NCBI GenBank assembly: GCA_017849435.1
Contig: JAFIGY010000012.1
Location: 124,001 to 188,000, forward strand
Direction: 5' to 3'
DNA length: 64,000 nt
From: Chitinophaga niabensis
GTDB lineage: Bacteria; Bacteroidota; Bacteroidia; Chitinophagales; Chitinophagaceae
Within the stretch, counting starts at the first letter, position 1; each line of letters opens with the position of its first letter. The translations under genes were made by a program, and so were the position numbers. The notes beneath the pieces were generated by a model that had not been told where the DNA came from, made no database searches, and worked only from the letters and a program-made list of their open reading frames with translations. This document shows positions 1 through 64,000 of the stretch, in pieces.

Positions 1-866
1 ATACCGATCACTTCTCCGTTATTATCGAGGAGAGGGGCGCCGCTGTTGCCCGGTCTAACGGGAATGGACACCTGGTATTTGAGGGTATCTCCGTTAAAGC
101 CGGTTTGGGCGCTGATATATCCTTTGCCATATTCAATCTCGTCCCGCGGGAAGCCCATGCTGAACACCTCTTCACCGGAGTGAATAGATTGCTGCTTCAG
201 GGAGTAGGGGAGCGCAGCGGAGCGGAAAGTGGAATCTGCGATGCGGAGTACGGCCAGGTCGCTGGATACGTCTTCGAAAACGCTGACAGCTTTGAAGGCT
301 TCGCCTTTATTATTCTGGATATAGATAGAATCGGCGCCGGCTACTACATGATAATTGGTGACCATGTATCCGTTACGGGAGATGGCGAAACAGGTGCCGC
401 CATAGGTTCCCGGGTTGCTGGGGCCTTTGTTGTTGCTTTTGATATCGCGGATGAGGGCGTTCTGGGAGCGCTGGATGTTGTTCAGCACCCGTCTTACATC
501 CTCATACTGGGCGGTGGAAGAATTTTTGGCGGCTTTTTGCATCACGGCAATGGTAGCCAGGGATGTCAGCAGTGCGATACAGGCGGCAGCAGCCAGGTTC
601 AGCCAGGTGCGGCGGATGCTCAGGTTGCGGATAGAGGCGGAGGGCTGAGGGATCTCCGCTTTTGCGTGAATGGCGTCCATCCTGCGCTGGAAGTCTTTTC
701 TCCGGCCATGCGCACGAAACTCCTGCAACAGTTGCTGATGTTCGGTCACCTGTTGGTCTATTGCGGGGTCGTTCCGGCGAAGAGCTTCAAAAGCCTCCCG
801 CTCGGGAACGCTCATTTCTCCATCGAGGTAGCGCTCTATTTCCTGTATCAAATGTATATCGTTCAT
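1..866 (-). CDS. Membrane-anchored trypsin-like serine protease with anti-sigma-like N-terminus (partial)
   Basis: The gene runs off the left edge; 288 codons are visible. Residues 1-70 are a soluble charged helical segment (an ERYLDGEMS...EREAFEAL type motif) resembling the N-terminal part of Bacteroidota/actinobacterial anti-sigma factors. Residues about 89-109 form one hydrophobic membrane segment. From about residue 150 there is a chymotrypsin/DegP-like fold: His173 in NYHVVAG, Asp203 in SSDLAVLRI and Ser275 in GNSGAPL give a complete catalytic triad. The predicted topology is N-in, with the protease outside the cytoplasmic membrane. The start ATG lies 24 bases after the stop of an ECF-type sigma factor gene, so the two are probably co-transcribed. 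The protease assignment is firm; the anti-sigma role is an inference from position and from the N-terminal segment. The C-terminus, including any PDZ domain, lies outside the window. Confidence 0.85.
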   Translation of the reverse strand, partial: MNDIHLIQEIERYLDGEMSVPEREAFEALRRNDPAIDQQVTEHQQLLQEFRAHGRRKDFQRRMDAIHAKAEIPQPSASIRNLSIRRTWLNLAAAACIALLTSLATIAVMQKAAKNSSTAQYEDVRRVLNNIQRSQNALIRDIKSNNKGPSNPGTYGGTCFAISRNGYMVTNYHVVAGADSIYIQNNKGEAFKAVSVFEDVSSDLAVLRIADSTFRSAALPYSLKQQSIHSGEEVFSMGFPRDEIEYGKGYISAQTGFNGDTLKYQVSIPVRPGNSGAPLLDNNGEVIG

Positions 867-890
867 CACAATGGCCTCCTCCGGGCCTTT

Positions 891-1454
891 TTATTTTTGT
901 GCAAAGAATAGTTTCTTTAGTCGCATCAGACATTTATACTTCTGATTCTTGGCGTTCTCGGCATTGGTATACCCGAAACGCTCCGCAATCTCCTGCATGT
1001 TCTTGCGGTGGATATAATAATCTTCGAGGATGGTTTTGCAGGGTTCCCCTATTTTGGCCATGGAAGCCTCCATCTTTTTGAACTGCTGATCCTTCTCCTC
1101 ATGTGCCTCCAGGGTGTCTTCCACGGCGGTCGTCTCTTCCACTTCCTCGTTAATAGGCCCCTGCCAGCTATTTCCCTGCAGCTTTTTCAGCCACAGGCGG
1201 CGGCATACGGCATACAGGAAAGTTTTTAAGCGGGATGACAGGATGAAATCCCCTTCCTGCACCTTTTCATACAACACGATCATCGCTTCCTGGAAAATAT
1301 CCCTGGCATCGTCTGTTGATCCATTGTTCTGCAGGACCATTCTGGCAACCATTGGAAAATTCTCTAAGTAGATGGTTTCCAGAGACTTATCGTCATTGGC
1401 AGCCAATCCCTGCAGTAGTTCCTGATCCCTTTCTATGTGCAAAAGATTATTCAC
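891..1454 (-). CDS. RNA polymerase sigma factor, ECF-type sigma-70 family
   Basis: This 187-residue protein has the two-domain plan of an ECF sigma factor. Region 2 spans about residues 26-92, with the acidic helix DARDIFQEAMIVLYEKV at 49-65 that contacts core polymerase and the -10 element. An acidic linker rich in Glu follows, and then region 4 at about 128-180 (LEDYYIHRKNMQEIAERFGY), whose helix-turn-helix reads the -35 element. Length is normal for the family. It is followed after 24 bases by a membrane-anchored protease whose N-terminus resembles an anti-sigma domain, the classic place for a sigma factor's own regulator. The target regulon cannot be read from this window. No separate small anti-sigma gene lies on the other side. 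Confidence 0.9.
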   Translation of the reverse strand: MNNLLHIERDQELLQGLAANDDKSLETIYLENFPMVARMVLQNNGSTDDARDIFQEAMIVLYEKVQEGDFILSSRLKTFLYAVCRRLWLKKLQGNSWQGPINEEVEETTAVEDTLEAHEEKDQQFKKMEASMAKIGEPCKTILEDYYIHRKNMQEIAERFGYTNAENAKNQKYKCLMRLKKLFFAQK

Positions 1455-1586
1455 TTATTAATACGGTTAACGACTTTTAGTAACCCAAAGTACCAAAAAA
1501 AAAATTTTAAAAAACCAGGGTTACCTTTTATGTATTCCCGGAATAAAGTATAAATCTCATTTCAAAAAAACCTTAAAACGTTAAAA

Positions 1587-1802
1587 ATGAAAAAAGTTGG
1601 TATCCTGGCTCTCGCCCTCGGCATGTTCGTAGCAGCTTGTAACAGCGCTGGCACTAAATCCGCTGAAGATTCTGCCAAAAAAGCTGACAGCGCTATCAAC
1701 GCCGCTGCTCCTGCTCATGATTCTACCACTCACGTAGCTGGTGACTCTACCGCTCACGTAGCTGGTGATTCTACGCACAAAGCTGATTCTACCAAACACT
1801 AA
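1587..1802 (+). CDS. Small repeat-containing lipoprotein
   Basis: A 71-residue protein. Its N-terminus MKKVGILALALGMFVAAC is a typical lipoprotein signal with the modified cysteine at residue 18. The mature part is low-complexity: Ala-, Asp-, Ser-, Lys- and Thr-rich, with repeated DST(T/A)HVAG units encoded by near-identical 24-base DNA repeats at 1719-1742 and 1743-1766 and degenerate copies after them. There are no hydrophobic or aromatic residues in the mature chain, so it is probably disordered. A strong terminator lies 36 bases after the stop, which supports a separate short transcript. An equally long frame exists on the opposite strand, but only the plus frame has a signal peptide. Function unknown; comparable short Asp/Ser/Thr-rich lipoproteins are common in Bacteroidota. 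Confidence 0.75.
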   Translation: MKKVGILALALGMFVAACNSAGTKSAEDSAKKADSAINAAAPAHDSTTHVAGDSTAHVAGDSTHKADSTKH

Positions 1803-1837
1803 TAATCGGCAAGCAAATAAAAGGATATTTGAATCCG

Positions 1838-1866
1838 GTCCCGCCCTCAGGGCGGGACTTTTTTTT
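1838..1866 (+). terminator. Intrinsic terminator of the small lipoprotein gene
   Basis: A 9-bp perfect stem, GTCCCGCCC with GGGCGGGAC, and a TCA loop are followed directly by eight T residues. It separates the lipoprotein gene from the aromatic operon promoter. Confidence 0.92.
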
Positions 1867-1988
1867 ACTTGCTATAGCAGGGAATAACGCATTTTGATGC
1901 CGGTATCTTATCTGGGGAGATAGTTTTTTGAATATTTTCTATTATGAATGATTATTTGTTAGATGATATATAAATTTTAGCGTCCCTG

Positions 1989-2019
1989 TTTGAGAAATTG
2001 AAATCCTGATTTATTTTTG
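1989..2019 (+). promoter_or_regulatory. Promoter of the aromatic amino acid operon
   Basis: TTTG at 1989-1992, a 19-base spacer and TATTTTTG at 2012-2019 match the Bacteroidota consensus TTTG-N19-TAnnTTTG exactly. The start of transcription should be near 2025. The RNA then begins with a CA-rich, unstructured stretch leading to the first leader peptide at 2048. Confidence 0.8.
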
Positions 2020-2047
2020 TTCTATCAACAACAAGCAAACAACAGCA

Positions 2048-2107
2048 ATGCAACAGCGAGCCTTTGGTTACTTTTATGGTTTTTACTTTTTCTGGTACCA
2101 GGAATAG
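2048..2107 (+). CDS. Aromatic operon leader peptide 1 (Phe/Tyr/Trp-rich)
   Basis: A 19-residue frame, MQQRAFGYFYGFYFFWYQE, in which 10 residues are aromatic: five Phe, four Tyr and one Trp, concentrated in residues 6-17. It starts about 23 bases after the predicted transcription start and ends with TAG at 2105-2107. The stop codon overlaps the first strand of an antiterminator helix, and a terminator hairpin follows at 2150-2171. This is the arrangement of a translating-ribosome attenuator such as trpL or pheL: shortage of charged tRNA-Phe, -Tyr or -Trp stalls the ribosome on the aromatic run and lets transcription continue. The peptide itself is expected to have no other function. It was found by reading the codons; no expression evidence is available. 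Confidence 0.88.
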   Translation: MQQRAFGYFYGFYFFWYQE

Positions 2108-2180
2108 GAGGTTCGTTTTGCTAGCAGTTTAAAAATATCACTAACAAAAGGGCCTCCTGAAAAGGGGGCCCTTCCTTTTC
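2105..2180 (+). terminator. Attenuator 1: antiterminator and terminator of the aromatic leader
   Basis: Terminator: GGGCCTCC at 2150-2157 pairs with GGGGGCCC at 2164-2171 (8 bp, one G-U pair), with the loop TGAAAA and a pyrimidine-rich tail TTCCTTTTC. The tail is weaker than a pure T-run. Antiterminator: bases 2105-2114 can pair with 2150-2159 over 10 bp, with AGGAGG/CCTCCT as the core plus G-U pairs. This removes the whole left arm of the terminator. The antiterminator's first strand begins at the stop codon of leader peptide 1, so a ribosome that finishes the peptide covers it and termination results. A ribosome stalled earlier leaves it free. The two helices are mutually exclusive by sequence. 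Confidence 0.85.
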
Positions 2181-2202
2181 AAATGAAATCTGATCAACAA
2201 AT

Positions 2203-2280
2203 ATGTCACAAAAGAGCTTTAGCCTGTACTTTTTTTACTTTTTCTTTTATCGTAAAGGAACAGGGACTCTTTTGCAGTAA
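2203..2280 (+). CDS. Aromatic operon leader peptide 2 (Phe/Tyr-rich)
   Basis: A second leader frame of 25 residues begins 31 bases after the first terminator stem. Residues 6-16 read FSLYFFYFFFY: overall six Phe and three Tyr, and no Trp. The last nine residues, RKGTGTLLQ, are non-aromatic and their codons overlap the first strand of the second antiterminator. The TAA stop is at 2278-2280 and a terminator stem follows 26 bases later. The composition fits sensing of charged tRNA-Phe and tRNA-Tyr, the end products of the downstream operon. Confidence comes from the repeated logic of leader, stop and paired hairpins, not from length. Confidence 0.87.
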   Translation: MSQKSFSLYFFYFFFYRKGTGTLLQ

Positions 2281-2333
2281 CAGTTTATCATAAACGAACT
2301 AAAAAAGGGTCCCGGCTCACGGGGCCCTTTTTT
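2263..2333 (+). terminator. Attenuator 2: antiterminator and terminator of the aromatic leader
   Basis: Terminator: GGGTCCCG at 2307-2314 pairs with CGGGGCCC at 2320-2327 (8 bp, one G-U pair), loop GCTCA, followed by six T residues. Antiterminator: GGGACTCTTTT at 2263-2273 pairs with AAAAGGGTCCC at 2303-2313 over 11 bp, with a single U-G pair, and takes up seven of the eight left-arm bases of the terminator. Its first strand lies inside the codons for residues 21-24 of leader peptide 2. A ribosome stalled on the aromatic codons at about 2227-2250 leaves this strand free, while one that reaches the stop masks it. The prephenate dehydratase start lies 60 bases beyond the T-run. Confidence 0.88.
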
Positions 2334-2370
2334 AATTACGGATGAAAAAATAAAACGTAGTTCACCATCA

Positions 2371-2393
2371 TTCTTAATTCGTAATTGATTCAT
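2371..2393 (+). repeat. Dispersed ATTCGTAATTGA element, copy 1
   Basis: The AT-rich stretch contains TTCTTAATTCGTAATTGATT and ends directly at the ATG of the prephenate dehydratase gene. Close relatives of it occur at 25092, 25266 and 58841. Three of the four copies sit immediately before a start codon. Confidence 0.6.
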
Positions 2394-3221
2394 ATGCATA
2401 TCGCGATTCAAGGTTTTGAAGGAAGTTTTCACCAGGTGGCTGCCCGGAATTATTTCGGCAAACAGATCAGTATCGAGGCTTGTGCCTCTTTCCCTGAACT
2501 GGTGCGGAAGGTAAAGGCAGGTGGTACGGTAGATGCAGGTCTGATGGCCATCGAAAATTCCATTGCCGGCAGCATTCTGCCCAATTACAGTCTGCTGAAG
2601 AACTCTGGTCTGCATGTGATCGGAGAAGTATACTTACAGATCAACCAGCACCTGATGGTGTTGCCGGGGCAGACCATCGAAGATATCCGGGAAGTGCATT
2701 CCCATCCGATGGCGCTCCTGCAATGCACGGATTTCCTGGAGCAGTACCCCCATATCAAACTGGTGGAAACAGAAGATACGGCCCTCAGTGCAAAACATGT
2801 GCGCCAGAAGAAACTGAAGGCAACGGCGGCGATTGCGGGGAAGCTGGCGGCGGAGATATTCGAGCTGGATATCATCGCTCCCAACATTCACACCGCCAAG
2901 AACAATTACACCCGTTTCCTGGCTGTTTCCCGTAATGGTATGAAAACGCCGGAAGATGCCAACAAATCTTCCGTATATTTCCAGACATCCAACGAGAAGG
3001 GAAGCCTGGCCAGGGTACTCACTCAGATCGCTGCGGAAGGGATCAACCTGAGCAAGATCCAGAGTTTTCCCATCCCGGCAAAGGAATGGAATTATTATTT
3101 CCACGCGGATATGGAATTTGAATCACCGGATCATTTCCACCGCGTGCTGGAAAAGATATCCCCGCTCACCGAACACCTGACGGTGTTGGGCATTTACAGG
3201 AAAGGCAAAACGCACTCTTGA
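2394..3221 (+). CDS. pheA: Prephenate dehydratase
   Basis: A 275-residue monofunctional enzyme that converts prephenate to phenylpyruvate, the Phe branch of aromatic synthesis. The dehydratase domain covers about residues 1-180, with MAIENSIAGS near 51-60 and the signature NNYTRFLAVS near 170-179. A regulatory ACT domain follows at about 193-268 (GSLARVL...INLSKIQSFP). The QSFP stretch stands where the Phe-binding ESRP motif lies in other dehydratases, so feedback by Phe is likely but the site is altered. I chose ATG 2394; the TTG at 2385 in the same frame would add only three residues. It is the first structural gene after the double attenuator, 17 bases before the aminotransferase gene. Confidence 0.95.
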   Translation: MHIAIQGFEGSFHQVAARNYFGKQISIEACASFPELVRKVKAGGTVDAGLMAIENSIAGSILPNYSLLKNSGLHVIGEVYLQINQHLMVLPGQTIEDIREVHSHPMALLQCTDFLEQYPHIKLVETEDTALSAKHVRQKKLKATAAIAGKLAAEIFELDIIAPNIHTAKNNYTRFLAVSRNGMKTPEDANKSSVYFQTSNEKGSLARVLTQIAAEGINLSKIQSFPIPAKEWNYYFHADMEFESPDHFHRVLEKISPLTEHLTVLGIYRKGKTHS

Positions 3222-3238
3222 TATAATATTTTAAAACG

Positions 3239-4417
3239 ATGCAAGCACAGGTAGCCAAAAGATTGCAACATACAGAGGAGTACTACTTCTCCCGCAAGCT
3301 CCGCGAGATCGACGAGATGAACAAAGCGGGCGCGAATGTGATCAACCTGGGGATCGGGAGCCCTGACCTTCCGCCCCACCCGTCCGTAACGGCAGCCCTC
3401 ACCGAGCATGCCGCACGGCCTGACACACACGCCTACCAGGGCTACAAAGGCATCCCCGCCCTCCGGCAGGCGATCGCTGACTGGTACAAACGCTTCTATC
3501 ATGTACCCCTGCATCCCGATACGGAAGTGCTGCCGCTCATCGGTTCCAAGGAAGGTATCATGCACATCTGCATGACCTTTCTACAGGAAGGGGACGAGGC
3601 CCTCATCCCGGATCCGGGCTACCCTACCTACCGCTCTGCCGTACAGCTCAGCGGAGCCACACCTGTTACCTATTCCCTCGAAGCAGGCAATAACTGGCAG
3701 CCGAACCTCGCCGCCCTGGAGCAGCGCGACCTGAGCAAAGTGAAGCTTATGTGGGTGAACTACCCGCACATGCCCACCGGCGCCCAGGCAAAAGCCGGTA
3801 CGTTCGAAGCGCTGGTAGCCTTTGCGAAAAAACATAACATCCTGCTTTGCCACGATAATCCCTACAGCTTCATCCTCAACGATCATCCCGCCAGCCTCAT
3901 GGCTACGCCGGGAGTGATGGAGGTAGCGCTGGAACTGAACTCGCTGAGCAAGAGCGGCAATATGGCCGGATGGCGTGTAGGCATGCTCGTTGGTAAGGCG
4001 GCTTTCCTGGACGAAGTACTGCGCTTCAAAAGCAATATGGACTCCGGCATGTTCCAGCCTGTACAAATGGCAGCCGTGGCGGCTTTGAACCTCGGCCCGG
4101 AATGGTATGCGGAACTGAACACCATCTACAGCGGCCGGCGCAGGAAAGTGTTCGAACTGCTGAACCTGCTCGGATGCAGCTACGATCCTGCACAGGTAGG
4201 CATGTTCGTGTGGGCGAAGATACCCGAAGGGTACGCGGACGGGTTTGCGGTGAGTGACGAAGTGTTGCAGAAAGCCCATGTGTTCATCACACCGGGCAGC
4301 ATCTTCGGTACTAACGGTAACGGATATATCAGAGTGAGCCTTTGCCGGGATGAAAAGGTATTTGCAGAAGCGATCGCCCGGGTAAAACAATCCATTCAGC
4401 ATCCCCAAACTGTTTAA
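3239..4417 (+). CDS. Class I/II PLP-dependent aminotransferase, probably aromatic
   Basis: A 392-residue fold-type I aminotransferase. The PLP lysine is Lys238 in LNSLSKSGNMAGWR. NYPHMPTGA at 174-182 and DNPYSF near 206 are the usual cofactor-binding motifs, and IGSPDLPPHPSV at 39-50 is typical of the aspartate/LL-diaminopimelate aminotransferase-like group. Between the dehydratase gene (17 bases upstream) and the prephenate dehydrogenase gene (4 bases downstream), the likely role is transamination of phenylpyruvate and 4-hydroxyphenylpyruvate to Phe and Tyr. Sequence alone cannot exclude another substrate, such as a diaminopimelate precursor; the operon context decides for aromatic. Start ATG 3239 gives the expected N-terminus. 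Confidence 0.88.
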   Translation: MQAQVAKRLQHTEEYYFSRKLREIDEMNKAGANVINLGIGSPDLPPHPSVTAALTEHAARPDTHAYQGYKGIPALRQAIADWYKRFYHVPLHPDTEVLPLIGSKEGIMHICMTFLQEGDEALIPDPGYPTYRSAVQLSGATPVTYSLEAGNNWQPNLAALEQRDLSKVKLMWVNYPHMPTGAQAKAGTFEALVAFAKKHNILLCHDNPYSFILNDHPASLMATPGVMEVALELNSLSKSGNMAGWRVGMLVGKAAFLDEVLRFKSNMDSGMFQPVQMAAVAALNLGPEWYAELNTIYSGRRRKVFELLNLLGCSYDPAQVGMFVWAKIPEGYADGFAVSDEVLQKAHVFITPGSIFGTNGNGYIRVSLCRDEKVFAEAIARVKQSIQHPQTV

Positions 4418-4421
4418 TCAT

Positions 4422-5264
4422 ATGATAGTAACCGTAGTAGGCGTTGGATTGATAGGTGGCTCACTGGCCATCAGCCTCAAAGAAAAAGGCGTGGCTAACC
4501 GGATCATCGGCGTGGATCACAATGAGGAGAACCTGCGGAAGGCAAAGGAATTGAAGATCATTGATGAAGGTTCCAGCCTCGAGGACGCCATGACCCGCAG
4601 CGAGCTCATCATACTGGCCATCCCGGTGGATGCCGTGCTGAAGACGCTGCCCTCCATTCTGGACAAGGTGGAGAATGGCCGCGTGATCATGGATGTAGGA
4701 TCCACCAAGCAAAAAATATTGCAGCTCGTTGCCGGTCATCCCAAAAGAGGCCGTTTTGTGGCCGCCCACCCGATGGCCGGCACGGAATACTCCGGGCCGG
4801 AAGCTGCCATACAGAACCTCTTTTCGCAAAAGACCATGGTGCTCTGTGATGTGAAGAACAGTGACGAGGACGCGCTGGAAATGGTGGAGGGTATTGTGGA
4901 TCAACTGAACATGCGCACGGTATACATGAATGCGGAAGAACATGATCTGCATACGGCATATGTTTCACACATCTCGCACATCACTTCTTTCGCCCTGGCG
5001 CTTACAGTGTTGAAAAAGGAAAAAGAACAGGGCCGCATCTTTGAACTGGCCAGCGGTGGTTTTGAATCTACCGTGCGACTGGCCAAAAGCTCGCCGGATA
5101 CCTGGGTGCCCATCTTTCGGGATAACCGCAACAATGTGCTGGACGTACTGGATGAACACATCCATCAACTGCAACAGATGCGTAAATTACTGGAAGACGA
5201 GGATTACGAAACATTCTACAAACTGATCCAAAAAAGTAACAAGATCAGGAAGATCCTGAAATAA
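4422..5264 (+). CDS. tyrA: Prephenate dehydrogenase
   Basis: A 280-residue NAD(P)-dependent enzyme that oxidatively decarboxylates prephenate to 4-hydroxyphenylpyruvate, the Tyr branch. The Rossmann motif GVGLIG is at 7-12, an acidic residue follows in VDHNEENL, DVGSTK is at 91-96 and AHPMAGTEYSG is at 115-125, all characteristic of TyrA. The second half is helical (dimerisation domain, with THISHIT-like histidines). There is no fused chorismate mutase or ACT domain; chorismate mutase is supplied by the next gene. It begins 4 bases after the aminotransferase stop. Confidence 0.95.
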   Translation: MIVTVVGVGLIGGSLAISLKEKGVANRIIGVDHNEENLRKAKELKIIDEGSSLEDAMTRSELIILAIPVDAVLKTLPSILDKVENGRVIMDVGSTKQKILQLVAGHPKRGRFVAAHPMAGTEYSGPEAAIQNLFSQKTMVLCDVKNSDEDALEMVEGIVDQLNMRTVYMNAEEHDLHTAYVSHISHITSFALALTVLKKEKEQGRIFELASGGFESTVRLAKSSPDTWVPIFRDNRNNVLDVLDEHIHQLQQMRKLLEDEDYETFYKLIQKSNKIRKILK

Positions 5265-5299
5265 ACCACAATTCGTTAACTTAATACGTCACAAATACA

Positions 5300-6388
5300 A
5301 TGGAACAGATCTTAGCAAAAACAAAATTCGCCGATCCGGCTTCTGACAAAAAGCCGCTCATCATCTCAGGCCCCTGCTCCGCAGAAACGGAAGAGCAGGT
5401 GTTGGCTACGGCCCTGGCCCTCGCAAAAACAGGAAAGGTGGACGTGCTTCGCGCCGGCATCTGGAAACCCCGTACCCGTCCCGGTTCTTTTGAAGGCATT
5501 GGTGCAAAAGGGTTACCCTGGCTGCAGAAAGCCAAAGAACTCACCGGCATGCCCACTACCGTGGAAGTAGCTACTGCCAAGCAGGTGGAAGATGCGCTGC
5601 ATTTTGGGGTAGACATCCTCTGGATTGGCGCACGTACTACCGTGAACCCTTTCTCCGTGCAGGATGTGGCAGATGCCCTGAAAGGCGTGAAAATACCGGT
5701 GCTGATCAAGAACCCGATCAATCCTGATCTGGAGCTCTGGATTGGCGCAGTGGAACGCATCCAGAAAGCAGGCATCGAGAAAGTAGGTCTTATCCACCGC
5801 GGCTTCTCCAGCTACGGCAATACGGAATACCGCAACGCGCCGATGTGGCACCTGGCCATCGAGCTGAAACGCCGTCATCCTGAATTACCGATGATCTGCG
5901 ATCCGAGCCATATCAGCGGTCGTCGTGACATCCTGCTGAACGTTGCACAGGAAGCGATTGACCTCGATTACGATGGTCTGATGCTCGAAACGCATGTTGA
6001 TCCGGACAATGCCTGGAGCGATGCCAAACAACAGATCACACCGGAAAAATTTGGCGAACTGCTTGATCATATCACCTGGAGGCACGAGCGTACGGATCAG
6101 AAGGAATTCAATACCGCACTGGAAAAACTCCGTAACCAGATCAACGGTATCGACGACGAAATCCTGCAACTGCTGGGCAATCGCATGAAGATCGCCGAAA
6201 AGATCGGTCAATATAAAAAAGACAATAACATCACTATCCTGCAAACCAACCGCTGGAACGAGATACTGGACAGAGGCATCAAAGCGGGCGAGAAACTGGG
6301 GCTCACCAAGGATTTCATCCTGAAATACTTTGATGCGGTGCACCTGGAGTCCATCAACCGTCAGAACAAAGTGATGAATAACGAATAA
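5300..6388 (+). CDS. aroF: Bifunctional DAHP synthase / chorismate mutase (type II)
   Basis: This 362-residue fusion carries out the first shikimate step and the chorismate-to-prephenate branch step. Residues about 1-262 form a type I-beta DAHP synthase, with GPCSAET at 24-30, RAGIWKPRT at 51-59 and the phosphate/metal motif DPSHISGRRD at 201-210. Residues about 272-358 form an AroQ-type chorismate mutase helical domain (LRNQINGIDDEILQLLGNRMK..KKD). The C-terminal fusion order is known from Bacteroidota (for example Porphyromonas), where the mutase domain also mediates feedback by prephenate. It lies 35 bases after tyrA and 18 bases before aroB, within the attenuated operon. The symbol is conventional; no single standard name exists for the fusion. 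Confidence 0.95.
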   Translation: MEQILAKTKFADPASDKKPLIISGPCSAETEEQVLATALALAKTGKVDVLRAGIWKPRTRPGSFEGIGAKGLPWLQKAKELTGMPTTVEVATAKQVEDALHFGVDILWIGARTTVNPFSVQDVADALKGVKIPVLIKNPINPDLELWIGAVERIQKAGIEKVGLIHRGFSSYGNTEYRNAPMWHLAIELKRRHPELPMICDPSHISGRRDILLNVAQEAIDLDYDGLMLETHVDPDNAWSDAKQQITPEKFGELLDHITWRHERTDQKEFNTALEKLRNQINGIDDEILQLLGNRMKIAEKIGQYKKDNNITILQTNRWNEILDRGIKAGEKLGLTKDFILKYFDAVHLESINRQNKVMNNE

Positions 6389-6406
6389 GCCATTTTTTCA
6401 GTACAT

Positions 6407-7432
6407 ATGATCACACAAATGCACCAGTTCCAGCAGGCCAGCACCCGGTATTACCTCGGTGAAAAACTGGCGAACCTTGGCCACTACGTAAATAAAGACC
6501 GCACCATCCTCCTGGTGGATGAGAATGTGGACAAGCATTACGCAGATCAGTTACAGGGCTGGAAAAAACTGGTAGTGCCGGATGGGGAAGAGCACAAGAA
6601 CATGGAGGTGATGGAACAGATCATCGACGGACTGATAGAGCTGGAGGCAGACCGCAAAACCATGCTGGTAGGTATTGGTGGCGGTATGTTGACGGATATC
6701 ACCGGCTTTGCGGCCAGCATTTACATGCGTGGTATTCCTTTCGGTTTTGTGCCGACTACGTTGCTGGCACAGGTAGACGCTTCCATCGGCGGCAAGAACG
6801 GCGTGAGCCACGGTATGCACAAGAATATGCTGGGCACCATCCGTCAGCCCGAATTCATCCTCTTCGATTACGCCCTTCCGCTGACCATGCCGGAAAGCGA
6901 GTGGTGTAACGGGTTTGCAGAAATCATCAAATATGCCTGCATTTACGATGCAAGCTTGTTTGCATACCTGGAGGAGAATAAAGAAAAAGCGCTGGCGCAG
7001 GATGTAAGCGTATTGCAATATCTCGTGGAGCGTTCTGTGGATATCAAAACGAAATTCGTACTGGAAGATGAATTTGAAAGCGGTGTACGGCGATGGCTGA
7101 ATTTCGGCCATACGCTGGGGCATGCAGTGGAAAAGCTGGAGAACATTGCACACGGGAAAGCGGTGGCCATCGGAATGGTAGCAGCTGCTAAGATCTCCGA
7201 AAAAATAATCAAGCTGCCATCCGAACAAACCAACCGCCTGATCCGTTTGATCAATGATTACCATTTGCCGGTGACCATGACGTCAGACAGGAATGAAGTG
7301 TTTAACATTTTCAGGCTGGACAAAAAGCGCGAAAGGGACAGTATCCATTTCGTGCTGCTGACAGAGATCGGTAAAGCTACCACGCAACCCATCCCGCTGG
7401 ATGAGCTGAAACAAATTTTACAAGAATTGTGA
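6407..7432 (+). CDS. aroB: 3-dehydroquinate synthase
   Basis: A 341-residue enzyme that cyclises DAHP to 3-dehydroquinate using NAD and a divalent metal. GGGMLTDITGF at 91-101 is the NAD-binding motif, PTTLLAQVDASIGGKNG at 116-132 holds active-site Lys and Asn residues, NGFAEIIKYA near 168 contains the metal-binding Glu, and NFGHTLGHA supplies the metal-binding His. Length is close to the normal 340-370. It starts at ATG 6407, and its stop overlaps a GTG in the frame of the next gene, so translation of the two is probably coupled. Confidence 0.96.
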   Translation: MITQMHQFQQASTRYYLGEKLANLGHYVNKDRTILLVDENVDKHYADQLQGWKKLVVPDGEEHKNMEVMEQIIDGLIELEADRKTMLVGIGGGMLTDITGFAASIYMRGIPFGFVPTTLLAQVDASIGGKNGVSHGMHKNMLGTIRQPEFILFDYALPLTMPESEWCNGFAEIIKYACIYDASLFAYLEENKEKALAQDVSVLQYLVERSVDIKTKFVLEDEFESGVRRWLNFGHTLGHAVEKLENIAHGKAVAIGMVAAAKISEKIIKLPSEQTNRLIRLINDYHLPVTMTSDRNEVFNIFRLDKKRERDSIHFVLLTEIGKATTQPIPLDELKQILQEL

Positions 7433-7443
7433 ATTCAATAAAG

Positions 7444-8727
7444 ATGCAAGTTATCGTATCACCTGCTGTCATCAGAGGCTCCGTTACGGCCAATCCCTCC
7501 AAGAGCGCGATGCAACGTGCGGTAGCGGCGGCTTTGATGGCAAAGGGGACCACTATCATCCATAATCCCGGCCTGAGCAATGACTGTATCGCTGCGCTCG
7601 AAGTGGCAGAGAACCTTGGCGCAATGGTAAAACGGGAGGGTAATGACATCCTCATCACCGGTAAGGGCGTGCAGCCTTTTTACGATGAGATCAACTGCGG
7701 AGAATCCGGCTTGGGTATCCGCATGTTCACACCCATCGCCGCACTGGCCGAACAACCGATCACGATCAATGGTCATGGGAGCCTGGTAACACGCCCCATG
7801 CATTTCTTCGAGGAAGTACTGCCGCAACTGGGGGTACAGATCAAGAGTCAGGGTGGTAAACTGCCGCTGGAGATCAAAGGTCCCCTGCAGGCCAGGAACA
7901 TCACGATAGACGGTTCACTTTCCTCCCAATTCCTGACCGGCCTGCTCATGGCTTTTGGCGCGGTGGCAGAAAAAGCGTCCATCACGGTAAAGGACCTGAA
8001 AAGCAAACCTTATATCGCCCTTACGTTACAGCTCATGGAACTTTTCGGGGTGAAAGTAAGGCAGGAGAATTTTGAAGTGTTCCATTTCGAAAAGAAACAG
8101 GCGTACAAACCGGTGGAGTATACCGTGGAAGGCGACTGGAGCGGAGCGGCTTTTCTGCTTGTAGCGGCAGCCATTGCGGGTAAAGCGGAAGTGCATCATC
8201 TGAACACGCATTCCGCACAGTCGGATAAAGCGATCATGGAAGCGCTGGAAAAGGCCGGTGCTGAAATATTGCCTGGTATGTTCACGATCATCGTGGGCAA
8301 GAGCGATCTGAAGGCGTTTGAAATGGACGCTACGGATTGCCCTGACCTGTTCCCGCCATTGGTAGCGCTTGCCGCCAACTGTAAAGGGGTTACGAAGATC
8401 AAAGGCGTAAGCCGCCTGGCGCATAAGGAAAGCGACCGCGGTATTACCCTGCAGCAGGAGTTTGGAAAAATGGGGATCCGTATTGAACTGGATGGTGATG
8501 AGATGCGGATACATGGCGGAACTGGCATCAAAGGTACCGAAGTGTATTCCCACAACGATCACCGCATTGCGATGGCTTGTGCAGTAGCGGCTTTGACGGC
8601 AGACGGACCGGTAACTATTGAAAATGCCGAAGCGATCAACAAGTCCTACCCCGAATTTTACGACCACCTGGAGCAACTGGGCGGTAAGGTAGAACGGATC
8701 GGTCTGGCACATTCATCAGAAAAATAA
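7444..8727 (+). CDS. aroA: 3-phosphoshikimate 1-carboxyvinyltransferase (EPSP synthase)
   Basis: A 427-residue enzyme that joins phosphoenolpyruvate and shikimate-3-phosphate. The N-terminal NPSKSAMQR motif at 17-25 has the catalytic Lys20 and Arg25. Further motifs are GSLVTRPM, the substrate-binding SSQFLTGLLMAFG, and NDHRIAMACAVAAL near the C-terminus. I chose ATG 7444, which gives the usual short lead into the first strand. A GTG at 7429 in the same frame overlaps the aroB stop and could instead start a protein five residues longer. The gene is 4 bases from aroC. Confidence 0.95.
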   Translation: MQVIVSPAVIRGSVTANPSKSAMQRAVAAALMAKGTTIIHNPGLSNDCIAALEVAENLGAMVKREGNDILITGKGVQPFYDEINCGESGLGIRMFTPIAALAEQPITINGHGSLVTRPMHFFEEVLPQLGVQIKSQGGKLPLEIKGPLQARNITIDGSLSSQFLTGLLMAFGAVAEKASITVKDLKSKPYIALTLQLMELFGVKVRQENFEVFHFEKKQAYKPVEYTVEGDWSGAAFLLVAAAIAGKAEVHHLNTHSAQSDKAIMEALEKAGAEILPGMFTIIVGKSDLKAFEMDATDCPDLFPPLVALAANCKGVTKIKGVSRLAHKESDRGITLQQEFGKMGIRIELDGDEMRIHGGTGIKGTEVYSHNDHRIAMACAVAALTADGPVTIENAEAINKSYPEFYDHLEQLGGKVERIGLAHSSEK

Positions 8728-8731
8728 CAGT

Positions 8732-9727
8732 ATGAACAGTTTTGGGAGAATATTCAGGGTCAATGTTTTTGGGGAATCGCATGGAGAAAGTGTAGGCGTG
8801 AATATCGACGGGGTGCCGGCGGGCATTCCGTTGAAGCAGGAAGATTTTCTGCCGGACCTGGAACGCCGGAAAGCCGGTGCTAAAGGGACTACGCCCCGCA
8901 AGGAAGAAGACCTGCCTTTCCTGAAATCCGGTGTGTTCAACGATCATACCACCGGTGCGCCCATCACGATCTTTTTTGAGAACAACAATACCCGCAGTGC
9001 GGACTATGCTAAGCTCCGCGAATTCCCCCGCCCCGGGCATGCCGATTTTGTAGCCACGCAAAAGTTCGGCGGGTTTGAAGATTACCGCGGCGGCGGCCAC
9101 TTCAGCGGCCGTTTGACGCTCAATCTCGTAGCGGCGGGCGTGATCGCGAAAAAGATATTGGGGGATAAGATACAGGTGAAAGCCTCGCTCAAAGAAGTGG
9201 GTGGTTATGCTGATCCTGAAGAAGGGCTGGCAGCCGCTATCGCCGCGAAAGATTCTGTAGGCGGTATTGTAGAATGTACGGTAGATGGATTGCCGATCGG
9301 ATTGGGAGAACCTTTCTTTGATTCCGTGGAATCCAATATCGCGCACGCTGCCTTTGCCATCCCGGCTATTAAAGGCGTTGAGTTCGGCGCCGGTTTTGCC
9401 GCCGCAAAAATGAAAGGACTCGAACACAACGATCCGATCATCGACGCCAGCGGAAAAACCGCTACCAATAACGCCGGCGGGGTAGTAGGCGGCATCACCA
9501 ACGGGAACCAGCTGGTGTTCCGTGTGGCGGTGAAACCTACATCCAGCACGCCTAAAGAGCAACAAACATTGAATGTGGCGAGCGGGAAAGTGGAAACATT
9601 TTCTGTGAAAGGTCGCCATGACCTTTGTATAGCCCTGCGTGTACCGGTAGTGCTGGAAGCTATTACTGCCATGGTATTGGCCGATTTCATGCTGCTGGAA
9701 ATGAGGGCACCGAGGGTGTGGAAGTAG
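8732..9727 (+). CDS. aroC: Chorismate synthase
   Basis: A 331-residue FMN-dependent enzyme for the last common step, EPSP to chorismate. FGESHGESVG at 13-22 is the family signature. Other conserved stretches are RRKAGAKGTTPRKEED, RSADY..PRPGHADF, DYRGGGHFSGRLT and a late NAGGVVGGITNG. It is slightly shorter than the usual 350-390 residues because the C-terminus ends soon after the HDLCIALR helix. It is the last gene of the operon, with a strong terminator 29 bases later. aroE, aroK and the dehydroquinase gene are not in this operon. Confidence 0.96.
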   Translation: MNSFGRIFRVNVFGESHGESVGVNIDGVPAGIPLKQEDFLPDLERRKAGAKGTTPRKEEDLPFLKSGVFNDHTTGAPITIFFENNNTRSADYAKLREFPRPGHADFVATQKFGGFEDYRGGGHFSGRLTLNLVAAGVIAKKILGDKIQVKASLKEVGGYADPEEGLAAAIAAKDSVGGIVECTVDGLPIGLGEPFFDSVESNIAHAAFAIPAIKGVEFGAGFAAAKMKGLEHNDPIIDASGKTATNNAGGVVGGITNGNQLVFRVAVKPTSSTPKEQQTLNVASGKVETFSVKGRHDLCIALRVPVVLEAITAMVLADFMLLEMRAPRVWK

Positions 9728-9748
9728 TTGGCCGAACCTATTTTGCAT

Positions 9749-9786
9749 AAAAAAAAGTGATCCTTGAGAAAGGATCACTTTTTTTT
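9749..9786. terminator. Bidirectional terminator between aroC and the FKBP gene
   Basis: AGTGATCCTT at 9756-9765 and AAGGATCACT at 9769-9778 form a 10-bp perfect stem. A-runs on the left and T-runs on the right extend it and make it work for both convergent genes. Confidence 0.92.
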
Positions 9787-9802
9787 ATGTCCGGTAAAGA
9801 AT

Positions 9803-10516
9803 TTATTGCTGTGTGGCAGGTACAATCTCCAGTAACTCCACATCAAACACCAGTGTGCTGCCCGGTGTGATCTTCGCACCAGCCTGGCGATCGCCATAAG
9901 CCAGTTCGGCGGGGATGAAGAGTTTCCATTTGGAACCGACGGGCATCAGCTGGAGGGCTTCCGTCCAGCCTTTGATCACACCGGTGATCGGTAAAGTGAT
10001 GGGTTCGCCGCGGTCTATGGAACTGTCGAAGGTAGTACCATCGATCAGCATGCCGTGGTAATGTACTTTTACTTTATCCTGCAGGGTAGGCTTGGGGCCG
10101 ATTCCTTCCTTGATCACCTGGTATTGCAGTCCGCTTGGCAGCGTTACCACACCCGGTTTGGTTTTGTTTTTGGCGAGGAATTGTTCTCCTGCGGCTTTGT
10201 TCTTTGCGGCTTTTTCCGCTTTGATCTTCTGCAAATATTGACTTACGCTCATAGTTCCTTGTTCTGCGGTGATGAGGGGCTTTTTACCGGAGTATTGATC
10301 CTGGATGGCGGCAAAGAGCAGTTTCATGTTCAGGGTATCCAGGCCCTGGCTTTTGAGCATCTGGCCGAGGTCGTTCCCGATCGCGTAGCTTACGGAATCC
10401 AGGGTGGTGTGTAAAGTTTTAGCCGGAGCCGGTGCGGCCTTGGTTTTTTTCTGGCTATAGGCGGTGTGTAGGGTCAGCATCCCGAGGGCGCTGATAAACA
10501 GGCATTTTTTAAGCAT
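9803..10516 (-). CDS. FKBP-type peptidyl-prolyl isomerase, secreted
   Basis: A 237-residue protein. A signal peptide (MLKKCLFISALGMLTLHTAYSQ) is followed by an FKBP_N dimerisation region at about 40-120 (SVSYAIGNDLGQML...), then the FKBP domain (VKVHYHGMLIDGTTFDSS near 165, ITGVIKGWTEALQLMPVGSKW, and ELAYGDR...GSTLVFDVELLEI). This layout is that of FkpA/FklB/Mip-like isomerases and suggests a periplasmic folding helper. I chose ATG 10516 because it starts the signal peptide; in-frame codons upstream encode a polar extension that would break it. It follows the lipocalin-like gene by 41 bases and shares the terminator with aroC. Confidence 0.93.
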   Translation of the reverse strand: MLKKCLFISALGMLTLHTAYSQKKTKAAPAPAKTLHTTLDSVSYAIGNDLGQMLKSQGLDTLNMKLLFAAIQDQYSGKKPLITAEQGTMSVSQYLQKIKAEKAAKNKAAGEQFLAKNKTKPGVVTLPSGLQYQVIKEGIGPKPTLQDKVKVHYHGMLIDGTTFDSSIDRGEPITLPITGVIKGWTEALQLMPVGSKWKLFIPAELAYGDRQAGAKITPGSTLVFDVELLEIVPATQQ

Positions 10517-10557
10517 AGAACGGATTTCTGAAAAATTAGAACTGCAATATAGTAACA

Positions 10558-11259
10558 TTATTCAATCCGGGTCCACATTTCGCTGATCGGGTCGCCTTTG
10601 GAGCTTTTGCCGCTATGGTGCCACTGTTTGCCGGTTACTTTGCCGTCGAATATGAGGCTCATACCCACCCGCGTACTGTCCCGCGAGAAGAAGCCAATCG
10701 TTTCTGTATACTTCCCGTTTTTGAAGGTGTAGGTTCCGCCCCCTGTCCCGAAGAACTCTTTCGTTTCCGTATTGATCGCCGCCCATTGGAAACGGGTACC
10801 GGAAAGGATCTTGAGGGTTTTACGCGGACCGGGCTTCATGGGTTGCATTTCCCCGTTGTTTTCCCTGGCCGTGATGCGCCAGGTACCTGCTAATGGAGTT
10901 GTGCCTTCGTCCATCCGTTGCCAGTAGCTTGTTATGCCGTTGCAGGAGATGTTGAGTTTGTTTTTGTTCACCTTATAGCTGCAGGTATTCGTGCTGCCCA
11001 CCTGCATTTTGTCCGCCGTGTTGAATTCAATCGTTTCCGTCAGTTTACCTGCATCGGCGGAGAGTTTTCCGCCGAGGGTGTACATGAATCGTTTATTGAC
11101 ATCATCGAACATGGTTTGCATAAAATACCCGTCTTCGATGATCCTGACGGTTTGTGGATTGGCCCCCGCGGGAACCAGCTGCCAGGCGCCGGTGAGCTCC
11201 TTCTGTGCAAAACTGAATTGCGATAGCAGCAGGAGGAGGGTGGAAAATAAAAGTTTCAT
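10558..11259 (-). CDS. Secreted protein with two lipocalin-like repeats
   Basis: A 233-residue protein of unknown function. Signal peptide MKLLFSTLLLLLSQFSFA is followed by two halves of similar plan: residues about 20-120 (ELTGAWQLV...GKLTETIEF...YWQRMD) and about 121-233 (PLAGTWRIT...GKYTETIGF...EMWTRIE). Each half starts with a GxW pair and carries a G-K-(L/Y)-TETI motif, as in the lipocalin-like DUF4488 type of Bacteroidota secreted proteins. A small hydrophobic ligand is possible, but nothing in the sequence names it. The gene sits between the CocE-type hydrolase (30 bases) and the FKBP gene (41 bases), so the three may form one transcript. Confidence 0.75.
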   Translation of the reverse strand: MKLLFSTLLLLLSQFSFAQKELTGAWQLVPAGANPQTVRIIEDGYFMQTMFDDVNKRFMYTLGGKLSADAGKLTETIEFNTADKMQVGSTNTCSYKVNKNKLNISCNGITSYWQRMDEGTTPLAGTWRITARENNGEMQPMKPGPRKTLKILSGTRFQWAAINTETKEFFGTGGGTYTFKNGKYTETIGFFSRDSTRVGMSLIFDGKVTGKQWHHSGKSSKGDPISEMWTRIE

Positions 11260-11289
11260 ATGCGTATAGTTTAGCGTGGTGGAATCAGA

Positions 11290-13182
11290 TCAGGGTATGA
11301 CCGGCAGGATGATCTGCGACGGATGCGCCGCATCGTGATAGATCCTGATATTGGCCTTGATAAAGTCTTTGTTCTCCGCATGATAAATATCCAGGAACTG
11401 TTGCGGGTTCCGGTCTGCCAGCGGGAACCAGCTGCTTTGTATCTGTATCATAAGGCGGTGGCCTTTTTTGAAAGTATGCGCCACATCCGGCAGGGTGAAC
11501 TTCACTTTCGCCGGTTGGCCGGGCACGAAGGGGACCGGTTTTTCAAAACTGTTGCGGAATTTTCCGCGCATGATCTCGCCGCGCACCAGCATCTGATAGC
11601 CCCCCATCGGGTAAGCGACGGAGTTGTAGCGGCGATGTGCAGTGGCTGTCGCAGCATCCCCGTAGCTGAAATCATCCGGGAACACATCGATCAGTTTCAC
11701 TACAAAATCAGCGTCTGTGGTGCTGGAGCTCACTACCAGGTCTGCGGTAACGGGACCAGCCAGCGTGCAATCATCCTGCAGCACTTCCGTCTGGAATACC
11801 AGTACATCCGGTCTTCTGGCGGCAAACCGCTGATCGTCCGTCATATAGCTGATGGTGCGGGTATGGTGTACATCTTCCGTGTAGGGCACCGGTTTGGCAG
11901 GATCGCTGGTATATTCGGAGAAGGAATTTCCTGCTGCAGGTTTCGCAATACTAAGACCACCTTTCTCATGCAGGTAAAGAGAACGGGGTTGTACATCAGC
12001 CGGAGGCCAGGAGGGAAGCTTTTTCCAGTCGTTTTCACCGGTAAAGAAAACGGTGGCTTCTGCGATGTCAGGTGCCTGGCCTTTGCCTTTCAGGTGATAA
12101 TCGAAGAAGGGTATCTCTATATTTTGCTGATACCAGTCCGCCGTGTTACTGCCGAAGCGTACATTACCAAGGTAGGTACCATCCGGTGAAGCCCATTGCC
12201 CATGATACCAGGGGCCCATCACGATCCGGTTGTCTGTTCCTTTGTTTTGCGATTCAATGGCTTTGTAGGTATTCCATGCGCCGAAGCAGTCTTCCGCATC
12301 GAAGGTACCGCCTACCACTAACATTGCCGGCTGTACGTTTTTCAGGAAGTTGCGGATGTTCCGCGCTTTCCACCAGGTGTCATAGTTGGGATGCGCATAA
12401 AGGTCTTTCCAGAAAGCGATGCTGTCTCCCATCAGTTGCGCGATGTGCCGGAGAGAACCGGCTTCGAGATAGAATTTGTAATTGTCCTTTGAAGGGTAAT
12501 TAAAATCGGAAGGTCCAACGGTGGTGGGTTTGGGACGGGGTTTCCCGAAACCGCTGTAGAATGCGAAAGCATCCATGATAAAGAACGCGCCATTGTGATG
12601 GAAATCGTCTCCCATGAACCAGTCGGTCACCGGGGCCTGAGGGCTCACGGCTTTCAGCGCGGGATGCCCGCTCAGGGCCGCCATGGTGGAATAGAAGCCG
12701 GGATAGGAAATGCCGAACACACCGGCCTTCCCGTTATTGCCTTCTACATTCTTCACCAGCCAGTCGATCGTGTCATAGGTATCGCTTGCTTCATCAATAT
12801 CTTTATTCGTTTTTTTATCCGGATTGAAAGGACGCACGTTCACGAACTCACCTTCGCTCATCCATCTGCCGCGCACATCCTGTATCACGATGATGTAGCC
12901 TTCGCGGAGATAATGATTGACATACCGGGTATAAAAAGGCACGAATTTGTTTTCCCCGTAGGGCGCGGCAGAATAGGGCGTGCGCGTCATGAGGATGGGA
13001 TGTTTTTCCGTGCGGTCTGTTGGCGTATAAACAGCCGTAAACAGCCGTGTACCGTCCCGCATGGGTATCATGACTTCTTTTTTGGTATAATGCTCCCGTA
13101 TCCAGAGTGAATCAGCATTGATCTGAGCGTAAGCGCCAAGCGTGGCAAGCAGGATGAGCGACAGGAATAGTCCTTTTTTCAT
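11290..13182 (-). CDS. CocE/NonD-type alpha/beta hydrolase (S15-like), secreted
   Basis: A 630-residue exported protein. Signal peptide MKKGLFLSLILLATLGAYAQ precedes an X-Pro dipeptidyl-peptidase-type catalytic domain: IPMRDGTRLFTAVYTP near 39-54, DVRGRWMSEGE near 102-112, and the nucleophile Ser159 in GISYPGF. The C-terminal part (from about 450) is the beta-rich jelly-roll domain typical of cocaine esterase and glutaryl-7-ACA acylase homologues. Substrate cannot be told; candidates are acyl esters or N-acyl amides and peptides. Length is normal for the family. It begins a run of three minus-strand genes encoding secreted proteins. Confidence 0.9.
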   Translation of the reverse strand: MKKGLFLSLILLATLGAYAQINADSLWIREHYTKKEVMIPMRDGTRLFTAVYTPTDRTEKHPILMTRTPYSAAPYGENKFVPFYTRYVNHYLREGYIIVIQDVRGRWMSEGEFVNVRPFNPDKKTNKDIDEASDTYDTIDWLVKNVEGNNGKAGVFGISYPGFYSTMAALSGHPALKAVSPQAPVTDWFMGDDFHHNGAFFIMDAFAFYSGFGKPRPKPTTVGPSDFNYPSKDNYKFYLEAGSLRHIAQLMGDSIAFWKDLYAHPNYDTWWKARNIRNFLKNVQPAMLVVGGTFDAEDCFGAWNTYKAIESQNKGTDNRIVMGPWYHGQWASPDGTYLGNVRFGSNTADWYQQNIEIPFFDYHLKGKGQAPDIAEATVFFTGENDWKKLPSWPPADVQPRSLYLHEKGGLSIAKPAAGNSFSEYTSDPAKPVPYTEDVHHTRTISYMTDDQRFAARRPDVLVFQTEVLQDDCTLAGPVTADLVVSSSTTDADFVVKLIDVFPDDFSYGDAATATAHRRYNSVAYPMGGYQMLVRGEIMRGKFRNSFEKPVPFVPGQPAKVKFTLPDVAHTFKKGHRLMIQIQSSWFPLADRNPQQFLDIYHAENKDFIKANIRIYHDAAHPSQIILPVIP

Positions 13183-13273
13183 GTCTTTTTGTTAATGAGG
13201 TTTTCAGGATAAATATAAGCGATCTGTCGCAGATGGCGAGATTTTGGCTATCTTCCCTTTAAAATAACTGTCC

Positions 13274-13783
13274 ATGGCAAGACCCTCTCCACAGGAATAC
13301 GGCGAATATTACCACCGTTACATCAGCCTCGTACCGGAAAATGACATCGCATCGGCTTTTACCAGCCAGACAGCAGTAGTGCTCGAATTCCTGGATCATC
13401 TCCCCGAAAAGAAACTGAACTACGCCTATGCTCCGGGAAAATGGACGATCAAACAGGTGTTGCAACATATCATAGATGCGGAAAGGATCTTCGCTTACCG
13501 TGCGTTGCGCTTTGCCCGCCTTGATGAAACGCCGTTGCCGGGTTTCGAAGAGAATGATTATGCTGAAGTGGCCAACGTGGAGCATCGGAAATGGACGGAC
13601 ATGATCGAAGAATTCCAGATGGTCCGCAGTGCATCCGAGCATCTGTTCCTTTCACTGGATGAAGATGAATTACTCCGTAGCGGAACGGCCAGCAATACCC
13701 GGATGAGTGTGCGCAGCCTGGGTTATGTGATTATTGGACACAGCTTGCATCACATGCGTATTGTGAAGGAGAGGTATTTGTAA
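13274..13783 (+). CDS. DinB family protein
   Basis: A 169-residue four-helix protein of the DinB/YfiT superfamily of putative metal-dependent enzymes. The conserved metal-binding histidines are His65 (QVLQHIIDAERI) and the C-terminal HxxxH at His156/His160 (GHSLHHMRI). WTIKQVLQHIIDAE with PGKW before it is the classic N-terminal signature. Members include bacillithiol transferases and DNA-damage-inducible proteins; the substrate here is unknown. It has no signal peptide, so it is cytoplasmic, and it is divergent from the hydrolase gene. Confidence 0.88.
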   Translation: MARPSPQEYGEYYHRYISLVPENDIASAFTSQTAVVLEFLDHLPEKKLNYAYAPGKWTIKQVLQHIIDAERIFAYRALRFARLDETPLPGFEENDYAEVANVEHRKWTDMIEEFQMVRSASEHLFLSLDEDELLRSGTASNTRMSVRSLGYVIIGHSLHHMRIVKERYL

Positions 13784-13922
13784 AGCAGGATATAACCACT
13801 GTGATATTTTTTCGTCTAAAACCGCTTATCTTCACTTAAAGTATCCCGTACTATAAAATCGAGAAGCAGCATTTACCGGTTGTTAACCCGTGATCTGCAT
13901 GTATAATGTTATCTAATCAGTT

Positions 13923-15320
13923 ATGAAAAATTGTTTAACCACCATCTCGTGTAGAAGATTTACCGATGCAGGGCCTGCCTTGTTTTTCATCTGCTTGTTT
14001 GGTGTATTTGTAAGTTGTCAGAAAGGAGATGCCGGATCCGGGAAACCCCAAAAAACATTTCTGGATTCGGCCAAAACCTGGTTCGCGGAAAGTAAAGCTG
14101 CCAGGGACCTGACTGGAACTGTTGATTGGACCAACGCCAGTATTATCTGGAGAAAAAATGGGAAAAAGTATCTTGAGGTTCCTGTCATGACGGAAGGTCA
14201 GATTCAGGCAAGGATCAGCAATTCGGATGGCTATCGACAGGCAGTAACAAAGAACAGCATGTGTACCTATTCCAAACTCCTGATGTATTGGGATGGAGGT
14301 AGTTTTAAATACTTTGTGATGAGGGTCTCAGAAGATGCATCGTCAGGAGCCGATGTTTCCAAAGTGAGCTTTGCCAAACTACCCGCTGGGTTTACAGGAT
14401 ATATACACTACACCGATATCAAGGGAAGTCTATATGAGGGTTATGGCTACAAAGGAGGAAGAGTAACACAACGGATACGAAAGCCACTGCCTCGGGAATC
14501 AGAAAATGCCAGGCTTGAATGTATTACTGTCACTACTGATTATTATCAACAGGTTTGTATTGGAGACAAGTGTTCCGAATGGACTTATCTTTATTCAACT
14601 ACTACTGTCACTTGTATTTCTACCCCTGATCAGGCATCAGACCGGCCCTATGATCCGGATGCGCCCGGGGATTGTTTTGAATGTGGAGGAGGAAGTACTA
14701 CTGTGACCACTACATCCACGCCATATATAGTACAGGATATCTTTACCAGTGATCTGGTATCCCCGTGCTTTATTAACGTCATGCATAACGTAAATCAAGG
14801 AGGATTACAGAACAGTATTACTAAAATACTTTGTGATATTTTCGATAAACCGGGGAACTTGCACATACGATTTGGGGAAGATAGTCTGTCCAGTGGAATT
14901 GACGGGACTACTGATGTGAATAGCATAACTAGTGGTACTGGTCCTACCCAGTGGTATATGGATGTTACGCTGAACAAAAAATTAATTACGCAGTTTGGCG
15001 CCTCGAAGGAATATGTAGCGGCTACTATACTTCATGAGATACTTCATGCATACTTCATGGCAACATCAGCGAACAAACAGAAGTATATTGACATCGACCA
15101 CAATAACATGGGACTTTTTTATATTGATAAAATGGCAGATGGTTTGCAGGAAATCTATTCCACTTTATCAAGAGACGATGCAGTGGCGCTTGCATGGGGA
15201 GGGGTACATGAGTCATATTCCTGGTCCAGGCTTGTGGTAGATGCACCGGCGGAAGCAAACAGAATTCTGCAAGCAAATAATGATTATAAAAACGGAATTT
15301 CCGGAACAAAATGCAAATAA
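13923..15320 (+). CDS. Putative lipoprotein with HEXXH metallopeptidase-like motif
   Basis: A 465-residue protein not recognised as a named family. The N-terminus has a hydrophobic stretch (ALFFICLFGVFVSC) ending in a likely lipobox Cys. A beta-rich region with several Cys and Thr/Ser-rich linkers follows. The C-terminal third (about 260-465) contains HEILH at 371-375 inside ATILHEILHAYFM. This is the zinc-binding HEXXH helix of metallopeptidases of the SprT/gluzincin kind, and later acidic residues could give the third ligand. A peptidase role is an inference from that motif. Base composition is visibly more AT-rich than in neighbouring genes. One base separates it from a small secreted-protein gene, so they form a pair. 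Confidence 0.72.
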   Translation: MKNCLTTISCRRFTDAGPALFFICLFGVFVSCQKGDAGSGKPQKTFLDSAKTWFAESKAARDLTGTVDWTNASIIWRKNGKKYLEVPVMTEGQIQARISNSDGYRQAVTKNSMCTYSKLLMYWDGGSFKYFVMRVSEDASSGADVSKVSFAKLPAGFTGYIHYTDIKGSLYEGYGYKGGRVTQRIRKPLPRESENARLECITVTTDYYQQVCIGDKCSEWTYLYSTTTVTCISTPDQASDRPYDPDAPGDCFECGGGSTTVTTTSTPYIVQDIFTSDLVSPCFINVMHNVNQGGLQNSITKILCDIFDKPGNLHIRFGEDSLSSGIDGTTDVNSITSGTGPTQWYMDVTLNKKLITQFGASKEYVAATILHEILHAYFMATSANKQKYIDIDHNNMGLFYIDKMADGLQEIYSTLSRDDAVALAWGGVHESYSWSRLVVDAPAEANRILQANNDYKNGISGTKCK

Positions 15321-15321
15321 T

Positions 15322-15810
15322 ATGAAAAACCTTATTCGCTGCCTGGTATTTGTAATGTTTATACTCACTCCCTCTTTGTCAGTGGGACAGCAGTTAAGTG
15401 GCAAGGACGGACTATTTAAACTATTATCGGATGCATTCAGGGCGCCACGGGAAATGCCCAGTTGTACAACATTTGCCGGTGCGGTAGTGGTATCGGTAAA
15501 GAACAATGCAATTGATGCCAATTTAGTCTACTCTGCCAATTTTCCAGAACCACTTAAAAGGGAGGTGAAACGCTGTCTTGAAAAAATAAATAAAAAAGAC
15601 TTTGCAAGTAAATATTTTGGTTTGAAGAATAGTGCTTCTTTCTGTTTTCTGTTGCCGATCATTATGTTTCCTTTTGGGAATTGCGAACATCAGGAAGTTC
15701 CTATGAAGGAATTCATATCTCTGGTTAGTGATGGCTTCAATATTGAGATAAAAAAACCTGTTTACAATGTGAAGCCGCTGATTTTTTCCCATAGTGAACC
15801 AAGGCCATAG
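15322..15810 (+). CDS. Small secreted protein of unknown function
   Basis: A 162-residue protein that I do not recognise. MKNLIRCLVFVMFILTPSLSVGQ is a good signal peptide and decides the start at ATG 15322; codons upstream in this frame overlap the preceding gene. The mature part has one Cys each in REMPSC, KREVKRC, SASFC and GNC, and ends with a basic-hydrophobic tail. It starts one base after the stop of the HEXXH lipoprotein and shares its AT-rich composition, so the two are probably made and used together, for example as enzyme and partner. A terminator follows 65 bases later. Confidence 0.65.
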   Translation: MKNLIRCLVFVMFILTPSLSVGQQLSGKDGLFKLLSDAFRAPREMPSCTTFAGAVVVSVKNNAIDANLVYSANFPEPLKREVKRCLEKINKKDFASKYFGLKNSASFCFLLPIIMFPFGNCEHQEVPMKEFISLVSDGFNIEIKKPVYNVKPLIFSHSEPRP

Positions 15811-15870
15811 AACGGAACGTGTAGTGAGATCAACATTCCTCTTTATTACCCAATCACCCCGACAAATTAC

Positions 15871-15900
15871 AAAAAGGGCTGGCTTTAGGGCCAGCCCTTT
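15871..15900. terminator. Bidirectional terminator
   Basis: GGGCTGGC at 15876-15883 pairs with GCCAGCCC at 15890-15897, flanked by five A on the left and T/C on the right. It serves the small secreted-protein gene and the convergent beta-barrel gene. Confidence 0.85.
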
Positions 15901-15921
15901 CCTTTCTTTATAGGATCTTCA

Positions 15922-18759
15922 TCAAAATATAAAAATCCCTCCTCCGCCACCTCGTCCCCCGTCAATCCTGCGGCTGGACTTTCCTTTCGCACCAAACTTG
16001 CTGATGTTATAGGTGAAGGTGAGCATAAAGTACTGCTCCACAATGTCCGTCTGGTAATCATCAATGTACAGTTCTGTGATGCTGCGGCGAACACTCGTGT
16101 TCTGGCGAAGCAGATCATATGCGGAAAGCTTCACCTGCGCGTGCTTGTCCTTGAAGAAATCATAAGCCAGTCCCATGTTCCATAACATCACGCCTTTCTT
16201 GAAGCCGGGAGAGGTGCGACTGTTATAGCTATAGGCCACATCATTATCCCAGGAGAAATTTCCGGGCCAGTAAACAGTGGTGCCAAGGTTGGCGCGATGG
16301 GTGTAATAACTGCTTTGAAGGCCCGTGGAAGGCGTATTTTTTACGTCGTTATAAGATGTGCGGTAAGAGAAGCCCAGGTCGAACAATTCTTTATAGGCAT
16401 AGCTAAAGTTGAAGGAGGGGGCCAGCATCCACGTCATGCTCAGATTCTTGCGCAGCGTAGTGTCTCCTTTGGGATTGCCCATCGTGGAATAGTTGTAGCT
16501 CCTGTTGGCGTTGGCAAAAAGACCGCCATTCGCCCGCCATTGATAGTCTTTTGCTTTCTTGCTCTTGCTGATGCTCAGATTGGCATTCATAGAATAAGTA
16601 CCGCCAACGTTCACATATTGCGTGGTTTGCCCGCCCTGTGCGTTCACTTTGGTGACAGTGGTGATGCGGTTCAGTACCGGTGAAATACCGATGCCGGAAA
16701 ATATACCGAAACCTGTCATCGCAAAACGGTCGTATCCGAGGCGGAAGTTCTGGGAGAAAGAAGGCTTCAGGTCCGGGTTGCCGATACGTTCGTTCAGCGT
16801 ATTGGTGTTATCACGGAGCGGTTGCAGCTGATCCAAGGTGGGTTGCTGCATGTAACCGCTGTAGTTGAAGGAAAGATTACCATTGTTCTTCAGCCGGTAA
16901 GAGACACGGGAATTGGGTTGAAAGTTTGTCTGGTATTGCCGTAAAGTAGTATTGGTCGTATAAATGTGATTATCGAGCACATTCAGGTTCAACCCGCCGC
17001 CGAGGGTAGCGTTCCATTTTTTGTTCTTGCTGTTGTAATTGAACGTGATGCTGGGCAGCTGAGAAACATTGGTTGTTCTGAACTTATTGGTATAAGTACT
17101 GTCCAGCTCCGTATAATCCTTTGTAGCAGGATCGTAATTGAACGTTCTGCGTTCCGCACGGTTGATGCTGTAATTGAACGTATAGTTCAGGTTCATTTTC
17201 CAGGTTTTGCTCAGCGGTTCAACATAAGAGAAGAAGACGCGGTAAGTCTCCGTTTTGTTGTCTGAAGTATTGCGCTGGTTGGTGCTTACGGCGGAATCCA
17301 CCATTTCGTTCTTATAGAAGTCGCGGTCAGAGAGGTTGAAGGCGTACCCGTTCTGTTCGCTATAAGAATTGGAGAAATTGAAGCCAATGCTTCTGCCTTT
17401 CTTGTTCAGCATCCTGGTGAGGGCGATCCCGTTGCTGAAATTATTGCGTTTACCGTTGGACCGGTTCGCGGTTTTGTTCGTATTGACGAGCAACCCGTTC
17501 TCGTCCCGGGTAGACTCGTTGCCGGTGGTGTTCGAGCTTTGGTTGGTGTGTTCGAAGGCAGGGTTGATGTTCAGTTGGGTGAGGGAGTCCAGCGCGATAT
17601 CAAAACCGAAGTTCACACGATGGCTGGCATTGTTGTTGTATCCTTCGCGTGTACCGAGGATGGTGCTGTTATCGATCAGCCGTTTGCGGTTGTTCACGGT
17701 ACGAAAGCGGGCATCTGTATTGTTAAAGAAATAGCTGTTATTCACGCTTACATCCGTTCCCCATTGGTCGTTATAGTTATAACCGGCCATCGTAGCGGTA
17801 CGGACGCCTTCTCCACCTCCGCTGAAGGAAATGCCGTTTACAGACATGGCACCATCTGATGAAACCGACATCGACATTCCGCCTTTTCTTTCGGCGGCAG
17901 ATGCCAGTTCACTCATCGTGAACGACATTTTGTTCAGGTTGTTGGAAGACGATAAGATGCTCAATTGCCTTGATTTATTGAAAGCATTCAACATGCCGCT
18001 CAGCTCAAAGCGTTGATCCGTACCGCCGCCGGCTGACAGTTTCCCGAACAGTCCTCTCTTCTTGTCTTCTTTCAGCGTCAGGTTGATGGTTCTGTCTTCC
18101 CCATCTTTCTGTATGCCCATTTTCGCTTCCTGCTTGGTTTTGGTATCTACCACCTGCACTTTGTCGATGATATTGGTAGGCAGATGTTTGGTAGCCAGTT
18201 TGGGGTCTCCGCTGAAGAATTCCTTGCCATCCACCAGTATCCTCGTCACTTTTTTACCATTCACGGTAATATTCCCTTCATCGTCAATATCCACGCCCGG
18301 CAGTTTCTTCAGCAGGTCTTCCACCACGGCATTGGGTTTGGTTTTGAAGGAGGAGGCATTGAACTCGATGGTATCCGAGCGAATGGCTACCGGCGGCCGG
18401 TTTCCGGCAACTTCAAAAGTATTCAGCTCTTTGGCGGTTGGTGCGAGGATGATCCTGCCTATATCCGTGGGGCGGTCGGTACCGAGGGTGCGGATATAAG
18501 TTTTGTAGCCGGTATAGGAAACGAGCAAACGCACGGGCTTGTTGGCGGGGAGACCTGTTAATTTGAACTCACCCTGCCTGTTGGTAAGGGTATAGGTGAT
18601 CAGGCTGCTGTCTTTACTATCCTGAACAGTCACCGTAGCCATTTCAAGGTGTTCTTTGGACGAGGAGTCAGCCACGGTGCCTCTCAGCTCGGTTTTCTGC
18701 TGTGCCCGGGAATACAGGCTCAGTAAGATGAATAAAGAGAAAATTACAATTCGTTTCAT
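15922..18759 (-). CDS. Outer-membrane beta-barrel protein, TonB-receptor-like with carboxypeptidase-type domain
   Basis: A 945-residue outer-membrane protein. Signal peptide MKRIVIFSLFILLSLYSRAQ is followed by a carboxypeptidase-regulatory-like domain (LRGTVADSSSKEHLEMATVTV...GEFKLTGLP, about 24-105). A plug-like domain comes next (VVEDLLKKLPGVDIDDEGNITVNGKKVTRILVDGKEFFSGDP, about 145-190), and the rest is a long barrel rich in alternating hydrophobic/Asn/Tyr strands. Such proteins belong to the OMP_b-brl_3 group, related to TonB-dependent receptors but usually without a SusD partner; none is adjacent. The C-terminus is unusual: a Gly-rich tail (GGRGGGGG) ending IFIF. Substrate unknown. Confidence 0.9.
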   Translation of the reverse strand: MKRIVIFSLFILLSLYSRAQQKTELRGTVADSSSKEHLEMATVTVQDSKDSSLITYTLTNRQGEFKLTGLPANKPVRLLVSYTGYKTYIRTLGTDRPTDIGRIILAPTAKELNTFEVAGNRPPVAIRSDTIEFNASSFKTKPNAVVEDLLKKLPGVDIDDEGNITVNGKKVTRILVDGKEFFSGDPKLATKHLPTNIIDKVQVVDTKTKQEAKMGIQKDGEDRTINLTLKEDKKRGLFGKLSAGGGTDQRFELSGMLNAFNKSRQLSILSSSNNLNKMSFTMSELASAAERKGGMSMSVSSDGAMSVNGISFSGGGEGVRTATMAGYNYNDQWGTDVSVNNSYFFNNTDARFRTVNNRKRLIDNSTILGTREGYNNNASHRVNFGFDIALDSLTQLNINPAFEHTNQSSNTTGNESTRDENGLLVNTNKTANRSNGKRNNFSNGIALTRMLNKKGRSIGFNFSNSYSEQNGYAFNLSDRDFYKNEMVDSAVSTNQRNTSDNKTETYRVFFSYVEPLSKTWKMNLNYTFNYSINRAERRTFNYDPATKDYTELDSTYTNKFRTTNVSQLPSITFNYNSKNKKWNATLGGGLNLNVLDNHIYTTNTTLRQYQTNFQPNSRVSYRLKNNGNLSFNYSGYMQQPTLDQLQPLRDNTNTLNERIGNPDLKPSFSQNFRLGYDRFAMTGFGIFSGIGISPVLNRITTVTKVNAQGGQTTQYVNVGGTYSMNANLSISKSKKAKDYQWRANGGLFANANRSYNYSTMGNPKGDTTLRKNLSMTWMLAPSFNFSYAYKELFDLGFSYRTSYNDVKNTPSTGLQSSYYTHRANLGTTVYWPGNFSWDNDVAYSYNSRTSPGFKKGVMLWNMGLAYDFFKDKHAQVKLSAYDLLRQNTSVRRSITELYIDDYQTDIVEQYFMLTFTYNISKFGAKGKSSRRIDGGRGGGGGIFIF

Positions 18760-18908
18760 TGGCGGAATTTGGTTTGTGGAGCAAAATACGAAATGTTCGT
18801 AGAAAAACGAATTTAGTAGTTATTTCTGTTATGAAAGGATGAAATAAGGGGATGAAAGGAATCGGACCGGTATTTTTCTTGTCGAGGATATCTGACAGGG
18901 ATAATATA

Positions 18909-18940
18909 TAAAAAAAGCAGCGGCCCGGGAAGGCCGCTGC
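18909..18940 (-). terminator. Intrinsic terminator of gcvP
   Basis: GCAGCGGCC at 18917-18925 and GGCCGCTGC at 18932-18940 form a 9-bp stem. On the minus strand it is followed by seven T residues, 26 bases after the gcvP stop. Confidence 0.9.
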
Positions 18941-18965
18941 GTATATACATCTACGTTATAAAAGA

Positions 18966-21845
18966 TCAGGCTTCAGCTTCTGCGTAAGCGCTGGCAGGTT
19001 CGCAGGTGCAGATCAGGTTCCGGTCACCGAAGGTGTTGTTCACACGGCTTACAGACGGCCAGAATTTGTTCAGCTTCACATATTCCAGCGGGAAAGCTGC
19101 CTGCTGGCGGGTATATGGACGGGTCCATTCATCCGCCGTGATCACAGCCTGTGTATGCGGAGCATGTTTCAGTACGTTATCTGCCTTGTCAGCTTTTCCT
19201 TCTTCGATAGCGCGTATCTCTTCACGGATGGCCAGCAATGCATCGCAGAAACGGTCCAGTTCCGCTTTATCCTCAGATTCCGTCGGCTCGATCATGATGG
19301 TGCCCGGTACCGGGAAGCTCAGGGTAGGAGCGTGGAAACCGTAGTCCATCAAACGTTTGGCCACATCTTCCGCTTCTACTCCGGCAGTTTGTTTGAACGG
19401 ACGGAGGTCCACAATGAATTCGTGGGCGCAGGTACCGCTCACGCCGGTGTAAAGGATATCGTAAGCCTTGTCCAGCCTTGCCTTCATATAGTTGGCGTTA
19501 AGGATGGCATATTCAGTAGCCTTGCGTACGCCGTCGCGGCCCAGCATGCGGATGTAAGCATAGGAGATCAGCAGGATGCTCGCACTGCCATAAGGCGCTG
19601 CGGATACTGCGTGCGCCTGCCTGCTGCCGTTATTGGAAGCCTGCAATGCCACATGGGAAGGAAGGAAAGGAGCGAGGTGTTTGGCCGCGCAGATGGGGCC
19701 CATGCCGGGACCACCGCCGCCGTGCGGAATGGCGAATGTTTTGTGCAGGTTCAGATGGCAAACGTCCGCACCGATGAGTCCGGGTGCGGTCAATCCAACC
19801 TGTGCGTTCATATTCGCACCATCCATATATACCTGTCCGCCGTTCTCATGGATGATGTTGCAGATGTCTTTCACACTTTCCTCATACACTCCGTAGGTAG
19901 AAGGATAGGTGATCATCACACCGGCCAGGTTATCTTTATATTGTTCTGCTTTCGCTTTCAGGTCTGCCACATCGATATAACCATTCTCCAGCGCTTTCAC
20001 GATCACCACTTTGTAACCCACCATCACTGCGCTGGCAGGGTTGGTGCCGTGTGCGGAAATAGGGATGAGGATCACGTTGCGATGCCCTTCCCCACGGCTT
20101 TCATGATATCCCCGGATGGTCAGCAACCCTGCGTATTCGCCCTGTGCGCCGGAGTTCGGCTGCAGGCTGCAGGCGTCAAACGCGGTGATCCTGCAGAGGT
20201 ATTCGCCCAGCTCTTTCACCATCTGTTGATAGCCGCCTGTTTGGGTGAGCGGCGCGAAGGGATGCATCTTGCTCCAGTGGTTCCAGCTCAGGGGGATCAT
20301 TTCAGAAGCCGCGTTCAGCTTCATGGTGCAGGACCCGAGGGAGATCATGGAGGTATTGAGTGAAAGGTCTTTATTCTCGAGCATTTTGATATACCGCATC
20401 ATTTCCGTTTCGCTGTGATGGGTGTTGAACACCGGATGCAGCAGGTAAGCAGAAGTGCGTTGCAATGCAGCAGGGACGCCACTGGAAGCCTTCAATACTT
20501 CTGCTTCGGTGATGCTGCCCGCGCCGAAAACAGCGAGAATGGTGTTCACATCGGCCAGGGAAGTGGTTTCGTCAAGGGAGATACCCAGCTGTTGTGCATT
20601 AATCTGGCGGAAGTTGATGCCGGCAGTCTGCGCTTTCGCGTGGATCGCCTGGGCGTCCGCTTCGATGGTGATCGTATCGAAATGATGGGTGTTGCGCAGT
20701 TTGATACCCGCTGCTTTCAGCTTGCCGGCGAGGGCAGACGTGAGCAGGGTGGTTTTCAGGGCGATGTTTTTCAGCCCCTCCGGCCCATGGTACACTGCAT
20801 ACATTGCAGCCATATTGGCCAGCAGCGCTTGTGCGGTACAGATATTGGAAGTCGCTTTTTCACGTTTGATATGCTGTTCGCGGGTTTGCAGCGCCATACG
20901 CAATGCGCGCTGATTCTGCGCATCGATGCTCACACCGATGATACGGCCGGGGATGGCGCGTTTGAACTCATCTTTAGTAGCAAAGAAAGCGGCATGCGGG
21001 CCTCCGAAGCCTAATGGTACCCCGAAGCGCTGCGCGTTGCCTACAGCGGCATCTGCGCCCAGTTCTCCCGGAGGCGTGAGGAGGGTGAGTGCCAGCAGAT
21101 CGGTAGCCATGGCTACGTATGCGCCGGCGGCATGTACTTTCTCAATGAATGCGCGATAGTCCGCAACGCTTCCTTCGGCATCAGGATATTGCACCAATGC
21201 ACCGAAGTATTCGGAGGTGATCGCTGCGGTCGCAAAATCGCCGGTCACCACTTCGATGTGCAGGGGTTGTGCGCGGGTAAGCACTACATCTTTCGTTTGC
21301 GGGAACAGCCGTTCGTCGATGAAGAACTTGCCGCGGGTGATATGATCGTGATCTTTGTTCAGGGCATTGAAGAACATGGTCATCGCTTCCGCAGCCGCGG
21401 TGGCTTCATCCAGCAGGGAGGCGTTGGCAATGGGCAGGTCGGTGAGATCGCTCACCATGGTCTGGAAATTCAGCAGGCTTTCGAGGCGGCCCTGGGAGAT
21501 CTCCGCCTGGTACGGCGTGTACTGGGTATACCATCCCGGGTTCTCGAAAATGTTCCGCAAGATCACACTGGGCGTGATGGTATCGTAGTAACCCTGACCA
21601 ATATAATTTTTGAATACTTTGTTCTGTAAGGAGATATCTTTCAGCTGGCTCAGATAGTCAAACTCGCTGACAGCTTCGGGAATGTCCAGATCATCTTTCA
21701 TGCGAATGGCCGCAGGCACCGTTTTCCCTATCAGTTCATCTAATGAGCCAATGCCGATCTTTTTAAGCATTTCGCCCGTCTCCGCTTCATTAGGACCAAT
21801 GTGGCGTCCCTTGAAGGAATGTTTAAATGCATCCAAAATATTCAT
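18966..21845 (-). CDS. gcvP: Glycine dehydrogenase (decarboxylating), glycine cleavage P protein
   Basis: A 959-residue single-chain P protein, the PLP enzyme that decarboxylates glycine and passes the aminomethyl group to lipoyl-GcvH. The N-terminal half has [12 protein letters not shown] at the start, the conserved GQGYYDT and [19 protein letters not shown] region. The C-terminal half has the PLP lysine in [18 protein letters not shown] and SVAPYGSA-like [11 protein letters not shown]. Fused alpha-beta length is normal for Gram-negative P proteins. No gcvT or gcvH is adjacent, so the cleavage system is split in this genome. Its promoter lies 32 bases upstream and its terminator just downstream, giving a single-gene transcript. 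Confidence 0.96.
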
Positions 21846-21876
21846 AATGTAAGCAGGTATTTAAGAAAAGAATGCG

Positions 21877-21908
21877 CAAAGCTATGATGTTTTTCAGCAA
21901 TGGCCAAA
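21877..21908 (-). promoter_or_regulatory. gcvP promoter
   Basis: Read on the minus strand: TTTG at 21908-21905, a 20-base spacer and TAGCTTTG at 21884-21877, an exact fit to the Bacteroidota consensus. The leader to the gcvP ATG is about 25-30 bases. Confidence 0.75.
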
Positions 21909-21996
21909 CCTCCACGCCAGTAGGGAAATTGCGCTGATATTCACCCGGAAGAATGCAAGGGAATTGTCATGGAATTTTCATCTTGGGGAATTGAAC

Positions 21997-22004
21997 TACT
22001 TTTG
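21997..22004 (+). promoter_or_regulatory. -7 box of the cysteine-cluster protein gene
   Basis: TACTTTTG matches TAnnTTTG exactly and lies 15 bases before ATG 22020. No clear -33 TTG lies at the right distance. Its position shows that the in-frame ATG at 21969 is upstream of transcription and not the start. Confidence 0.55.
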
Positions 22005-22019
22005 CGAAAATTTACGGCA

Positions 22020-22514
22020 ATGTCTGATATACTCTCCGACTGGGAGAAGAAAGCGAAAGAGCAGCAGAAATCGTACAAACAGTTCCTGCAAAAGATGCAA
22101 ACCAAAAAAGGGAAAGGAGCGGAACGCCATCTGCCGGACCTGCATGAGGAGGCTTTTTCAAAGATCGATTGCCTGCAGTGCGCCGGTTGCTGCAAAACGA
22201 TCAGCCCCCGTTTCAAAACCCCGGATATCAAACGCGTCTCCAAACACCTCAACCTCCGGGAATCTGTTTTCATCGAAACTTACCTGCGCCTGGATGAAGA
22301 CGGGGATTATGTCGTGAAACGCAGTCCCTGCCCCTTTCTCGGCACGGATAACTACTGCAGCATCTATGAAGTGCGGCCGGGGGATTGCCGGAATTATCCG
22401 TATACCGACAGTGATGAATTTTTCAAAAGACCGAATACGACGTTGCTGAATTCCACGATTTGTCCCGCTGTTTATTACGTGCTGGAGCGGTTAAAGGGGA
22501 TGATCACGCCTTGA
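22020..22514 (+). CDS. YkgJ-family cysteine cluster protein
   Basis: A 164-residue protein of the YkgJ/UPF0153 family, thought to bind an iron-sulphur cluster or zinc. The diagnostic cysteines are CLQCAGCCK near residues 51-59 and CPFLGTDNYCSIYEVRPGDCRNYP near 101-124, with another Cys in TICPAV. The N-terminal 45 residues are a charged helix rich in Lys and Gln. The start at ATG 22020 is supported by the -7 promoter box just upstream. Biochemical role unknown. The 3' end overlaps the convergent MFS gene by 11 bases. Confidence 0.88.
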   Translation: MSDILSDWEKKAKEQQKSYKQFLQKMQTKKGKGAERHLPDLHEEAFSKIDCLQCAGCCKTISPRFKTPDIKRVSKHLNLRESVFIETYLRLDEDGDYVVKRSPCPFLGTDNYCSIYEVRPGDCRNYPYTDSDEFFKRPNTTLLNSTICPAVYYVLERLKGMITP

Positions 22515-23814
22515 GATCCAGCTTGCGCATGGCGGGGGAAATGAGATAAGTGGTGATCACCACGCCCAGCGTCATGCATCCGCCAAAGACCACGGAAGTC
22601 ACCGGCCCCATGATTTTCGCCGCCACACCGCTTTCGAAGGAGCCCAGCTCATTGGAGGAACCGATGAAAATGGAACTTACGGAAGATACCCGTCCGCGCA
22701 TGTCGTCAGGGGTTTTCAACTGGAGGATGGTCTGCCGGATGATCACGCTGATACCGTCCAGCATGCCGCTGGCGAACAAGGCAGCGATGGAAAGGATAAA
22801 GTTCTCAGACAGGCCGAAGAGGATGATGCTTAGCCCGAAGCCAAATACGGCTGCGAGGAGTTTCATTCCCGGCCGGGTAACGATGGGCTTGTAGGCCAGC
22901 GTGACGAGCGTAAGGAAAGAACCTACCGCCGGAGCGGCACGCATCATCCCGAACCCCGCCGGACCAACATGCAGGATGTCATTCGCATAGATGGTCATCA
23001 TGGCTACAGAGCCGCCGAACAATACCGCAAACATGTCCAGCGCCATCGCATTCAGCAGTACCTTGGTATCCCACACAAAACGGATCCCCTTGAGCAGCCG
23101 TTCCTTCACGGTTTCCCCGATCTCCCTGTAATGAACAGGCTTCACGCTGATCTGCAGGATACAGCACAGCGCGATGAGCACAAAACCGATGACGAGGAGC
23201 ATGGACCAGTGTACGCCCAGCCAGGCAATGCATAGCCCGCCCAGGGCCGGTCCCGCAATAGCGCCGATCTGCCAGGCGGAAGTGCTCCAGGTGGTAGCGT
23301 TGGCGTAAAGTTCTCGGGGAACGAGGAGGGAGAGGAGCGTGAAGTTGGACGGACTGGTGAAGGCCCGGATAATCCCGCCGCAGAACACGAAGAAGTAGAT
23401 CAGCAGTACGATGGTATTGGTAGGGATCCCTGTGGTGAGGGTGTCCCAGGTTAGCAGGAAAAGCCCTGCCCCGGTAAAAAGATAACTGACGATGCATTTC
23501 AGCACCATTCCTCTTTTTTCATATTTATCCACGATATTGCCCGCAAAGAGCGCGAGGCCAACGGCCGGGAAGAATTCGGCGAGACCGATAAGCCCGAGGT
23601 TGAGGGGGTTTCTGGTAAGCACATATACTTTCCACTCTACTATGGAAAACTGCATGGCAAGCGCAAAGATCAGGGCAAAACGGATGACCAGGAAATATTT
23701 GAATTCTCTATACCGTAACGATGCATAAGGATCGTTCTTTGGAAGTGCAACGTCGTCCAATCTGATAGTTTTATGGCTGCTCAAAAATAAAATATATCCG
23801 TCATCCTCACGCAT
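22504..23814 (-). CDS. MFS transporter, EntS/MFS_3-like exporter
   Basis: A 436-residue inner-membrane transporter. About ten to twelve hydrophobic segments begin near residue 40 (FLVIRFALIFALAMQFSIVEWKVY). The VDKYEKRGMVLK loop after the second helix is the MFS motif A equivalent, and a long cytoplasmic loop (HYREIGETVKERLLKGIRFVW) sits in the middle. This pattern fits the enterobactin-exporter-like MFS_3 family used for siderophore, drug or metabolite export; the substrate is not evident. I start it at ATG 23814; the same frame continues open further upstream, but that would overlap the divergent dehydrogenase gene. The last 11 bases overlap the convergent YkgJ gene. Confidence 0.88.
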   Translation of the reverse strand: MREDDGYILFLSSHKTIRLDDVALPKNDPYASLRYREFKYFLVIRFALIFALAMQFSIVEWKVYVLTRNPLNLGLIGLAEFFPAVGLALFAGNIVDKYEKRGMVLKCIVSYLFTGAGLFLLTWDTLTTGIPTNTIVLLIYFFVFCGGIIRAFTSPSNFTLLSLLVPRELYANATTWSTSAWQIGAIAGPALGGLCIAWLGVHWSMLLVIGFVLIALCCILQISVKPVHYREIGETVKERLLKGIRFVWDTKVLLNAMALDMFAVLFGGSVAMMTIYANDILHVGPAGFGMMRAAPAVGSFLTLVTLAYKPIVTRPGMKLLAAVFGFGLSIILFGLSENFILSIAALFASGMLDGISVIIRQTILQLKTPDDMRGRVSSVSSIFIGSSNELGSFESGVAAKIMGPVTSVVFGGCMTLGVVITTYLISPAMRKLDLKA

Positions 23815-23879
23815 CAACTTTTTATCATTTTGTATCGTGCGGATGCTTATTTTTATGACTTGTAAAATTCCATTAATGT

Positions 23880-25091
23880 ATGAAACTAGGTAATCTATTA
23901 TTGTTAGGCACATTACTGTCGTTCTCCGTTTGCAGGGCAGCGGGTCCGGACGAAGACGCCCCCCAGGCCGTGAAAGTAAAACTGCAGCTGGTGACGGACA
24001 AGATATTGTCCCCCGTTGGACTCGCTGTTCCCGGTGATGGCTCCAACCGGCAGTTCATTGTGCAGAAGGAAGGGAAGGTTTGGGTGATACAGAACGGCCA
24101 GCTCCTGCCCACACCGTTCATCGATGTCAGCAACAAGCTGGTGAAGATCAACCCCGCTTACGACGAACGCGGCCTGCTGGGCATGGCTTTTCATCCCCAG
24201 TTCAAAAGCAATGGCAAATTTTATCTCTACTACAGCGCTCCGGTGCCGAACCCCGGTAAGAATTTGAACCACAAGAGTGTAGTAGCGGAATTCAAGGTGA
24301 ACAAAGCCTCCGACAATACAGCCAGTCCGGCTACCGAAAAGGTGGTGATGGAATTTGACCAGCCGGAGTCCAACCATAACGGGGGGGACCTTCATTTTGG
24401 TGCTGACGGGTACCTGTATATCGCTACCGGTGACGGTGGCGGCGGTGGTGACAAGCACGGCACTATCGGTAATGGGCAGGACCTTGGTACCGTACTCGGC
24501 AAGATCCTTCGTATAGACGTGAACGCTACTCCTTACCGCATTCCGAAAGACAATCCTTTCGTGGGCAAAGAGGGTGCGCGCGGCGAGATCTGGGCCTATG
24601 GCCTCCGCAACCCCTGGCGTGTTTCCTTCGACAAAGTGACGAAGAAACTTTGGGCCGGGGATGTAGGGCAGAACAAGTATGAGGAAGTGGATATCATCAC
24701 CAAAGGCGGCAACTACGGCTGGAGGATCATGGAAGGCTATCACGATTTCAACGTGCCTCCGGGAACTGATAAAAGCAAGCTCATCGAACCCATACACGAA
24801 TATGACCATGACCTCGGTATCAGCATCACCGGCGGCTATGTATACCGTGGTAAAGCGCTGCCGTTCCTGCAAGGGAAGTATGTTTTCGGGGACTACAACG
24901 GGAAATCCTGGGTGCTCGAACAAAACGGCAGCAAATGGGTACGGAGAGACCTGGTGTTCGAGAACCGTCCTGAAGGAAGCGTGCAGATCCTCAGCTGGGG
25001 GCAGGATGAAGCCGGTGAGCTTTACATGCTGATCAGCATTCCTGTTTCCAATGGTTTCAAAGGCGGCGTATACAAGCTGGTGAAACCGTAA
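23880..25091 (+). CDS. PQQ-dependent sugar dehydrogenase (GSDH-type beta-propeller), exported
   Basis: A 403-residue exported protein. Signal peptide MKLGNLLLLGTLLSFSVCRA, possibly a lipoprotein signal given its Cys, is followed by a six-bladed propeller of the soluble glucose/sorbosone dehydrogenase family: GLAVPGDGSNRQFIVQKEGKVWVI, DERGLLGMAFHPQF, NHNGGDLHFGADGYLYIATGDGGG, GLRNPWRVSFD and AGDVGQNKYEEVD. The family oxidises sugars with PQQ in the periplasm, but many Bacteroidota members have not been tested and no pqq genes are here, so an apo-enzyme or a different function is possible. It is divergent from the MFS gene. Confidence 0.9.
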   Translation: MKLGNLLLLGTLLSFSVCRAAGPDEDAPQAVKVKLQLVTDKILSPVGLAVPGDGSNRQFIVQKEGKVWVIQNGQLLPTPFIDVSNKLVKINPAYDERGLLGMAFHPQFKSNGKFYLYYSAPVPNPGKNLNHKSVVAEFKVNKASDNTASPATEKVVMEFDQPESNHNGGDLHFGADGYLYIATGDGGGGGDKHGTIGNGQDLGTVLGKILRIDVNATPYRIPKDNPFVGKEGARGEIWAYGLRNPWRVSFDKVTKKLWAGDVGQNKYEEVDIITKGGNYGWRIMEGYHDFNVPPGTDKSKLIEPIHEYDHDLGISITGGYVYRGKALPFLQGKYVFGDYNGKSWVLEQNGSKWVRRDLVFENRPEGSVQILSWGQDEAGELYMLISIPVSNGFKGGVYKLVKP

Positions 25092-25126
25092 CCAATTATC
25101 AATTACGAATTACGAATGGCAATTAG
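25092..25126 (-). repeat. Dispersed ATTCGTAATTGA element, copy 2 (inverted)
   Basis: The reverse complement contains ATTCGTAATTCGTAATTGAT. It begins at the stop codon of the sugar dehydrogenase gene and forms an inverted pair with copy 3 across a gene-free 208-base interval; the interval itself shows nothing else recognisable. Confidence 0.6.
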
Positions 25127-25265
25127 GTTGTTTCAGTGGTCGGTAATTGATGTGGCTTTTTGAGCACGGTATTTGCAACGCTTTAATAATAGTAATGTTT
25201 TGTTAAAATGCCCTGTCAGCAGGGGAAATAAGCTTATATTTGGTATTCTGGATTGCGGGGTTTTT

Positions 25266-25299
25266 CGTAATTCGTCATTTGAAATTCGTAATTGATTTT
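25266..25299 (+). repeat. Dispersed ATTCGTAATTGA element, copy 3
   Basis: GTAATTCGTCATTTGAAATT followed by CGTAATTGATTTT runs directly into the ATG of the Prc/Tsp protease gene. Fourteen terminal bases (AATTCGTAATTGAT) match copy 2 in inverted orientation. Confidence 0.6.
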
Positions 25300-27432
25300 A
25301 TGAGGATAAAACTGAAAGTGATCATCCCGGTATTGTTGATCAGCATATCGGCCGGAATATTCGCATTTGCAAAGATTGGCGGGAAAGGTGTTCCTCCGGG
25401 AAGATATGAGGCGATCATGGCCCTCGTGGGACAAATTCTGAAAGAAGGGCATTATCAACCCAAACCTATAGATGATGCATTCTCGAAGGAAGTGTTCAAA
25501 AAATACCTGAAGAGCCTTGACGGGGAGAAGAAATTCTTCATGAAGAGCGATATCGAAGCTTTGAAGCCACTGGAAACCCATGTTGACGATGAGCTGAACG
25601 GCGCTCCCCTGGAGCTTTTTGCCAAAACCAACGAGATCATCCGCAAACGTATCACGGAAGCGGCTGCCATCTATCCCGCGATCCTGGACAAACCTTTCGA
25701 CTTTACCAAAGAAGAGAAGATCGTGATCGATCCGGAAACAACGGACTGGCCGGCGGACAATGCAGCTCGTACGGAAGCCTGGCGCAAAAGCCTGAAGTAC
25801 CGCACGCTTGAGAAATATGCCGAGCTGCTGGAACAACGGGATAAAGACAAGAATAACAAAACAGATGCTGCGCTGGAGATCGAAGCCCGGGCCAGGGTAA
25901 AGAAGATCTATGATCGCTATTTTGACCGGTTGAAGAACCGTTCCAGGGACGATGACCGTTTTTCCCAATATGTGAACGCCATCACCACCACTATGGACCC
26001 GCACACGGATTACATGCCGCCGGTAGAGAAACGCTCTTTCCAGGAACAGATGGCCGGCAAGTTCTTCGGGATCGGGGCACAGCTGAAGGAAGATGAAGGC
26101 CGTATCAAGATCGTAAGCATCGTACCGGGCAGCCCCAGCTGGAAGCAGGGGACGCTGAAGGTAGATGATGTGATCCTGAAAGTAGGCGAAGGCGCGAAAG
26201 AGCCGGTGGATGTTGGTGGTTATGCGGTGGAAGACGCCGTAACACTGATCCGCGGTAACAAAGGCACCGAAGTACGGCTCACCGTGAAGAGTGTGGACGG
26301 AACCACCAAAACAGTGTCCCTCACCCGCGATGAGATCAAGCTGGAAGAAACCTTTGCCAAATCAGGCATCATCAACAATGGTCAGCATAAAGTAGGATAT
26401 ATTTATCTGCCGGAGTTCTATGCGGACTTCAACGACCGCCAGGGCGCCTTTTCTTATGACGACGTAGCGGAAGAGATCAGGAAACTCAAAGCGGAAAAAG
26501 TAGACGGTATCATCCTCGACCTCCGTTTCAATGGCGGCGGCTCTTTGCCGGATGTGATCAAGATGGCCGGTCTCTTCATACCCGAAGGAACCATCGTACA
26601 GGTGCGTTCCCGCGGCGGTGAAGTACAACAGCAAAAAGATCGCGACAAGAGCGTACAGTATGACGGGCCGCTGGCTATCATGGTGAACGAGTTCAGCGCA
26701 TCCGCATCAGAGATCATGGCCGCAGCCATGCAGGATTATAAACGCGCCGTGATCATCGGCAGTCCTTCCACTTTCGGGAAAGGAACCGTGCAACGTCTGC
26801 TGGAGCTGGATAATTTTGTACGCAGCGACTACGGCGGCAGCCTCGGTGCGCTCAAACTGACCGTACAGAAATTCTATCGCGCCAGCGGCGGATCTACCCA
26901 GTTGAAAGGCGTAGAATCCGATGTGGTGCTGCCTTCACCTTATTATGAAGTAGGGGAACGGAAAGATGAAGACGCGCTGAAGTGGGACGTGGTCCCCAAA
27001 GCGGATTACGCCGTTTGGCAGGACCCTGTGGATGTGGCAACACTGAAGGCTAACAGCGCAAAGCGTATAGCCAACAATGAAGCATTTAAGATCATCAACG
27101 AGAATATCGCCACCCTGAAAAAACTGGATGCACAGAAGACGTACCCGCTGGATATTGCTTCTTACAAGGCTGATCAGAAGCGGAACACTGCAACGCTCAA
27201 ACGTTACGATGCGGTGAACGACAAGGTAAAAGACATCAACATTACCAGCCTGAAAGTAGACCTTGCCAAGATACAGGGCGATACCGTGAAGATCGCGCGT
27301 AATAAGGACTGGCTGAAGGCCCGTACCAAAGATCCTTACCTGAGTGAAGCTGTGAATGTGATGAACGATCTTATTATGCAGTCGTATCCGAAGTTGAAGA
27401 ATAACTACGGCGCGAATGTAAAAGATAAATAA
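25300..27432 (+). CDS. prc: Carboxy-terminal processing protease, S41 family (Prc/Tsp-like)
   Basis: A 710-residue periplasmic protease anchored or exported by an N-terminal hydrophobic segment (VIIPVLLISISAGIFAFA). The order is the one of E. coli Prc: a helical N-terminal domain, a PDZ domain (about 235-330: GIGAQLKEDEGRIKIVSIVPGSP), the S41 catalytic domain, and a C-terminal helical domain. By alignment to Prc the catalytic dyad is Ser468 in FSASASEI and Lys494 in STFGKG; conserved DLRFNGGGSL precedes it. It degrades or trims exported proteins at their C-termini. I chose ATG 25300 because it starts the signal anchor, and an AT-rich repeat element precedes it. Confidence 0.94.
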   Translation: MRIKLKVIIPVLLISISAGIFAFAKIGGKGVPPGRYEAIMALVGQILKEGHYQPKPIDDAFSKEVFKKYLKSLDGEKKFFMKSDIEALKPLETHVDDELNGAPLELFAKTNEIIRKRITEAAAIYPAILDKPFDFTKEEKIVIDPETTDWPADNAARTEAWRKSLKYRTLEKYAELLEQRDKDKNNKTDAALEIEARARVKKIYDRYFDRLKNRSRDDDRFSQYVNAITTTMDPHTDYMPPVEKRSFQEQMAGKFFGIGAQLKEDEGRIKIVSIVPGSPSWKQGTLKVDDVILKVGEGAKEPVDVGGYAVEDAVTLIRGNKGTEVRLTVKSVDGTTKTVSLTRDEIKLEETFAKSGIINNGQHKVGYIYLPEFYADFNDRQGAFSYDDVAEEIRKLKAEKVDGIILDLRFNGGGSLPDVIKMAGLFIPEGTIVQVRSRGGEVQQQKDRDKSVQYDGPLAIMVNEFSASASEIMAAAMQDYKRAVIIGSPSTFGKGTVQRLLELDNFVRSDYGGSLGALKLTVQKFYRASGGSTQLKGVESDVVLPSPYYEVGERKDEDALKWDVVPKADYAVWQDPVDVATLKANSAKRIANNEAFKIINENIATLKKLDAQKTYPLDIASYKADQKRNTATLKRYDAVNDKVKDINITSLKVDLAKIQGDTVKIARNKDWLKARTKDPYLSEAVNVMNDLIMQSYPKLKNNYGANVKDK

Positions 27433-27435
27433 AAG

Positions 27436-27467
27436 AAAAGGGTAAGACGAACATCTTACCCTTTTTT
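27436..27467. terminator. Bidirectional terminator between prc and oxyR
   Basis: GGGTAAGA at 27440-27447 pairs with TCTTACCC at 27454-27461, flanked by A-runs and six T. The oxyR stop codon lies inside the stem, so the two convergent genes share a very compact ending. Confidence 0.88.
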
Positions 27468-28409
27468 ATGCACTTCTATATCGATCACTTTCTTTGCTTT
27501 CTTCACTTTCATTTTCTCCGGAATACTGGCCAGTATTTCTTTTTTGAACGCTTCTATCACTGCCTGCTTGATAAAGTAGCGATGCGTAACGAGGCTGATC
27601 TCGCGTACCGGTTCCGGCGCCTTGAAGAAGCGGACCATGTTCATCTGCCGGGCGCTGAGGTCCTGGAGGGAAAGCTCCGGCAGTATTGTGTATCCTTCAT
27701 TCAATTCCACCATGCGCTTGAGAGTTTCCACACTGCCGGTATTGTATTCCAGGTTCTTGAATTCTCCCATGCTGAATTTATCCCGGCAGATATTGAGCAC
27801 CTGGTTACGCATGCAGTGGCCTTCATTCAGCAACCAGATATCTTTCGTATCCAAATCGTCCGGCAGGATCACTTTCTTGTCGAAAAGCTTGTTGCTTTTA
27901 GCGGCGAATATCACGAAGGTTTCATAAAAAAGCGGATGTTCTTCCAAATGTGTATTGTGCAGCGGAGTGGCCAGCAGCGCGCAATCCAGTTGTTCCTGCC
28001 TCAGTAGTTGAATGATCTGTTCCGTGGAGTATTCCCAGACTTCCAGTTTTACTTTCGGGTATTTCTTCATGAATGCCGTCAATACCCTTGGCAGAAGGTA
28101 AGGTGCAAGGGTGGGGATGATCCCTACTTTCAGGGTACCCTGCACTTCCTTCTTCTGATCCGCAATGATCTCCCGGATGCGGGCGTTCTCCTTCAGTATC
28201 ACCCGGGCCTGTGCGATAACGGCGGCCCCGATCTCCGTGGGAACTACCGGTAATTTGCTTCTGTCGAATATCTTTACACCCAGCTCATCTTCCAGTTTCT
28301 GTATCTGCATGCTGAGCGTGGGTTGTGTTACGAAACATTTTTCCGCCGCTGTTACAAAGCTTCTGTGGGTATCTACCGCTACTACATATTCGAGTTGTAC
28401 CGTGGTCAT
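27456..28409 (-). CDS. oxyR: Hydrogen-peroxide-responsive LysR-type activator OxyR
   Basis: A 317-residue LysR-type regulator. Residues 1-60 form the winged helix-turn-helix (SFVTAAEKCFVTQPTLSMQIQKLEDELGVKIFDR). The effector domain has the redox pair Cys199 and Cys208 in GHCMRNQVLNIC, at the same numbering and spacing as in E. coli OxyR; the disulphide between them is the peroxide switch. That makes the OxyR assignment better than a plain LysR call. Start is ATG 28409, with a GTG two codons earlier rejected. No catalase, ahpC or dps gene is adjacent, so its targets are elsewhere. Confidence 0.92.
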   Translation of the reverse strand: MTTVQLEYVVAVDTHRSFVTAAEKCFVTQPTLSMQIQKLEDELGVKIFDRSKLPVVPTEIGAAVIAQARVILKENARIREIIADQKKEVQGTLKVGIIPTLAPYLLPRVLTAFMKKYPKVKLEVWEYSTEQIIQLLRQEQLDCALLATPLHNTHLEEHPLFYETFVIFAAKSNKLFDKKVILPDDLDTKDIWLLNEGHCMRNQVLNICRDKFSMGEFKNLEYNTGSVETLKRMVELNEGYTILPELSLQDLSARQMNMVRFFKAPEPVREISLVTHRYFIKQAVIEAFKKEILASIPEKMKVKKAKKVIDIEVHKKG

Positions 28410-28504
28410 AATCACGCAAAATTAGCGATTAAATGAAGGAAATAGCAGCGTGTATCATTGGACCGGCAGGATGGGTGCGTAAAATGTGGATTAAAAAGCA
28501 CAGC

Positions 28505-28522
28505 GTGTTCGCAAACGAACAC
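28505..28522. promoter_or_regulatory. Palindrome upstream of the FtsX-type permease, possible operator
   Basis: GTGTTCG and CGAACAC are perfect inverted 7-mers around CAAA. It lies 115 bases before the permease ATG and 95 bases before the oxyR start, in a 227-base divergent gap with no other gene. The symmetry fits a dimeric repressor site; which protein binds is unknown. Confidence 0.45.
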
Positions 28523-28636
28523 CTGTCTTTCAAAACCGGACGATTTTAACCGGTCTTTCCTTTGTAAATAATTGATTAACAGTGTTGTTTGATCCGGCAT
28601 TTACTTTGGAGCACACTAAAAGCCTAAATTATCGAC

Positions 28637-31018
28637 ATGCTTAAAAACTATTTACGCCTCTCCTTCCGCAACCTGGCAAAACATAAAAAGCACGCGCTGA
28701 TCAACATCACCGGCCTTTCTATTGGCATGGCGGTAATGATCATTATCGGCTTGTGGATATACGATGAATTATCGTATAACCGGTCTTTCGAGCATTATGA
28801 CCGCATTGTGCAGATCATGCAGCATCAGACGTTTGATGGCAAGGTGGGTACACAGCGCGCTGTTCCTTATCCTTTAGGAGCGGAATTGAAAGACAAATAC
28901 GGAAGTGACTTCAAATACATTTCCATGAGTTCATGGTTTGGCGGGCATGTACTAATGGCGGGCGAGAACAAAGTGTTACAGAGCGGCGCCTACATGGAAC
29001 CTTCCTTCCCGGAGATGTTCTCGCTGAAAATGCTCAAAGGTACGCGGGACGGACTGCAGGACCCGCATTCGATCCTGCTGTCAGAAACGGCTGCAAAGGC
29101 CTGTTTCGGTGGGGATGATCCAATGGGCAGGCTCATCCGGATCGACAATAAATTTGATGTGAAAGTAACGGGTGTTTATAAAGACCTGCCGGATAATTCC
29201 GATTTCGAGTCACTGTCTTTCATCTCATCGTGGAAGATGTATATCGATGCAAGAATTGCGGAAGAAGGGATCAATGCCTGGCGGAGCAATGCTTTCCAGG
29301 CTTATGCCATGCTGGCGGACCATGCGGATGTGAACAAAGTATCCGCGAAGATCAGAGACGTGAAGCTTTCTAAAATAACGCCGGTGGAGCGGCCGCTCAA
29401 ACCGGCAGTATTCGTGTACCCGATGAGCAAATGGCACCTCTACAACGAATGGAAGGATGGTGTGAATGTTGGCGGCCGAATCAAATACGTGTGGTTATTC
29501 GGTATTATCGGCGTATTTGTGCTGCTGCTTGCCTGCATCAATTTCATGAACCTTAGTACCGCCCGTTCTGAAAAGCGCGCAAGGGAAGTGGGTATCCGCA
29601 AGGCGGTGGGTTCCCTGCATCAGCAGCTGATCCTGCAGTTCTTCATTGAATCTTTCGTGATGGCCGCTTTGGCTTTTCTGTTGGCGATCCTTCTTGTGCA
29701 GGTGGCATTGCCATTCTTTAATGGTATGGCGGATAAGAAGATGGCTATTTTATGGGGGAATCCCGTTTTCTGGCTGCTGGGCATCGTATTCAGTCTTGTT
29801 ACGGGGTTCATCGCGGGAAGCTATCCTGCATTTTACCTGTCTTCTTTCCAGCCTGTGAAAGTATTGAAAGGTACATTCAAAGCCGGGCGGCTGGCGGCTA
29901 TTCCCCGGAAAGCACTGGTGGTGATGCAGTTCACGGTCTCTGTGATCCTGATCATCGGCACAGTAGTGGTTTTCCGGCAGATACGTTATGCGCAGGAACG
30001 TCCTATGGGATATGATCAGAACGGGTTGATACTGATGCGGGTTACCCAGGAGGGATTGTATAAACATTATGATGCACTGCGGGATGAAATGCTTCGGACG
30101 GGTGTAGTGGCTGAGATGTCGCAATCATCCAGTGCTCCCATCAATCTTACGGCTATTAATAATGGATATGATTGGGAAGGGAAACCGGCGGATATAATGG
30201 GTAACCTGGGCACCGTAGCCGTTTCTCACGACTTCGGAAAATCTATGGGATGGCAGTTCAGGGAAGGACGTGATTTTTCCCGTGAATATGCCACTGACTC
30301 CTCGGCCGTTATCCTCAACGAAGCCGCCGCCAAATTCATGGGCCTGAAAAACCCCGTCGGCAAGATCCTCCGCTGCGACGGCCGTCCCTATCATATCATC
30401 GGCGTGGTGAAAGACATGGTCGCGGAATCGCCTTATAACCCCGTGTTCAGAACAGTATATATGCTGGATTACGGATGGGAAGCTTTCCTGAACATCCGTA
30501 TTGCGCCCACAGCCAGCACGACGGTTGCATTGGAAAAAATCGAAAAGGTGATGAAGAAATATGATCCTTCCGCTCCCTTCGATTACCGCTTTGTGGACAA
30601 GCTGTATGCGGACAAATTCGGGAATGAGCAAAAGGTAGGGAAGCTGGCCGGCAGCTTCGCCATCCTCGCTATTTTCATCAGCTGCCTCGGGCTCTTTGGC
30701 ATGGCCTCCTTTGTGGCGGAACAACGCACCAAGGAGATCGGTATCCGGAAGGTATTGGGTGCGTCCGTGTTGCATCTGTGGGGTATGCTGTCAAGAGAAT
30801 TTGTGCTGTTGGTGCTGATCTCCTGCGCGATTGCGATACCGTTGGCGGGGTATTTCCTTCAACGGTGGCTGGAGAATTATGAATACCATACGGAAGTGGC
30901 CTGGTGGATCTACCTGGCGGCAGGCACCGGTGCATTGCTGATCACCTTGTGCACGGTGAGTTACCAATCCATTAGAGCAGCGCTCCTGAACCCTGTCAGA
31001 AGCCTGCGTTCAGAATAA
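28637..31018 (+). CDS. ABC transporter permease, FtsX/MacB-like with two FtsX domains
   Basis: A 793-residue inner-membrane protein. The order is: membrane segment at 20-42 (NITGLSIGMAVMIIIGLWIYD), a large periplasmic MacB-type core domain, FtsX domain 1 (about 285-405), a second periplasmic domain, and FtsX domain 2 (about 670-790). The two coupling-helix motifs are REVGIRKAVGS and KEIGIRKVLGA. Such two-module permeases are expanded in Bacteroidota and are thought to export peptides or drugs, or to transmit force across the envelope, using a separate ATPase; none is encoded here. A palindromic site precedes the gene. Confidence 0.92.
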   Translation: MLKNYLRLSFRNLAKHKKHALINITGLSIGMAVMIIIGLWIYDELSYNRSFEHYDRIVQIMQHQTFDGKVGTQRAVPYPLGAELKDKYGSDFKYISMSSWFGGHVLMAGENKVLQSGAYMEPSFPEMFSLKMLKGTRDGLQDPHSILLSETAAKACFGGDDPMGRLIRIDNKFDVKVTGVYKDLPDNSDFESLSFISSWKMYIDARIAEEGINAWRSNAFQAYAMLADHADVNKVSAKIRDVKLSKITPVERPLKPAVFVYPMSKWHLYNEWKDGVNVGGRIKYVWLFGIIGVFVLLLACINFMNLSTARSEKRAREVGIRKAVGSLHQQLILQFFIESFVMAALAFLLAILLVQVALPFFNGMADKKMAILWGNPVFWLLGIVFSLVTGFIAGSYPAFYLSSFQPVKVLKGTFKAGRLAAIPRKALVVMQFTVSVILIIGTVVVFRQIRYAQERPMGYDQNGLILMRVTQEGLYKHYDALRDEMLRTGVVAEMSQSSSAPINLTAINNGYDWEGKPADIMGNLGTVAVSHDFGKSMGWQFREGRDFSREYATDSSAVILNEAAAKFMGLKNPVGKILRCDGRPYHIIGVVKDMVAESPYNPVFRTVYMLDYGWEAFLNIRIAPTASTTVALEKIEKVMKKYDPSAPFDYRFVDKLYADKFGNEQKVGKLAGSFAILAIFISCLGLFGMASFVAEQRTKEIGIRKVLGASVLHLWGMLSREFVLLVLISCAIAIPLAGYFLQRWLENYEYHTEVAWWIYLAAGTGALLITLCTVSYQSIRAALLNPVRSLRSE

Positions 31019-31020
31019 AA

Positions 31021-31055
31021 ACAAAGGGCCGCTCTGTCTAAGGGCGGCCCTTTGT
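31021..31055. terminator. Hairpin between convergent genes, probable terminator
   Basis: ACAAAGGGCCGC at 31021-31032 pairs with GCGGCCCTTTGT at 31044-31055 over 12 bp. No long T-run follows the stem, so its efficiency on either strand is uncertain. Confidence 0.7.
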
Positions 31056-31070
31056 ACTATAAAGAATCTT

Positions 31071-32291
31071 TTAGAATACCCTGTACCGGTACTTGATCTT
31101 GTCAACATTCAGCATCAATTCCCTCATGTTGATGGAAGATTGTATTTCCTGTACGGCTTCGTTCTTCAGGTTACGGAATTCCGCCTGTTTGGCCTCAACG
31201 ATGCCTTTATCGGTTAAACCGTTATCCTGTGCGAGCCGCAGGGAATGGTTCACTTTGTTGTAATAGGAGTCCAGCAGACTGAAATACTCGTTGTACAGGT
31301 TCTCGAACCGTTTTACCTGCAGCACGAGGTCTTCCAGCTGGTTATTCGCTTCCTTCAGGTTCGGGTTATCTTTCAGAAGGGTTTCGTAATCAATTTTCCG
31401 GCCCTTCGTGTATTTCTCTTCAAGTTTCTGGAAGAAATCCACCACTTTCTCTTTCCGGAAATCGATAAAATAATCATTCAGCGATTCTGCAATGGTTTTG
31501 TTTCCCCGTGGCGGCAGCGGCATTTTCAAAACGGTAGCGGTAAACTTGAGGTGATCGTACATATTGTCCTGCAACAGGGAAAGCTGATCCTTGTTGAAGT
31601 TCAGCCCGAACTCGAACTTCTGGTTCGCATCGTTCAGGGCGGTATAGTAGATCACGTATTTGTTCAGTTCCTTTTCGAAATCCTGTAACAGCTTATGATT
31701 GATTGCCTTATTGCTCTGGCTCACACTGTGCAGGAAGTTCATCACAGAACTGGCGATGGCCAGCGGTGGCGTGAGGGAGGTGAAGCTTTTGAAGATCGGG
31801 CTGTTGATGATGGATTTGGTAGATTCCACCAGTTTGGTGTTCCGTTCGTTCTTGTCTGATTTCCCCTTGAGAATGATCTTTTCCACGAGTTCCACCACGC
31901 GGTCACTCAACGAGAAGCCGAGTTCCTTGCTTTCAGGGTTGTTAAGCGAGGTGATGAAAACATCGAGGTTGCTGGTAGTGGTCCTCGACTTGAGGTCGAT
32001 GATCTTTTTGTTCAGCAGATAGTAGGTTTCGGATGCCTGGATCAGGTTATTCTTGATCAGATCGTACTTCGTGATATTGTCAAATTCCCTGCCGAGGGAT
32101 AATTGTTCGATCGCTTTCGCATTCTGTTTATCACTGTCCGTTACTTTTTGAAGTTCGTCCAGGATCTTTTTGATAGTCGTGTCAGCCGTACGCACCTGCG
32201 GAGGCTTGATCTCCGGGTCCTGCGCACTGGCTGTCATCATCATAAAGCCTGTCACCCAAAATGGCATCATCCATCTGAATAGCTTGAGCAT
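31071..32291 (-). CDS. Secreted helical protein of unknown function
   Basis: A 406-residue protein that I do not recognise. A signal peptide (residues about 1-24, ending MMMTASAQ) is followed by an almost entirely helical, Lys/Leu/Asn-rich chain with several stretches of coiled-coil character (about 40-115, 270-310 and 330-385) and no Cys in the mature part. One more hydrophobic stretch near 175-190 (FTSLTPPLAIASSVMNFL) could be buried or membrane-associated. There are no enzyme motifs. It is monocistronic: convergent with the permease and divergent from the glycosyltransferase. Confidence 0.7.
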   Translation of the reverse strand: MLKLFRWMMPFWVTGFMMMTASAQDPEIKPPQVRTADTTIKKILDELQKVTDSDKQNAKAIEQLSLGREFDNITKYDLIKNNLIQASETYYLLNKKIIDLKSRTTTSNLDVFITSLNNPESKELGFSLSDRVVELVEKIILKGKSDKNERNTKLVESTKSIINSPIFKSFTSLTPPLAIASSVMNFLHSVSQSNKAINHKLLQDFEKELNKYVIYYTALNDANQKFEFGLNFNKDQLSLLQDNMYDHLKFTATVLKMPLPPRGNKTIAESLNDYFIDFRKEKVVDFFQKLEEKYTKGRKIDYETLLKDNPNLKEANNQLEDLVLQVKRFENLYNEYFSLLDSYYNKVNHSLRLAQDNGLTDKGIVEAKQAEFRNLKNEAVQEIQSSINMRELMLNVDKIKYRYRVF

Positions 32292-32431
32292 GCTTGATTG
32301 TCCTTTTATGTTAAGAAAACCTTTAGAAAATATAATGCCAAAAAAGTATCAAGAGACAAAGATAACAAATAATTCTACTGCATAAAAGTAAGAATTGTAA
32401 AAGGCTCTCAGACATTAAAGGAGTATTTTTA

Positions 32432-32439
32432 TACCTTTG
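32432..32439 (+). promoter_or_regulatory. -7 box of the glycosyltransferase gene
   Basis: TACCTTTG matches TAnnTTTG exactly and lies 22 bases before ATG 32462. A clear -33 box at standard spacing was not found. Confidence 0.55.
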
Positions 32440-32461
32440 CAGCCTAAAGTACCCTTTATTC

Positions 32462-33199
32462 ATGCTGAATAACAAAAAGGTAGTGGTCGTATTACCTGCT
32501 TATAATGCTGCTTTAACGCTGGAAAAAACCTATCTCGAAATACCGATGGATGTGGTGGATGAAGTGGTGCTGGTAGACGATGCGAGCAAAGACGATACCG
32601 TGGGAGTGGGCCGGAAGCTCGGGATCAGGCATATTATCCGGCATGATGCCAACAAAGGCTATGGCGGCAATCAGAAATCCTGCTATAACAAGGCCCTCGA
32701 ACTGGGTGCGGACATTGTGATCATGGTACATCCTGATTATCAATATACACCAAAGCTGATCCTCGCTATGAGCAGTATCATCGCCAATGATGTGTACCCC
32801 GTGGTACTCGGCTCGCGGATCCTTGGTAAAGGCGCGCTGAAGGGAGGGATGCCCTTGTATAAATACATCTTCAACCGTTTCCTGACCCTTTCCCAGAATG
32901 TGCTCATCGGTCAGAAACTCAGTGAATATCATACCGGCTACCGCGCATTTTCCGCGGACGTTTTGCGCAATATCAAATACATGGCCAATAGCGATGATTT
33001 CATCTTTGACAATGAGATGATATCGCAGATATTCATGAAAGGATATGATATTGCGGAAGTGACTTGTCCCACCAAATACTTCGAAGAAGCTTCCAGCATC
33101 AATTTCAAGCGCAGTAGCGTATACGGACTGGGTGTATTGCGGGTTTCCCTGCAGCACCGCTTGCAGAAATGGGGTTGGATCAAGGCAAAAATCTATTAA
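32462..33199 (+). CDS. Family 2 glycosyltransferase (dolichol-phosphate mannosyltransferase-like)
   Basis: A 245-residue GT-A enzyme. VVVVLPAYNAALTLEKTYLEIP at the N-terminus, VLVDDASKDDT near residue 36 and KGYGGNQKSCYNKALELGADIVIMVHPDYQY near 65-95 are the nucleotide- and metal-binding motifs of the DPM1/Ppm1-like group. There are no membrane helices, unlike the longer family members. It probably transfers a sugar from a nucleotide donor to a polyprenyl phosphate or a polysaccharide. The downstream methyltransferase gene follows after 2 bases, suggesting joint expression, but their pathway is not clear. Confidence 0.88.
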   Translation: MLNNKKVVVVLPAYNAALTLEKTYLEIPMDVVDEVVLVDDASKDDTVGVGRKLGIRHIIRHDANKGYGGNQKSCYNKALELGADIVIMVHPDYQYTPKLILAMSSIIANDVYPVVLGSRILGKGALKGGMPLYKYIFNRFLTLSQNVLIGQKLSEYHTGYRAFSADVLRNIKYMANSDDFIFDNEMISQIFMKGYDIAEVTCPTKYFEEASSINFKRSSVYGLGVLRVSLQHRLQKWGWIKAKIY

Positions 33200-33201
33200 T
33201 C

Positions 33202-33993
33202 GTGAGTTTCGGGCATCAGGCGGCATTGGCGAAAAAGTTCATCCGGTATTATTTCACGGCCGGCAACCGGCATGATGTGCATTCGCCGTTTGTGTACGCG
33301 TTGCTGGAGGAGGTGCTGAACAGGCGGGAGGCGCTGCCTGCGTATGCACCGGTGGAAGCCTTGCGCAAACAACTGTTGCAAAGCGATGAGGTGCTGGAGG
33401 TGACCGACCTGGGGGCGGGGTCGCTGATGAGTGCTACGAACAGGCGGAGGGTGAAGGATATTGTACGTCACGCTGCAAAGCCACCGAAGTTCGGCCAGTT
33501 GTTTTACCGGCTTGTCCGATACCTTAATGCTGCTACCGTACTGGAACTCGGCACGTCGATGGGCCTTTCCACAGCTTATATGGCCTCTGCCGGCGCTGCT
33601 GTGCATACCATAGAAGGATGTCCCAATATTGCAGAACGGGCGGCGAAGAATTTTGCTTCCCTCGGATTGCAGAACATTCATCCATACACCGGTAATTTTG
33701 ATACGGTACTCCCCGGTATCCTGAACAGCATACCGGCCCCCGATCTTGTTTACATTGACGGGAACCATCGGGAGGAACCCACCGTGCAGTATTTCCACGA
33801 ATGTTTGAAAAAGATCAACACGTCCGCAGTACTCATTTTTGATGATGTTCACTGGACGGAAGGTATGGAACGCGCCTGGGAAACCATCAAGGCACATCCT
33901 TCCGTTACGCTCAGCATTGATCTCTTCTTTATCGGGCTGGTGTTTTTCCGTCCGGAATTCAAAGAGAAACAGCATTTTGTCCTGAAATTCTGA
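33202..33993 (+). CDS. Class I SAM-dependent methyltransferase
   Basis: A 263-residue methyltransferase. After the N-terminal KKFIRYYFTAGNRHDVHSPFVYALLEEV, a signature of this Bacteroidota group, the Rossmann domain has VLELGTSMGLSTAYMA (motif I), an acidic TIEG, and DLVYIDGNHREEPTVQYF, as in O-methyltransferases of the catechol type. The start is uncertain: I use GTG 33202, which lies 2 bases after the glycosyltransferase stop and gives the expected 10-residue lead. An ATG at 33169 would overlap that gene and add 11 residues. Substrate unknown. Confidence 0.82.
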   Translation: MSFGHQAALAKKFIRYYFTAGNRHDVHSPFVYALLEEVLNRREALPAYAPVEALRKQLLQSDEVLEVTDLGAGSLMSATNRRRVKDIVRHAAKPPKFGQLFYRLVRYLNAATVLELGTSMGLSTAYMASAGAAVHTIEGCPNIAERAAKNFASLGLQNIHPYTGNFDTVLPGILNSIPAPDLVYIDGNHREEPTVQYFHECLKKINTSAVLIFDDVHWTEGMERAWETIKAHPSVTLSIDLFFIGLVFFRPEFKEKQHFVLKF

Positions 33994-34011
33994 TATACTA
34001 TTTATATTTAA

Positions 34012-34019
34012 TATATTTG
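34012..34019 (+). promoter_or_regulatory. -7 box of the following secreted-protein gene
   Basis: TATATTTG fits TAnnTTTG and lies 22 bases before ATG 34042. It places the alternative ATG at 34027 almost at the transcript start and so favours 34042. Confidence 0.5.
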
Positions 34020-34041
34020 CGATGGAATGATCCCTCGCCCT

Positions 34042-34842
34042 ATGAAAACCTTCCTGCCGCTGATGGCCCTCTTCCTCACGCAAAGCCTGTACGCCCAGCC
34101 GAAGAACCTGCATTTCGACAATGTATCGTTTTCCGACAAACTGGCGGTTGCGGAATGGATGGTGGAGTACGACAGCGTTGCCTGGCGCATGTCGGAGCTG
34201 GTAACGAGGGCTACCTGGGACGAGTTGGCGAGGATGGGCAGGGAGTGGTTTTGCTACAAGGGGGACGACAGTATCTGGCATGGGATTTACGGGAAATACA
34301 AAGACGGTAAATATGATCTCGTGATCCACTACATCCTGGGCGCCAACGACACGATCGATGTCAGCTGTACCAGTCCCGATACCGCCAGGCTCAGTGCCAT
34401 ATCCCGTGCCATCCGCACCGCCTACCGGGAAGCAACGCCCATCCTCGGTGGTTCCTCCGCCAAAATGAACAAATTCGTTCGCGTGAACGACAACCGCTCG
34501 ATCTCCGTATGGCTGATGCCCGCCCTGCAATCGCTGGATGTAGCGCTATATGGCGGGGAATTCTTTTACCGGTTCAATACCACCGGGGACCTGTTACTGG
34601 AACGAAGTGAGTATTATCAGGGCAATTTCAAGGGGCTTCGGCTGGGGAAATTGCGGGAAGTGCAGTTGAATTATGAAGACACGGAGACGCCTACCCTCGG
34701 CGCTGTTTATTTCGCCCTCAAATACCGGAGCAGGTTTTCCGGCATCCGGATCAATACCAGGGCCGGCACCAGCCTGTTTGCTTTCAGCCAGGTGAAAGGA
34801 TACTATTGGCTGCATGCGGATAAATTGAAAGCGAATCCGTAA
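34042..34842 (+). CDS. Secreted protein of unknown function
   Basis: A 266-residue protein that I do not recognise. MKTFLPLMALFLTQSLYAQ is a clean signal peptide with cleavage after AQ, which decides the start at ATG 34042. The mature chain is mixed alpha/beta with many Trp and Tyr residues and one Cys pair (WFCYKG, DVSCTS). There are no catalytic motifs, lipobox or internal repeats. It is followed after 32 bases by a secreted alpha/beta hydrolase and then by an S9 peptidase, so it may belong to a group of exported proteins expressed together. Confidence 0.7.
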   Translation: MKTFLPLMALFLTQSLYAQPKNLHFDNVSFSDKLAVAEWMVEYDSVAWRMSELVTRATWDELARMGREWFCYKGDDSIWHGIYGKYKDGKYDLVIHYILGANDTIDVSCTSPDTARLSAISRAIRTAYREATPILGGSSAKMNKFVRVNDNRSISVWLMPALQSLDVALYGGEFFYRFNTTGDLLLERSEYYQGNFKGLRLGKLREVQLNYEDTETPTLGAVYFALKYRSRFSGIRINTRAGTSLFAFSQVKGYYWLHADKLKANP

Positions 34843-34874
34843 ATTACTGCCCTGTAAACAGTAATTGTTCCGCC

Positions 34875-35672
34875 ATGAGATACCTGTTCTGCTTCCTGTT
34901 GTTCGCTGTTCCTTTGATGGCCTCGGCACAGGACTTCGAAGCCCGTGAATTCCACCGCGAAGGGGACATTCTGCCCTATCGTATCCTGTATCCGGAGAAT
35001 TATGATCCTCACAAGCATTATCCTCTGATCCTGTTCATGCATGGAGCGGGAGAAAGAGGGAATGATAATTTTTCGCAACTGAAACATGGCAGCCAGCTGT
35101 TCCTGCGGGACAGCATCCGGAAAAAGTATCCTGCGATCGTTGTATTCCCGCAATGCCCGCTCAATAACACCTGGGCCACACTCAGCGTGGAACGGGATGT
35201 TCCGCGGGACAGTACCGGGCGCCCTGATTACTCCCGTATAAAGTTCCTGCCGGATAACAAGCCCACCGTGCCTTCGAAGCTCCTGCATCAATTAATGGAC
35301 AGCCTTGTTGCCTCCGGCTCGGTTGATACCCGACGGATTTATGTAGGTGGTCTTTCCATGGGCGGAATGGGTACTTTCGACATCCTGGCCCGTTTCCCGA
35401 AACGCTTTGCCGCCGCCTTCCCGATCTGTGGCGCCGGGAATGAGCAAAAGACCAGCCGGTATGCCAAAACCACCGCGCTCTGGATCTTTCACGGAACGGA
35501 CGATAAAATAGTGCCGCCCACATCGTCCCGTCTTTTCTACAAGCGCCTCCAGCGCGAAGGAGCCGATGTGCGGTACAGTGAATACCCCGGTGTTGGGCAC
35601 AATAGCTGGGAAAATGCTTTTGCGGAACCGGAGCTTCTGCATTGGCTGTTCTCCCATCGACTTAAAAATTAG
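34875..35672 (+). CDS. Secreted alpha/beta hydrolase (phospholipase/carboxylesterase-like)
   Basis: A 265-residue exported hydrolase. Signal peptide MRYLFCFLLFAVPLMASAQ precedes an alpha/beta fold: oxyanion-hole motif LILFMHGAGERGNDN at 51-65, nucleophile Ser161 in GGLSMGGMG, acid Asp209 or Asp210 in HGTDDKIV, and His242 in GVGHNSW. The pattern fits prolyl-oligopeptidase-like or feruloyl-esterase-like carboxylesterases of polysaccharide-degrading Bacteroidota. The substrate is unknown. It is followed after 37 bases by an S9 peptidase gene on the same strand. Confidence 0.88.
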   Translation: MRYLFCFLLFAVPLMASAQDFEAREFHREGDILPYRILYPENYDPHKHYPLILFMHGAGERGNDNFSQLKHGSQLFLRDSIRKKYPAIVVFPQCPLNNTWATLSVERDVPRDSTGRPDYSRIKFLPDNKPTVPSKLLHQLMDSLVASGSVDTRRIYVGGLSMGGMGTFDILARFPKRFAAAFPICGAGNEQKTSRYAKTTALWIFHGTDDKIVPPTSSRLFYKRLQREGADVRYSEYPGVGHNSWENAFAEPELLHWLFSHRLKN

Positions 35673-35709
35673 CAGCAAAATCAAACCATTCATCTAATCC
35701 CACCTGTTT

Positions 35710-38508
35710 ATGCAAAAAATCTACGCTCTCCTGCTGGCATGTGCGCTCGCGTTACCTGCCATTGCCCAGCAGAAAAAAGACTTAACGCCTGCCGACTACG
35801 GTAAATGGCAGACCCTGGCAAATGCGGTACTGTCAGACAATGGCGAATGGATCGCTTATGTGATCACCGTGCAGGAAGACAACGACAGCCTGTATGTGGT
35901 GGATCGCCAGACCAATAAGCGTTACGTATTGGAATTTGGCAGTAATCCCCGGTTTTCGAAAGACGGCCGCTGGATCGCTTACAACATCGGTCTGCCTTAT
36001 AAAGAAGCGGAGAAGCTTCGCGAACAGAAAATGCCAGTCGCTTATAAGATGGGCCTGCTCAACCTCGCCACTGGTAAGAAAGAAGTGATCAAAGATGTGA
36101 GCAGCTTCGATTTTTCCCGCAACGGCAGGTTCCTGGTAGTGAACCTTACACCTCCTAAAGAGAATAAGGACAAAGGATCTGTGATCCTGCTGCGCAACCT
36201 TGCAGACAGCAGCACCCGTACCATCGGGAATGTAACCGCGTACGACTTTAACAGGAAAAGCGATTACCTGGCGTATATCGTAGAGTCCGCTAACCAGGCC
36301 GGTAATACTGTGGAGCTCTTCAACCTGAGTACATACAGTGTAAAGGTACTGGCCAGCGATACCTGCAAATTCACTAAGCTTACCTGGTCCAAGGAAGGGG
36401 ATGGGCTTGCATTCTTTAAAACGATCAAAAATGATAGTTACGAAGAAGAGAATGCACAGGTATATGTATATGCGCCGGTTTACAAGAATCCTTCACTTTC
36501 TGTACTGGACCCGGAGAAACAACCCGGCTTCCCGAAGGGGATGCGTATCAATACCGCTTCCGGCCTGCGTTTGAACGAAAGTGTGACAGCCGCGTTCTTC
36601 AGCATCAAAAGCTGGACGGAGAAACCCAAAAAAGGCGGAAAGGATTCCACCGCGGTAAAGACAGATACCTCCAAAGCGGTGGTGGCCAAAACGGATACGA
36701 CCAAAAAAACAATGCCACCGGCCGCACCGAAGAAAGAAGAGAAATTGGCTGCTGTGGACATCTGGCACTGGAAGGACGCTGAGATCCAACCCCGCCAGAA
36801 GATCACTTACATGACGGATAAGGAACAAAGTTATTTGTCCTCATGGACCCTTGCCGACAAACGTTTTTCCCGTCTCGCGCCGGACAGCACACCCGTTGTG
36901 ATCAGCAGCGGAAATTACAGCAAGTATGTACTCGTTAGCACGGACAAGAAGTACCGGCCCGCATTCAAGGAAGATTACGGGGACGTTTACCTCGTGAACG
37001 TCTTCACCGGTGAAAAGAAATTGTTCGGTGAAAAGATGTTGCTGGGTTTCGGAAGTACTCCGGTACTTTCCCCGGACAGTAAATATGTTTATTACTATAA
37101 TGATAAACATTGGATGGCCTATAATACCGCCACCGGCGTAACCGTGAACCTCACCAAAGACCTGCCGGTAACGTTCGAGAATTACAAAGACGATCATCCG
37201 GCTGTTAAACCTCCGTTTGGATTCGGAGGCTGGACCAAAGGGGACAAGGAATTCCTGGTGTATGACGAGTTTGACGTATGGGCGCTGAAGCCGGATGGCA
37301 AAGGTGCGCGTAAGTTGACGGAAGGCAGGAAAGACGAGATCGTGAACAGGGTGCGGATTATGGATATGGAAGAAGATTATCTCGATGACAGCAAGCCGAT
37401 CTATATCAGCCTTTATGGCGATAAGAGCAAGTATTTCGGCTTTGGGAAGGTGGAGAAAGGTAAATTCAGCCAGTTGCGTTATGAGAATAACAGCCTGGCT
37501 GTGCTCAACAAAGCGAAAGATGCTGATGTGTTCAGTTTTATGCGGAGCGACTTTGACCGTTCACCGGAGTTGTATGTTACGGCGGGTTTTCAGGGAGAGC
37601 AAAAGCTGGTGACCACCAACCCGCAGCAGAAAGATTACAAATGGGGCAGGAGTGAGCTGATCACCTATACTAACCGGAAAGGGAAGAAAATGCAGGGCGC
37701 CCTGTTTTATCCCGCCGACTATCAGCCCGGAAAACAATATCCGATGATCGTGTATATCTATGAGATCCTCTCCAATACCGTACACGGATATGTGCCGCCC
37801 TCCCAGCGCAGTCCCTATAACACGACGAATTTCACAACGGGCGGTTATTTCATTTTCCGGCCGGATATTGTATATGATATTAATGATCCTGGCATGAGCG
37901 CTGTGGATTGTGTGGTGCCGGCAGTGGAAGAAGTACTGAAAACCGGTATGGTGGATAAGAACAAGGTAGGGCTTATGGGGCATAGCTGGGGGGCTTACCA
38001 GACCTCGTTCATCATTACCCAGACCGACGTTTTCAAGGCCGCTTGTGCAGGTGCGCCGCTCACTAACCTGATCAGCATGTCACTGGCTATCTACTGGAAC
38101 GCCGGTATTCCTGACCAAAAGATCTTCGAAACCAGCCAGGGTCGTTTTGACGGTCCCTGGTATGACCGGATGCAGGAACACATGCGCAACTCTCCGATCT
38201 ATGCGGCGCAGAACATCAAAGCTCCGCTGTTGGTAGCTTTTGGGGATAAGGACGGAGCTGTGGACTGGCATCAGGGGATTGAGATGTATGGTACGATGAG
38301 GCGGATGGAGAAACCGCATGTCATGCTGGTATATGCGGATGAGAATCACGGTCTGGTAAAGAAAGAGAACCAGATCGATTATCAGAAGCGCCAGCGGGAA
38401 TGGTTTGATCATTATTTATTAGGCAAACCCGCTCCCAAATGGATTACAGAGGGTGTTTCCTATGTGGAAAAGATGAAGGAGCAGGAGAAGGAAGCGAAAG
38501 GGAACTAG
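35710..38508 (+). CDS. Prolyl oligopeptidase family (S9) peptidase, secreted
   Basis: A 932-residue exported peptidase. Signal peptide MQKIYALLLACALALPAIAQ is followed by a beta-propeller part (about 25-650) that carries a Lys/Thr/Ala/Pro-rich insert near residues 300-345, and a C-terminal alpha/beta hydrolase domain. Nucleophile Ser759 lies in LMGHSWGAYQT, the acid is in FGDKDGAVDWHQG and the His in ADENHGLV. The layout resembles dipeptidyl-aminopeptidase/acylaminoacyl-peptidase-like exported enzymes. The insert has low complexity and is probably an exposed linker. A strong terminator lies 20 bases after the stop. Confidence 0.92.
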   Translation: MQKIYALLLACALALPAIAQQKKDLTPADYGKWQTLANAVLSDNGEWIAYVITVQEDNDSLYVVDRQTNKRYVLEFGSNPRFSKDGRWIAYNIGLPYKEAEKLREQKMPVAYKMGLLNLATGKKEVIKDVSSFDFSRNGRFLVVNLTPPKENKDKGSVILLRNLADSSTRTIGNVTAYDFNRKSDYLAYIVESANQAGNTVELFNLSTYSVKVLASDTCKFTKLTWSKEGDGLAFFKTIKNDSYEEENAQVYVYAPVYKNPSLSVLDPEKQPGFPKGMRINTASGLRLNESVTAAFFSIKSWTEKPKKGGKDSTAVKTDTSKAVVAKTDTTKKTMPPAAPKKEEKLAAVDIWHWKDAEIQPRQKITYMTDKEQSYLSSWTLADKRFSRLAPDSTPVVISSGNYSKYVLVSTDKKYRPAFKEDYGDVYLVNVFTGEKKLFGEKMLLGFGSTPVLSPDSKYVYYYNDKHWMAYNTATGVTVNLTKDLPVTFENYKDDHPAVKPPFGFGGWTKGDKEFLVYDEFDVWALKPDGKGARKLTEGRKDEIVNRVRIMDMEEDYLDDSKPIYISLYGDKSKYFGFGKVEKGKFSQLRYENNSLAVLNKAKDADVFSFMRSDFDRSPELYVTAGFQGEQKLVTTNPQQKDYKWGRSELITYTNRKGKKMQGALFYPADYQPGKQYPMIVYIYEILSNTVHGYVPPSQRSPYNTTNFTTGGYFIFRPDIVYDINDPGMSAVDCVVPAVEEVLKTGMVDKNKVGLMGHSWGAYQTSFIITQTDVFKAACAGAPLTNLISMSLAIYWNAGIPDQKIFETSQGRFDGPWYDRMQEHMRNSPIYAAQNIKAPLLVAFGDKDGAVDWHQGIEMYGTMRRMEKPHVMLVYADENHGLVKKENQIDYQKRQREWFDHYLLGKPAPKWITEGVSYVEKMKEQEKEAKGN

Positions 38509-38528
38509 CTGGTGAAAGTCTTTATAGC

Positions 38529-38569
38529 AGCGGGGATGTATCGTTTTTTGATACATCCCCGCTTTTTTT
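38529..38569 (+). terminator. Strong intrinsic terminator of the S9 peptidase gene
   Basis: The arms 38529-38542 and 38550-38563 pair perfectly over 14 bp (core GCGGGGATGTATC), with a seven-base loop GTTTTTT, followed by seven T. Confidence 0.95.
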
Positions 38570-38740
38570 GTCCGCTTTTGAGACAAAGTGTCCGGTTTTG
38601 AAAAATGCATTTTTGAGGTTGCCGGTCATCCCCTGTTGAGGGCGATACCCCCTCAGCCCCCAAATCCCTCTCATCCCCCCGAAACCCCTCACCACAAAGC
38701 GCCTCCACAAACTGTCCGCTATCTGTCCGCTTTCGGAACA
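38569..38740 (+). promoter_or_regulatory. Gene-free region with repeated TGTCCG motifs
   Basis: Between the terminator and the next promoter, TGTCCG occurs at 38569, 38589, 38713 and 38724. Two of them form imperfect inverted repeats of 17 bases: TGTCCGCTTTTGAGACA at 38569-38585 and TGTCCGCTTTCGGAACA at 38724-38740. The stretch between the two groups, about 38625-38700, is strikingly C-rich on this strand and encodes nothing convincing. The motifs may be operators for the gene at 38856 or remains of a lost promoter. Confidence 0.4.
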
Positions 38741-38774
38741 CCCCCGGAAATGCCCGTCGTTCCTACTTATTCGC

Positions 38775-38805
38775 TTGACCCCCGGCGCATCCCGCACTAA
38801 TTTTA
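38775..38805 (+). promoter_or_regulatory. Probable promoter of the PepSY-like small protein gene
   Basis: TTG at 38775-38777, a 20-base spacer and TAATTTTA at 38798-38805 match the Bacteroidota consensus with one mismatch (last base A instead of G). The leader to ATG 38856 is about 45 bases and A/T-rich. Confidence 0.55.
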
Positions 38806-38855
38806 CATCATCAAACACAAACAAAATTTTTAAAAATCTTATAAAACAAATTATC

Positions 38856-39305
38856 ATGAAAAAGTTAATCGCCATCCTCGCCGTTATTTTTACCTGTTCC
38901 GCTACCGCAGCGTTTGCAGACAGTAACCGGATCGTTGACAATGCTATTGTAAAGGAAAATTTCAACCGCGCGTTCAAAGGCGTTGCAAATGCTTCCTGGT
39001 ATGAAACAAAAGACGGTTATGCCGTTAAGTTCTCCATGAATTCATCCGATGTGATCGCGTATTTTGACAAGAGTGGGAAGCTGCAGGTAACATCCCGTCG
39101 CATTAACGACGCTGCCCTGCCGCTGGACGTGATGAAGTCTTTATTCAAAGAATATCCTGATCAGGATATCCGCAACGTAGTGGAACTGACCACCGATACT
39201 GATACCCTCTATGTGATCATGCTCGAAAGCAAAACGAAATGGACTAGCCTGAGAGTGTCTGCCAACGGGGATATCCGTGTAATGGAATCACTGAAGAAAG
39301 CATAA
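38856..39305 (+). CDS. Small periplasmic PepSY-like protein
   Basis: A 149-residue exported protein. Signal peptide MKKLIAILAVIFTCSATAAFA fixes the start at ATG 38856. The mature part has the beta-alpha-beta pattern of the PepSY-like/DUF2874 proteins common in Bacteroidota: AFKGVANASWYETKDGYAVKFSMNSSDVIAYFDKSGKL, then a helix and a second strand set (WTSLRVSANGDIRVME). Related proteins inhibit or modulate exported proteases, but the function is not established here. It has its own promoter and terminator. Confidence 0.8.
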   Translation: MKKLIAILAVIFTCSATAAFADSNRIVDNAIVKENFNRAFKGVANASWYETKDGYAVKFSMNSSDVIAYFDKSGKLQVTSRRINDAALPLDVMKSLFKEYPDQDIRNVVELTTDTDTLYVIMLESKTKWTSLRVSANGDIRVMESLKKA

Positions 39306-39322
39306 AGATATTCCGCCATTCT

Positions 39323-39355
39323 AAAAAAGGGCTGCCTAAAAAGGCGGCCCTTTTT
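39323..39355 (+). terminator. Intrinsic terminator of the PepSY-like gene
   Basis: GGGCTGCC at 39329-39336 pairs with GGCGGCCC at 39343-39350 (8 bp, one G-U), flanked by six A and five T. Confidence 0.88.
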
Positions 39356-39446
39356 GTATTTGTTGTTCATGCTCAGACAGCCCCCTGCGTTTGAAAAAAT
39401 CCTATTATTGCAGCTGTAAAAATGTTTGTTAACCTAAAACTTTCTC

Positions 39447-39983
39447 ATGGCCCAACGTAAGAAACAGGTCATTTTGCCGGATGAAACCATTATGAACAGG
39501 ATTTATGTGATCCGCGGGCAAAAAGTAATGCTGGACAGGGATCTGGCGGAACTGTATGGTGTGGAAACAAAAGCGCTGAAGCAGGCGGTACGCAGGAATA
39601 AGGGTCGTTTCCCGGAAGATTTTATGTTTGAGATGAGCAAAGATGAATTCGAAAATTGGAGGTCACAATTTGTGACCTCCAATTTAGACCGCATGGGCTT
39701 GCGTTACACGCCATTCTGTTTTACAGAACAAGGCCTGACAATGCTTTCATGCGTTCTAAACAGCGAAAGAGCCATTGCTGTTAATATTCAGATCATCCGG
39801 ATATTCACCCGCATGCGTGAAATGCTGTCTGCACACAAGGATGTTCTGCTGCAACTCGAGCAGCTGGAAAGGAGGATAACCGGGCATGACAAGGATATTC
39901 AGCAGGTATTGGAATGTATCAAGAGTTTGTTGAATCCTGAACAGCCGCCGAGAGTGATAATCGGGTTTAAACGGAACGATTAA
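39447..39983 (+). CDS. ORF6N-domain DNA-binding protein
   Basis: A 178-residue protein with an ORF6N domain at about residues 10-105: IMNRIYVIRGQKVMLDRDLAELYGVETKALKQAVRRN, then FPEDFMFEMSKDEF, and FCFTEQGLTMLSCVL. The C-terminal 60 residues are a coiled-coil helix (MREMLSAHKDVLLQLEQLERRI) followed by a short tail. ORF6N domains bind DNA and are found in phage and chromosomal regulators. The gene contains a perfect 15-bp inverted repeat at 39653-39685, in the codons for ENWRSQFVTSN. No phage genes surround it, so it is a stand-alone chromosomal gene. Confidence 0.9.
   Translation: MAQRKKQVILPDETIMNRIYVIRGQKVMLDRDLAELYGVETKALKQAVRRNKGRFPEDFMFEMSKDEFENWRSQFVTSNLDRMGLRYTPFCFTEQGLTMLSCVLNSERAIAVNIQIIRIFTRMREMLSAHKDVLLQLEQLERRITGHDKDIQQVLECIKSLLNPEQPPRVIIGFKRND
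39653..39685. repeat. Perfect inverted repeat inside the ORF6N gene
   Basis: Arms 39653-39667 and 39671-39685 are exact reverse complements around a 3-base centre; the core reads GGTCACAATTTGTGACC. It is fully inside coding sequence at residues about 70-80. Confidence 0.85.
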
Positions 39984-40017
39984 AAAAGGCCGCCTCTGAA
40001 CGGGAGTGCGGCCTTTT
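39984..40017. terminator. Bidirectional terminator between the ORF6N gene and hemL
   Basis: AAAAGGCCGC at 39984-39993 pairs with GCGGCCTTTT at 40008-40017 over 10 bp. It begins directly after the ORF6N stop codon and ends 3 bases before the hemL stop. Confidence 0.85.
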
Positions 40018-40020
40018 GAT

Positions 40021-41307
40021 CTATTTGATCGCCTGCATGGCGGAGCGTGCAGCGTTGATCGTGAATTCAATGTCTTCCTGCGTCAGTGCCTGGCAAACGA
40101 ACCAGCTTTCAAAAGCGGAAGGCGGAAGATAAACGCCTCTTTCCAGCATCGCGTGGAAGAACCGTTTGAATAACTCATTATTGGCACCGGATGCCGCTGT
40201 GAAATCGATGATCGGATATTCCGCAAAATGTACGCTCATCATGGACCCGATATGATTCACCTGGTACACAATGCCTGCGGCGCCGAATGTTTCACGAAGA
40301 CCGGCCACCAGCCGGTTCGTCTTTTCTTCCAGCTGGGTATAGATGGCAGGATGTTCCTGCAATGTTTTCAGCAAAGTATACCCTGCTATCATTGCGACGG
40401 GGTTGCCGCTCAAAGTGCCTGCCTGGTATACCTTTCCGGCCGGAGCGATGTGCTCCATGATCTCGCGTCTGCCGGCAAAAGCGCCTACCGGCATACCGCC
40501 GCCGATGATCTTGCCGAAGGTAACGAGGTCAGCCCTGATGCCGAACAGCTCCTGTGCGCCGCCTCTGGCAAGCCGGAAGCCGGTCATCACTTCATCCATG
40601 ATAAAGAGGATGCCATGTGTATCGCAAAGGGTGCGCAGCCCTTCCAGGAAGCCCGGTTGCGGCAGGATGCAGCCCATGTTGCCTGCCACCGGTTCCACGA
40701 TAATCGCGGCGATCTGATCGGGGTGTTCGGCGATCAATTGTTCTACGGCGGGGAGGTTATTGTAGGGAGCGCTGAGAGTATCATCGGCCACTGCGGCGGT
40801 CACGCCGGGAACAGCCTGTATACCCAGGGTGGCAACGCCACTTCCGGCGCTGACAAGGAAGGAATCCGCATGACCGTGGTAATTCCCTTCAAACTTGATC
40901 ACCTTATTACGGCCGGTGAAGCCCCTGGCCAGACGGAGTGCGCTCATACAGGCTTCTGTGCCGGAGTTCACCATCCTCACCATGTCGATGTTCGGCACCA
41001 TGCTTACGATCAGCTCTGCCACCTCTACTTCCAGTTTGGTAGGAGCACCGAAGGATGTGGAGTAAGTGGCATATTCCTGTATGGCCTTTACCACAGGCTC
41101 ATACGCATGTCCCAGGATCATCGGGCCCCAGGAATTGATATAGTCGATGTAACGGTTACCGTCTTCATCGTACAGGTAAGCGCCCTTGGCATGCTGCATG
41201 AAAACGGGTGTGCCGCCAACACTCCGGAATGCACGTACAGGAGAGTTCACGCCGCCGGGGATCACTTTCCCGGCCTGTTCGAATAATGCTTTGCTTTTTG
41301 TATACAT
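40021..41307 (-). CDS. hemL: Glutamate-1-semialdehyde 2,1-aminomutase
   Basis: A 428-residue PLP enzyme that converts glutamate-1-semialdehyde to 5-aminolevulinate in the C5 haem pathway. Motifs: [16 protein letters not shown] near 17-32, [17 protein letters not shown] near 112-128, GNYHGHAD near 141-148, DEVMTGFR near 238-245 and the PLP Lys266 in [17 protein letters not shown]. Length is normal. It is the last gene of the seven-gene haem operon, 12 bases after hemB, and ends at a bidirectional terminator. Confidence 0.97.
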
Positions 41308-41319
41308 GCCGTCAGTTTT

Positions 41320-42291
41320 TTATTGGTTCAGCAACCGCACTGCGTCTTTCGCGAAATAGGTGGCGATCAGGTCCGTGCCCGCCCGTCTGATGCTGGTCAG
41401 ACTTTCGATAATGGCTTTCTCTTCATTCAGCCATCCCATCTTTGCAGCAGCCTTGATGAGCGCATATTCTCCGCTGACGTGATATGCACTAACGGGAACG
41501 GTTACACTATCTTTGATCAGCCGTATGATATCGAGGTAAGCCATGGCGGGTTTCACCATCACGATGTCTGCTCCTTCTTCCACATCCATGAGCGTTTCTT
41601 TCAGCGCTTCGCGGGCATTGGAGAAATCCATCTGGTATGTTTTCTTGTCGCCGAAACCGGGTGCTGAATCCAGCGCATCGCGGAAGGGGCCGTAGAAGCA
41701 GCTGGCATATTTGGCGCTATAGGCCATAATGCCGGTTTTGGTAAAGTTGTTATCCTCCAGTGCTTCACGGATAGCAAGGATACGGCCGTCCATCATATCA
41801 CTGGGAGCTACAAAATCCGCACCAGCCTGTGCGTGGCTTACGCTCATTTCCGCCAGTACGTTCACGGTGGCATCATTCACGATCTCTTCGCCTTCCACGA
41901 TGCCGTCATGGCCATAGGAGGAGAAAGGATCGAGGGCCACATCCGTCATCACTACCATACCGGGCACGGTGTCTTTTACGGCTTTGATGGCGCGTTGCAT
42001 GAGTCCGTTGGGGTTGAGGGCTTCCGTGCCCTTGTTATCTTTCAGCTCATCCGCACATTTCACGAACAGCAGTACGCTTTTGATCCCCAGGCCCCATAAC
42101 TCTTTCGCTTCCTGTACCATAAGGTCCAGGGTATAACGGAAGTAACCGGGCATGGAGGAGATCTCTTCTTTTACACCCTTTCCTTCCATCACGAACAACG
42201 GCGCAATGAAATTCGCCGGCGTGAGTATGGTTTCCGCCACCATCGCGCGGATGGCAGGGGTGTTGCGCAATATCCTGTTTCTTCTGATCAT
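41320..42291 (-). CDS. hemB: Delta-aminolevulinic acid dehydratase (porphobilinogen synthase)
   Basis: A 323-residue enzyme that condenses two 5-aminolevulinate molecules. The two Schiff-base lysines are Lys194 in YSAKYASCFYGPFRDA and Lys247 in MVKPAMAYLD. The region DVALDPFSSYGHDG at 117-130 lacks the Cys triad of the zinc-dependent enzymes, so this is the Mg-type, metal-independent at the catalytic site. ATG 42291 gives the standard RRNRILRNTPAIRAMV N-terminus. It lies 28 bases after hemF. Confidence 0.96.
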   Translation of the reverse strand: MIRRNRILRNTPAIRAMVAETILTPANFIAPLFVMEGKGVKEEISSMPGYFRYTLDLMVQEAKELWGLGIKSVLLFVKCADELKDNKGTEALNPNGLMQRAIKAVKDTVPGMVVMTDVALDPFSSYGHDGIVEGEEIVNDATVNVLAEMSVSHAQAGADFVAPSDMMDGRILAIREALEDNNFTKTGIMAYSAKYASCFYGPFRDALDSAPGFGDKKTYQMDFSNAREALKETLMDVEEGADIVMVKPAMAYLDIIRLIKDSVTVPVSAYHVSGEYALIKAAAKMGWLNEEKAIIESLTSIRRAGTDLIATYFAKDAVRLLNQ

Positions 42292-42319
42292 CGCTATCAA
42301 TTATAAAAGTTAAGAATCT

Positions 42320-43234
42320 TTACGATACCCATTCACGGGGCTTCAGATATTCCAGCAGTTTTGCCTCTTCGCTGCCGGGTGCCGGATGGTAATCGTACTC
42401 CCAGCGTGCTTTTGCAGGCAGGCTCATGAGGATGGACTCGATACGGCCGTTGGTTTTGAGCCCGAACAAAGTGCCTCTGTCGTGAATGAGATTGAACTCC
42501 ACATAACGGCCACGCCTATACTCCTGCCAGTGTACATGGGCATCGGTATACGGAATATCTTTCCGCCTGGCCACGATGGGAAGGTAGGAGGGAAGGAACG
42601 CTTTCCCGTTCGCGAACTGGAATGCCAGCAGGGCTTCCGCACTGCGGTTCGCATCGGCGCGAAGGTAATCGTAAAATATTCCCCCGATGCCGCGCGCTTC
42701 GTTGTTCCGGTGTTTGTTCACGAAATATTCATCGCAGTGTTGCTTGTATTTTGGATAGAGCTCGCTGCCGAAGGGGTCGCAGGCCGCTTTGAAGGTCCGG
42801 TGAAAGTGCTGCCCGTCTTCTTCGAAGATGTAGTAAGGCGTAAGGTCTGCCCCGCCCCCAAACCAGCTGTCCACGATCCGCCCGTCTTCCCCGTACAATT
42901 CAAAATACCGGAAATTGGCGTGAACGGTAGGTACAAAAGGATTGACAGGATGGATCACCAGCGAGATGCCGGCTGCGAGAAAACTGCTGTCTCCGGCTAC
43001 ATTGAATTGCTGTGCCATCACCGCCGGCAGTGTACCGTGCACCACGGAAGTGTTAACACCCCCTTTCTGGAATATGTTACCGTCCGCTATCACGCGGGTG
43101 ATACCGCCTCCGCCGCCTTGTCTTTCCCAGCGGTCTTCCCGGAACTTCGCTTTCCCGTCCATGTCTTCAACAGCCTGGCAAATCTCGTTCTGCAGGGCAT
43201 GAATGAACGGAATGAACTGGTCTTTGATACTCAT
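42320..43234 (-). CDS. hemF: Oxygen-dependent coproporphyrinogen III oxidase
   Basis: A 304-residue aerobic enzyme that decarboxylates the two propionates of coproporphyrinogen III. Signatures: GGGGITRVI near 41-49, [17 protein letters not shown] near 93-109 and [13 protein letters not shown] near 118-130, plus the C-terminal [11 protein letters not shown]...[10 protein letters not shown]. The choice of hemF shows at least partly aerobic haem synthesis. Its ATG overlaps the hemE stop by 4 bases (ATGA type), so translation is coupled. Confidence 0.97.
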
Positions 43235-44262
43235 GGTGTAAAACTCTTTACAGCTTCCACAAAGGCTTTGGCATGATCCACCGGGATATTCGGGAGAATG
43301 CCGTGGCCCAGGTTTGCAATATAACGCTGCGGACCGAAAGCACGGATCATCCGGTGAACGGATGATGTGATCTCGGGAATGGGACGCATCAGCTGCGCCG
43401 GATCAAAATTACCCTGCAGTGTTACGTTCGGACCGGCGAACTGGCGGGCCAGCGTGGGTTTGATGCACCAGTCGAGCCCCAGGCCATTGGCCCCTGTAGC
43501 GGCCATTTCCTCCAGCGCAAACCAGGCGCCTTTCGCGAACACGATCACGGGGCATACTTCCTTTAAAGCTGCCACGATGCGGCGGATATATTGCAAAGAG
43601 AATGTTTCAAAATCTTCCGGACTTAACAGGCCGCCCCAGGAATCAAAGATCTGCACCACGTCCGCCCCCGCTTCCACCTGTGCTTTCAGGTAGGCGATGG
43701 TGGTATCCGTGATACGATTGAGCAGCTCATGCGCTACGGCCGGTTGCTGGTAACAAAACATTTTAGCCTCATCGAAAGTTTTGGAGCCTTTCCCTTGTAC
43801 CATATAACAGAGCAGGGTCCAGGGAGCGCCGGCAAAACCGATGAGGGGCACCCGGCCGGCCAGGGTTTGTTTAGTGAGGCGGAGAGCATCCATGACGTAA
43901 TGCAGGCGGTCTTTCACATCCGGCACTACGATGCGGCTGAGGTCCGCTGCGGTTTTAACAGGCTGGGGCAGGAGGGGGCCGAGTTTCTCTACCAGCTGTA
44001 CTTCCATGCCCATGGCCTGGGGTACCACGAGAATATCTGAAAAGATGATCGCGGCGTCCACACCCACCTGATCAACCGGCATTACCGTGATTTCGGTGGC
44101 CAGTTCAGGGGTCTGGCAGCGTTCGAAAAATGAATATTTATCGCGCAGTTTGATGTAATCGGGAAGGAATCGTCCGGCCTGGCGCATCATCCATACCGGC
44201 GGGCGGGGAACCTCAGCTCCCTGCAAAGCTTTTAACAACAGATCGTTCTTTAGTCCGCTCAT
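43231..44262 (-). CDS. hemE: Uroporphyrinogen decarboxylase
   Basis: A 343-residue enzyme that removes four carboxyl groups from uroporphyrinogen [19 protein letters not shown] at 21-36 and the later [13 protein letters not shown] and [14 protein letters not shown] stretches are diagnostic. Start at ATG 44262, 2 bases from the hemD stop; a TTG three codons upstream in the same frame overlaps hemD and is less likely. Its stop overlaps the hemF start. Confidence 0.97.
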
Positions 44263-44264
44263 GC

Positions 44265-44993
44265 TTAGCAATTGATATTGTCAAAGTAAAAAATAGCTGT
44301 TTGTACCAGCAGTTCCACAGAGGGTTCCGGGCTGGTGATCACCCGGTTGCCGGTTAGTTCCCCGAGCGCTGCCGCCGTTGTTTGCCCGATGGCGAAACAA
44401 ACAGTATGGGCCGCGGGGGTATTCGAAGAGAAGAAGCTCCGGGCGCTGCTTGGACTTAAGAACAGCAGGCCATCGTAAGTTCCTTTCAATGCTGCGGGTG
44501 TTTCCACGGTTTCGTACACTACGATCTCTTCCACGGCGATGTGCTGTTCCCGCAGGAGGTTCGGCAGTTCATTCCGGCGGATGTTACCGCAGATAAAGGT
44601 AACGGTGGAAGTATTGCGGTCTGCAATGATGCGTTCCGCCAATTCTTTTGAACTGGCGGCGGTGCCTGCTATCCGGGTGCGGCTCATATGCTCTTCCACA
44701 GCCAGCTTCGTTGCCCCCTGGAGGCAATACACCCTGCGGTCGTCCGCCGGCTCCGCGTTCCAGTCGTATGGCAATATCTTCGTCATGATCTTTACGGCAT
44801 TGGGGCTGGAAAACACGATAGTGCCGCCTTTTGCGGCCAGGTTCATTATCTGCTGCACGATTTCCGGCGTGGTTACCGGCCGGATGTCAATAAAAGCCTG
44901 TTCGGATATGAGGATATCGTGTTCCGCGGCTTTCCGGATCAGCTCCTGTGCCAGCGGCCGGGTGCTTAATATGCGAAATTTATTTTTGGGCAT
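44265..44993 (-). CDS. hemD: Uroporphyrinogen-III synthase
   Basis: A 242-residue enzyme that closes and inverts ring D of the tetrapyrrole. HemD sequences diverge strongly; the evidence is [18 protein letters not shown] at the start, [10 protein letters not shown] near 60-69, the mid-protein [26 protein letters not shown] and [10 protein letters not shown], all of which have HemD counterparts, together with the position between hemC and hemE. The start overlaps the end of hemC by 14 bases. Confidence 0.92.
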
Positions 44994-45903
44994 GTCTGAT
45001 CTCTTCTATCACGGCATCCCCGCCTTGTGCCAGTATTTCCCGGGCGGCCCTGACGCCGAGTCCTGCCGCTTCCGCAGCGGGTAACCGGTGCTCCACGGTG
45101 AATGACCGGCTGCCGTTGAGGCTGCAGAGGTTCCCTTCAAAATAAAGGATACCATCCTGCACGTAAGCGTAAGCACTGATGGGAGTGGTGCATCCGCCCA
45201 GCAGGGTACGGAGGAATTCCCGTTCTATGGCCGTGCAGGCGGCGGTTTCGGGATGGTTCAGCGGGGCGAGGGCTTCCCGGCAGAAAGTATCATGTTCCCG
45301 GCAGGCGGCCACAATGGCGCCCTGTGCCGGCGCCGGCAGCATCCATTCAAGGATAACGGACTTTTCGGGTCTTACCCGAATGCGTTCGAGCCCTGCCGCC
45401 GCAAAGATGGCTGCATCCCAATTTTCCGCCGCAAGCTTTTGCAGACGGGTATTCACATTGCCGCGCAGGTTATGCAGCTTGTGATGCGGGTAACGCCGCA
45501 GCCACTGCGCTTTTCTGCGGATGCTGCTGGTAGCGATATTGGCGATATATGCAGGATCATTCAGGAAGCGGGTATCTTCTTTATAAACGAGCAGGTCCTT
45601 CACCGGCCCGCGTTCCAGCACGGCGGCATTAACGAGGCCCTGGGGCAGTTGGGTGGGCACGTCTTTGAAAGAATGAACGGCCACGTCTATACGATTACTG
45701 AGTATGGCAGCATCGAGACTTTTAGTGAAAATGCCCTGTACCCCTATTTCGTAAAGGGGCGTAACAAGGTCGATGTCGCCGTCGCTTTTGATGGGAACGA
45801 GTTCGGTGGAGTGCCCCTGTGCTGTTAAAAGATCCCTGACCAGGGTAGCCTGCCATAGCGCCAGCTGGCTGTCCCGGGTACCTATCCTGATGACTTTGTC
45901 CAT
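44980..45903 (-). CDS. hemC: Hydroxymethylbilane synthase (porphobilinogen deaminase)
   Basis: A 307-residue enzyme that polymerises four porphobilinogens. RIGTRDSQLALWQA at 6-19, VHSFKDVPTQLP near 76-87, RRKAQWLRR near 129-137 and LRGNVNTRLQKL near 145-156 are family motifs. Cys238 in LGGCTTPISAYA carries the dipyrromethane cofactor. It lies 3 bases after hemA and overlaps hemD by 14 bases. Confidence 0.97.
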   Translation of the reverse strand: MDKVIRIGTRDSQLALWQATLVRDLLTAQGHSTELVPIKSDGDIDLVTPLYEIGVQGIFTKSLDAAILSNRIDVAVHSFKDVPTQLPQGLVNAAVLERGPVKDLLVYKEDTRFLNDPAYIANIATSSIRRKAQWLRRYPHHKLHNLRGNVNTRLQKLAAENWDAAIFAAAGLERIRVRPEKSVILEWMLPAPAQGAIVAACREHDTFCREALAPLNHPETAACTAIEREFLRTLLGGCTTPISAYAYVQDGILYFEGNLCSLNGSRSFTVEHRLPAAEAAGLGVRAAREILAQGGDAVIEEIRHAQK

Positions 45904-45906
45904 TGT

Positions 45907-47160
45907 TTATTCCTGATTAGCGCCGGCCTCAAAGATGTCGTTGATCATGGCGATGTATTGATCGCCTTTCTCCGCATCCTTGCGCACTTTGCCGGCCATA
46001 AGATTGATCATTTTCTGGATGATGCGGGAAGAAACTTCCTCGATATCTTCCAGCTTATAGTGTGCGCCGTTCTTTTGTTCTTTTATTTCACGGGCATGAA
46101 TCTCTGCCAGTTTCTCTTTCACGGCCTTCAGTACCACTGCATGTTTGCGCATCTTGAACCAGTAGAGGAACTCTTCCATGTGCTCTTCGATGATGGCCAT
46201 CGCTTTGGGCACTTCGTTGAGGCGCATCTGCAGCGTTTCATCCTGTACTTTGCTGAGCTCGTCCACGTTCACCACTTCCACATGCGGCAGCTGACGTACT
46301 TCGGGGGCTACGTTGAAAGGAATGGAAAGATCGATCACCAGCCTGGGGTGAGTGCCTTCCAGGTGAGCGGGAAGGATGGTGGGCTGGGGGGCGTTGGTGG
46401 CCACCAGGATCACGTCCGCGGTTTTCAGGGCGTTGTCCATCTCCTCGTACGGCACATATTGGAGACCGTGATGACCGGCAAACTCTTCCGCTGTGGCGGT
46501 GGTGCGGTTGATGAGGGTGATGTTCTTCAGGCCGAGGTATTCCATGGCGTTTTTGCAGGTGTTACGGCCTATTTTGCCTACACCGAGCAACACGATCTTT
46601 TTGTTATGTATGTCCGGCACCTTCTTTTCCAGCAGGCGCACAGCGGCAAAAGCCACGGATACTGTGCCGGAGCTGAGGGCGGTTTCGTTCTTGATGAGCT
46701 TGGATACCTGGAGCACGCTGTTCACCAGCCTTTCGAGGAAAGTTCCGATACAGCCTTCCGCTTTTGCAAATTTGGCAGCACTTTTGATCTGACCAATCAC
46801 CTCGTAGTCGCCGAGGATTTGGGAATCAAGACCGGAGCCTACGTGGTAGAGATGACGTACGGCGGTTTCGCCGGATTTATGATAGGCAAGTTCTCCGAGG
46901 GTTTGCAGGTTGCCGTTGGAAGCATTGCTGAGCAGACGTTTCAATAACCCTGCATCCGGTGCAAAACCGTATATCTCGGTTCGATTGCAGGTAGAGAGCA
47001 CAAAAAGATCATCCATGCCTGCCGTTCTGGCTTCATGGAGCAGTTGCTGGTATTGGTCCTGGTTAATGGCAAATTGTCCCCGGATCGCAGCGTCAGTTTT
47101 CTTATAGTTGATCCCAACGATATGAAAATGTGATATGTCTTTAGGCTGATTGACCTGCAT
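45907..47160 (-). CDS. hemA: Glutamyl-tRNA reductase
   Basis: A 417-residue NADPH enzyme that reduces glutamyl-tRNA to glutamate-1-semialdehyde, the first committed step of the C5 pathway. The catalytic Cys58 is in VLSTCNRTEIYG. Further motifs are GSGLDSQILGDYEVIGQIKSA near 108-128 and the NADPH-binding VLLGVGKIGRNTCKN near 190-204. A C-terminal helical dimerisation domain is present. First gene of the operon hemA-C-D-E-F-B-L, and the usual point of control by haem. Confidence 0.97.
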   Translation of the reverse strand: MQVNQPKDISHFHIVGINYKKTDAAIRGQFAINQDQYQQLLHEARTAGMDDLFVLSTCNRTEIYGFAPDAGLLKRLLSNASNGNLQTLGELAYHKSGETAVRHLYHVGSGLDSQILGDYEVIGQIKSAAKFAKAEGCIGTFLERLVNSVLQVSKLIKNETALSSGTVSVAFAAVRLLEKKVPDIHNKKIVLLGVGKIGRNTCKNAMEYLGLKNITLINRTTATAEEFAGHHGLQYVPYEEMDNALKTADVILVATNAPQPTILPAHLEGTHPRLVIDLSIPFNVAPEVRQLPHVEVVNVDELSKVQDETLQMRLNEVPKAMAIIEEHMEEFLYWFKMRKHAVVLKAVKEKLAEIHAREIKEQKNGAHYKLEDIEEVSSRIIQKMINLMAGKVRKDAEKGDQYIAMINDIFEAGANQE

Positions 47161-47184
47161 GTTATTCTAAAAAGCTTCCGGTTG

Positions 47185-47192
47185 CAAAAATA
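47185..47192 (-). promoter_or_regulatory. -7 box of the haem operon
   Basis: Read on the minus strand as TATTTTTG, an exact TAnnTTTG match 25 bases before the hemA ATG. No good -33 box at standard spacing; the call is tentative. The rest of the 296-base gap to hemH (47161-47456) shows no other gene or clear structure. Confidence 0.5.
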
Positions 47193-47430
47193 CTGGCATA
47201 CGCTTCAAAACCGCGCCTGAGGCTGTCACCAGTGTGTCATTTCTACCCATGGTGCGCCGTGTTCGGAAAAAATGATTTTGATCAGTTTTCATGCGAGGCG
47301 TTATACGGCGGCGTTTATGCGGGACAATACAACGAAATGATAACGGAAAGCAGACCGGATCAATGATCACGGTCAGTCTGATTCTAACAATTTGATGACA
47401 GTGTATATCATAATACGGATGAAAAGCGTT

Positions 47431-47438
47431 TACTTTTG
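47431..47438 (+). promoter_or_regulatory. -7 box of hemH
   Basis: TACTTTTG fits TAnnTTTG and lies 18 bases before ATG 47457. This makes the in-frame TTG at 47436 impossible as a start. Confidence 0.55.
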
Positions 47439-47456
47439 CAACAATTTTTGAGATCT

Positions 47457-48494
47457 ATGATCGTAAAACCAGATACAGCTATCGTATTGATGAACCTGGG
47501 ATCGCCGGATTCCACGGCGGTGCCGGACGTGAAGAAATATTTACTGGAATTCCTGATGGACAAACGGGTGATCGACTATCCATGGCCGCTGCGGAAATTC
47601 CTGGTAGCGGGCATTATCGTGCCGAAGCGGGCGGAGAAGAGTGCGGAAGCGTATCGCAGTATATGGTGGGAAGACGGTTCGCCGCTCATTGTGCTGACGA
47701 AACAATTACAAAAGGCCCTGCAACATGATCTGGAGATACCCGTAGAGATCATGATGCGGTACGGGAACCCTTCTCCCACGGCCACTTTCGACAAAATACA
47801 GAAAGAACATCCCCAGGTGAAGGAGGTGATTCTCCTGCCGCTCTATCCGCATTACGCCATGAGCAGCTATGAGACCGCCGTGGAATATGCCAGGGTGGCC
47901 CATCATAAAAAACGTTACCCTTTTGAACTCAAAGTGGTGGCTCCCTACTACCACCGCGAAGAATACATCGACGCCCTGGCTGAAAGTATGCGCCCGTATG
48001 TGGAGCAGGATTTCGATTACCTGTTGTTCAGCTATCACGGGGTACCGGTAAGGCATATACGAAAAGGAGACCTCACTGGTACACACTGTCTGAAGGTGAA
48101 TGACTGCTGCCATGTGGCCTCAAAAGCGCACTCGCAATGCTACCGTCACCAGGTGATCACTACCTCGGAACTGGTCGCGGAAAAACTGGGCATTCCGAAA
48201 AGCAAATGGGGCGTGTCTTTCCAGTCGCGGCTCGGAAAAGAGGAATGGATCCGGCCTTACACGGCAGAACGTTTCACGCAGCTGCCGAAAGAAGGCAGGA
48301 AGAAATTACTGGTGGCTTGTCCCGCTTTTGTATCCGACTGCCTGGAAACATTGGAGGAGATCGGCGTGGAAGGGAAACATTCCTTCATCAGCAGCGGGGG
48401 CGACAGTTTTACGATGATCCCCTGTCTGAATACGCATCCTTTATGGGTGAAAGCGATCGGTGCCCTGTGTAACGAAGAAATGGCGGCGGTTTAA
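47457..48494 (+). CDS. hemH: Ferrochelatase
   Basis: A 345-residue enzyme that inserts iron into protoporphyrin. TAIVLMNLGSPDS near 7-19, GSPL-type WWEDGSPLIVLT near 67-78, LPLYPHYAMSSYETA near 129-143 and the metal-site LLFSYHGVPVRHIRKGD near 186-202 are diagnostic. There is no C-terminal iron-sulphur Cys motif. Divergent from the haem operon, with its own promoter, which also fixes the start. Confidence 0.96.
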   Translation: MIVKPDTAIVLMNLGSPDSTAVPDVKKYLLEFLMDKRVIDYPWPLRKFLVAGIIVPKRAEKSAEAYRSIWWEDGSPLIVLTKQLQKALQHDLEIPVEIMMRYGNPSPTATFDKIQKEHPQVKEVILLPLYPHYAMSSYETAVEYARVAHHKKRYPFELKVVAPYYHREEYIDALAESMRPYVEQDFDYLLFSYHGVPVRHIRKGDLTGTHCLKVNDCCHVASKAHSQCYRHQVITTSELVAEKLGIPKSKWGVSFQSRLGKEEWIRPYTAERFTQLPKEGRKKLLVACPAFVSDCLETLEEIGVEGKHSFISSGGDSFTMIPCLNTHPLWVKAIGALCNEEMAAV

Positions 48495-48554
48495 TTTTTC
48501 TCCCCGGGTTTCCGCTTTTTTCTTTAAATTCCATCAGTAAAAATCCCATCACTG

Positions 48555-49691
48555 ATGATCTTGGCCGTTCTAAAAGAAAAAGCAGGAGAAAACAGGGTAT
48601 CACTCGTTCCGGAAGTCATTAAACAGTTGGTGCAGCAAAAGGTGGAAGTATGGGTGGAGCCAGGTGCAGGAGCCGCAGCGTTCTACACCGATGAAGCCTA
48701 CCAGGAAGCGGGGGCTCAGCTGCGATCGCGTGGGGATATTTTACAACAGGCGGACCTGCTGCTCAGCATCCGCCCGCCCGACCAGGAGGACTGGCAGCTG
48801 ACCCGTAAAGGCCGGATCTGGATGGGCATTTATCAACCTCTTTACAACCCTGCCCTGATGCAGCAATGGGCTGCCAGGGAACTCACCGTATTCAGTCTGG
48901 ATACCATTCCCCGCACCACCCGCGCGCAAAGCATGGACGTGCTCAGCTCCCAGGCCAATATTGCCGGATATAAGGCTGTTCTGCTGGCGGCGTATACCTA
49001 TAGTCGTTATTTCCCCATGTTCATGACTGCTGCGGGCAGTATCCCGCCCGCCAAAGTATTGATATTGGGTGCCGGTGTGGCCGGATTGCAGGCTATTGCC
49101 ACCGCCCGCCGCCTCGGTGCCGTGGTGGAAGTGTTTGATACACGTCCGGCGGTGAAAGAGGAAGTGATGAGCCTCGGCGCGCGGTTCGTGGAAGTGGAAG
49201 GCGCTGCAGACGCCTCAAAGGCCGGCGGTTATGCTGTGGAGCAATCCGCGGATTATCAGCAGAAACAGGAAGCGAAGATCGCGGAAAGCGCCGCCAAGGC
49301 GGATATTGTGATCACTACCGCACAGATACCGGGGAAACCCGCACCCATACTGATCTCTGCTGCCATGATCGAAAACATGCGGAAAGGTTCCGTGATCATC
49401 GATCTGGCGGCTGCCACCGGCGGAAACACAAGTGTGACAAAGAACGGAGCCACCGTTGTGCATAACGGCGTTACCATCATCGGGAATTCCGACCTGGCGG
49501 GAGAAGCCCCCGCCGATGCCAGCAAGCTGTATGCCCGCAACGTATTGAATTTCCTGAAACTGATCATCAATAAAGACGGCAACATCGAGCTGAACTTCAA
49601 CGATGACCTGGTGAAAGGTACCTGCATCACCCATCAGGGAGCCATTGTGAATGAACGGGTGAAACAGTTGCAGCCTGCTGCTGTATCCTGA
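48555..49691 (+). CDS. pntA: NAD(P) transhydrogenase alpha subunit, soluble part (PntAA)
   Basis: A 378-residue NAD(H)-binding domain I of the proton-translocating transhydrogenase. ENRVSLVPE near 11-19, RAQSMDVLSSQANIAGYKAVL near 122-142, VLILGAGVAGLQAIATARRLGA near 161-182, and the mobile loop near IPGKPAPILIS are family features. The alanine dehydrogenase-like fold is expected. Here the alpha subunit is split in two genes, as in Rhodospirillum, and this is the first; the membrane part follows after 25 bases. Confidence 0.95.
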   Translation: MILAVLKEKAGENRVSLVPEVIKQLVQQKVEVWVEPGAGAAAFYTDEAYQEAGAQLRSRGDILQQADLLLSIRPPDQEDWQLTRKGRIWMGIYQPLYNPALMQQWAARELTVFSLDTIPRTTRAQSMDVLSSQANIAGYKAVLLAAYTYSRYFPMFMTAAGSIPPAKVLILGAGVAGLQAIATARRLGAVVEVFDTRPAVKEEVMSLGARFVEVEGAADASKAGGYAVEQSADYQQKQEAKIAESAAKADIVITTAQIPGKPAPILISAAMIENMRKGSVIIDLAAATGGNTSVTKNGATVVHNGVTIIGNSDLAGEAPADASKLYARNVLNFLKLIINKDGNIELNFNDDLVKGTCITHQGAIVNERVKQLQPAAVS

Positions 49692-49716
49692 TCTCTCAAA
49701 AAATAACGAACGATAT

Positions 49717-50025
49717 ATGAACGCAGTACTGGATTTTTTACAACTGCATATAGAGATGGTGTACATCGTGATACTATCGATATTCCTCGGCATTGAAGTG
49801 ATCTCGAGGGTGCCGTCTGTGTTACATACTCCGTTGATGAGCGGCGCTAATGCCATACATGGTGTGGTGATCATCGGCGCCATCATTGTGATGGGGAAAG
49901 CGGAAGCGGATAATTACCTGGCCCTGATACTGGGGTTCCTGGCCGTGATCCTCGGTACGCTGAACGTGGTGGGCGGTTTTGTGGTGACGGACAGGATGCT
50001 GGAAATGTTCAAAAAGAAGAAATGA
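49717..50025 (+). CDS. NAD(P) transhydrogenase alpha subunit, membrane part (PntAB)
   Basis: A 102-residue membrane protein with three to four hydrophobic segments (YIVILSIFLGIEVISRVP, ANAIHGVVIIGAIIVM, LALILGFLAVILGTLNVVGGFVV). TPLMSGANAIHGVVIIG is the conserved signature of the small alpha-2 subunit. It forms part of the proton channel. It sits between the soluble alpha and the beta subunit, 13 bases from the latter. Confidence 0.93.
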   Translation: MNAVLDFLQLHIEMVYIVILSIFLGIEVISRVPSVLHTPLMSGANAIHGVVIIGAIIVMGKAEADNYLALILGFLAVILGTLNVVGGFVVTDRMLEMFKKKK

Positions 50026-50038
50026 TAAATAGCGCAAT

Positions 50039-51562
50039 ATGCAAGCAAGTCTTTTGTCCATCGCTTACCTGATCGGCTCTGTTACTTTTATTATCGGATT
50101 AAAGATGCTCAGTCATCCTGCCTCTGCGCGCAGAGGCAACCTGGTGGCTGCGGCGGGGATGTTCATCGCTATCGCAGGTACCATTTTCCTGTATGAGGAA
50201 GGTGGAGAGCGGTTGCATAATTACGGATGGATATTCGGCGGATTGCTCATCGGTGGAATCATCGGTGTGATGGCGGCACGAAAGGTGAAGATGACGGCTA
50301 TGCCGGAAATGGTGAGTATGTTCAACGGGATGGGCGGCGCCTGCGCCATGCTGATCTCGATCGTGGAGTTCAATCATTTGACGCACCAGTTGCCGCTGGT
50401 ACAGGAGTTGACGCGCGCTATCACGAATATTTCCTCCTTTCAGCAACTGGGCCTGCAATTGGCACATATGGACACCGGCGTGGCGGGTAAACTGCTCATT
50501 ATCCTGCTCGGATTGATCATCGGCACCGTTTCCTTTGCCGGTAGTATCATCGCATGGGGAAAACTGAACGGGCGCATAAAGGATTTTGCCTTTAACGGTC
50601 AGCATATCGTCAATCTCGTGGTGCTGGCCGTGATCGTGGGACTGGCCATCTATCTTGTGGCCAGCATCAATAACAGTTTCCTTCCAGGGGCACTGGATGG
50701 GGAGCTGGTGAACGTAAAGCCCGCTATCAAAATATGCTTTTATCTCATCCTCGCTTTATCCGTTACTTACGGCATCCTGTTCGTGATGCCCATCGGAGGC
50801 GCGGATATGCCGGTAGTGATCTCCCTGTTGAACTCGTTTACCGGTGTGGCGGCGGCCTGTGGCGGATTCCTGTATAATAACCCAGTGATGCTCACCGGTG
50901 GTATCCTCGTAGGTTCTGCAGGTACAATCCTTACCATCCTCATGTGCAAGGCCATGAACCGCTCTTTGAAGAATGTGCTGATCGGATCTTTCGGTGGACA
51001 AAAAACAGGCGGAGCTGCCAAAGAGCAGGGTAATTACAAAGAGGTCAGTCTTTCTGACGCCGCCGTGGTATTACGTTATGCCCATAAAGTGATGATCGTG
51101 CCGGGATATGGACTGGCTGTAGCGCAGGCGCAGCATGTGTGTCATGAACTGGAAAAATTGCTGGAAGAAAAAGGTGTGGAAGTGAATTACGCGATCCATC
51201 CGGTAGCAGGACGTATGCCCGGGCATATGAACGTATTGCTGGCGGAAGCGGATGTGCCATATGAGAAGCTGCTGGAAATGGAACAGGCCAATGCAGAATT
51301 CCCTACTACAGATGCCGTACTCATTCTCGGCGCGAACGATGTGGTGAACCCTGCTGCCAGGAATGATCCTGCAAGCCCCATTTACGGTATGCCGATCCTG
51401 GAAGTAGAGAACGCCAAGATGGTGATCGTGAATAAACGTAGTATGAAACCCGGTTACGCCGGTATCGAGAACGAACTTTTCTTTCAACCCAAAACTTCCA
51501 TGTTGTTTGGAGACGCCAAAGCCGTATTGCAACAGCTTGTAGCGGAAGTGAAGACGGTATAA
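50039..51562 (+). CDS. pntB: NAD(P) transhydrogenase beta subunit
   Basis: A 507-residue protein. The N-terminal part (about 1-290) contains eight to nine membrane helices (dII). The C-terminal part (about 325-507) is the NADP(H)-binding domain III, with VMIVPGYGLAVAQAQHVCHEL, HPVAGRMPGHMNVLLAEADVPY, and GANDVVNPAARNDP..IYGMPILEVENA. With the two preceding genes it makes a complete complex that uses the proton-motive force to reduce NADP with NADH. Confidence 0.97.
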   Translation: MQASLLSIAYLIGSVTFIIGLKMLSHPASARRGNLVAAAGMFIAIAGTIFLYEEGGERLHNYGWIFGGLLIGGIIGVMAARKVKMTAMPEMVSMFNGMGGACAMLISIVEFNHLTHQLPLVQELTRAITNISSFQQLGLQLAHMDTGVAGKLLIILLGLIIGTVSFAGSIIAWGKLNGRIKDFAFNGQHIVNLVVLAVIVGLAIYLVASINNSFLPGALDGELVNVKPAIKICFYLILALSVTYGILFVMPIGGADMPVVISLLNSFTGVAAACGGFLYNNPVMLTGGILVGSAGTILTILMCKAMNRSLKNVLIGSFGGQKTGGAAKEQGNYKEVSLSDAAVVLRYAHKVMIVPGYGLAVAQAQHVCHELEKLLEEKGVEVNYAIHPVAGRMPGHMNVLLAEADVPYEKLLEMEQANAEFPTTDAVLILGANDVVNPAARNDPASPIYGMPILEVENAKMVIVNKRSMKPGYAGIENELFFQPKTSMLFGDAKAVLQQLVAEVKTV

Positions 51563-51567
51563 AACAG

Positions 51568-51575
51568 TACCTTTG
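51568..51575 (+). promoter_or_regulatory. -7 box of the m5C methyltransferase gene
   Basis: TACCTTTG fits TAnnTTTG. Transcription would begin near 51581, about 11 bases before the TTG at 51592, so the mRNA has a very short leader. Confidence 0.55.
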
Positions 51576-51591
51576 CGTAAAATCAGCAAAC

Positions 51592-52965
51592 TTGCCATCT
51601 TTACCAAAGGCTTTCACAGATACATTGCATAACCTGCCCGGTTTCCGTGAGGAAGCTTTTCTACAGGTGCATGCTTCCCCTGAACGTATTACTTCCATCC
51701 GGCTGCAACCGCAGAAGATACAGGATGTTTCACGGCTTTTTCCGGGAGTGACAACAACACCTGTTCCCTGGAACTCCTACGGTTATTATCTTTCAGAAAG
51801 ACCTTCCTTTACCTTCGATCCGTATTTTCATGCCGGCGCCTATTATGTGCAGGAAGCCTCTTCCATGTTCCTGCAGGAAGCGGTGCGGCAAACAACAGAC
51901 TTGCAGCAGCCTTTGAAAGCGCTGGACCTCTGCGCCGCACCGGGAGGGAAGAGCACTTTGCTGCAAGGCATGCTTCATCCTCAAAGCATACTCGTTGCCA
52001 ATGAAGTGATCAAAAGCCGCGCAAATCTGCTGGCAGACAATATCACCCGCTGGGGTGCGGAGAATGTAATAGTCACCAATAATGATCCCCGGGACTTTGC
52101 ACGGCTGGAAGATTATTTCGATCTAATGGTGGTGGACGCTCCCTGCTCCGGCTCAGGGTTGTTTCGCCGAGATCCGGAGGCCGTAACGGAATGGTCGTAC
52201 GAGAACGTGATCCTTTGTAGCCAGCGACAGCAGCGGATACTGGCGGATGCATTGCCTGCGCTGAAACCAGGCGGCGTGCTGATCTATTCCACCTGCTCTT
52301 ACGCCCGTGAAGAGGACGAACAGATCATGGAGTGGTTAATGGACCATTTTGAAATGGAAAATCTATCGCTGACTATCGATCCTTCCTGGCATATCATTAC
52401 TACTATCACCGAACAGCATAAGGCCGCGGGATACCGGTTCTACCCGGATCAGCTGAAGGGAGAGGGGTTCTTTATCGCCTGTTTCCGTAAAAAGGGAACA
52501 GCACATCCGCCTAAGAAAATAAAACAGCAGATCACGCTTGTTCCGCAGCGGGAAATAGCGCGCATCCGGCCCTGGTTGAAAGATGCGGAAGGACATATGA
52601 TGATGGAACATCAGGGAGAAGTGATCCTGCTGACACCGCAGACAGCGGAGGAACTGCCGCTTTTGCAAAAAAACCTGTATCTCCGGAAAGCGGGCGTAAA
52701 AGCAGGTCAGCTGACGACGAAAGAACTGGTGCCCGATCATCAGCTCGCACTCAGCACCTGCGTGGCGGAAGACCTGCCTGCTATTTCGCTCACACTGGAT
52801 CAGGCTTTGCATTATCTTCGCAAGGATGAACTGCAATCGGGAACAGACAGGAAAGGCTGGACGCTGATACGTTACAATGGCATGAATCTTGGGTGGGCGA
52901 AGGTGCTGCAGAACAGGATGAACAATTATTATCCGAAGGAAATGCGCATCCTGAAAGACGTATGA
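51592..52965 (+). CDS. rRNA/tRNA cytosine-C5 methyltransferase (RsmF/NOL1-Nop2-Sun type)
   Basis: A 457-residue SAM-dependent methyltransferase. Motif I is LDLCAAPGGKSTLL at 111-124, motif IV VDAPCSGSGLF with Cys185, and motif VI IYSTCSYAREEDE with the catalytic nucleophile Cys235. The C-terminal third is a PUA-like RNA-binding part, as in RsmF. It starts with TTG: no ATG lies in frame before the conserved LPKAFTDTLHNLPGF N-terminus, and the -7 box just upstream excludes an earlier start. Exact target base unknown. Confidence 0.9.
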   Translation: MPSLPKAFTDTLHNLPGFREEAFLQVHASPERITSIRLQPQKIQDVSRLFPGVTTTPVPWNSYGYYLSERPSFTFDPYFHAGAYYVQEASSMFLQEAVRQTTDLQQPLKALDLCAAPGGKSTLLQGMLHPQSILVANEVIKSRANLLADNITRWGAENVIVTNNDPRDFARLEDYFDLMVVDAPCSGSGLFRRDPEAVTEWSYENVILCSQRQQRILADALPALKPGGVLIYSTCSYAREEDEQIMEWLMDHFEMENLSLTIDPSWHIITTITEQHKAAGYRFYPDQLKGEGFFIACFRKKGTAHPPKKIKQQITLVPQREIARIRPWLKDAEGHMMMEHQGEVILLTPQTAEELPLLQKNLYLRKAGVKAGQLTTKELVPDHQLALSTCVAEDLPAISLTLDQALHYLRKDELQSGTDRKGWTLIRYNGMNLGWAKVLQNRMNNYYPKEMRILKDV

Positions 52966-53080
52966 AAAATAGGATGCACAACGGTTGCGGTGCAGCAACA
53001 AAAATTGTTTTTTGCCGTTTTTCAATAAATGAAAATTCGTTTTTAACACATATATTCGTTCCCTTAAAGTATAAGAAATT

Positions 53081-54061
53081 ATGTTAAAGTCAGTTTTGAT
53101 GGGTGTTTTGATGGCCGGTACAATAAGGGTAGCCGCACAGGATACGCTGATGGTACAGGGCAGCGCACCTGATCTTTATTTGATGCATACGGTGAGGAAG
53201 GGAGAAACCTGGTACAGCCTTGGCCGTGCCTATGGCCTGAGCCCGAAAGAGATTGCGGCGAAGAACAAGATGCAAATGGATCAGGGGCTTGCATTGGGGA
53301 AAGAGATCACCATCCCGCTTGGTAAAAATAACTTTGTGCAGGATGGGGAAGGGCATGTGGGCAATGGATTCCGGCCTGTGTATCATCAGGTACTGGAGAA
53401 AGAAACGCTTTACCGCATTTCAGTGAAATATGGCAAAGTGCCGCTGGATAATGTGCGGCATTGGAATAATTTTTCAGGTGATGGTGTGAAGAAGGATGCA
53501 CTGCTGATCGTGGGGTATGTGAAAGGCACTGGTCAATCCACCATCCCGGCATCTACTGTTATTCCGCCCGCACCGGTGCAGCCACCGCCAACGGTGACAA
53601 AGCAGGAGCTTCCCACACTCCCCAAAACAGACACACCTGCACCGAAATCACAGCCTTCCGAACCGGAGAAGAAACAAACGCCCCCGCCCCCTCCACCGAC
53701 GGAAACCAGTGTGGGCCGTACGCCGGCCATTCCGGAAGGAGGGTTCGAGCAACTGTACATGCAGCAAACTGCCAACAGCAAACATGTCGCAACGGAGAAA
53801 GGTCCGGGTACCTGGTTCAGAAGCAATGCCGTATCCGGTTCCGGAAAATATTATGCGCTGCATAATACCGCACCGCGCGGCACGATCGTAAAGGTGACGA
53901 ATCCGCTGAACGGTAAATTCATTTATGCCAAAGTGCTGGATGCCATTCCACAGCTGAAAGCGAACGCCAACCTGATCATCAAGCTCAGTGATGCCGCGCA
54001 GGAGGCGCTGGGGACACGTGAAGCAAGATTTTATTGTGAGTTAAGTTACGATGAGAAATAA
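53081..54061 (+). CDS. LysM-domain protein with RlpA-like C-terminus
   Basis: A 326-residue exported protein. A short signal peptide (MLKSVLMGVLMAGTIRVAA) is followed by two LysM peptidoglycan-binding modules (about 32-80: VRKGETWYSLGRAYGLSPKE; about 99-150: VLEKETLYRISVKYG), a Pro-rich linker at about 160-215 with a run of Pro, and a C-terminal double-psi barrel-like domain (about 238-326: GTWFRS...GKYYALHNTAPRGTIVKVTNPLNGK). RlpA-like domains cleave or bind denuded peptidoglycan. The domain order suggests a cell-wall protein in the periplasm. Catalytic residues were not verified. Confidence 0.85.
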   Translation: MLKSVLMGVLMAGTIRVAAQDTLMVQGSAPDLYLMHTVRKGETWYSLGRAYGLSPKEIAAKNKMQMDQGLALGKEITIPLGKNNFVQDGEGHVGNGFRPVYHQVLEKETLYRISVKYGKVPLDNVRHWNNFSGDGVKKDALLIVGYVKGTGQSTIPASTVIPPAPVQPPPTVTKQELPTLPKTDTPAPKSQPSEPEKKQTPPPPPPTETSVGRTPAIPEGGFEQLYMQQTANSKHVATEKGPGTWFRSNAVSGSGKYYALHNTAPRGTIVKVTNPLNGKFIYAKVLDAIPQLKANANLIIKLSDAAQEALGTREARFYCELSYDEK

Positions 54062-54102
54062 ATGAAAAAGGGAGCACTTCAAAAAGCTCCCTTTCATTTT
54101 TT
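54062..54102. terminator. Terminator between the LysM gene and fmt
   Basis: AAAGGGAGC at 54067-54075 pairs with GCTCCCTTT at 54086-54094, with further partly paired flanking bases and a T-run. It overlaps the last bases of fmt by two and may act on both strands. Confidence 0.8.
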
Positions 54103-55015
54103 AATCCCGCCAGCCCCGCAAAAATTCCTCTATCCCCATTTTCTTTTTTCCCTCCAATTGCACTTCCGCCAGATCAATGTATCCGCCTGTTACCGCGAAC
54201 TTCAGGAAGGTTTTGTGATCTGTGTGCAAAGATCCCGGCGCATGTGTATGTTGCGTGGGCTCCTTCTGCGCTTTGAATATTTTCAGGGTTTTATCTTTCA
54301 GTAAGGTGAATGCAGTGGGGTACGGGCTTAATCCACGGATGCGGTTGTAAACCACGTCCATCGGCGCTTCCCAGTCTATCCTGCAATCTTCCTTGAATAT
54401 CTTGGGCGCATGTTTCAACGAATCCACCGGAACGTTCTGCTGGGGAAGACCATTGATATCGCCCATTTCAAGGGCCCTAACGGTTTTAACCAATACTTCC
54501 GCGCCGGCCTGCATTAAAGCATCATGCAGTTCTCCGGCGGTTTCATCCGCGCGCACCGGTACTTCCGCGGTGAAGAGGATGTTACCGGTGTCAATTTCGT
54601 GTTGCAGTTTGAAAGTAGTGACGCCGGAAACCGTTTCGCCGTTGATAATAGCCCAGTTGATGGGAGCGGCGCCCCGGTATTGCGGCAGCAGTGAAGCATG
54701 CACATTGATGGTGCCGAGCGGAGGCATATTCCATACCACTTCCGGCAGCATGCGGAAAGCCACTACCACCTGCAGATCAGCTTTGAAGGAACGGAGTTCT
54801 TCCAGGAAGGAGGGGTTTTTCAGTTTCTCCGGTTGTAACACAGGGATCTGTTTGCTGACGGCATATTGTTTCACTGCACTTTGATGCAGTTGTAATCCCC
54901 TGCCTGCCGGCTTATCCGGAGCCGTAACCACTGCCACTACATTGTACCCGTGCTGTACAAGTGCATCCAGCGATGCAACAGCAAAGTCGGGCGTTCCCAT
55001 AAAAATGATCCTCAT
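54101..55015 (-). CDS. fmt: Methionyl-tRNA formyltransferase
   Basis: A 304-residue enzyme that formylates initiator Met-tRNA. MRIIFMGTPDFAVASLDAL at the start, APDKPAGRG near 32-40 and the folate-site NVHASLLPQYRGAAPIN at 104-120 with DTGNIL near 142 are diagnostic. The C-terminal OB-like domain (about 205-304) is present. I used ATG 55015; the eight codons before it in the frame are not conserved. It follows the NamZ-type gene by 30 bases. Confidence 0.96.
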   Translation of the reverse strand: MRIIFMGTPDFAVASLDALVQHGYNVVAVVTAPDKPAGRGLQLHQSAVKQYAVSKQIPVLQPEKLKNPSFLEELRSFKADLQVVVAFRMLPEVVWNMPPLGTINVHASLLPQYRGAAPINWAIINGETVSGVTTFKLQHEIDTGNILFTAEVPVRADETAGELHDALMQAGAEVLVKTVRALEMGDINGLPQQNVPVDSLKHAPKIFKEDCRIDWEAPMDVVYNRIRGLSPYPTAFTLLKDKTLKIFKAQKEPTQHTHAPGSLHTDHKTFLKFAVTGGYIDLAEVQLEGKKKMGIEEFLRGWRD

Positions 55016-55045
55016 GTGATGCTGAATTTCGAATAGCAAATGTAT

Positions 55046-56215
55046 TCAATTTGCGGCGGGATCTGCCTGGAAGTCTTTATACAGCAGATATTTCTTCCGG
55101 ATATGCCTGAACGTGGTCAGGTCTTTTTCCCAGCTCCTGCGGATATCCTGCTCGGATGTACCGGCTTTGATCTGTGCCATCAATTCCTTGTTGCCGGCGA
55201 GTTTGTTGAAAAAGGCATTGAAGAATTTATCTTTTTCAGGATACAGTTTGTATGCATTCAATATCCAGTCCAGCCGCATCTTCCCATTCAATGTTTCATG
55301 GGAAAGATCATATCCGTAGCAGATTTGATCTTTCAACACCGGCTCTTTGGCGCCGGGCATACTATGCGGTGTGAAAGAGAACAGTTCCTTCGGCAGGGCC
55401 GGATGTCCGTATACCTGGAAAGGCTTGTCGGTGCCGCGTCCCAGGCTGAACACCGTTCCTTCGAAAAGGCAGGTGGAAGGATAGAGCCAGATGGCTGTCA
55501 TGTTGGGAAGATTGGGAGAGGGTTTGACGGGTAGCTGGTAACGTACGCGATGGTCGTAGTTTTCACAGGGGATCACCGTAAGGTCGCAATGGAGCCTTTT
55601 CGCCAGCCATCTTTCCCCGTTCAGCATCTTCGCATATTCTCCCACCGTCATCCCATGTACGACAGGAATAGGCTGCATTCCCACGAAAGAACGGAAAGCC
55701 GTGTCCAGAACGGGGCCGTCTACATAATGCCCGTTGGGATTCGGCCGGTCCAGTACGATCAATGGTTTGTGATACTCCGCGGCGGATTCCATCAGTTCCT
55801 GCAGAGAAGAGATATACGTATAGAAGCGGGTACCCACATCCTGTATATCAAAAACAAGCACATCCACATCCGCCAGGTCTGTAGCATCTGCTTTGCGGTG
55901 TTTGCCATAGAGGGAGATGATAGGCAGACCGGTGTTTTCATCAGTGCTGTTACCGAGCTTTTCGCCGGCATCTGCCTTTCCCCGGAAACCGTGTTCGGGA
56001 CTGAATATCTTCACGATCTTCACTCCGCGGTGCAACAGGGAATCCACCAGGTGCACAGTACCGATGGTGGCGGTCTGATTCACCAGCAAAGCCACGCGCC
56101 TGCCTTGCAGTTGCGGCAGATAAGCCGTTGTACGTTGGGCGCCGGTGATCACTTTGTTTTGTGAAAAAACAGGAAGGATGAAGACAAATTGTAGTAGGAG
56201 TGCTAATCTGAACAT
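55046..56215 (-). CDS. Exo-beta-N-acetylmuramidase NamZ family (DUF1343)
   Basis: A 389-residue exported protein. Signal peptide MFRLALLLQFVFILPVFS precedes the NamZ/DUF1343 domain, recognised by VALLVNQTATIG, VKIFSPEHGFRGKADAGE, LPIISLYGKHRKA, VDVLVFDIQDVGTRFYTYI, LDRPNPNGHYVDGPVLD and FEGTVFSLGRGTDKPFQVYG. Characterised members cleave terminal N-acetylmuramic acid from peptidoglycan fragments during wall turnover. Sequence agreement is strong over the full length; the activity itself was shown in a Bacillus homologue. It may be co-transcribed with fmt. Confidence 0.92.
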   Translation of the reverse strand: MFRLALLLQFVFILPVFSQNKVITGAQRTTAYLPQLQGRRVALLVNQTATIGTVHLVDSLLHRGVKIVKIFSPEHGFRGKADAGEKLGNSTDENTGLPIISLYGKHRKADATDLADVDVLVFDIQDVGTRFYTYISSLQELMESAAEYHKPLIVLDRPNPNGHYVDGPVLDTAFRSFVGMQPIPVVHGMTVGEYAKMLNGERWLAKRLHCDLTVIPCENYDHRVRYQLPVKPSPNLPNMTAIWLYPSTCLFEGTVFSLGRGTDKPFQVYGHPALPKELFSFTPHSMPGAKEPVLKDQICYGYDLSHETLNGKMRLDWILNAYKLYPEKDKFFNAFFNKLAGNKELMAQIKAGTSEQDIRRSWEKDLTTFRHIRKKYLLYKDFQADPAAN

Positions 56216-56299
56216 ATCTACAAAATAATGTACCGGGCCCGGAAATCAAAAACAAAATCTGTACCTTCACCTTCTATTATCTCATTTTAAAATTTTTAT

Positions 56300-56728
56300 A
56301 TGCAACAAGTAAAGACCGGAGATACCGTAAGGGTGCACTATCACGGCCGCCTGGAAAACGGGAGCACCTTTGATTCCTCCGAGGGCAGAGCGCCGTTGGA
56401 ATTCAAGGTAGGAGCCGGGATGGTGATCAAGGGTTTCGACAATGGTGTGCTGGATATGACCGTGGGAGAGAAAAGGACCCTGAACATCCCTGTGGAGGAA
56501 GCTTACGGTCCCAAGAGCGAAGAGTTGATCATGGACTTCCCCAAAGCCAACATGCCGGCGGATCTGAATCCGGAAATAGGCATGGAGCTTCAGATGAGCA
56601 ACCCGCAGGGCCAGGTGTTCCCGGTGAAAGTAGCTGCTATCAGTGCTGAATTCATCACGCTGGACGCCAATCATCCCCTTGCCGGCGAACCGCTGATATT
56701 CGATATCGAACTCGTAGAGATCGTTTAA
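56300..56728 (+). CDS. SlyD-like FKBP-type peptidyl-prolyl isomerase
   Basis: A 142-residue cytoplasmic protein. An FKBP half at each end (VRVHYHGRLENGSTFDSSEGRAPLEFKVGAGMVIKGFDNGVLDMTVGEKRTLNIP and a late NHPLAGEPLIFDIELVEI) encloses the SlyD-type insert-in-flap domain (EEAYGPKSEELIMDFPKANMPADLNPEIGMELQM). It lacks the His/Cys-rich nickel-binding tail of E. coli SlyD. A folding chaperone role is likely. A terminator follows. Confidence 0.92.
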   Translation: MQQVKTGDTVRVHYHGRLENGSTFDSSEGRAPLEFKVGAGMVIKGFDNGVLDMTVGEKRTLNIPVEEAYGPKSEELIMDFPKANMPADLNPEIGMELQMSNPQGQVFPVKVAAISAEFITLDANHPLAGEPLIFDIELVEIV

Positions 56729-56742
56729 TAACCTTTTGTCTG

Positions 56743-56796
56743 AAAGAAAAAGTAAAGGACCTGCCGCACGGGTTTTTTACTTTTTCTTTTTTACTT
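56743..56796 (+). terminator. Intrinsic terminator of the SlyD-like gene
   Basis: AAAGAAAAAGTAAA at 56743-56756 is the exact reverse complement of 56776-56789, a 14-bp A/U-rich stem with a GC-containing loop. T-runs are within and after the right arm. It lies directly in front of pepT. Confidence 0.75.
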
Positions 56797-56798
56797 TT

Positions 56799-58052
56799 AT
56801 GCCAATGGATAAGAATTACGTGTACTCCGTTACGGAGCGCTTTCTGCGCTATGTACAGATCGATACGCAATCAGACCCGCTGAGTCATACTTTCCCTTCC
56901 ACAGCAAAGCAAAAAGACCTGGCCAGACTGCTCGTCCGCGAGCTCCATGAGATCGGTATCACAGATGCCGCGATGGATGATCACGGATACGTATATGCCA
57001 CCATCCCCGCCACCAGCAGCAAAGCGGTGCCGGTGATCTGCCTTTGCGCACATATGGACACGGCGTCCGATTGCAGCGGAGCCAACGTCAAACCCATTCT
57101 CCATAAGGCTTACGACGGCAGCGACATCGTACTGCCCGATGATCCCGCACAGGTGATCCGCGTGGCAGAACATCCCTACCTGGCCGATAAAAAAGGAGAC
57201 GATATTATCACCGCCAGCGGCTGGACCTTGCTGGGCGCGGATAATAAAGCCGGTGTGGCGGAGATCATGGATGCAGCACAATATTTGCTACAACATCCGG
57301 AAGTGCCGCATGGCAGGATCCGTATCCTCTTCACACCCGATGAAGAAGTGGGACGCGGCGTGCAGCATGTGGACATGGAGCGGCTTGGCGCACAGTTCGG
57401 CTATACGATGGACGGCGGCGAGCTCGGCTCTCTCGAGGATGAAACTTTCTCTGCGGATGGCGTGAACATCACCATTCACGGGATCAGCGTACATCCGGGC
57501 GTGGCAAAGGACAAGCTGGTGAGTGCTATCAAGATCGCAGCGGAAATTGTGGAGGCGTTGCCGAAGGACATCCTCTCCCCCGAAACCACTGCAGACCGCC
57601 AGGGTTTCATTCACCCGGTACGTATAGAAGGTATTGTGGAGAAAGCGGAGATCGATTTCATCATCCGGGATTTCACCACGAAAGAACTGGAAGCGCATGA
57701 ATTCTATCTCCGCAAAGTCATGGAAAGTACGCTCAAACGCCATCCCGGCGCCACGGCTACTTTCCGGGTAACGGAACAGTATCGTAACATGAAAGAAGTG
57801 CTCGATCAGCATCCGCAGGTAGTGGCTTGTGCAGAAGAAGCGATCCGCCGCGCAGGGATCAGGCCGCTGCGGATGAGCATACGTGGCGGAACAGACGGAT
57901 CCAGGCTGTCTTTCATGGGATTGCCCTGCCCGAATATTTTCACCGGTGAAATGGCGCTGCACAGTAAACATGAGTATGTGAGCGTACAGGATATGCAGAA
58001 AGCTGTAGACACGATCATACAGCTGGTGCAGGTCTGGGAAGAGCGGAGTTAA
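56799..58052 (+). CDS. pepT: Peptidase T (tripeptide aminopeptidase)
   Basis: A 417-residue M20 metallopeptidase that releases N-terminal residues from tripeptides. Metal and catalytic residues are in LCAHMDTASD near 92-101, GADNKAGVAEI near 147-157, FTPDEEVGRG near 182-191, and TMDGG near 207. C-terminal IRGGTDGSRLSFMGLPCPN near 365-383 is typical. ATG 56799 or ATG 56805 can both start it, giving a two-residue difference; codons further upstream overlap the terminator. Confidence 0.94.
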   Translation: MPMDKNYVYSVTERFLRYVQIDTQSDPLSHTFPSTAKQKDLARLLVRELHEIGITDAAMDDHGYVYATIPATSSKAVPVICLCAHMDTASDCSGANVKPILHKAYDGSDIVLPDDPAQVIRVAEHPYLADKKGDDIITASGWTLLGADNKAGVAEIMDAAQYLLQHPEVPHGRIRILFTPDEEVGRGVQHVDMERLGAQFGYTMDGGELGSLEDETFSADGVNITIHGISVHPGVAKDKLVSAIKIAAEIVEALPKDILSPETTADRQGFIHPVRIEGIVEKAEIDFIIRDFTTKELEAHEFYLRKVMESTLKRHPGATATFRVTEQYRNMKEVLDQHPQVVACAEEAIRRAGIRPLRMSIRGGTDGSRLSFMGLPCPNIFTGEMALHSKHEYVSVQDMQKAVDTIIQLVQVWEERS

Positions 58053-58120
58053 TAATATTTTACCGCGAAATCCGTTTTTATTATTACTTTAAGCCCTTGT
58101 ACAAGGTTAAAATTTAATAC

Positions 58121-58834
58121 ATGTTGCCAGGACTCGTTACGTTTTTACAGGATTCCCTTTTACTCCCGAAAGCCGATACAGTAGCTGCCGGAGCGCATGC
58201 TACCGCAGCGGTGCAGGAGATCAAACTGTGGGACATGATCGTGAAAGGCGGTCCCCTGATGATCCCGCTGGGTATTCTTTCCGTGATCGCTGTATATGTG
58301 TTTGTGGAAAGATTCATCACCATCTCCAGGGCGGGTAAGCTGGAAGATAACTTTATGCCCATGATCCGCGATCACATTACCTCCGGTAATATCAATGCGG
58401 CCCGTTCCCTGTCAAAGAACACAAACAGCCCCATTGCGAGGATCATCGACAAAGGCATACAACGCATCGGCAAACCGATCGACAACATTGAAAAATCTAT
58501 GGAGAATGTAGGCAAGCTGGAGATTTACAAGATGGAGAAGAACCTGGTGATACTGGCCATCGTTGCAGGTATTGCGCCGATGTTCGGCTTCCTGGGCACT
58601 ATCGCGGGGATGATCCAGACCTTCTTTAACATCTCCCAGACTTCCGATATTACCCTTAGCACAATTGCGGGCGGTATCTACGTGAAAATGGTGACCTCTG
58701 CAGCAGGTTTGATCATCGGCCTGATCGCGTATGTGGGTTACAGTTATCTCAATGCCCAGATCGATAAAGTGATCAACAAGATGGAAGGGGTTTCTGCTGA
58801 ATTCATTGACGTACTGCAGGAACCAACGAAATGA
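58121..58834 (+). CDS. exbB: MotA/TolQ/ExbB proton channel family protein
   Basis: A 237-residue inner-membrane protein with three membrane helices: about 46-66 (PLMIPLGILSVIAVYVFVERF), 143-165 (LVILAIVAGIAPMFGFLGTIAGM) and 185-210 (GIYVKMVTSAAGLIIGLIAYVGY). GFLGTIAGMIQTF and SAAGLIIGLIAY are the channel motifs that conduct protons to energise outer-membrane transport. The N-terminal 40 residues are exported and non-conserved. Followed after 61 bases by exbD. Confidence 0.93.
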   Translation: MLPGLVTFLQDSLLLPKADTVAAGAHATAAVQEIKLWDMIVKGGPLMIPLGILSVIAVYVFVERFITISRAGKLEDNFMPMIRDHITSGNINAARSLSKNTNSPIARIIDKGIQRIGKPIDNIEKSMENVGKLEIYKMEKNLVILAIVAGIAPMFGFLGTIAGMIQTFFNISQTSDITLSTIAGGIYVKMVTSAAGLIIGLIAYVGYSYLNAQIDKVINKMEGVSAEFIDVLQEPTK

Positions 58835-58840
58835 ATGACG

Positions 58841-58890
58841 AATTGACAATTAATTCGTAATTCTTAATTCTTAATTCGTAATTGAATCAT
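58841..58890 (+). repeat. Dispersed ATTCGTAATTGA element, copy 4
   Basis: Between exbB and exbD. It contains two AATTCGTAATT units and tandem TTCTTAATT, ending 5 bases before the exbD ATG. The pattern TTAATTCGTAATTGA(A/T)TCAT is shared with the copy in front of pheA. Confidence 0.65.
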
Positions 58891-58895
58891 AAGCC

Positions 58896-59312
58896 ATGAA
58901 TTTGCGGAGACGAAAAAAAGGTAATGCGGAAATGCATAGCAGCGCGTTGAACGACATTCTGTTCATCCTGCTGCTGTTCTTCCTCATCGTGTCGTCCCTG
59001 GCCAATCCCAACGTCATCAAACTGATGTTGCCGAAAGCCAAAAGCAATACCAAAGCAAAACAGACCGTAGTGGTGAGCATCGATAAAGGCCAGCAGTTTT
59101 ATGTGGGGACGAACAAAGTGAATTTCGAGAACCTGAAACAGGCGCTGGTACCTAAGTTGGGCCATGAAGCGGTGGATCCTACCATTGTGATCAATGCGGA
59201 AGAGACCGTACCGATCGGGGTGGTGGTGAGTGTTATGCAGATCGCGCGGGAGCTGGGAGCCAAAACGGTGTTGGGCACTGCCAATCCGCAGTCAGCTGCG
59301 GCGAAGAAATAA
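58896..59312 (+). CDS. exbD: Biopolymer transport protein ExbD/TolR
   Basis: A 138-residue partner of ExbB. A short basic cytoplasmic N-terminus (NLRRRKKGNAEMHSSALND) is followed by one membrane helix at about 21-37 (ILFILLLFFLIVSSLAN), in which the usual proton-carrying Asp lies just before it (SALNDILF, Asp20). The periplasmic ExbD domain (about 50-132) follows, including VVVSIDKGQQFYVG and IVINAEETVPIGVVVSVMQIARELG. With exbB it makes a TonB-type energy unit; no tonB gene is adjacent. Confidence 0.92.
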   Translation: MNLRRRKKGNAEMHSSALNDILFILLLFFLIVSSLANPNVIKLMLPKAKSNTKAKQTVVVSIDKGQQFYVGTNKVNFENLKQALVPKLGHEAVDPTIVINAEETVPIGVVVSVMQIARELGAKTVLGTANPQSAAAKK

Positions 59313-59332
59313 ACTGGTTGGTAAAACAATCG

Positions 59333-59368
59333 ATAACTGCATTCATGCGTGGATGCAGTTATTTTTTT
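59333..59368 (+). terminator. Intrinsic terminator of exbBD
   Basis: ATAACTGCAT at 59333-59342 pairs with ATGCAGTTAT at 59353-59362 and is followed by seven T. The stop codon of the convergent prmC lies in the right arm. Confidence 0.88.
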
Positions 59369-60213
59369 ATCGCCCTTACCATCCGGTCTTTCCCGAACAT
59401 GTCCTGCTTCAGCCTCACCTCCTCAAAGCCTTTCCCAATAAGCATCTCCGTTACTTCTTTCCCCAACGCTTCATTGATCTCGAAATACAGTTTGCCGCCT
59501 GCTTCCAGTTTTTCCAGCGCCAGCACTGCGATCCGCTTGTAAAACAGCAGCGGGTCCTGATCCGGAACGAACAATGCAATGGATGGCTCAAAGGTGGTTA
59601 CCTGTTGTTGCATGCTGGTGCGCTCGCTTTCACGGATGTACGGTGGGTTGCTGACGATAATGTTGAGAGAAGGCAATACTTTGGAGGTATCCGGTGAAAG
59701 TACGTCCTGGTGCAGGAACCGGACCGGCGTATGTTGCAATGCGGCGTTCTGCTTCGCAATGCCTAATGCGGAAAGACTGATATCCATCGCCCAGATATCT
59801 GCCGCATGCCATTGCTGCTTCAGTGCGATGGGGATACAGCCGCTGCCGGTACCGACATCCAGCAGGCGCCAGGCGGGTTTGGACGGATGATCGAGCAATA
59901 TCCACTCCACGAGTTCTTCCGTCTCCGGGCGGGGAATGAGCACATGTTCGTTCACGAGCAGCTCTATACCATAGAACCAGCTTTTGCCGGTGATGTATTG
60001 AACGGGCCTGTGCGCCAGCAGTGCTGCAAGGGCTTGCTGGTAACGGGTTTCCTGGTCCGCCGAAAGTTCCATGTCCTTGTGCACCACCCGGTCCAGTTTG
60101 CCGAGGCCGGTGATATGTTCCATCACAAGGTGCGCTACGTTAGCGGCTTCCCGATTATCATAAACAGGGCGGATGTGATGCACCAGGCCCGCAAATGCAG
60201 CTTGAATCGTCAT
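59359..60213 (-). CDS. prmC: Release factor glutamine methyltransferase
   Basis: A 284-residue SAM enzyme that methylates the GGQ glutamine of release factors. The SAM motif DVGTGSG is at 119-125 and the catalytic NPPYI at 189-193, preceded by IPRPETEELVEW near 93-104. An N-terminal helical domain is present. Length is normal. Convergent with exbD and divergent from ribD. Confidence 0.95.
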   Translation of the reverse strand: MTIQAAFAGLVHHIRPVYDNREAANVAHLVMEHITGLGKLDRVVHKDMELSADQETRYQQALAALLAHRPVQYITGKSWFYGIELLVNEHVLIPRPETEELVEWILLDHPSKPAWRLLDVGTGSGCIPIALKQQWHAADIWAMDISLSALGIAKQNAALQHTPVRFLHQDVLSPDTSKVLPSLNIIVSNPPYIRESERTSMQQQVTTFEPSIALFVPDQDPLLFYKRIAVLALEKLEAGGKLYFEINEALGKEVTEMLIGKGFEEVRLKQDMFGKDRMVRAIKK

Positions 60214-60252
60214 ATACTTGAATGAACAGCAAGAATTCCCCGCTGAAAACGA

Positions 60253-60260
60253 TATTTTTG
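60253..60260 (+). promoter_or_regulatory. -7 box of ribD
   Basis: TATTTTTG matches TAnnTTTG exactly and lies 27 bases before ATG 60288; it excludes the upstream in-frame ATG at 60222 as the start. Confidence 0.55.
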
Positions 60261-60287
60261 TGCAAACTTATTATTTCATACGCATTC

Positions 60288-61316
60288 ATGAACAGTCTCC
60301 CACATGAAATTTTTATGCAACGTTGCCTGGAATTATCTCTGACGGGAGAAGGGCATGTTGCGCCTAACCCGATGGTGGGAGCAGTATTGGTACATGAAGG
60401 GAAGATCATCGGGGAAGGATATCACCGTTTGTACGGGCAGGCGCATGCGGAAGTGAATTGCGTGAACAGCGTGCCGGAGAACCTGCAGCGGTTCATTCCT
60501 CATGCCACCATGTACGTGAGCCTGGAACCCTGCTCCCACTACGGAAAAACGCCGCCCTGTGCAGACCTCATCATCGCGCGCAGGATACCGCGGGTGGTGA
60601 TCGGTTGTGTGGATACTTTCTCGGCCGTCTCCGGCCGCGGGATCCGCCGCCTGCAGGAAGCGCGGGTGGAAGTAACCACCGGTGTGCTGGAAAAGGAATG
60701 CAGGACCATCAACCGCCGTTTTTTCACTTTTCATGAACAACAGCGGCCTTATATCATCCTGAAATGGGCGCAATCGTCCGACGGATACATGGCCCCTCCG
60801 GATGGACGGCCGGTCAGGATATCGCATCCATATACAGATCGACTGGTACATCGGTGGCGCAGCCGGGAAGCAGGTATCCTCATCGGCACCCATACCGCAT
60901 TGCAAGATAATCCCCGCCTCACTACGCGGCTATGGCCGGGGAAGCACCCGGTAAGACTGGTGATCGACCGGCATCTGCGCATTCCGGTAGATTTTCACCT
61001 GCATGATACCGAAGCGCCCACGCTTTTTTTTACGGAGCGGACGGGAGGAGACAAAACGGTTACGCTGGACTTCAGCCGGAATATCCTGCCACAGCTGCTC
61101 TCCGAGCTTCACGCGCGCAACATACAAAGCGTGATTGTGGAAGGAGGAAGGCATTTGCTGGAGCAGTTCATAGAAAGCGGTTTGTGGGACGAAGCCCGTG
61201 TGATCACCGGCGAACACCCACTGCATGACGGTTTGCGCGCTCCTGTTCTGCCCAATGCATCATTGCAGGAAAGCTTCCGCGTGCATCATGATGAGATCGC
61301 GGTATTTCAGCATTAA
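60288..61316 (+). CDS. ribD: Riboflavin biosynthesis deaminase/reductase
   Basis: A 342-residue bifunctional enzyme for the second and third steps of riboflavin synthesis. The deaminase half has zinc ligands His53 in HAEVN and Cys82/Cys91 in PCSHYGKTPPC. The reductase half (about 150-342) starts with RPYIILKWAQSSDGYMAPP and contains GILIGTHTALQDNPRLTTR and VEGGRHLLEQFIESGLWDE. Start ATG 60288 is fixed by the promoter box. No FMN riboswitch fits in the short leader; other rib genes are elsewhere. YigZ-type gene follows after 8 bases. Confidence 0.95.
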   Translation: MNSLPHEIFMQRCLELSLTGEGHVAPNPMVGAVLVHEGKIIGEGYHRLYGQAHAEVNCVNSVPENLQRFIPHATMYVSLEPCSHYGKTPPCADLIIARRIPRVVIGCVDTFSAVSGRGIRRLQEARVEVTTGVLEKECRTINRRFFTFHEQQRPYIILKWAQSSDGYMAPPDGRPVRISHPYTDRLVHRWRSREAGILIGTHTALQDNPRLTTRLWPGKHPVRLVIDRHLRIPVDFHLHDTEAPTLFFTERTGGDKTVTLDFSRNILPQLLSELHARNIQSVIVEGGRHLLEQFIESGLWDEARVITGEHPLHDGLRAPVLPNASLQESFRVHHDEIAVFQH

Positions 61317-61324
61317 ATGGAAAA

Positions 61325-61924
61325 ATGGAAGTTTATTATACGATAGAAAAGAGAGCGGTAGCGGAATTCAAAGACAGGGGGAGTAAGTTCCTCGCCTATG
61401 CTTATCCCGTCAAATCTGCTGAACAGGTGAAAGAATGCCTGCAGGAAGTGAAGAAAGAACATCCTAAAGCCACACATCATTGCTATGCCTACCGCCTTGG
61501 GACGAACGGCCTGCAATACAGGGCTGTGGATGACGGGGAACCCTCCGGTTCGGCCGGCAAGCCGATCCTCGGGCAGATCGACAGTAAGCAGCTGACCGAT
61601 GTGCTGGTGGTAGTAGTGCGTTATTTTGGTGGTACGTTGCTGGGAGTACCCGGACTGATCAACGCTTACAAAATGTCCTGCGCGCTGGTGTTACAGTTGA
61701 TACCGGCGGTGCAGAAGAATGTGGAAGTGCGTTATCAGCTGGTGTTCGATTATACCATCCTGAATGATGTGATGATAGCGATTAAGCAGAACAATTGTAC
61801 TGTATTGAAGCAGGATATCCAGCTTTTCTGCAATATGGAGATCGGTATTCCCAAAGCTAGTCTGGACCTGTGTTTGCTCCGGCTGAAAGATATTTACAAT
61901 CTTGATATCAAGGCGTTGAAGTGA
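61325..61924 (+). CDS. YigZ/IMPACT family protein (UPF0029)
   Basis: A 199-residue protein of the YigZ family. The N-terminal UPF0029 domain (about 10-125) has FKDRGSKFLAYAYPVKS, HHCYAYRLGTNG, DDGEPSGSAGKPIL and VVVRYFGGTLLGVPGLINAY. The C-terminal DUF1949-like domain follows. Eukaryotic relatives (IMPACT) act on translation control, but the bacterial role is not known. It follows ribD closely, so the two may be co-transcribed. Confidence 0.93.
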   Translation: MEVYYTIEKRAVAEFKDRGSKFLAYAYPVKSAEQVKECLQEVKKEHPKATHHCYAYRLGTNGLQYRAVDDGEPSGSAGKPILGQIDSKQLTDVLVVVVRYFGGTLLGVPGLINAYKMSCALVLQLIPAVQKNVEVRYQLVFDYTILNDVMIAIKQNNCTVLKQDIQLFCNMEIGIPKASLDLCLLRLKDIYNLDIKALK

Positions 61925-61927
61925 GTT

Positions 61928-63172
61928 TTATTTAACCCCGACGGCCTTCAGCGAAATCCCGAATAATTGCAGTGCGATCGGCTCCAGGTGTTTTTCATCA
62001 CCGCTCAGATGGATCGTGCGATGATAATGTTCCAGGTTGCCACCCGGTTTCAGGGCAGCGGCGGGGGAGGAGCTTTCCAGTTCGTAGAATCTGCCGAGCT
62101 GGGGAAGGTTTTCTCCGGGCGGGCCATCGTTGTAGGCGTTGATGACGTCTCCGGTGAAGGGGTTTTCCCGCACGTCCCAGGATGAATTGACGTATCGCTG
62201 TTTGCCGGCGGGCAGCGAGAACTGTACGATCGTCAATACATGATGTTCTGCATCGTAGCTGCCCAGGTAGTTGTAAACAAAATCCTGCGGTAACCCTATC
62301 TTGCTGCGGTGGCCGGCATCTGCCTTGAAGTAAACAACCTTTTCGTTTACCCGTAACCGTTCCTCCGGCACTTTCCCGAAATAACGATTATTCACCGGTT
62401 GTTTTCCCGGTCCGCCGTTGCGGATGGGAATGATGACCGTATTTTGCGCTGATGCGGGGAACATGCCCAGCATCCACACCGAAGGCATGCCGAAAGCCGT
62501 ATCCCATTTGTGTTTGCCGGTGTTGGTAATACGGTTACAGGAATGGTAGGCTACGGCCTCCACTTTTTTAGGAAGATCCAGGCCAAGGTAATTGCCGATA
62601 TCCCGCCGCGCGATGAGCGTTACTGTGCGGGTGACCTTGATGTTGAAGGTGTTCCCTTTGTGATTGGTAAGCGCCATATCCCGTTCGAAGATAACGGATG
62701 CGCGGGTGGATGATTTGACGGGGAAGGGTTCTGTATCCAGCGGTGCCGGAACCTGCCAGTGCACCAGGTCGAAAGAATCGCCCGGCGCAAAATAAAAGCT
62801 GTTCCGGCTGCCTTCCGGCCCGATCCAGAACCGGTCTTCCCCGCCATAAGCATTGATATGCGGCTGCGGTTTCCCGTCTGCAATAAGATCATGATTCAGC
62901 CAGCCCAGGCTGCGTCCTGCATCCCCGTTCACTGTGCTCGTCATTACCCGGCCCTGCCATGCAGGTGCCAGCGCAATGGCGGCTTTGCTGGTACTGTCTT
63001 TCAACAGTATTGTTTCCGTGTGCTCTTTCAGGAATGCCACATCCGCCCCAAAGTTTTCAGGTCTGGATACGGTTGCAGGGCCGTTTCCCGGCTGCGTCCC
63101 TTGCTGTTGCCGTTGTTTTTGCTGACCACAGGCGGCCAGAAAGAGGGCGCTGCAGAGAACGAATCTTTTCAT
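61928..63172 (-). CDS. DUF6786-like lipoprotein
   Basis: A 414-residue predicted lipoprotein. Signal MKRFVLCSALFLAAC puts the lipid-bearing Cys at residue 15, followed by a Gln-rich linker. The rest looks like the uncharacterised DUF6786 group of Bacteroidota: ENFGADVAFLKEHT, APAWQGRVMTSTVNGDAGRSLGWLNHDLI, HINAYGGEDRFWIGPEGSRNSFYF and LGSYDAEHHVLTIVQFSLP. A beta-sandwich, mutarotase-like fold is conceivable from the pattern. It lies 44 bases after a glutaminase-A-like gene, so they may share a transcript. Function unknown. Confidence 0.75.
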   Translation of the reverse strand: MKRFVLCSALFLAACGQQKQRQQQGTQPGNGPATVSRPENFGADVAFLKEHTETILLKDSTSKAAIALAPAWQGRVMTSTVNGDAGRSLGWLNHDLIADGKPQPHINAYGGEDRFWIGPEGSRNSFYFAPGDSFDLVHWQVPAPLDTEPFPVKSSTRASVIFERDMALTNHKGNTFNIKVTRTVTLIARRDIGNYLGLDLPKKVEAVAYHSCNRITNTGKHKWDTAFGMPSVWMLGMFPASAQNTVIIPIRNGGPGKQPVNNRYFGKVPEERLRVNEKVVYFKADAGHRSKIGLPQDFVYNYLGSYDAEHHVLTIVQFSLPAGKQRYVNSSWDVRENPFTGDVINAYNDGPPGENLPQLGRFYELESSSPAAALKPGGNLEHYHRTIHLSGDEKHLEPIALQLFGISLKAVGVK

Positions 63173-63216
63173 GATATGGCTGAATAAAGCTCGAATAATT
63201 CACAATGATAAAGAAA

Positions 63217-64000
63217 TTACGGCTTTAACAGCGGCATGAAATAGCCTCCTACTACAGAACGTGCGCGGAACCCGACGGATTTTCCGTTCGTTGTTTCGTG
63301 CCAGTCGCTGAGCGGAATGCGGCTGGGTCCTTCTGTAGCGAATTTATGAACGGGTGCGATCAGTGCCTGGAATTGTTGTTTGTCCCGGGCCATGGTGGCG
63401 GTCCACAGTATCCAGTCAGATTTTGTATAAGTCTTCCGGCTGTCCAGCGGGAGGCCGAAGGGTTGCTGTTGGCTGAGGTAATAGCGGATCTCTTTGTCTG
63501 CTACAGAAGACGGGAAGATATCCAGTTTCAGCACTTCGTCCCATACCAAATTGTACTTCTGGCTCCAGGTGCCTTTTTTATCGAACGTGAGACTGTAATG
63601 ATCGCCGTCTGCGGCCATTGCCACCCATTTTGCGGCCATGTCTTTCGCCGTTTTACGGTATCTGGCGGCAATATCCTGCTTGCCCAGCATGCCTGCCAGT
63701 TTGCCGTATGCCGCAAGGCCGAGGATCGCTTTTACGGACAGGTTGGTGTTGCGGGCGAGGTGGCCGGCAAAATCATCCGTGCACAACTGGTTAGCAGGAT
63801 CGAACCCTGCGAATTCCAGATAGCTGGTCCATTGTGTCAGCGTATTCCAGTGTTTGGCAGCAAATTGTGCATTCCCTTCCGCCTGCGCAATAGCAGCCGT
63901 CAGCAGCAGCATGTTGCCGCTTTCTTCCACCGGCATGTCTTCTCCGTAAGTTTGACCATTCGCCTGAGGGTAGGTACCTGCGTCGTGCGCAGCAAAAGGT
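63217..64000 (-). CDS. Glutaminase-A-like protein (DUF4965/DUF1793), partial
   Basis: The visible part is the C-terminal 260 residues; the gene continues beyond the right edge, upstream. [78 protein letters not shown] and [33 protein letters not shown] are characteristic of the glutaminase GtaA family, a six-hairpin glycosidase-like fold. Bacteroidota versions are usually exported, and their substrate is uncertain. No signal peptide can be judged because the N-terminus is missing. Confidence 0.85.

Follow-up and report, generated by a model that had tools for sequence, protein, structure and literature searches.

Two predicted leader-peptide attenuators in series upstream of pheA in Chitinophaga and other Bacteroidota

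Introduction

Several systems have been described in which two regulatory gates follow one another on a single RNA. In the Salmonella mgtCBR leader, as summarized by its authors (PMC3641672), two short open reading frames (ORFs) each have an attenuator on a single leader RNA, and the pheA leader reported here is built in the same way. The signals in that summary are high ATP and low proline, which act additively, and the authors consider the mgtCBR stem-loops to be unlike intrinsic terminators, whereas here largely the same amino acids would be read twice, at two terminators of the intrinsic type. The mefA/msrD double attenuator, in the outline given in PMC10314930, has a macrolide antibiotic as inducer and is not part of an amino acid biosynthesis operon. 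Two switches in series are also known from tandem riboswitches and T-boxes, but in the overviews of PMC12452182 and PMC7583486 it is the RNA that binds the ligand or tRNA, whereas here a translating ribosome would be the sensor. A further likeness is the rimP leader of several Gammaproteobacteria, which has a tandem second terminator upstream with a potential antiterminator; the passage of PMC2965389 that presents this terminator describes no leader peptide for it.

Outside the Proteobacteria and Actinobacteria, the leader-peptide systems counted in 2010 in the relevant text of PMC2965389 were only ermC and that paper's own find in Firmicutes. Among Bacteroidetes, the Bacteroid-trp motif (RF01692) is listed in PMC2864571 as a candidate cis-regulatory RNA, by its name upstream of trp genes, and long 5' UTRs of Bacteroides thetaiotaomicron are noted in PMC7366714 to contain short ORFs reminiscent of leader peptides. 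Among the titles and abstracts listed for the open literature, which leaves most subscription papers outside, none concerned pheA attenuation in Bacteroidota or serial Phe leaders, and the same listed matches included no doubled leader attenuator that has two intrinsic terminators and reads the same amino acids twice. A 2010 survey by Lopatovskaya may already include single phe attenuators from Bacteroidetes. Tandem attenuators are already on record (mgtCBR, msrD); in the arrangement described here both leaders would serve largely the same amino acids.

Judged from our folding models, each unit should work like a classical Phe attenuator. With Phe_leader (RF01859) the units have in common a Phe-rich leader peptide, an antiterminator and an intrinsic terminator before a phe operon; they differ from it in using Tyr as well as Phe codons, in standing two in series and in having antiterminators of differing sequence. 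The leader 1 and leader 2 regions scored 34.7 and 29.5 bits to Phe_leader (part of the leader region gave 23.5 bits on its reverse strand), and since both units lie below the gathering cut-off of 55 we do not file them under RF01859.

Results and Discussion

Two leader-terminator units lie between one promoter motif and pheA

The window, the whole stretch of DNA that was analysed, comprises 64,000 nucleotides of a Chitinophaga niabensis contig (JAFIGY010000012.1, assembly GCA_017849435.1). Its pheA operon is a run of seven genes at 2394-9727, assigned by their Pfam domains:

2394..3221, plus strand, pheA, prephenate dehydratase (PF00800, 1.6e-56)
3239..4417, plus strand, class I/II aminotransferase (PF00155)
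4422..5264, plus strand, tyrA, prephenate dehydrogenase (PF02153, PF20463)
5300..6388, plus strand, DAHP synthase-chorismate mutase fusion (PF00793, PF01817)
6407..7432, plus strand, aroB, 3-dehydroquinate synthase (PF01761, PF24621)
7429..8727, plus strand, aroA, EPSP synthase (PF00275)
8732..9727, plus strand, aroC, chorismate synthase (PF01264)

Upstream of the operon lies a small lipoprotein-like gene (1588-1803) with its own terminator (1837-1859); the region 1733-1865 gives a weak Rfam Trp_leader match (28.3 bits against a cut-off of 41) that is probably due to chance. Between the promoter motif at 1989-2019 and pheA at 2394 we predict two complete leader-peptide attenuators, with the following parts:

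1989..2019, plus strand, promoter-like pair of the Bacteroidota type, TTTG at 1989-1992 and TATTTTTG at 2012-2019 (TAnnTTTG), by sequence motif
2048..2107, plus strand, leader peptide 1, MQQRAFGYFYGFYFFWYQE (ATG at 2048, stop codon ending at 2107), an ORF with a counterpart in 78/79 Chitinophaga genomes
2090..2103, plus strand, small hairpin TTCTG(GTAC)CAGGA, which holds the Trp codon 2093-2095; 5/5 pairs in 78/78
2106..2114, plus strand, segment 2 of unit 1 (AGGAGGTTC), antiterminator strand overlapping the leader 1 stop codon; 9-bp helix with 2150-2158, with covarying positions
2148..2180, plus strand, terminator 1, by fold; stem 2148-2173, whose 5' arm 2150-2158 is used by the antiterminator, and a T-rich tail
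2203..2280, plus strand, leader peptide 2, MSQKSFSLYFFYFFFYRKGTGTLLQ, an ORF without Trp (ATG at 2203, stop codon ending at 2280)
2263..2272, plus strand, segment 2 of unit 2 (GGGACTCTTT), antiterminator strand; 10-bp helix with 2304-2313, with covarying positions
2300..2338, plus strand, terminator 2, by fold; stem 2300-2334, whose arm 2304-2313 is used by the antiterminator, and a T-run

Each unit thus consists of an ORF dense in aromatic codons (Phe, Tyr or Trp at 10 of 19 residues in leader 1 and 9 of 25 in leader 2 of the window), an intrinsic terminator recognized from fold and T-run only, and an antiterminator that shares the 5' arm of the terminator. The stem of terminator 1 folds at -21.4 kcal/mol (z -3.4) and that of terminator 2 at -24.6 kcal/mol (z -7.0). 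The tail of terminator 1 is interrupted in the window (CTTCCTTTTC), which counts against an attenuator at this position. No Rfam match at gathering score lies within the window, and so none to a known aptamer of the kind that would mark a tandem riboswitch. In tandems of the mgtCBR type the two gates answer different signals; here the two codon sets overlap and only Trp differs.

The promoter consensus of the Bacteroidota type is TTG-N17-23-TAnnTTTG. In a motif scan of the Chitinophaga loci the full motif was present 5' of leader 1 in 73/78 and 5' of leader 2 in 0/78. The -7 box alone precedes leader 1 in 74/78 and leader 2 in a single locus (L098, 1/78); the four loci without a -7 box 5' of leader 1 (L066, L068, L098 and L100) are ones in which our script chose a longer ORF start. 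A promoter serving leader 2 alone was therefore rejected, and with no full motif before leader 2 the gates would be serial rather than parallel; the end of stem 1 and the leader 2 ATG are separated by a median of 24 nt. The sequence-only reading had placed two serial attenuators behind one promoter and had argued that their read-through probabilities should multiply, a proposal that a promoter before leader 2 would have undone, and on both points our scan bears it out.

The aromatic codon runs of both leaders, and a T-run hairpin 3' of each, are kept in 78/78 Chitinophaga. These hairpins argue against the idea that the terminators go unused and the leaders act on pheA translation or RNA stability. 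The end of terminator 2, 63 nt before pheA in the window, is only about 26 nt away in several congeners (L003 and L004, for example), as such an effect might call for, but masking of the pheA start by terminator 1, which ends some 220 nt upstream of it, is unlikely. We regard this explanation as very improbable.

The doublet recurs in the Bacteroidota

To count such units by script, a unit was taken to be an ORF, 6-45 codons long and with five or more Phe, Tyr or Trp in ten, plus a T-run hairpin of -9 kcal/mol or lower no more than 150 nt downstream, and the 500 nt upstream of pheA were searched. PheA was found in 79/79 Chitinophaga genomes, 103/147 of a family draw, 58/197 of a class draw, 93/120 genomes of family f48 and 97/198 of an order draw; genomes without a match to the query fell outside the survey. 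Upstream regions were taken for 79/79 of the genus, 80/100 of the family matches outside the genus, 53/93 of f48, the complete set of 30 that the order draw gave for family f2, and some of the remaining matches; together these are 303 distinct loci. From kinship and named matches, f2 would be Saprospiraceae and f48 Hymenobacteraceae, and we use these names below.

The script called two units at 128 of the 303 loci, one at 150 and none at 25. Thus 278/303 have at least one unit, suggesting that pheA is under leader-peptide attenuation in much of the sampled Bacteroidota. On the reverse strand two units were called at 0/303 loci and one at 11, and dinucleotide-shuffled sequences gave two units in 0/606 and one in 15. 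Two of the script's tandems (L159 and L162) were rejected by eye, and one locus counted as a single unit (L235) resembles a tandem by eye. The 126 accepted tandems comprise 78/79 Chitinophaga, 36/53 Hymenobacteraceae, 11/30 Saprospiraceae and one locus of family f36 (L352); the sole Chitinophaga miss (L025) is explained by a contig end that leaves only 111 bases upstream. The 80 loci from other genera of the Chitinophagaceae have one unit in 77 cases and none in 2, the last being the rejected L159. A further search with a Hymenobacter-like PheA gave, among the best 80 named loci of the matches listed, two units at 16 and one at 64, with the script picking an ORF in the wrong frame at some of them; the 16 are all 11 Chitinophaga and 5 Hymenobacter among these best 80 listed. 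An origin of the tandem within Chitinophaga alone was dropped once the wider samples had shown tandems in other families, and, as to the earlier impression that serial attenuators are rare, in this part of the Bacteroidota they are recurrent.

Each unit has its own predicted antiterminator

Antiterminator helices were chosen as the best duplex in each genome, a procedure that replaced column-wise covariation, as the position of segment 2 differs by one base from group to group. In Chitinophaga the mean energy of a unit's own helix was -14.1 kcal/mol for unit 1 and -18.0 kcal/mol for unit 2; with the segments shuffled the values were -6.1 and -7.4. Pairing within a unit is better than pairing across units in 71/78 genomes for unit 1 and 77/78 for unit 2, so the gates look insulated from one another. 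In only 63/78 (unit 1) and 53/78 (unit 2) is the own helix better than the mean obtained with the arms of other congeners. Both helices have compensatory pair types across the genus (arm position 6 of unit 1, for example, is G-C in 41, A-T in 24 and C-G in 3), counts that lean towards pairing since the helices were taken as best duplexes. RNAalifold, applied to whole elements, recovered the terminator stems and the small hairpin of unit 1 and no antiterminator.

Outside Chitinophaga the unit 1 helix of Hymenobacteraceae is weaker (-11.1 against -8.5 shuffled), and at the one-unit loci of that family the values are -9.4 and -8.7, with the own helix better in 2/7. Own pairing exceeds cross-unit pairing in 29/36 and 27/36 Hymenobacteraceae for the two units, and in 7/11 and 7/11 Saprospiraceae.

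The pairing data also bear on whether a single gate does the work in the cell, the other being a relic or a minor element. The one-unit state of 77/80 other Chitinophagaceae loci and the seven Hymenobacter loci that have only a unit like that of leader 1 would suit this explanation; however, leader and terminator of both units are kept in all 78 congeners with usable sequence, and compensated pair changes occur in both antiterminators. A lone working gate in Chitinophaga is therefore improbable.

Codon placement and a modelled stalled ribosome

The probability that the antiterminator forms was modelled with the ribosome footprint masked and only the RNA downstream of it free to fold, and was averaged over the 78 Chitinophaga. 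For leader 1 this probability is 0.84-0.85 at the Trp codon and upstream of it, and then 0.73, 0.41, 0.09 and 0.04 towards the stop codon; for leader 2 it is 0.87 at codon -10, the end of the aromatic run, and then 0.69, 0.42 and 0.19. Across the usable units (395 of 402), the end of the permissive zone tracks the last aromatic codon with a median offset of 1 codon (r 0.69) and a mean absolute deviation of 1.5, where the shuffled minimum was 3.7. The permissive zone takes in 116/123 Trp codons and 3417/3507 Phe and Tyr codons, against 3180/5382 others; part of this correlation arises because T-rich aromatic codons cannot form a G-rich segment 2. In this model, codon placement in both leaders fits a stalled ribosome that frees the antiterminator.

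Control-codon placement is clear in each unit when only downstream RNA may pair and less clear when upstream pairing is allowed. With RNA 5' of the ribosome included, the values at the stop codon were 0.46 (unit 1) and 0.42 (unit 2), and in the absence of a ribosome upstream pairing of segment 3 persists at 0.82 and 0.87, so equilibrium folding alone leaves default termination unexplained. A candidate protecting 1:2 hairpin is seen in the full-length fold of unit 1; truncated RNA favours upstream pairing of segment 3.

We propose the following course of events. RNA polymerase would start near 2025 and transcribe leader 1. A shortage of charged tRNA-Phe or tRNA-Tyr would stall a ribosome in the aromatic codon run; segment 2 would then pair with the 5' arm of the first terminator, and polymerase would continue. 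With no shortage the ribosome would reach the stop codon that overlaps segment 2, and transcription would end near 2175. Polymerase that has passed terminator 1 would meet the same decision again at leader 2, with its own antiterminator, and the outcome there would be an RNA end near 2335 or entry into pheA. The ends suggested in the sequence-only reading, about 2175 and 2333, agree with the terminator folds. We infer ribosome stalling, termination and read-through at both gates and a physiological gain, and give a probability of about 0.8 to there being two ribosome-mediated transcription attenuators in series on one transcript.

Since both gates would read mainly the supply of Phe and Tyr, their leaks should multiply, and a deeper off state with a wider range is our best reading of the main gain from the second gate. 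A sharper response had also been predicted. When leaks of 0.02-0.2 were assumed in a toy model, two gates squared the range but gave an apparent Hill slope of only 1.09-1.18, which does not bear out the predicted sharpness. Serial attenuators that read the same amino acids offer a natural way to ask what is gained from a second lock, be it leak suppression, range or timing, and related genomes with one-unit and two-unit forms of pheA make this question testable.

A Trp codon and a hairpin in leader 1

As had been noted from the window, Trp belongs to the first leader and not to the second: it is present in leader 1 of 77/78 Chitinophaga and in leader 2 of 0/78, and in the footprint model its codon permits antitermination. 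It had been suggested on this ground that the gates sense different pools, gate 1 Phe, Tyr and Trp and gate 2 Phe and Tyr, so that shortages of Trp and of Phe/Tyr would be combined in an AND-type logic. The fully permissive modelled position of the Trp codon (as for 116/123 Trp codons over all usable units) and its near-invariance speak for this idea, as does the first base of the hairpin loop, which is needed for Trp and not for pairing and is G in 77/78. The codon set of gate 2, however, lies within that of gate 1, and polymerase should stop at terminator 2 when only Trp is short; a late Trp codon in leader 1 can in principle, by the footprint model, open gate 1 and no other. Moreover, first leaders of the Hymenobacteraceae tandems have Trp in 0/36, the window's genome has a dedicated Trp leader with adjacent Trp codons before trpE, and the Trp codon of leader 1 sits inside a conserved hairpin. 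Sensing of different pools is therefore unlikely, and AND logic between them is not supported for gates of which one set is a subset of the other. Among the Saprospiraceae tandems Trp occurs in 4/11 first and 5/11 second leaders.

The hairpin itself (TTCTG-loop-CAG(A/G)A, with CGGAA in 3) has all five pairs, G-U allowed, in 78/78. The Phe codon before Trp is TTC in 78/78, compared with 56/312 of the other Phe codons of leader 1, and in L030 (genome G010), the sole congener without Trp in leader 1, Cys (TGT) stands in its place with the hairpin intact. It may be, then, that the hairpin makes polymerase pause, giving the ribosome time to catch up, and that Trp is a by-product. The congeners are related, so the fixation of the hairpin may be inherited, the loop G is conserved too (77/78), and a role in pausing is speculation; we consider this explanation quite possible, at a little under even odds. 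Selection on the RNA and selection on Trp cannot be told apart here, and L030 is a natural test case for the two.

One-unit and two-unit relatives

The leaders of one-unit loci allow a comparison with each member of the pair. In other Chitinophagaceae their median length is 28 residues, compared with 26 for leader 2 and 19 for leader 1, and a median of 7 codons (quartiles 3 and 12) follows the last aromatic codon, compared with 8 in leader 2 and 2 in leader 1; by these measures they appear closer to leader 2. The seven one-unit Hymenobacter leaders have 4 codons after the last aromatic one, where the two-unit relatives have 3 (leader 1) and 10 (leader 2). These seven loci (L216, L218-L221, L353 and L354) have a peptide like leader 1, for example MFSNRYFFGFYYFTPPA. 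The two members of the pair thus seem to have been lost separately, with other Chitinophagaceae keeping a form more like leader 2 and some Hymenobacter a form like leader 1.

A quick tree of 120 PheA proteins, 109 of them with a unit state, has many weak forks and long branches. The fewest changes of state on it are 10 over the 109 rows, and from these sequences it is likely that the one- or two-unit state has changed more than once. The Hymenobacter PheA proteins (L161, L163, L194-L222 and L253-L257) group with those of Chitinophagaceae with support of 99, and genera g217, g218 and g220 of Hymenobacter's own family have PheA only 35-47% identical to that of Hymenobacter; this placement and this identity hint at gene transfer, perhaps together with the doublet. 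A broader outline, which we offer tentatively as somewhat more apt to be revised than kept, is that several Bacteroidota lineages use a doubled pheA attenuator as a two-lock device with separate antiterminators, that it has been gained or lost on more than one occasion with its members lost separately, and that in Chitinophaga the first lock also reads Trp, so that Trp shortage would prime the path without opening it.

Other leaders in the genome of the window

Neither the trpE nor the pheA regions searched matched RF01692 at an E value of 0.5 or better. About 90 nt before the trpE open frame (L193, minus strand) there is a single Trp leader, MQKNFTYKHWWHAQGLSAV, followed by strong hairpins, and upstream of hisG (L393, minus strand) a single His leader, MIINVHTHHHHTYPTGRQEML, with a terminator of -17 kcal/mol; in neither case do the 400 nt searched contain a second ORF of this type, and both are of the ordinary single-leader kind. 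Two other Phe/Tyr runs in the genome (L191 and L192) were rejected, as neither showed a Phe/Tyr leader with a terminator; L192 has an ORF across the run but lies within a gene. In the 400 nt upstream of ilvD and of the Phe-tRNA synthetase gene no leader was seen; about 180 nt upstream of the ilvD open frame (L394, G000:C5) there is a strong T-run hairpin of -26 kcal/mol.
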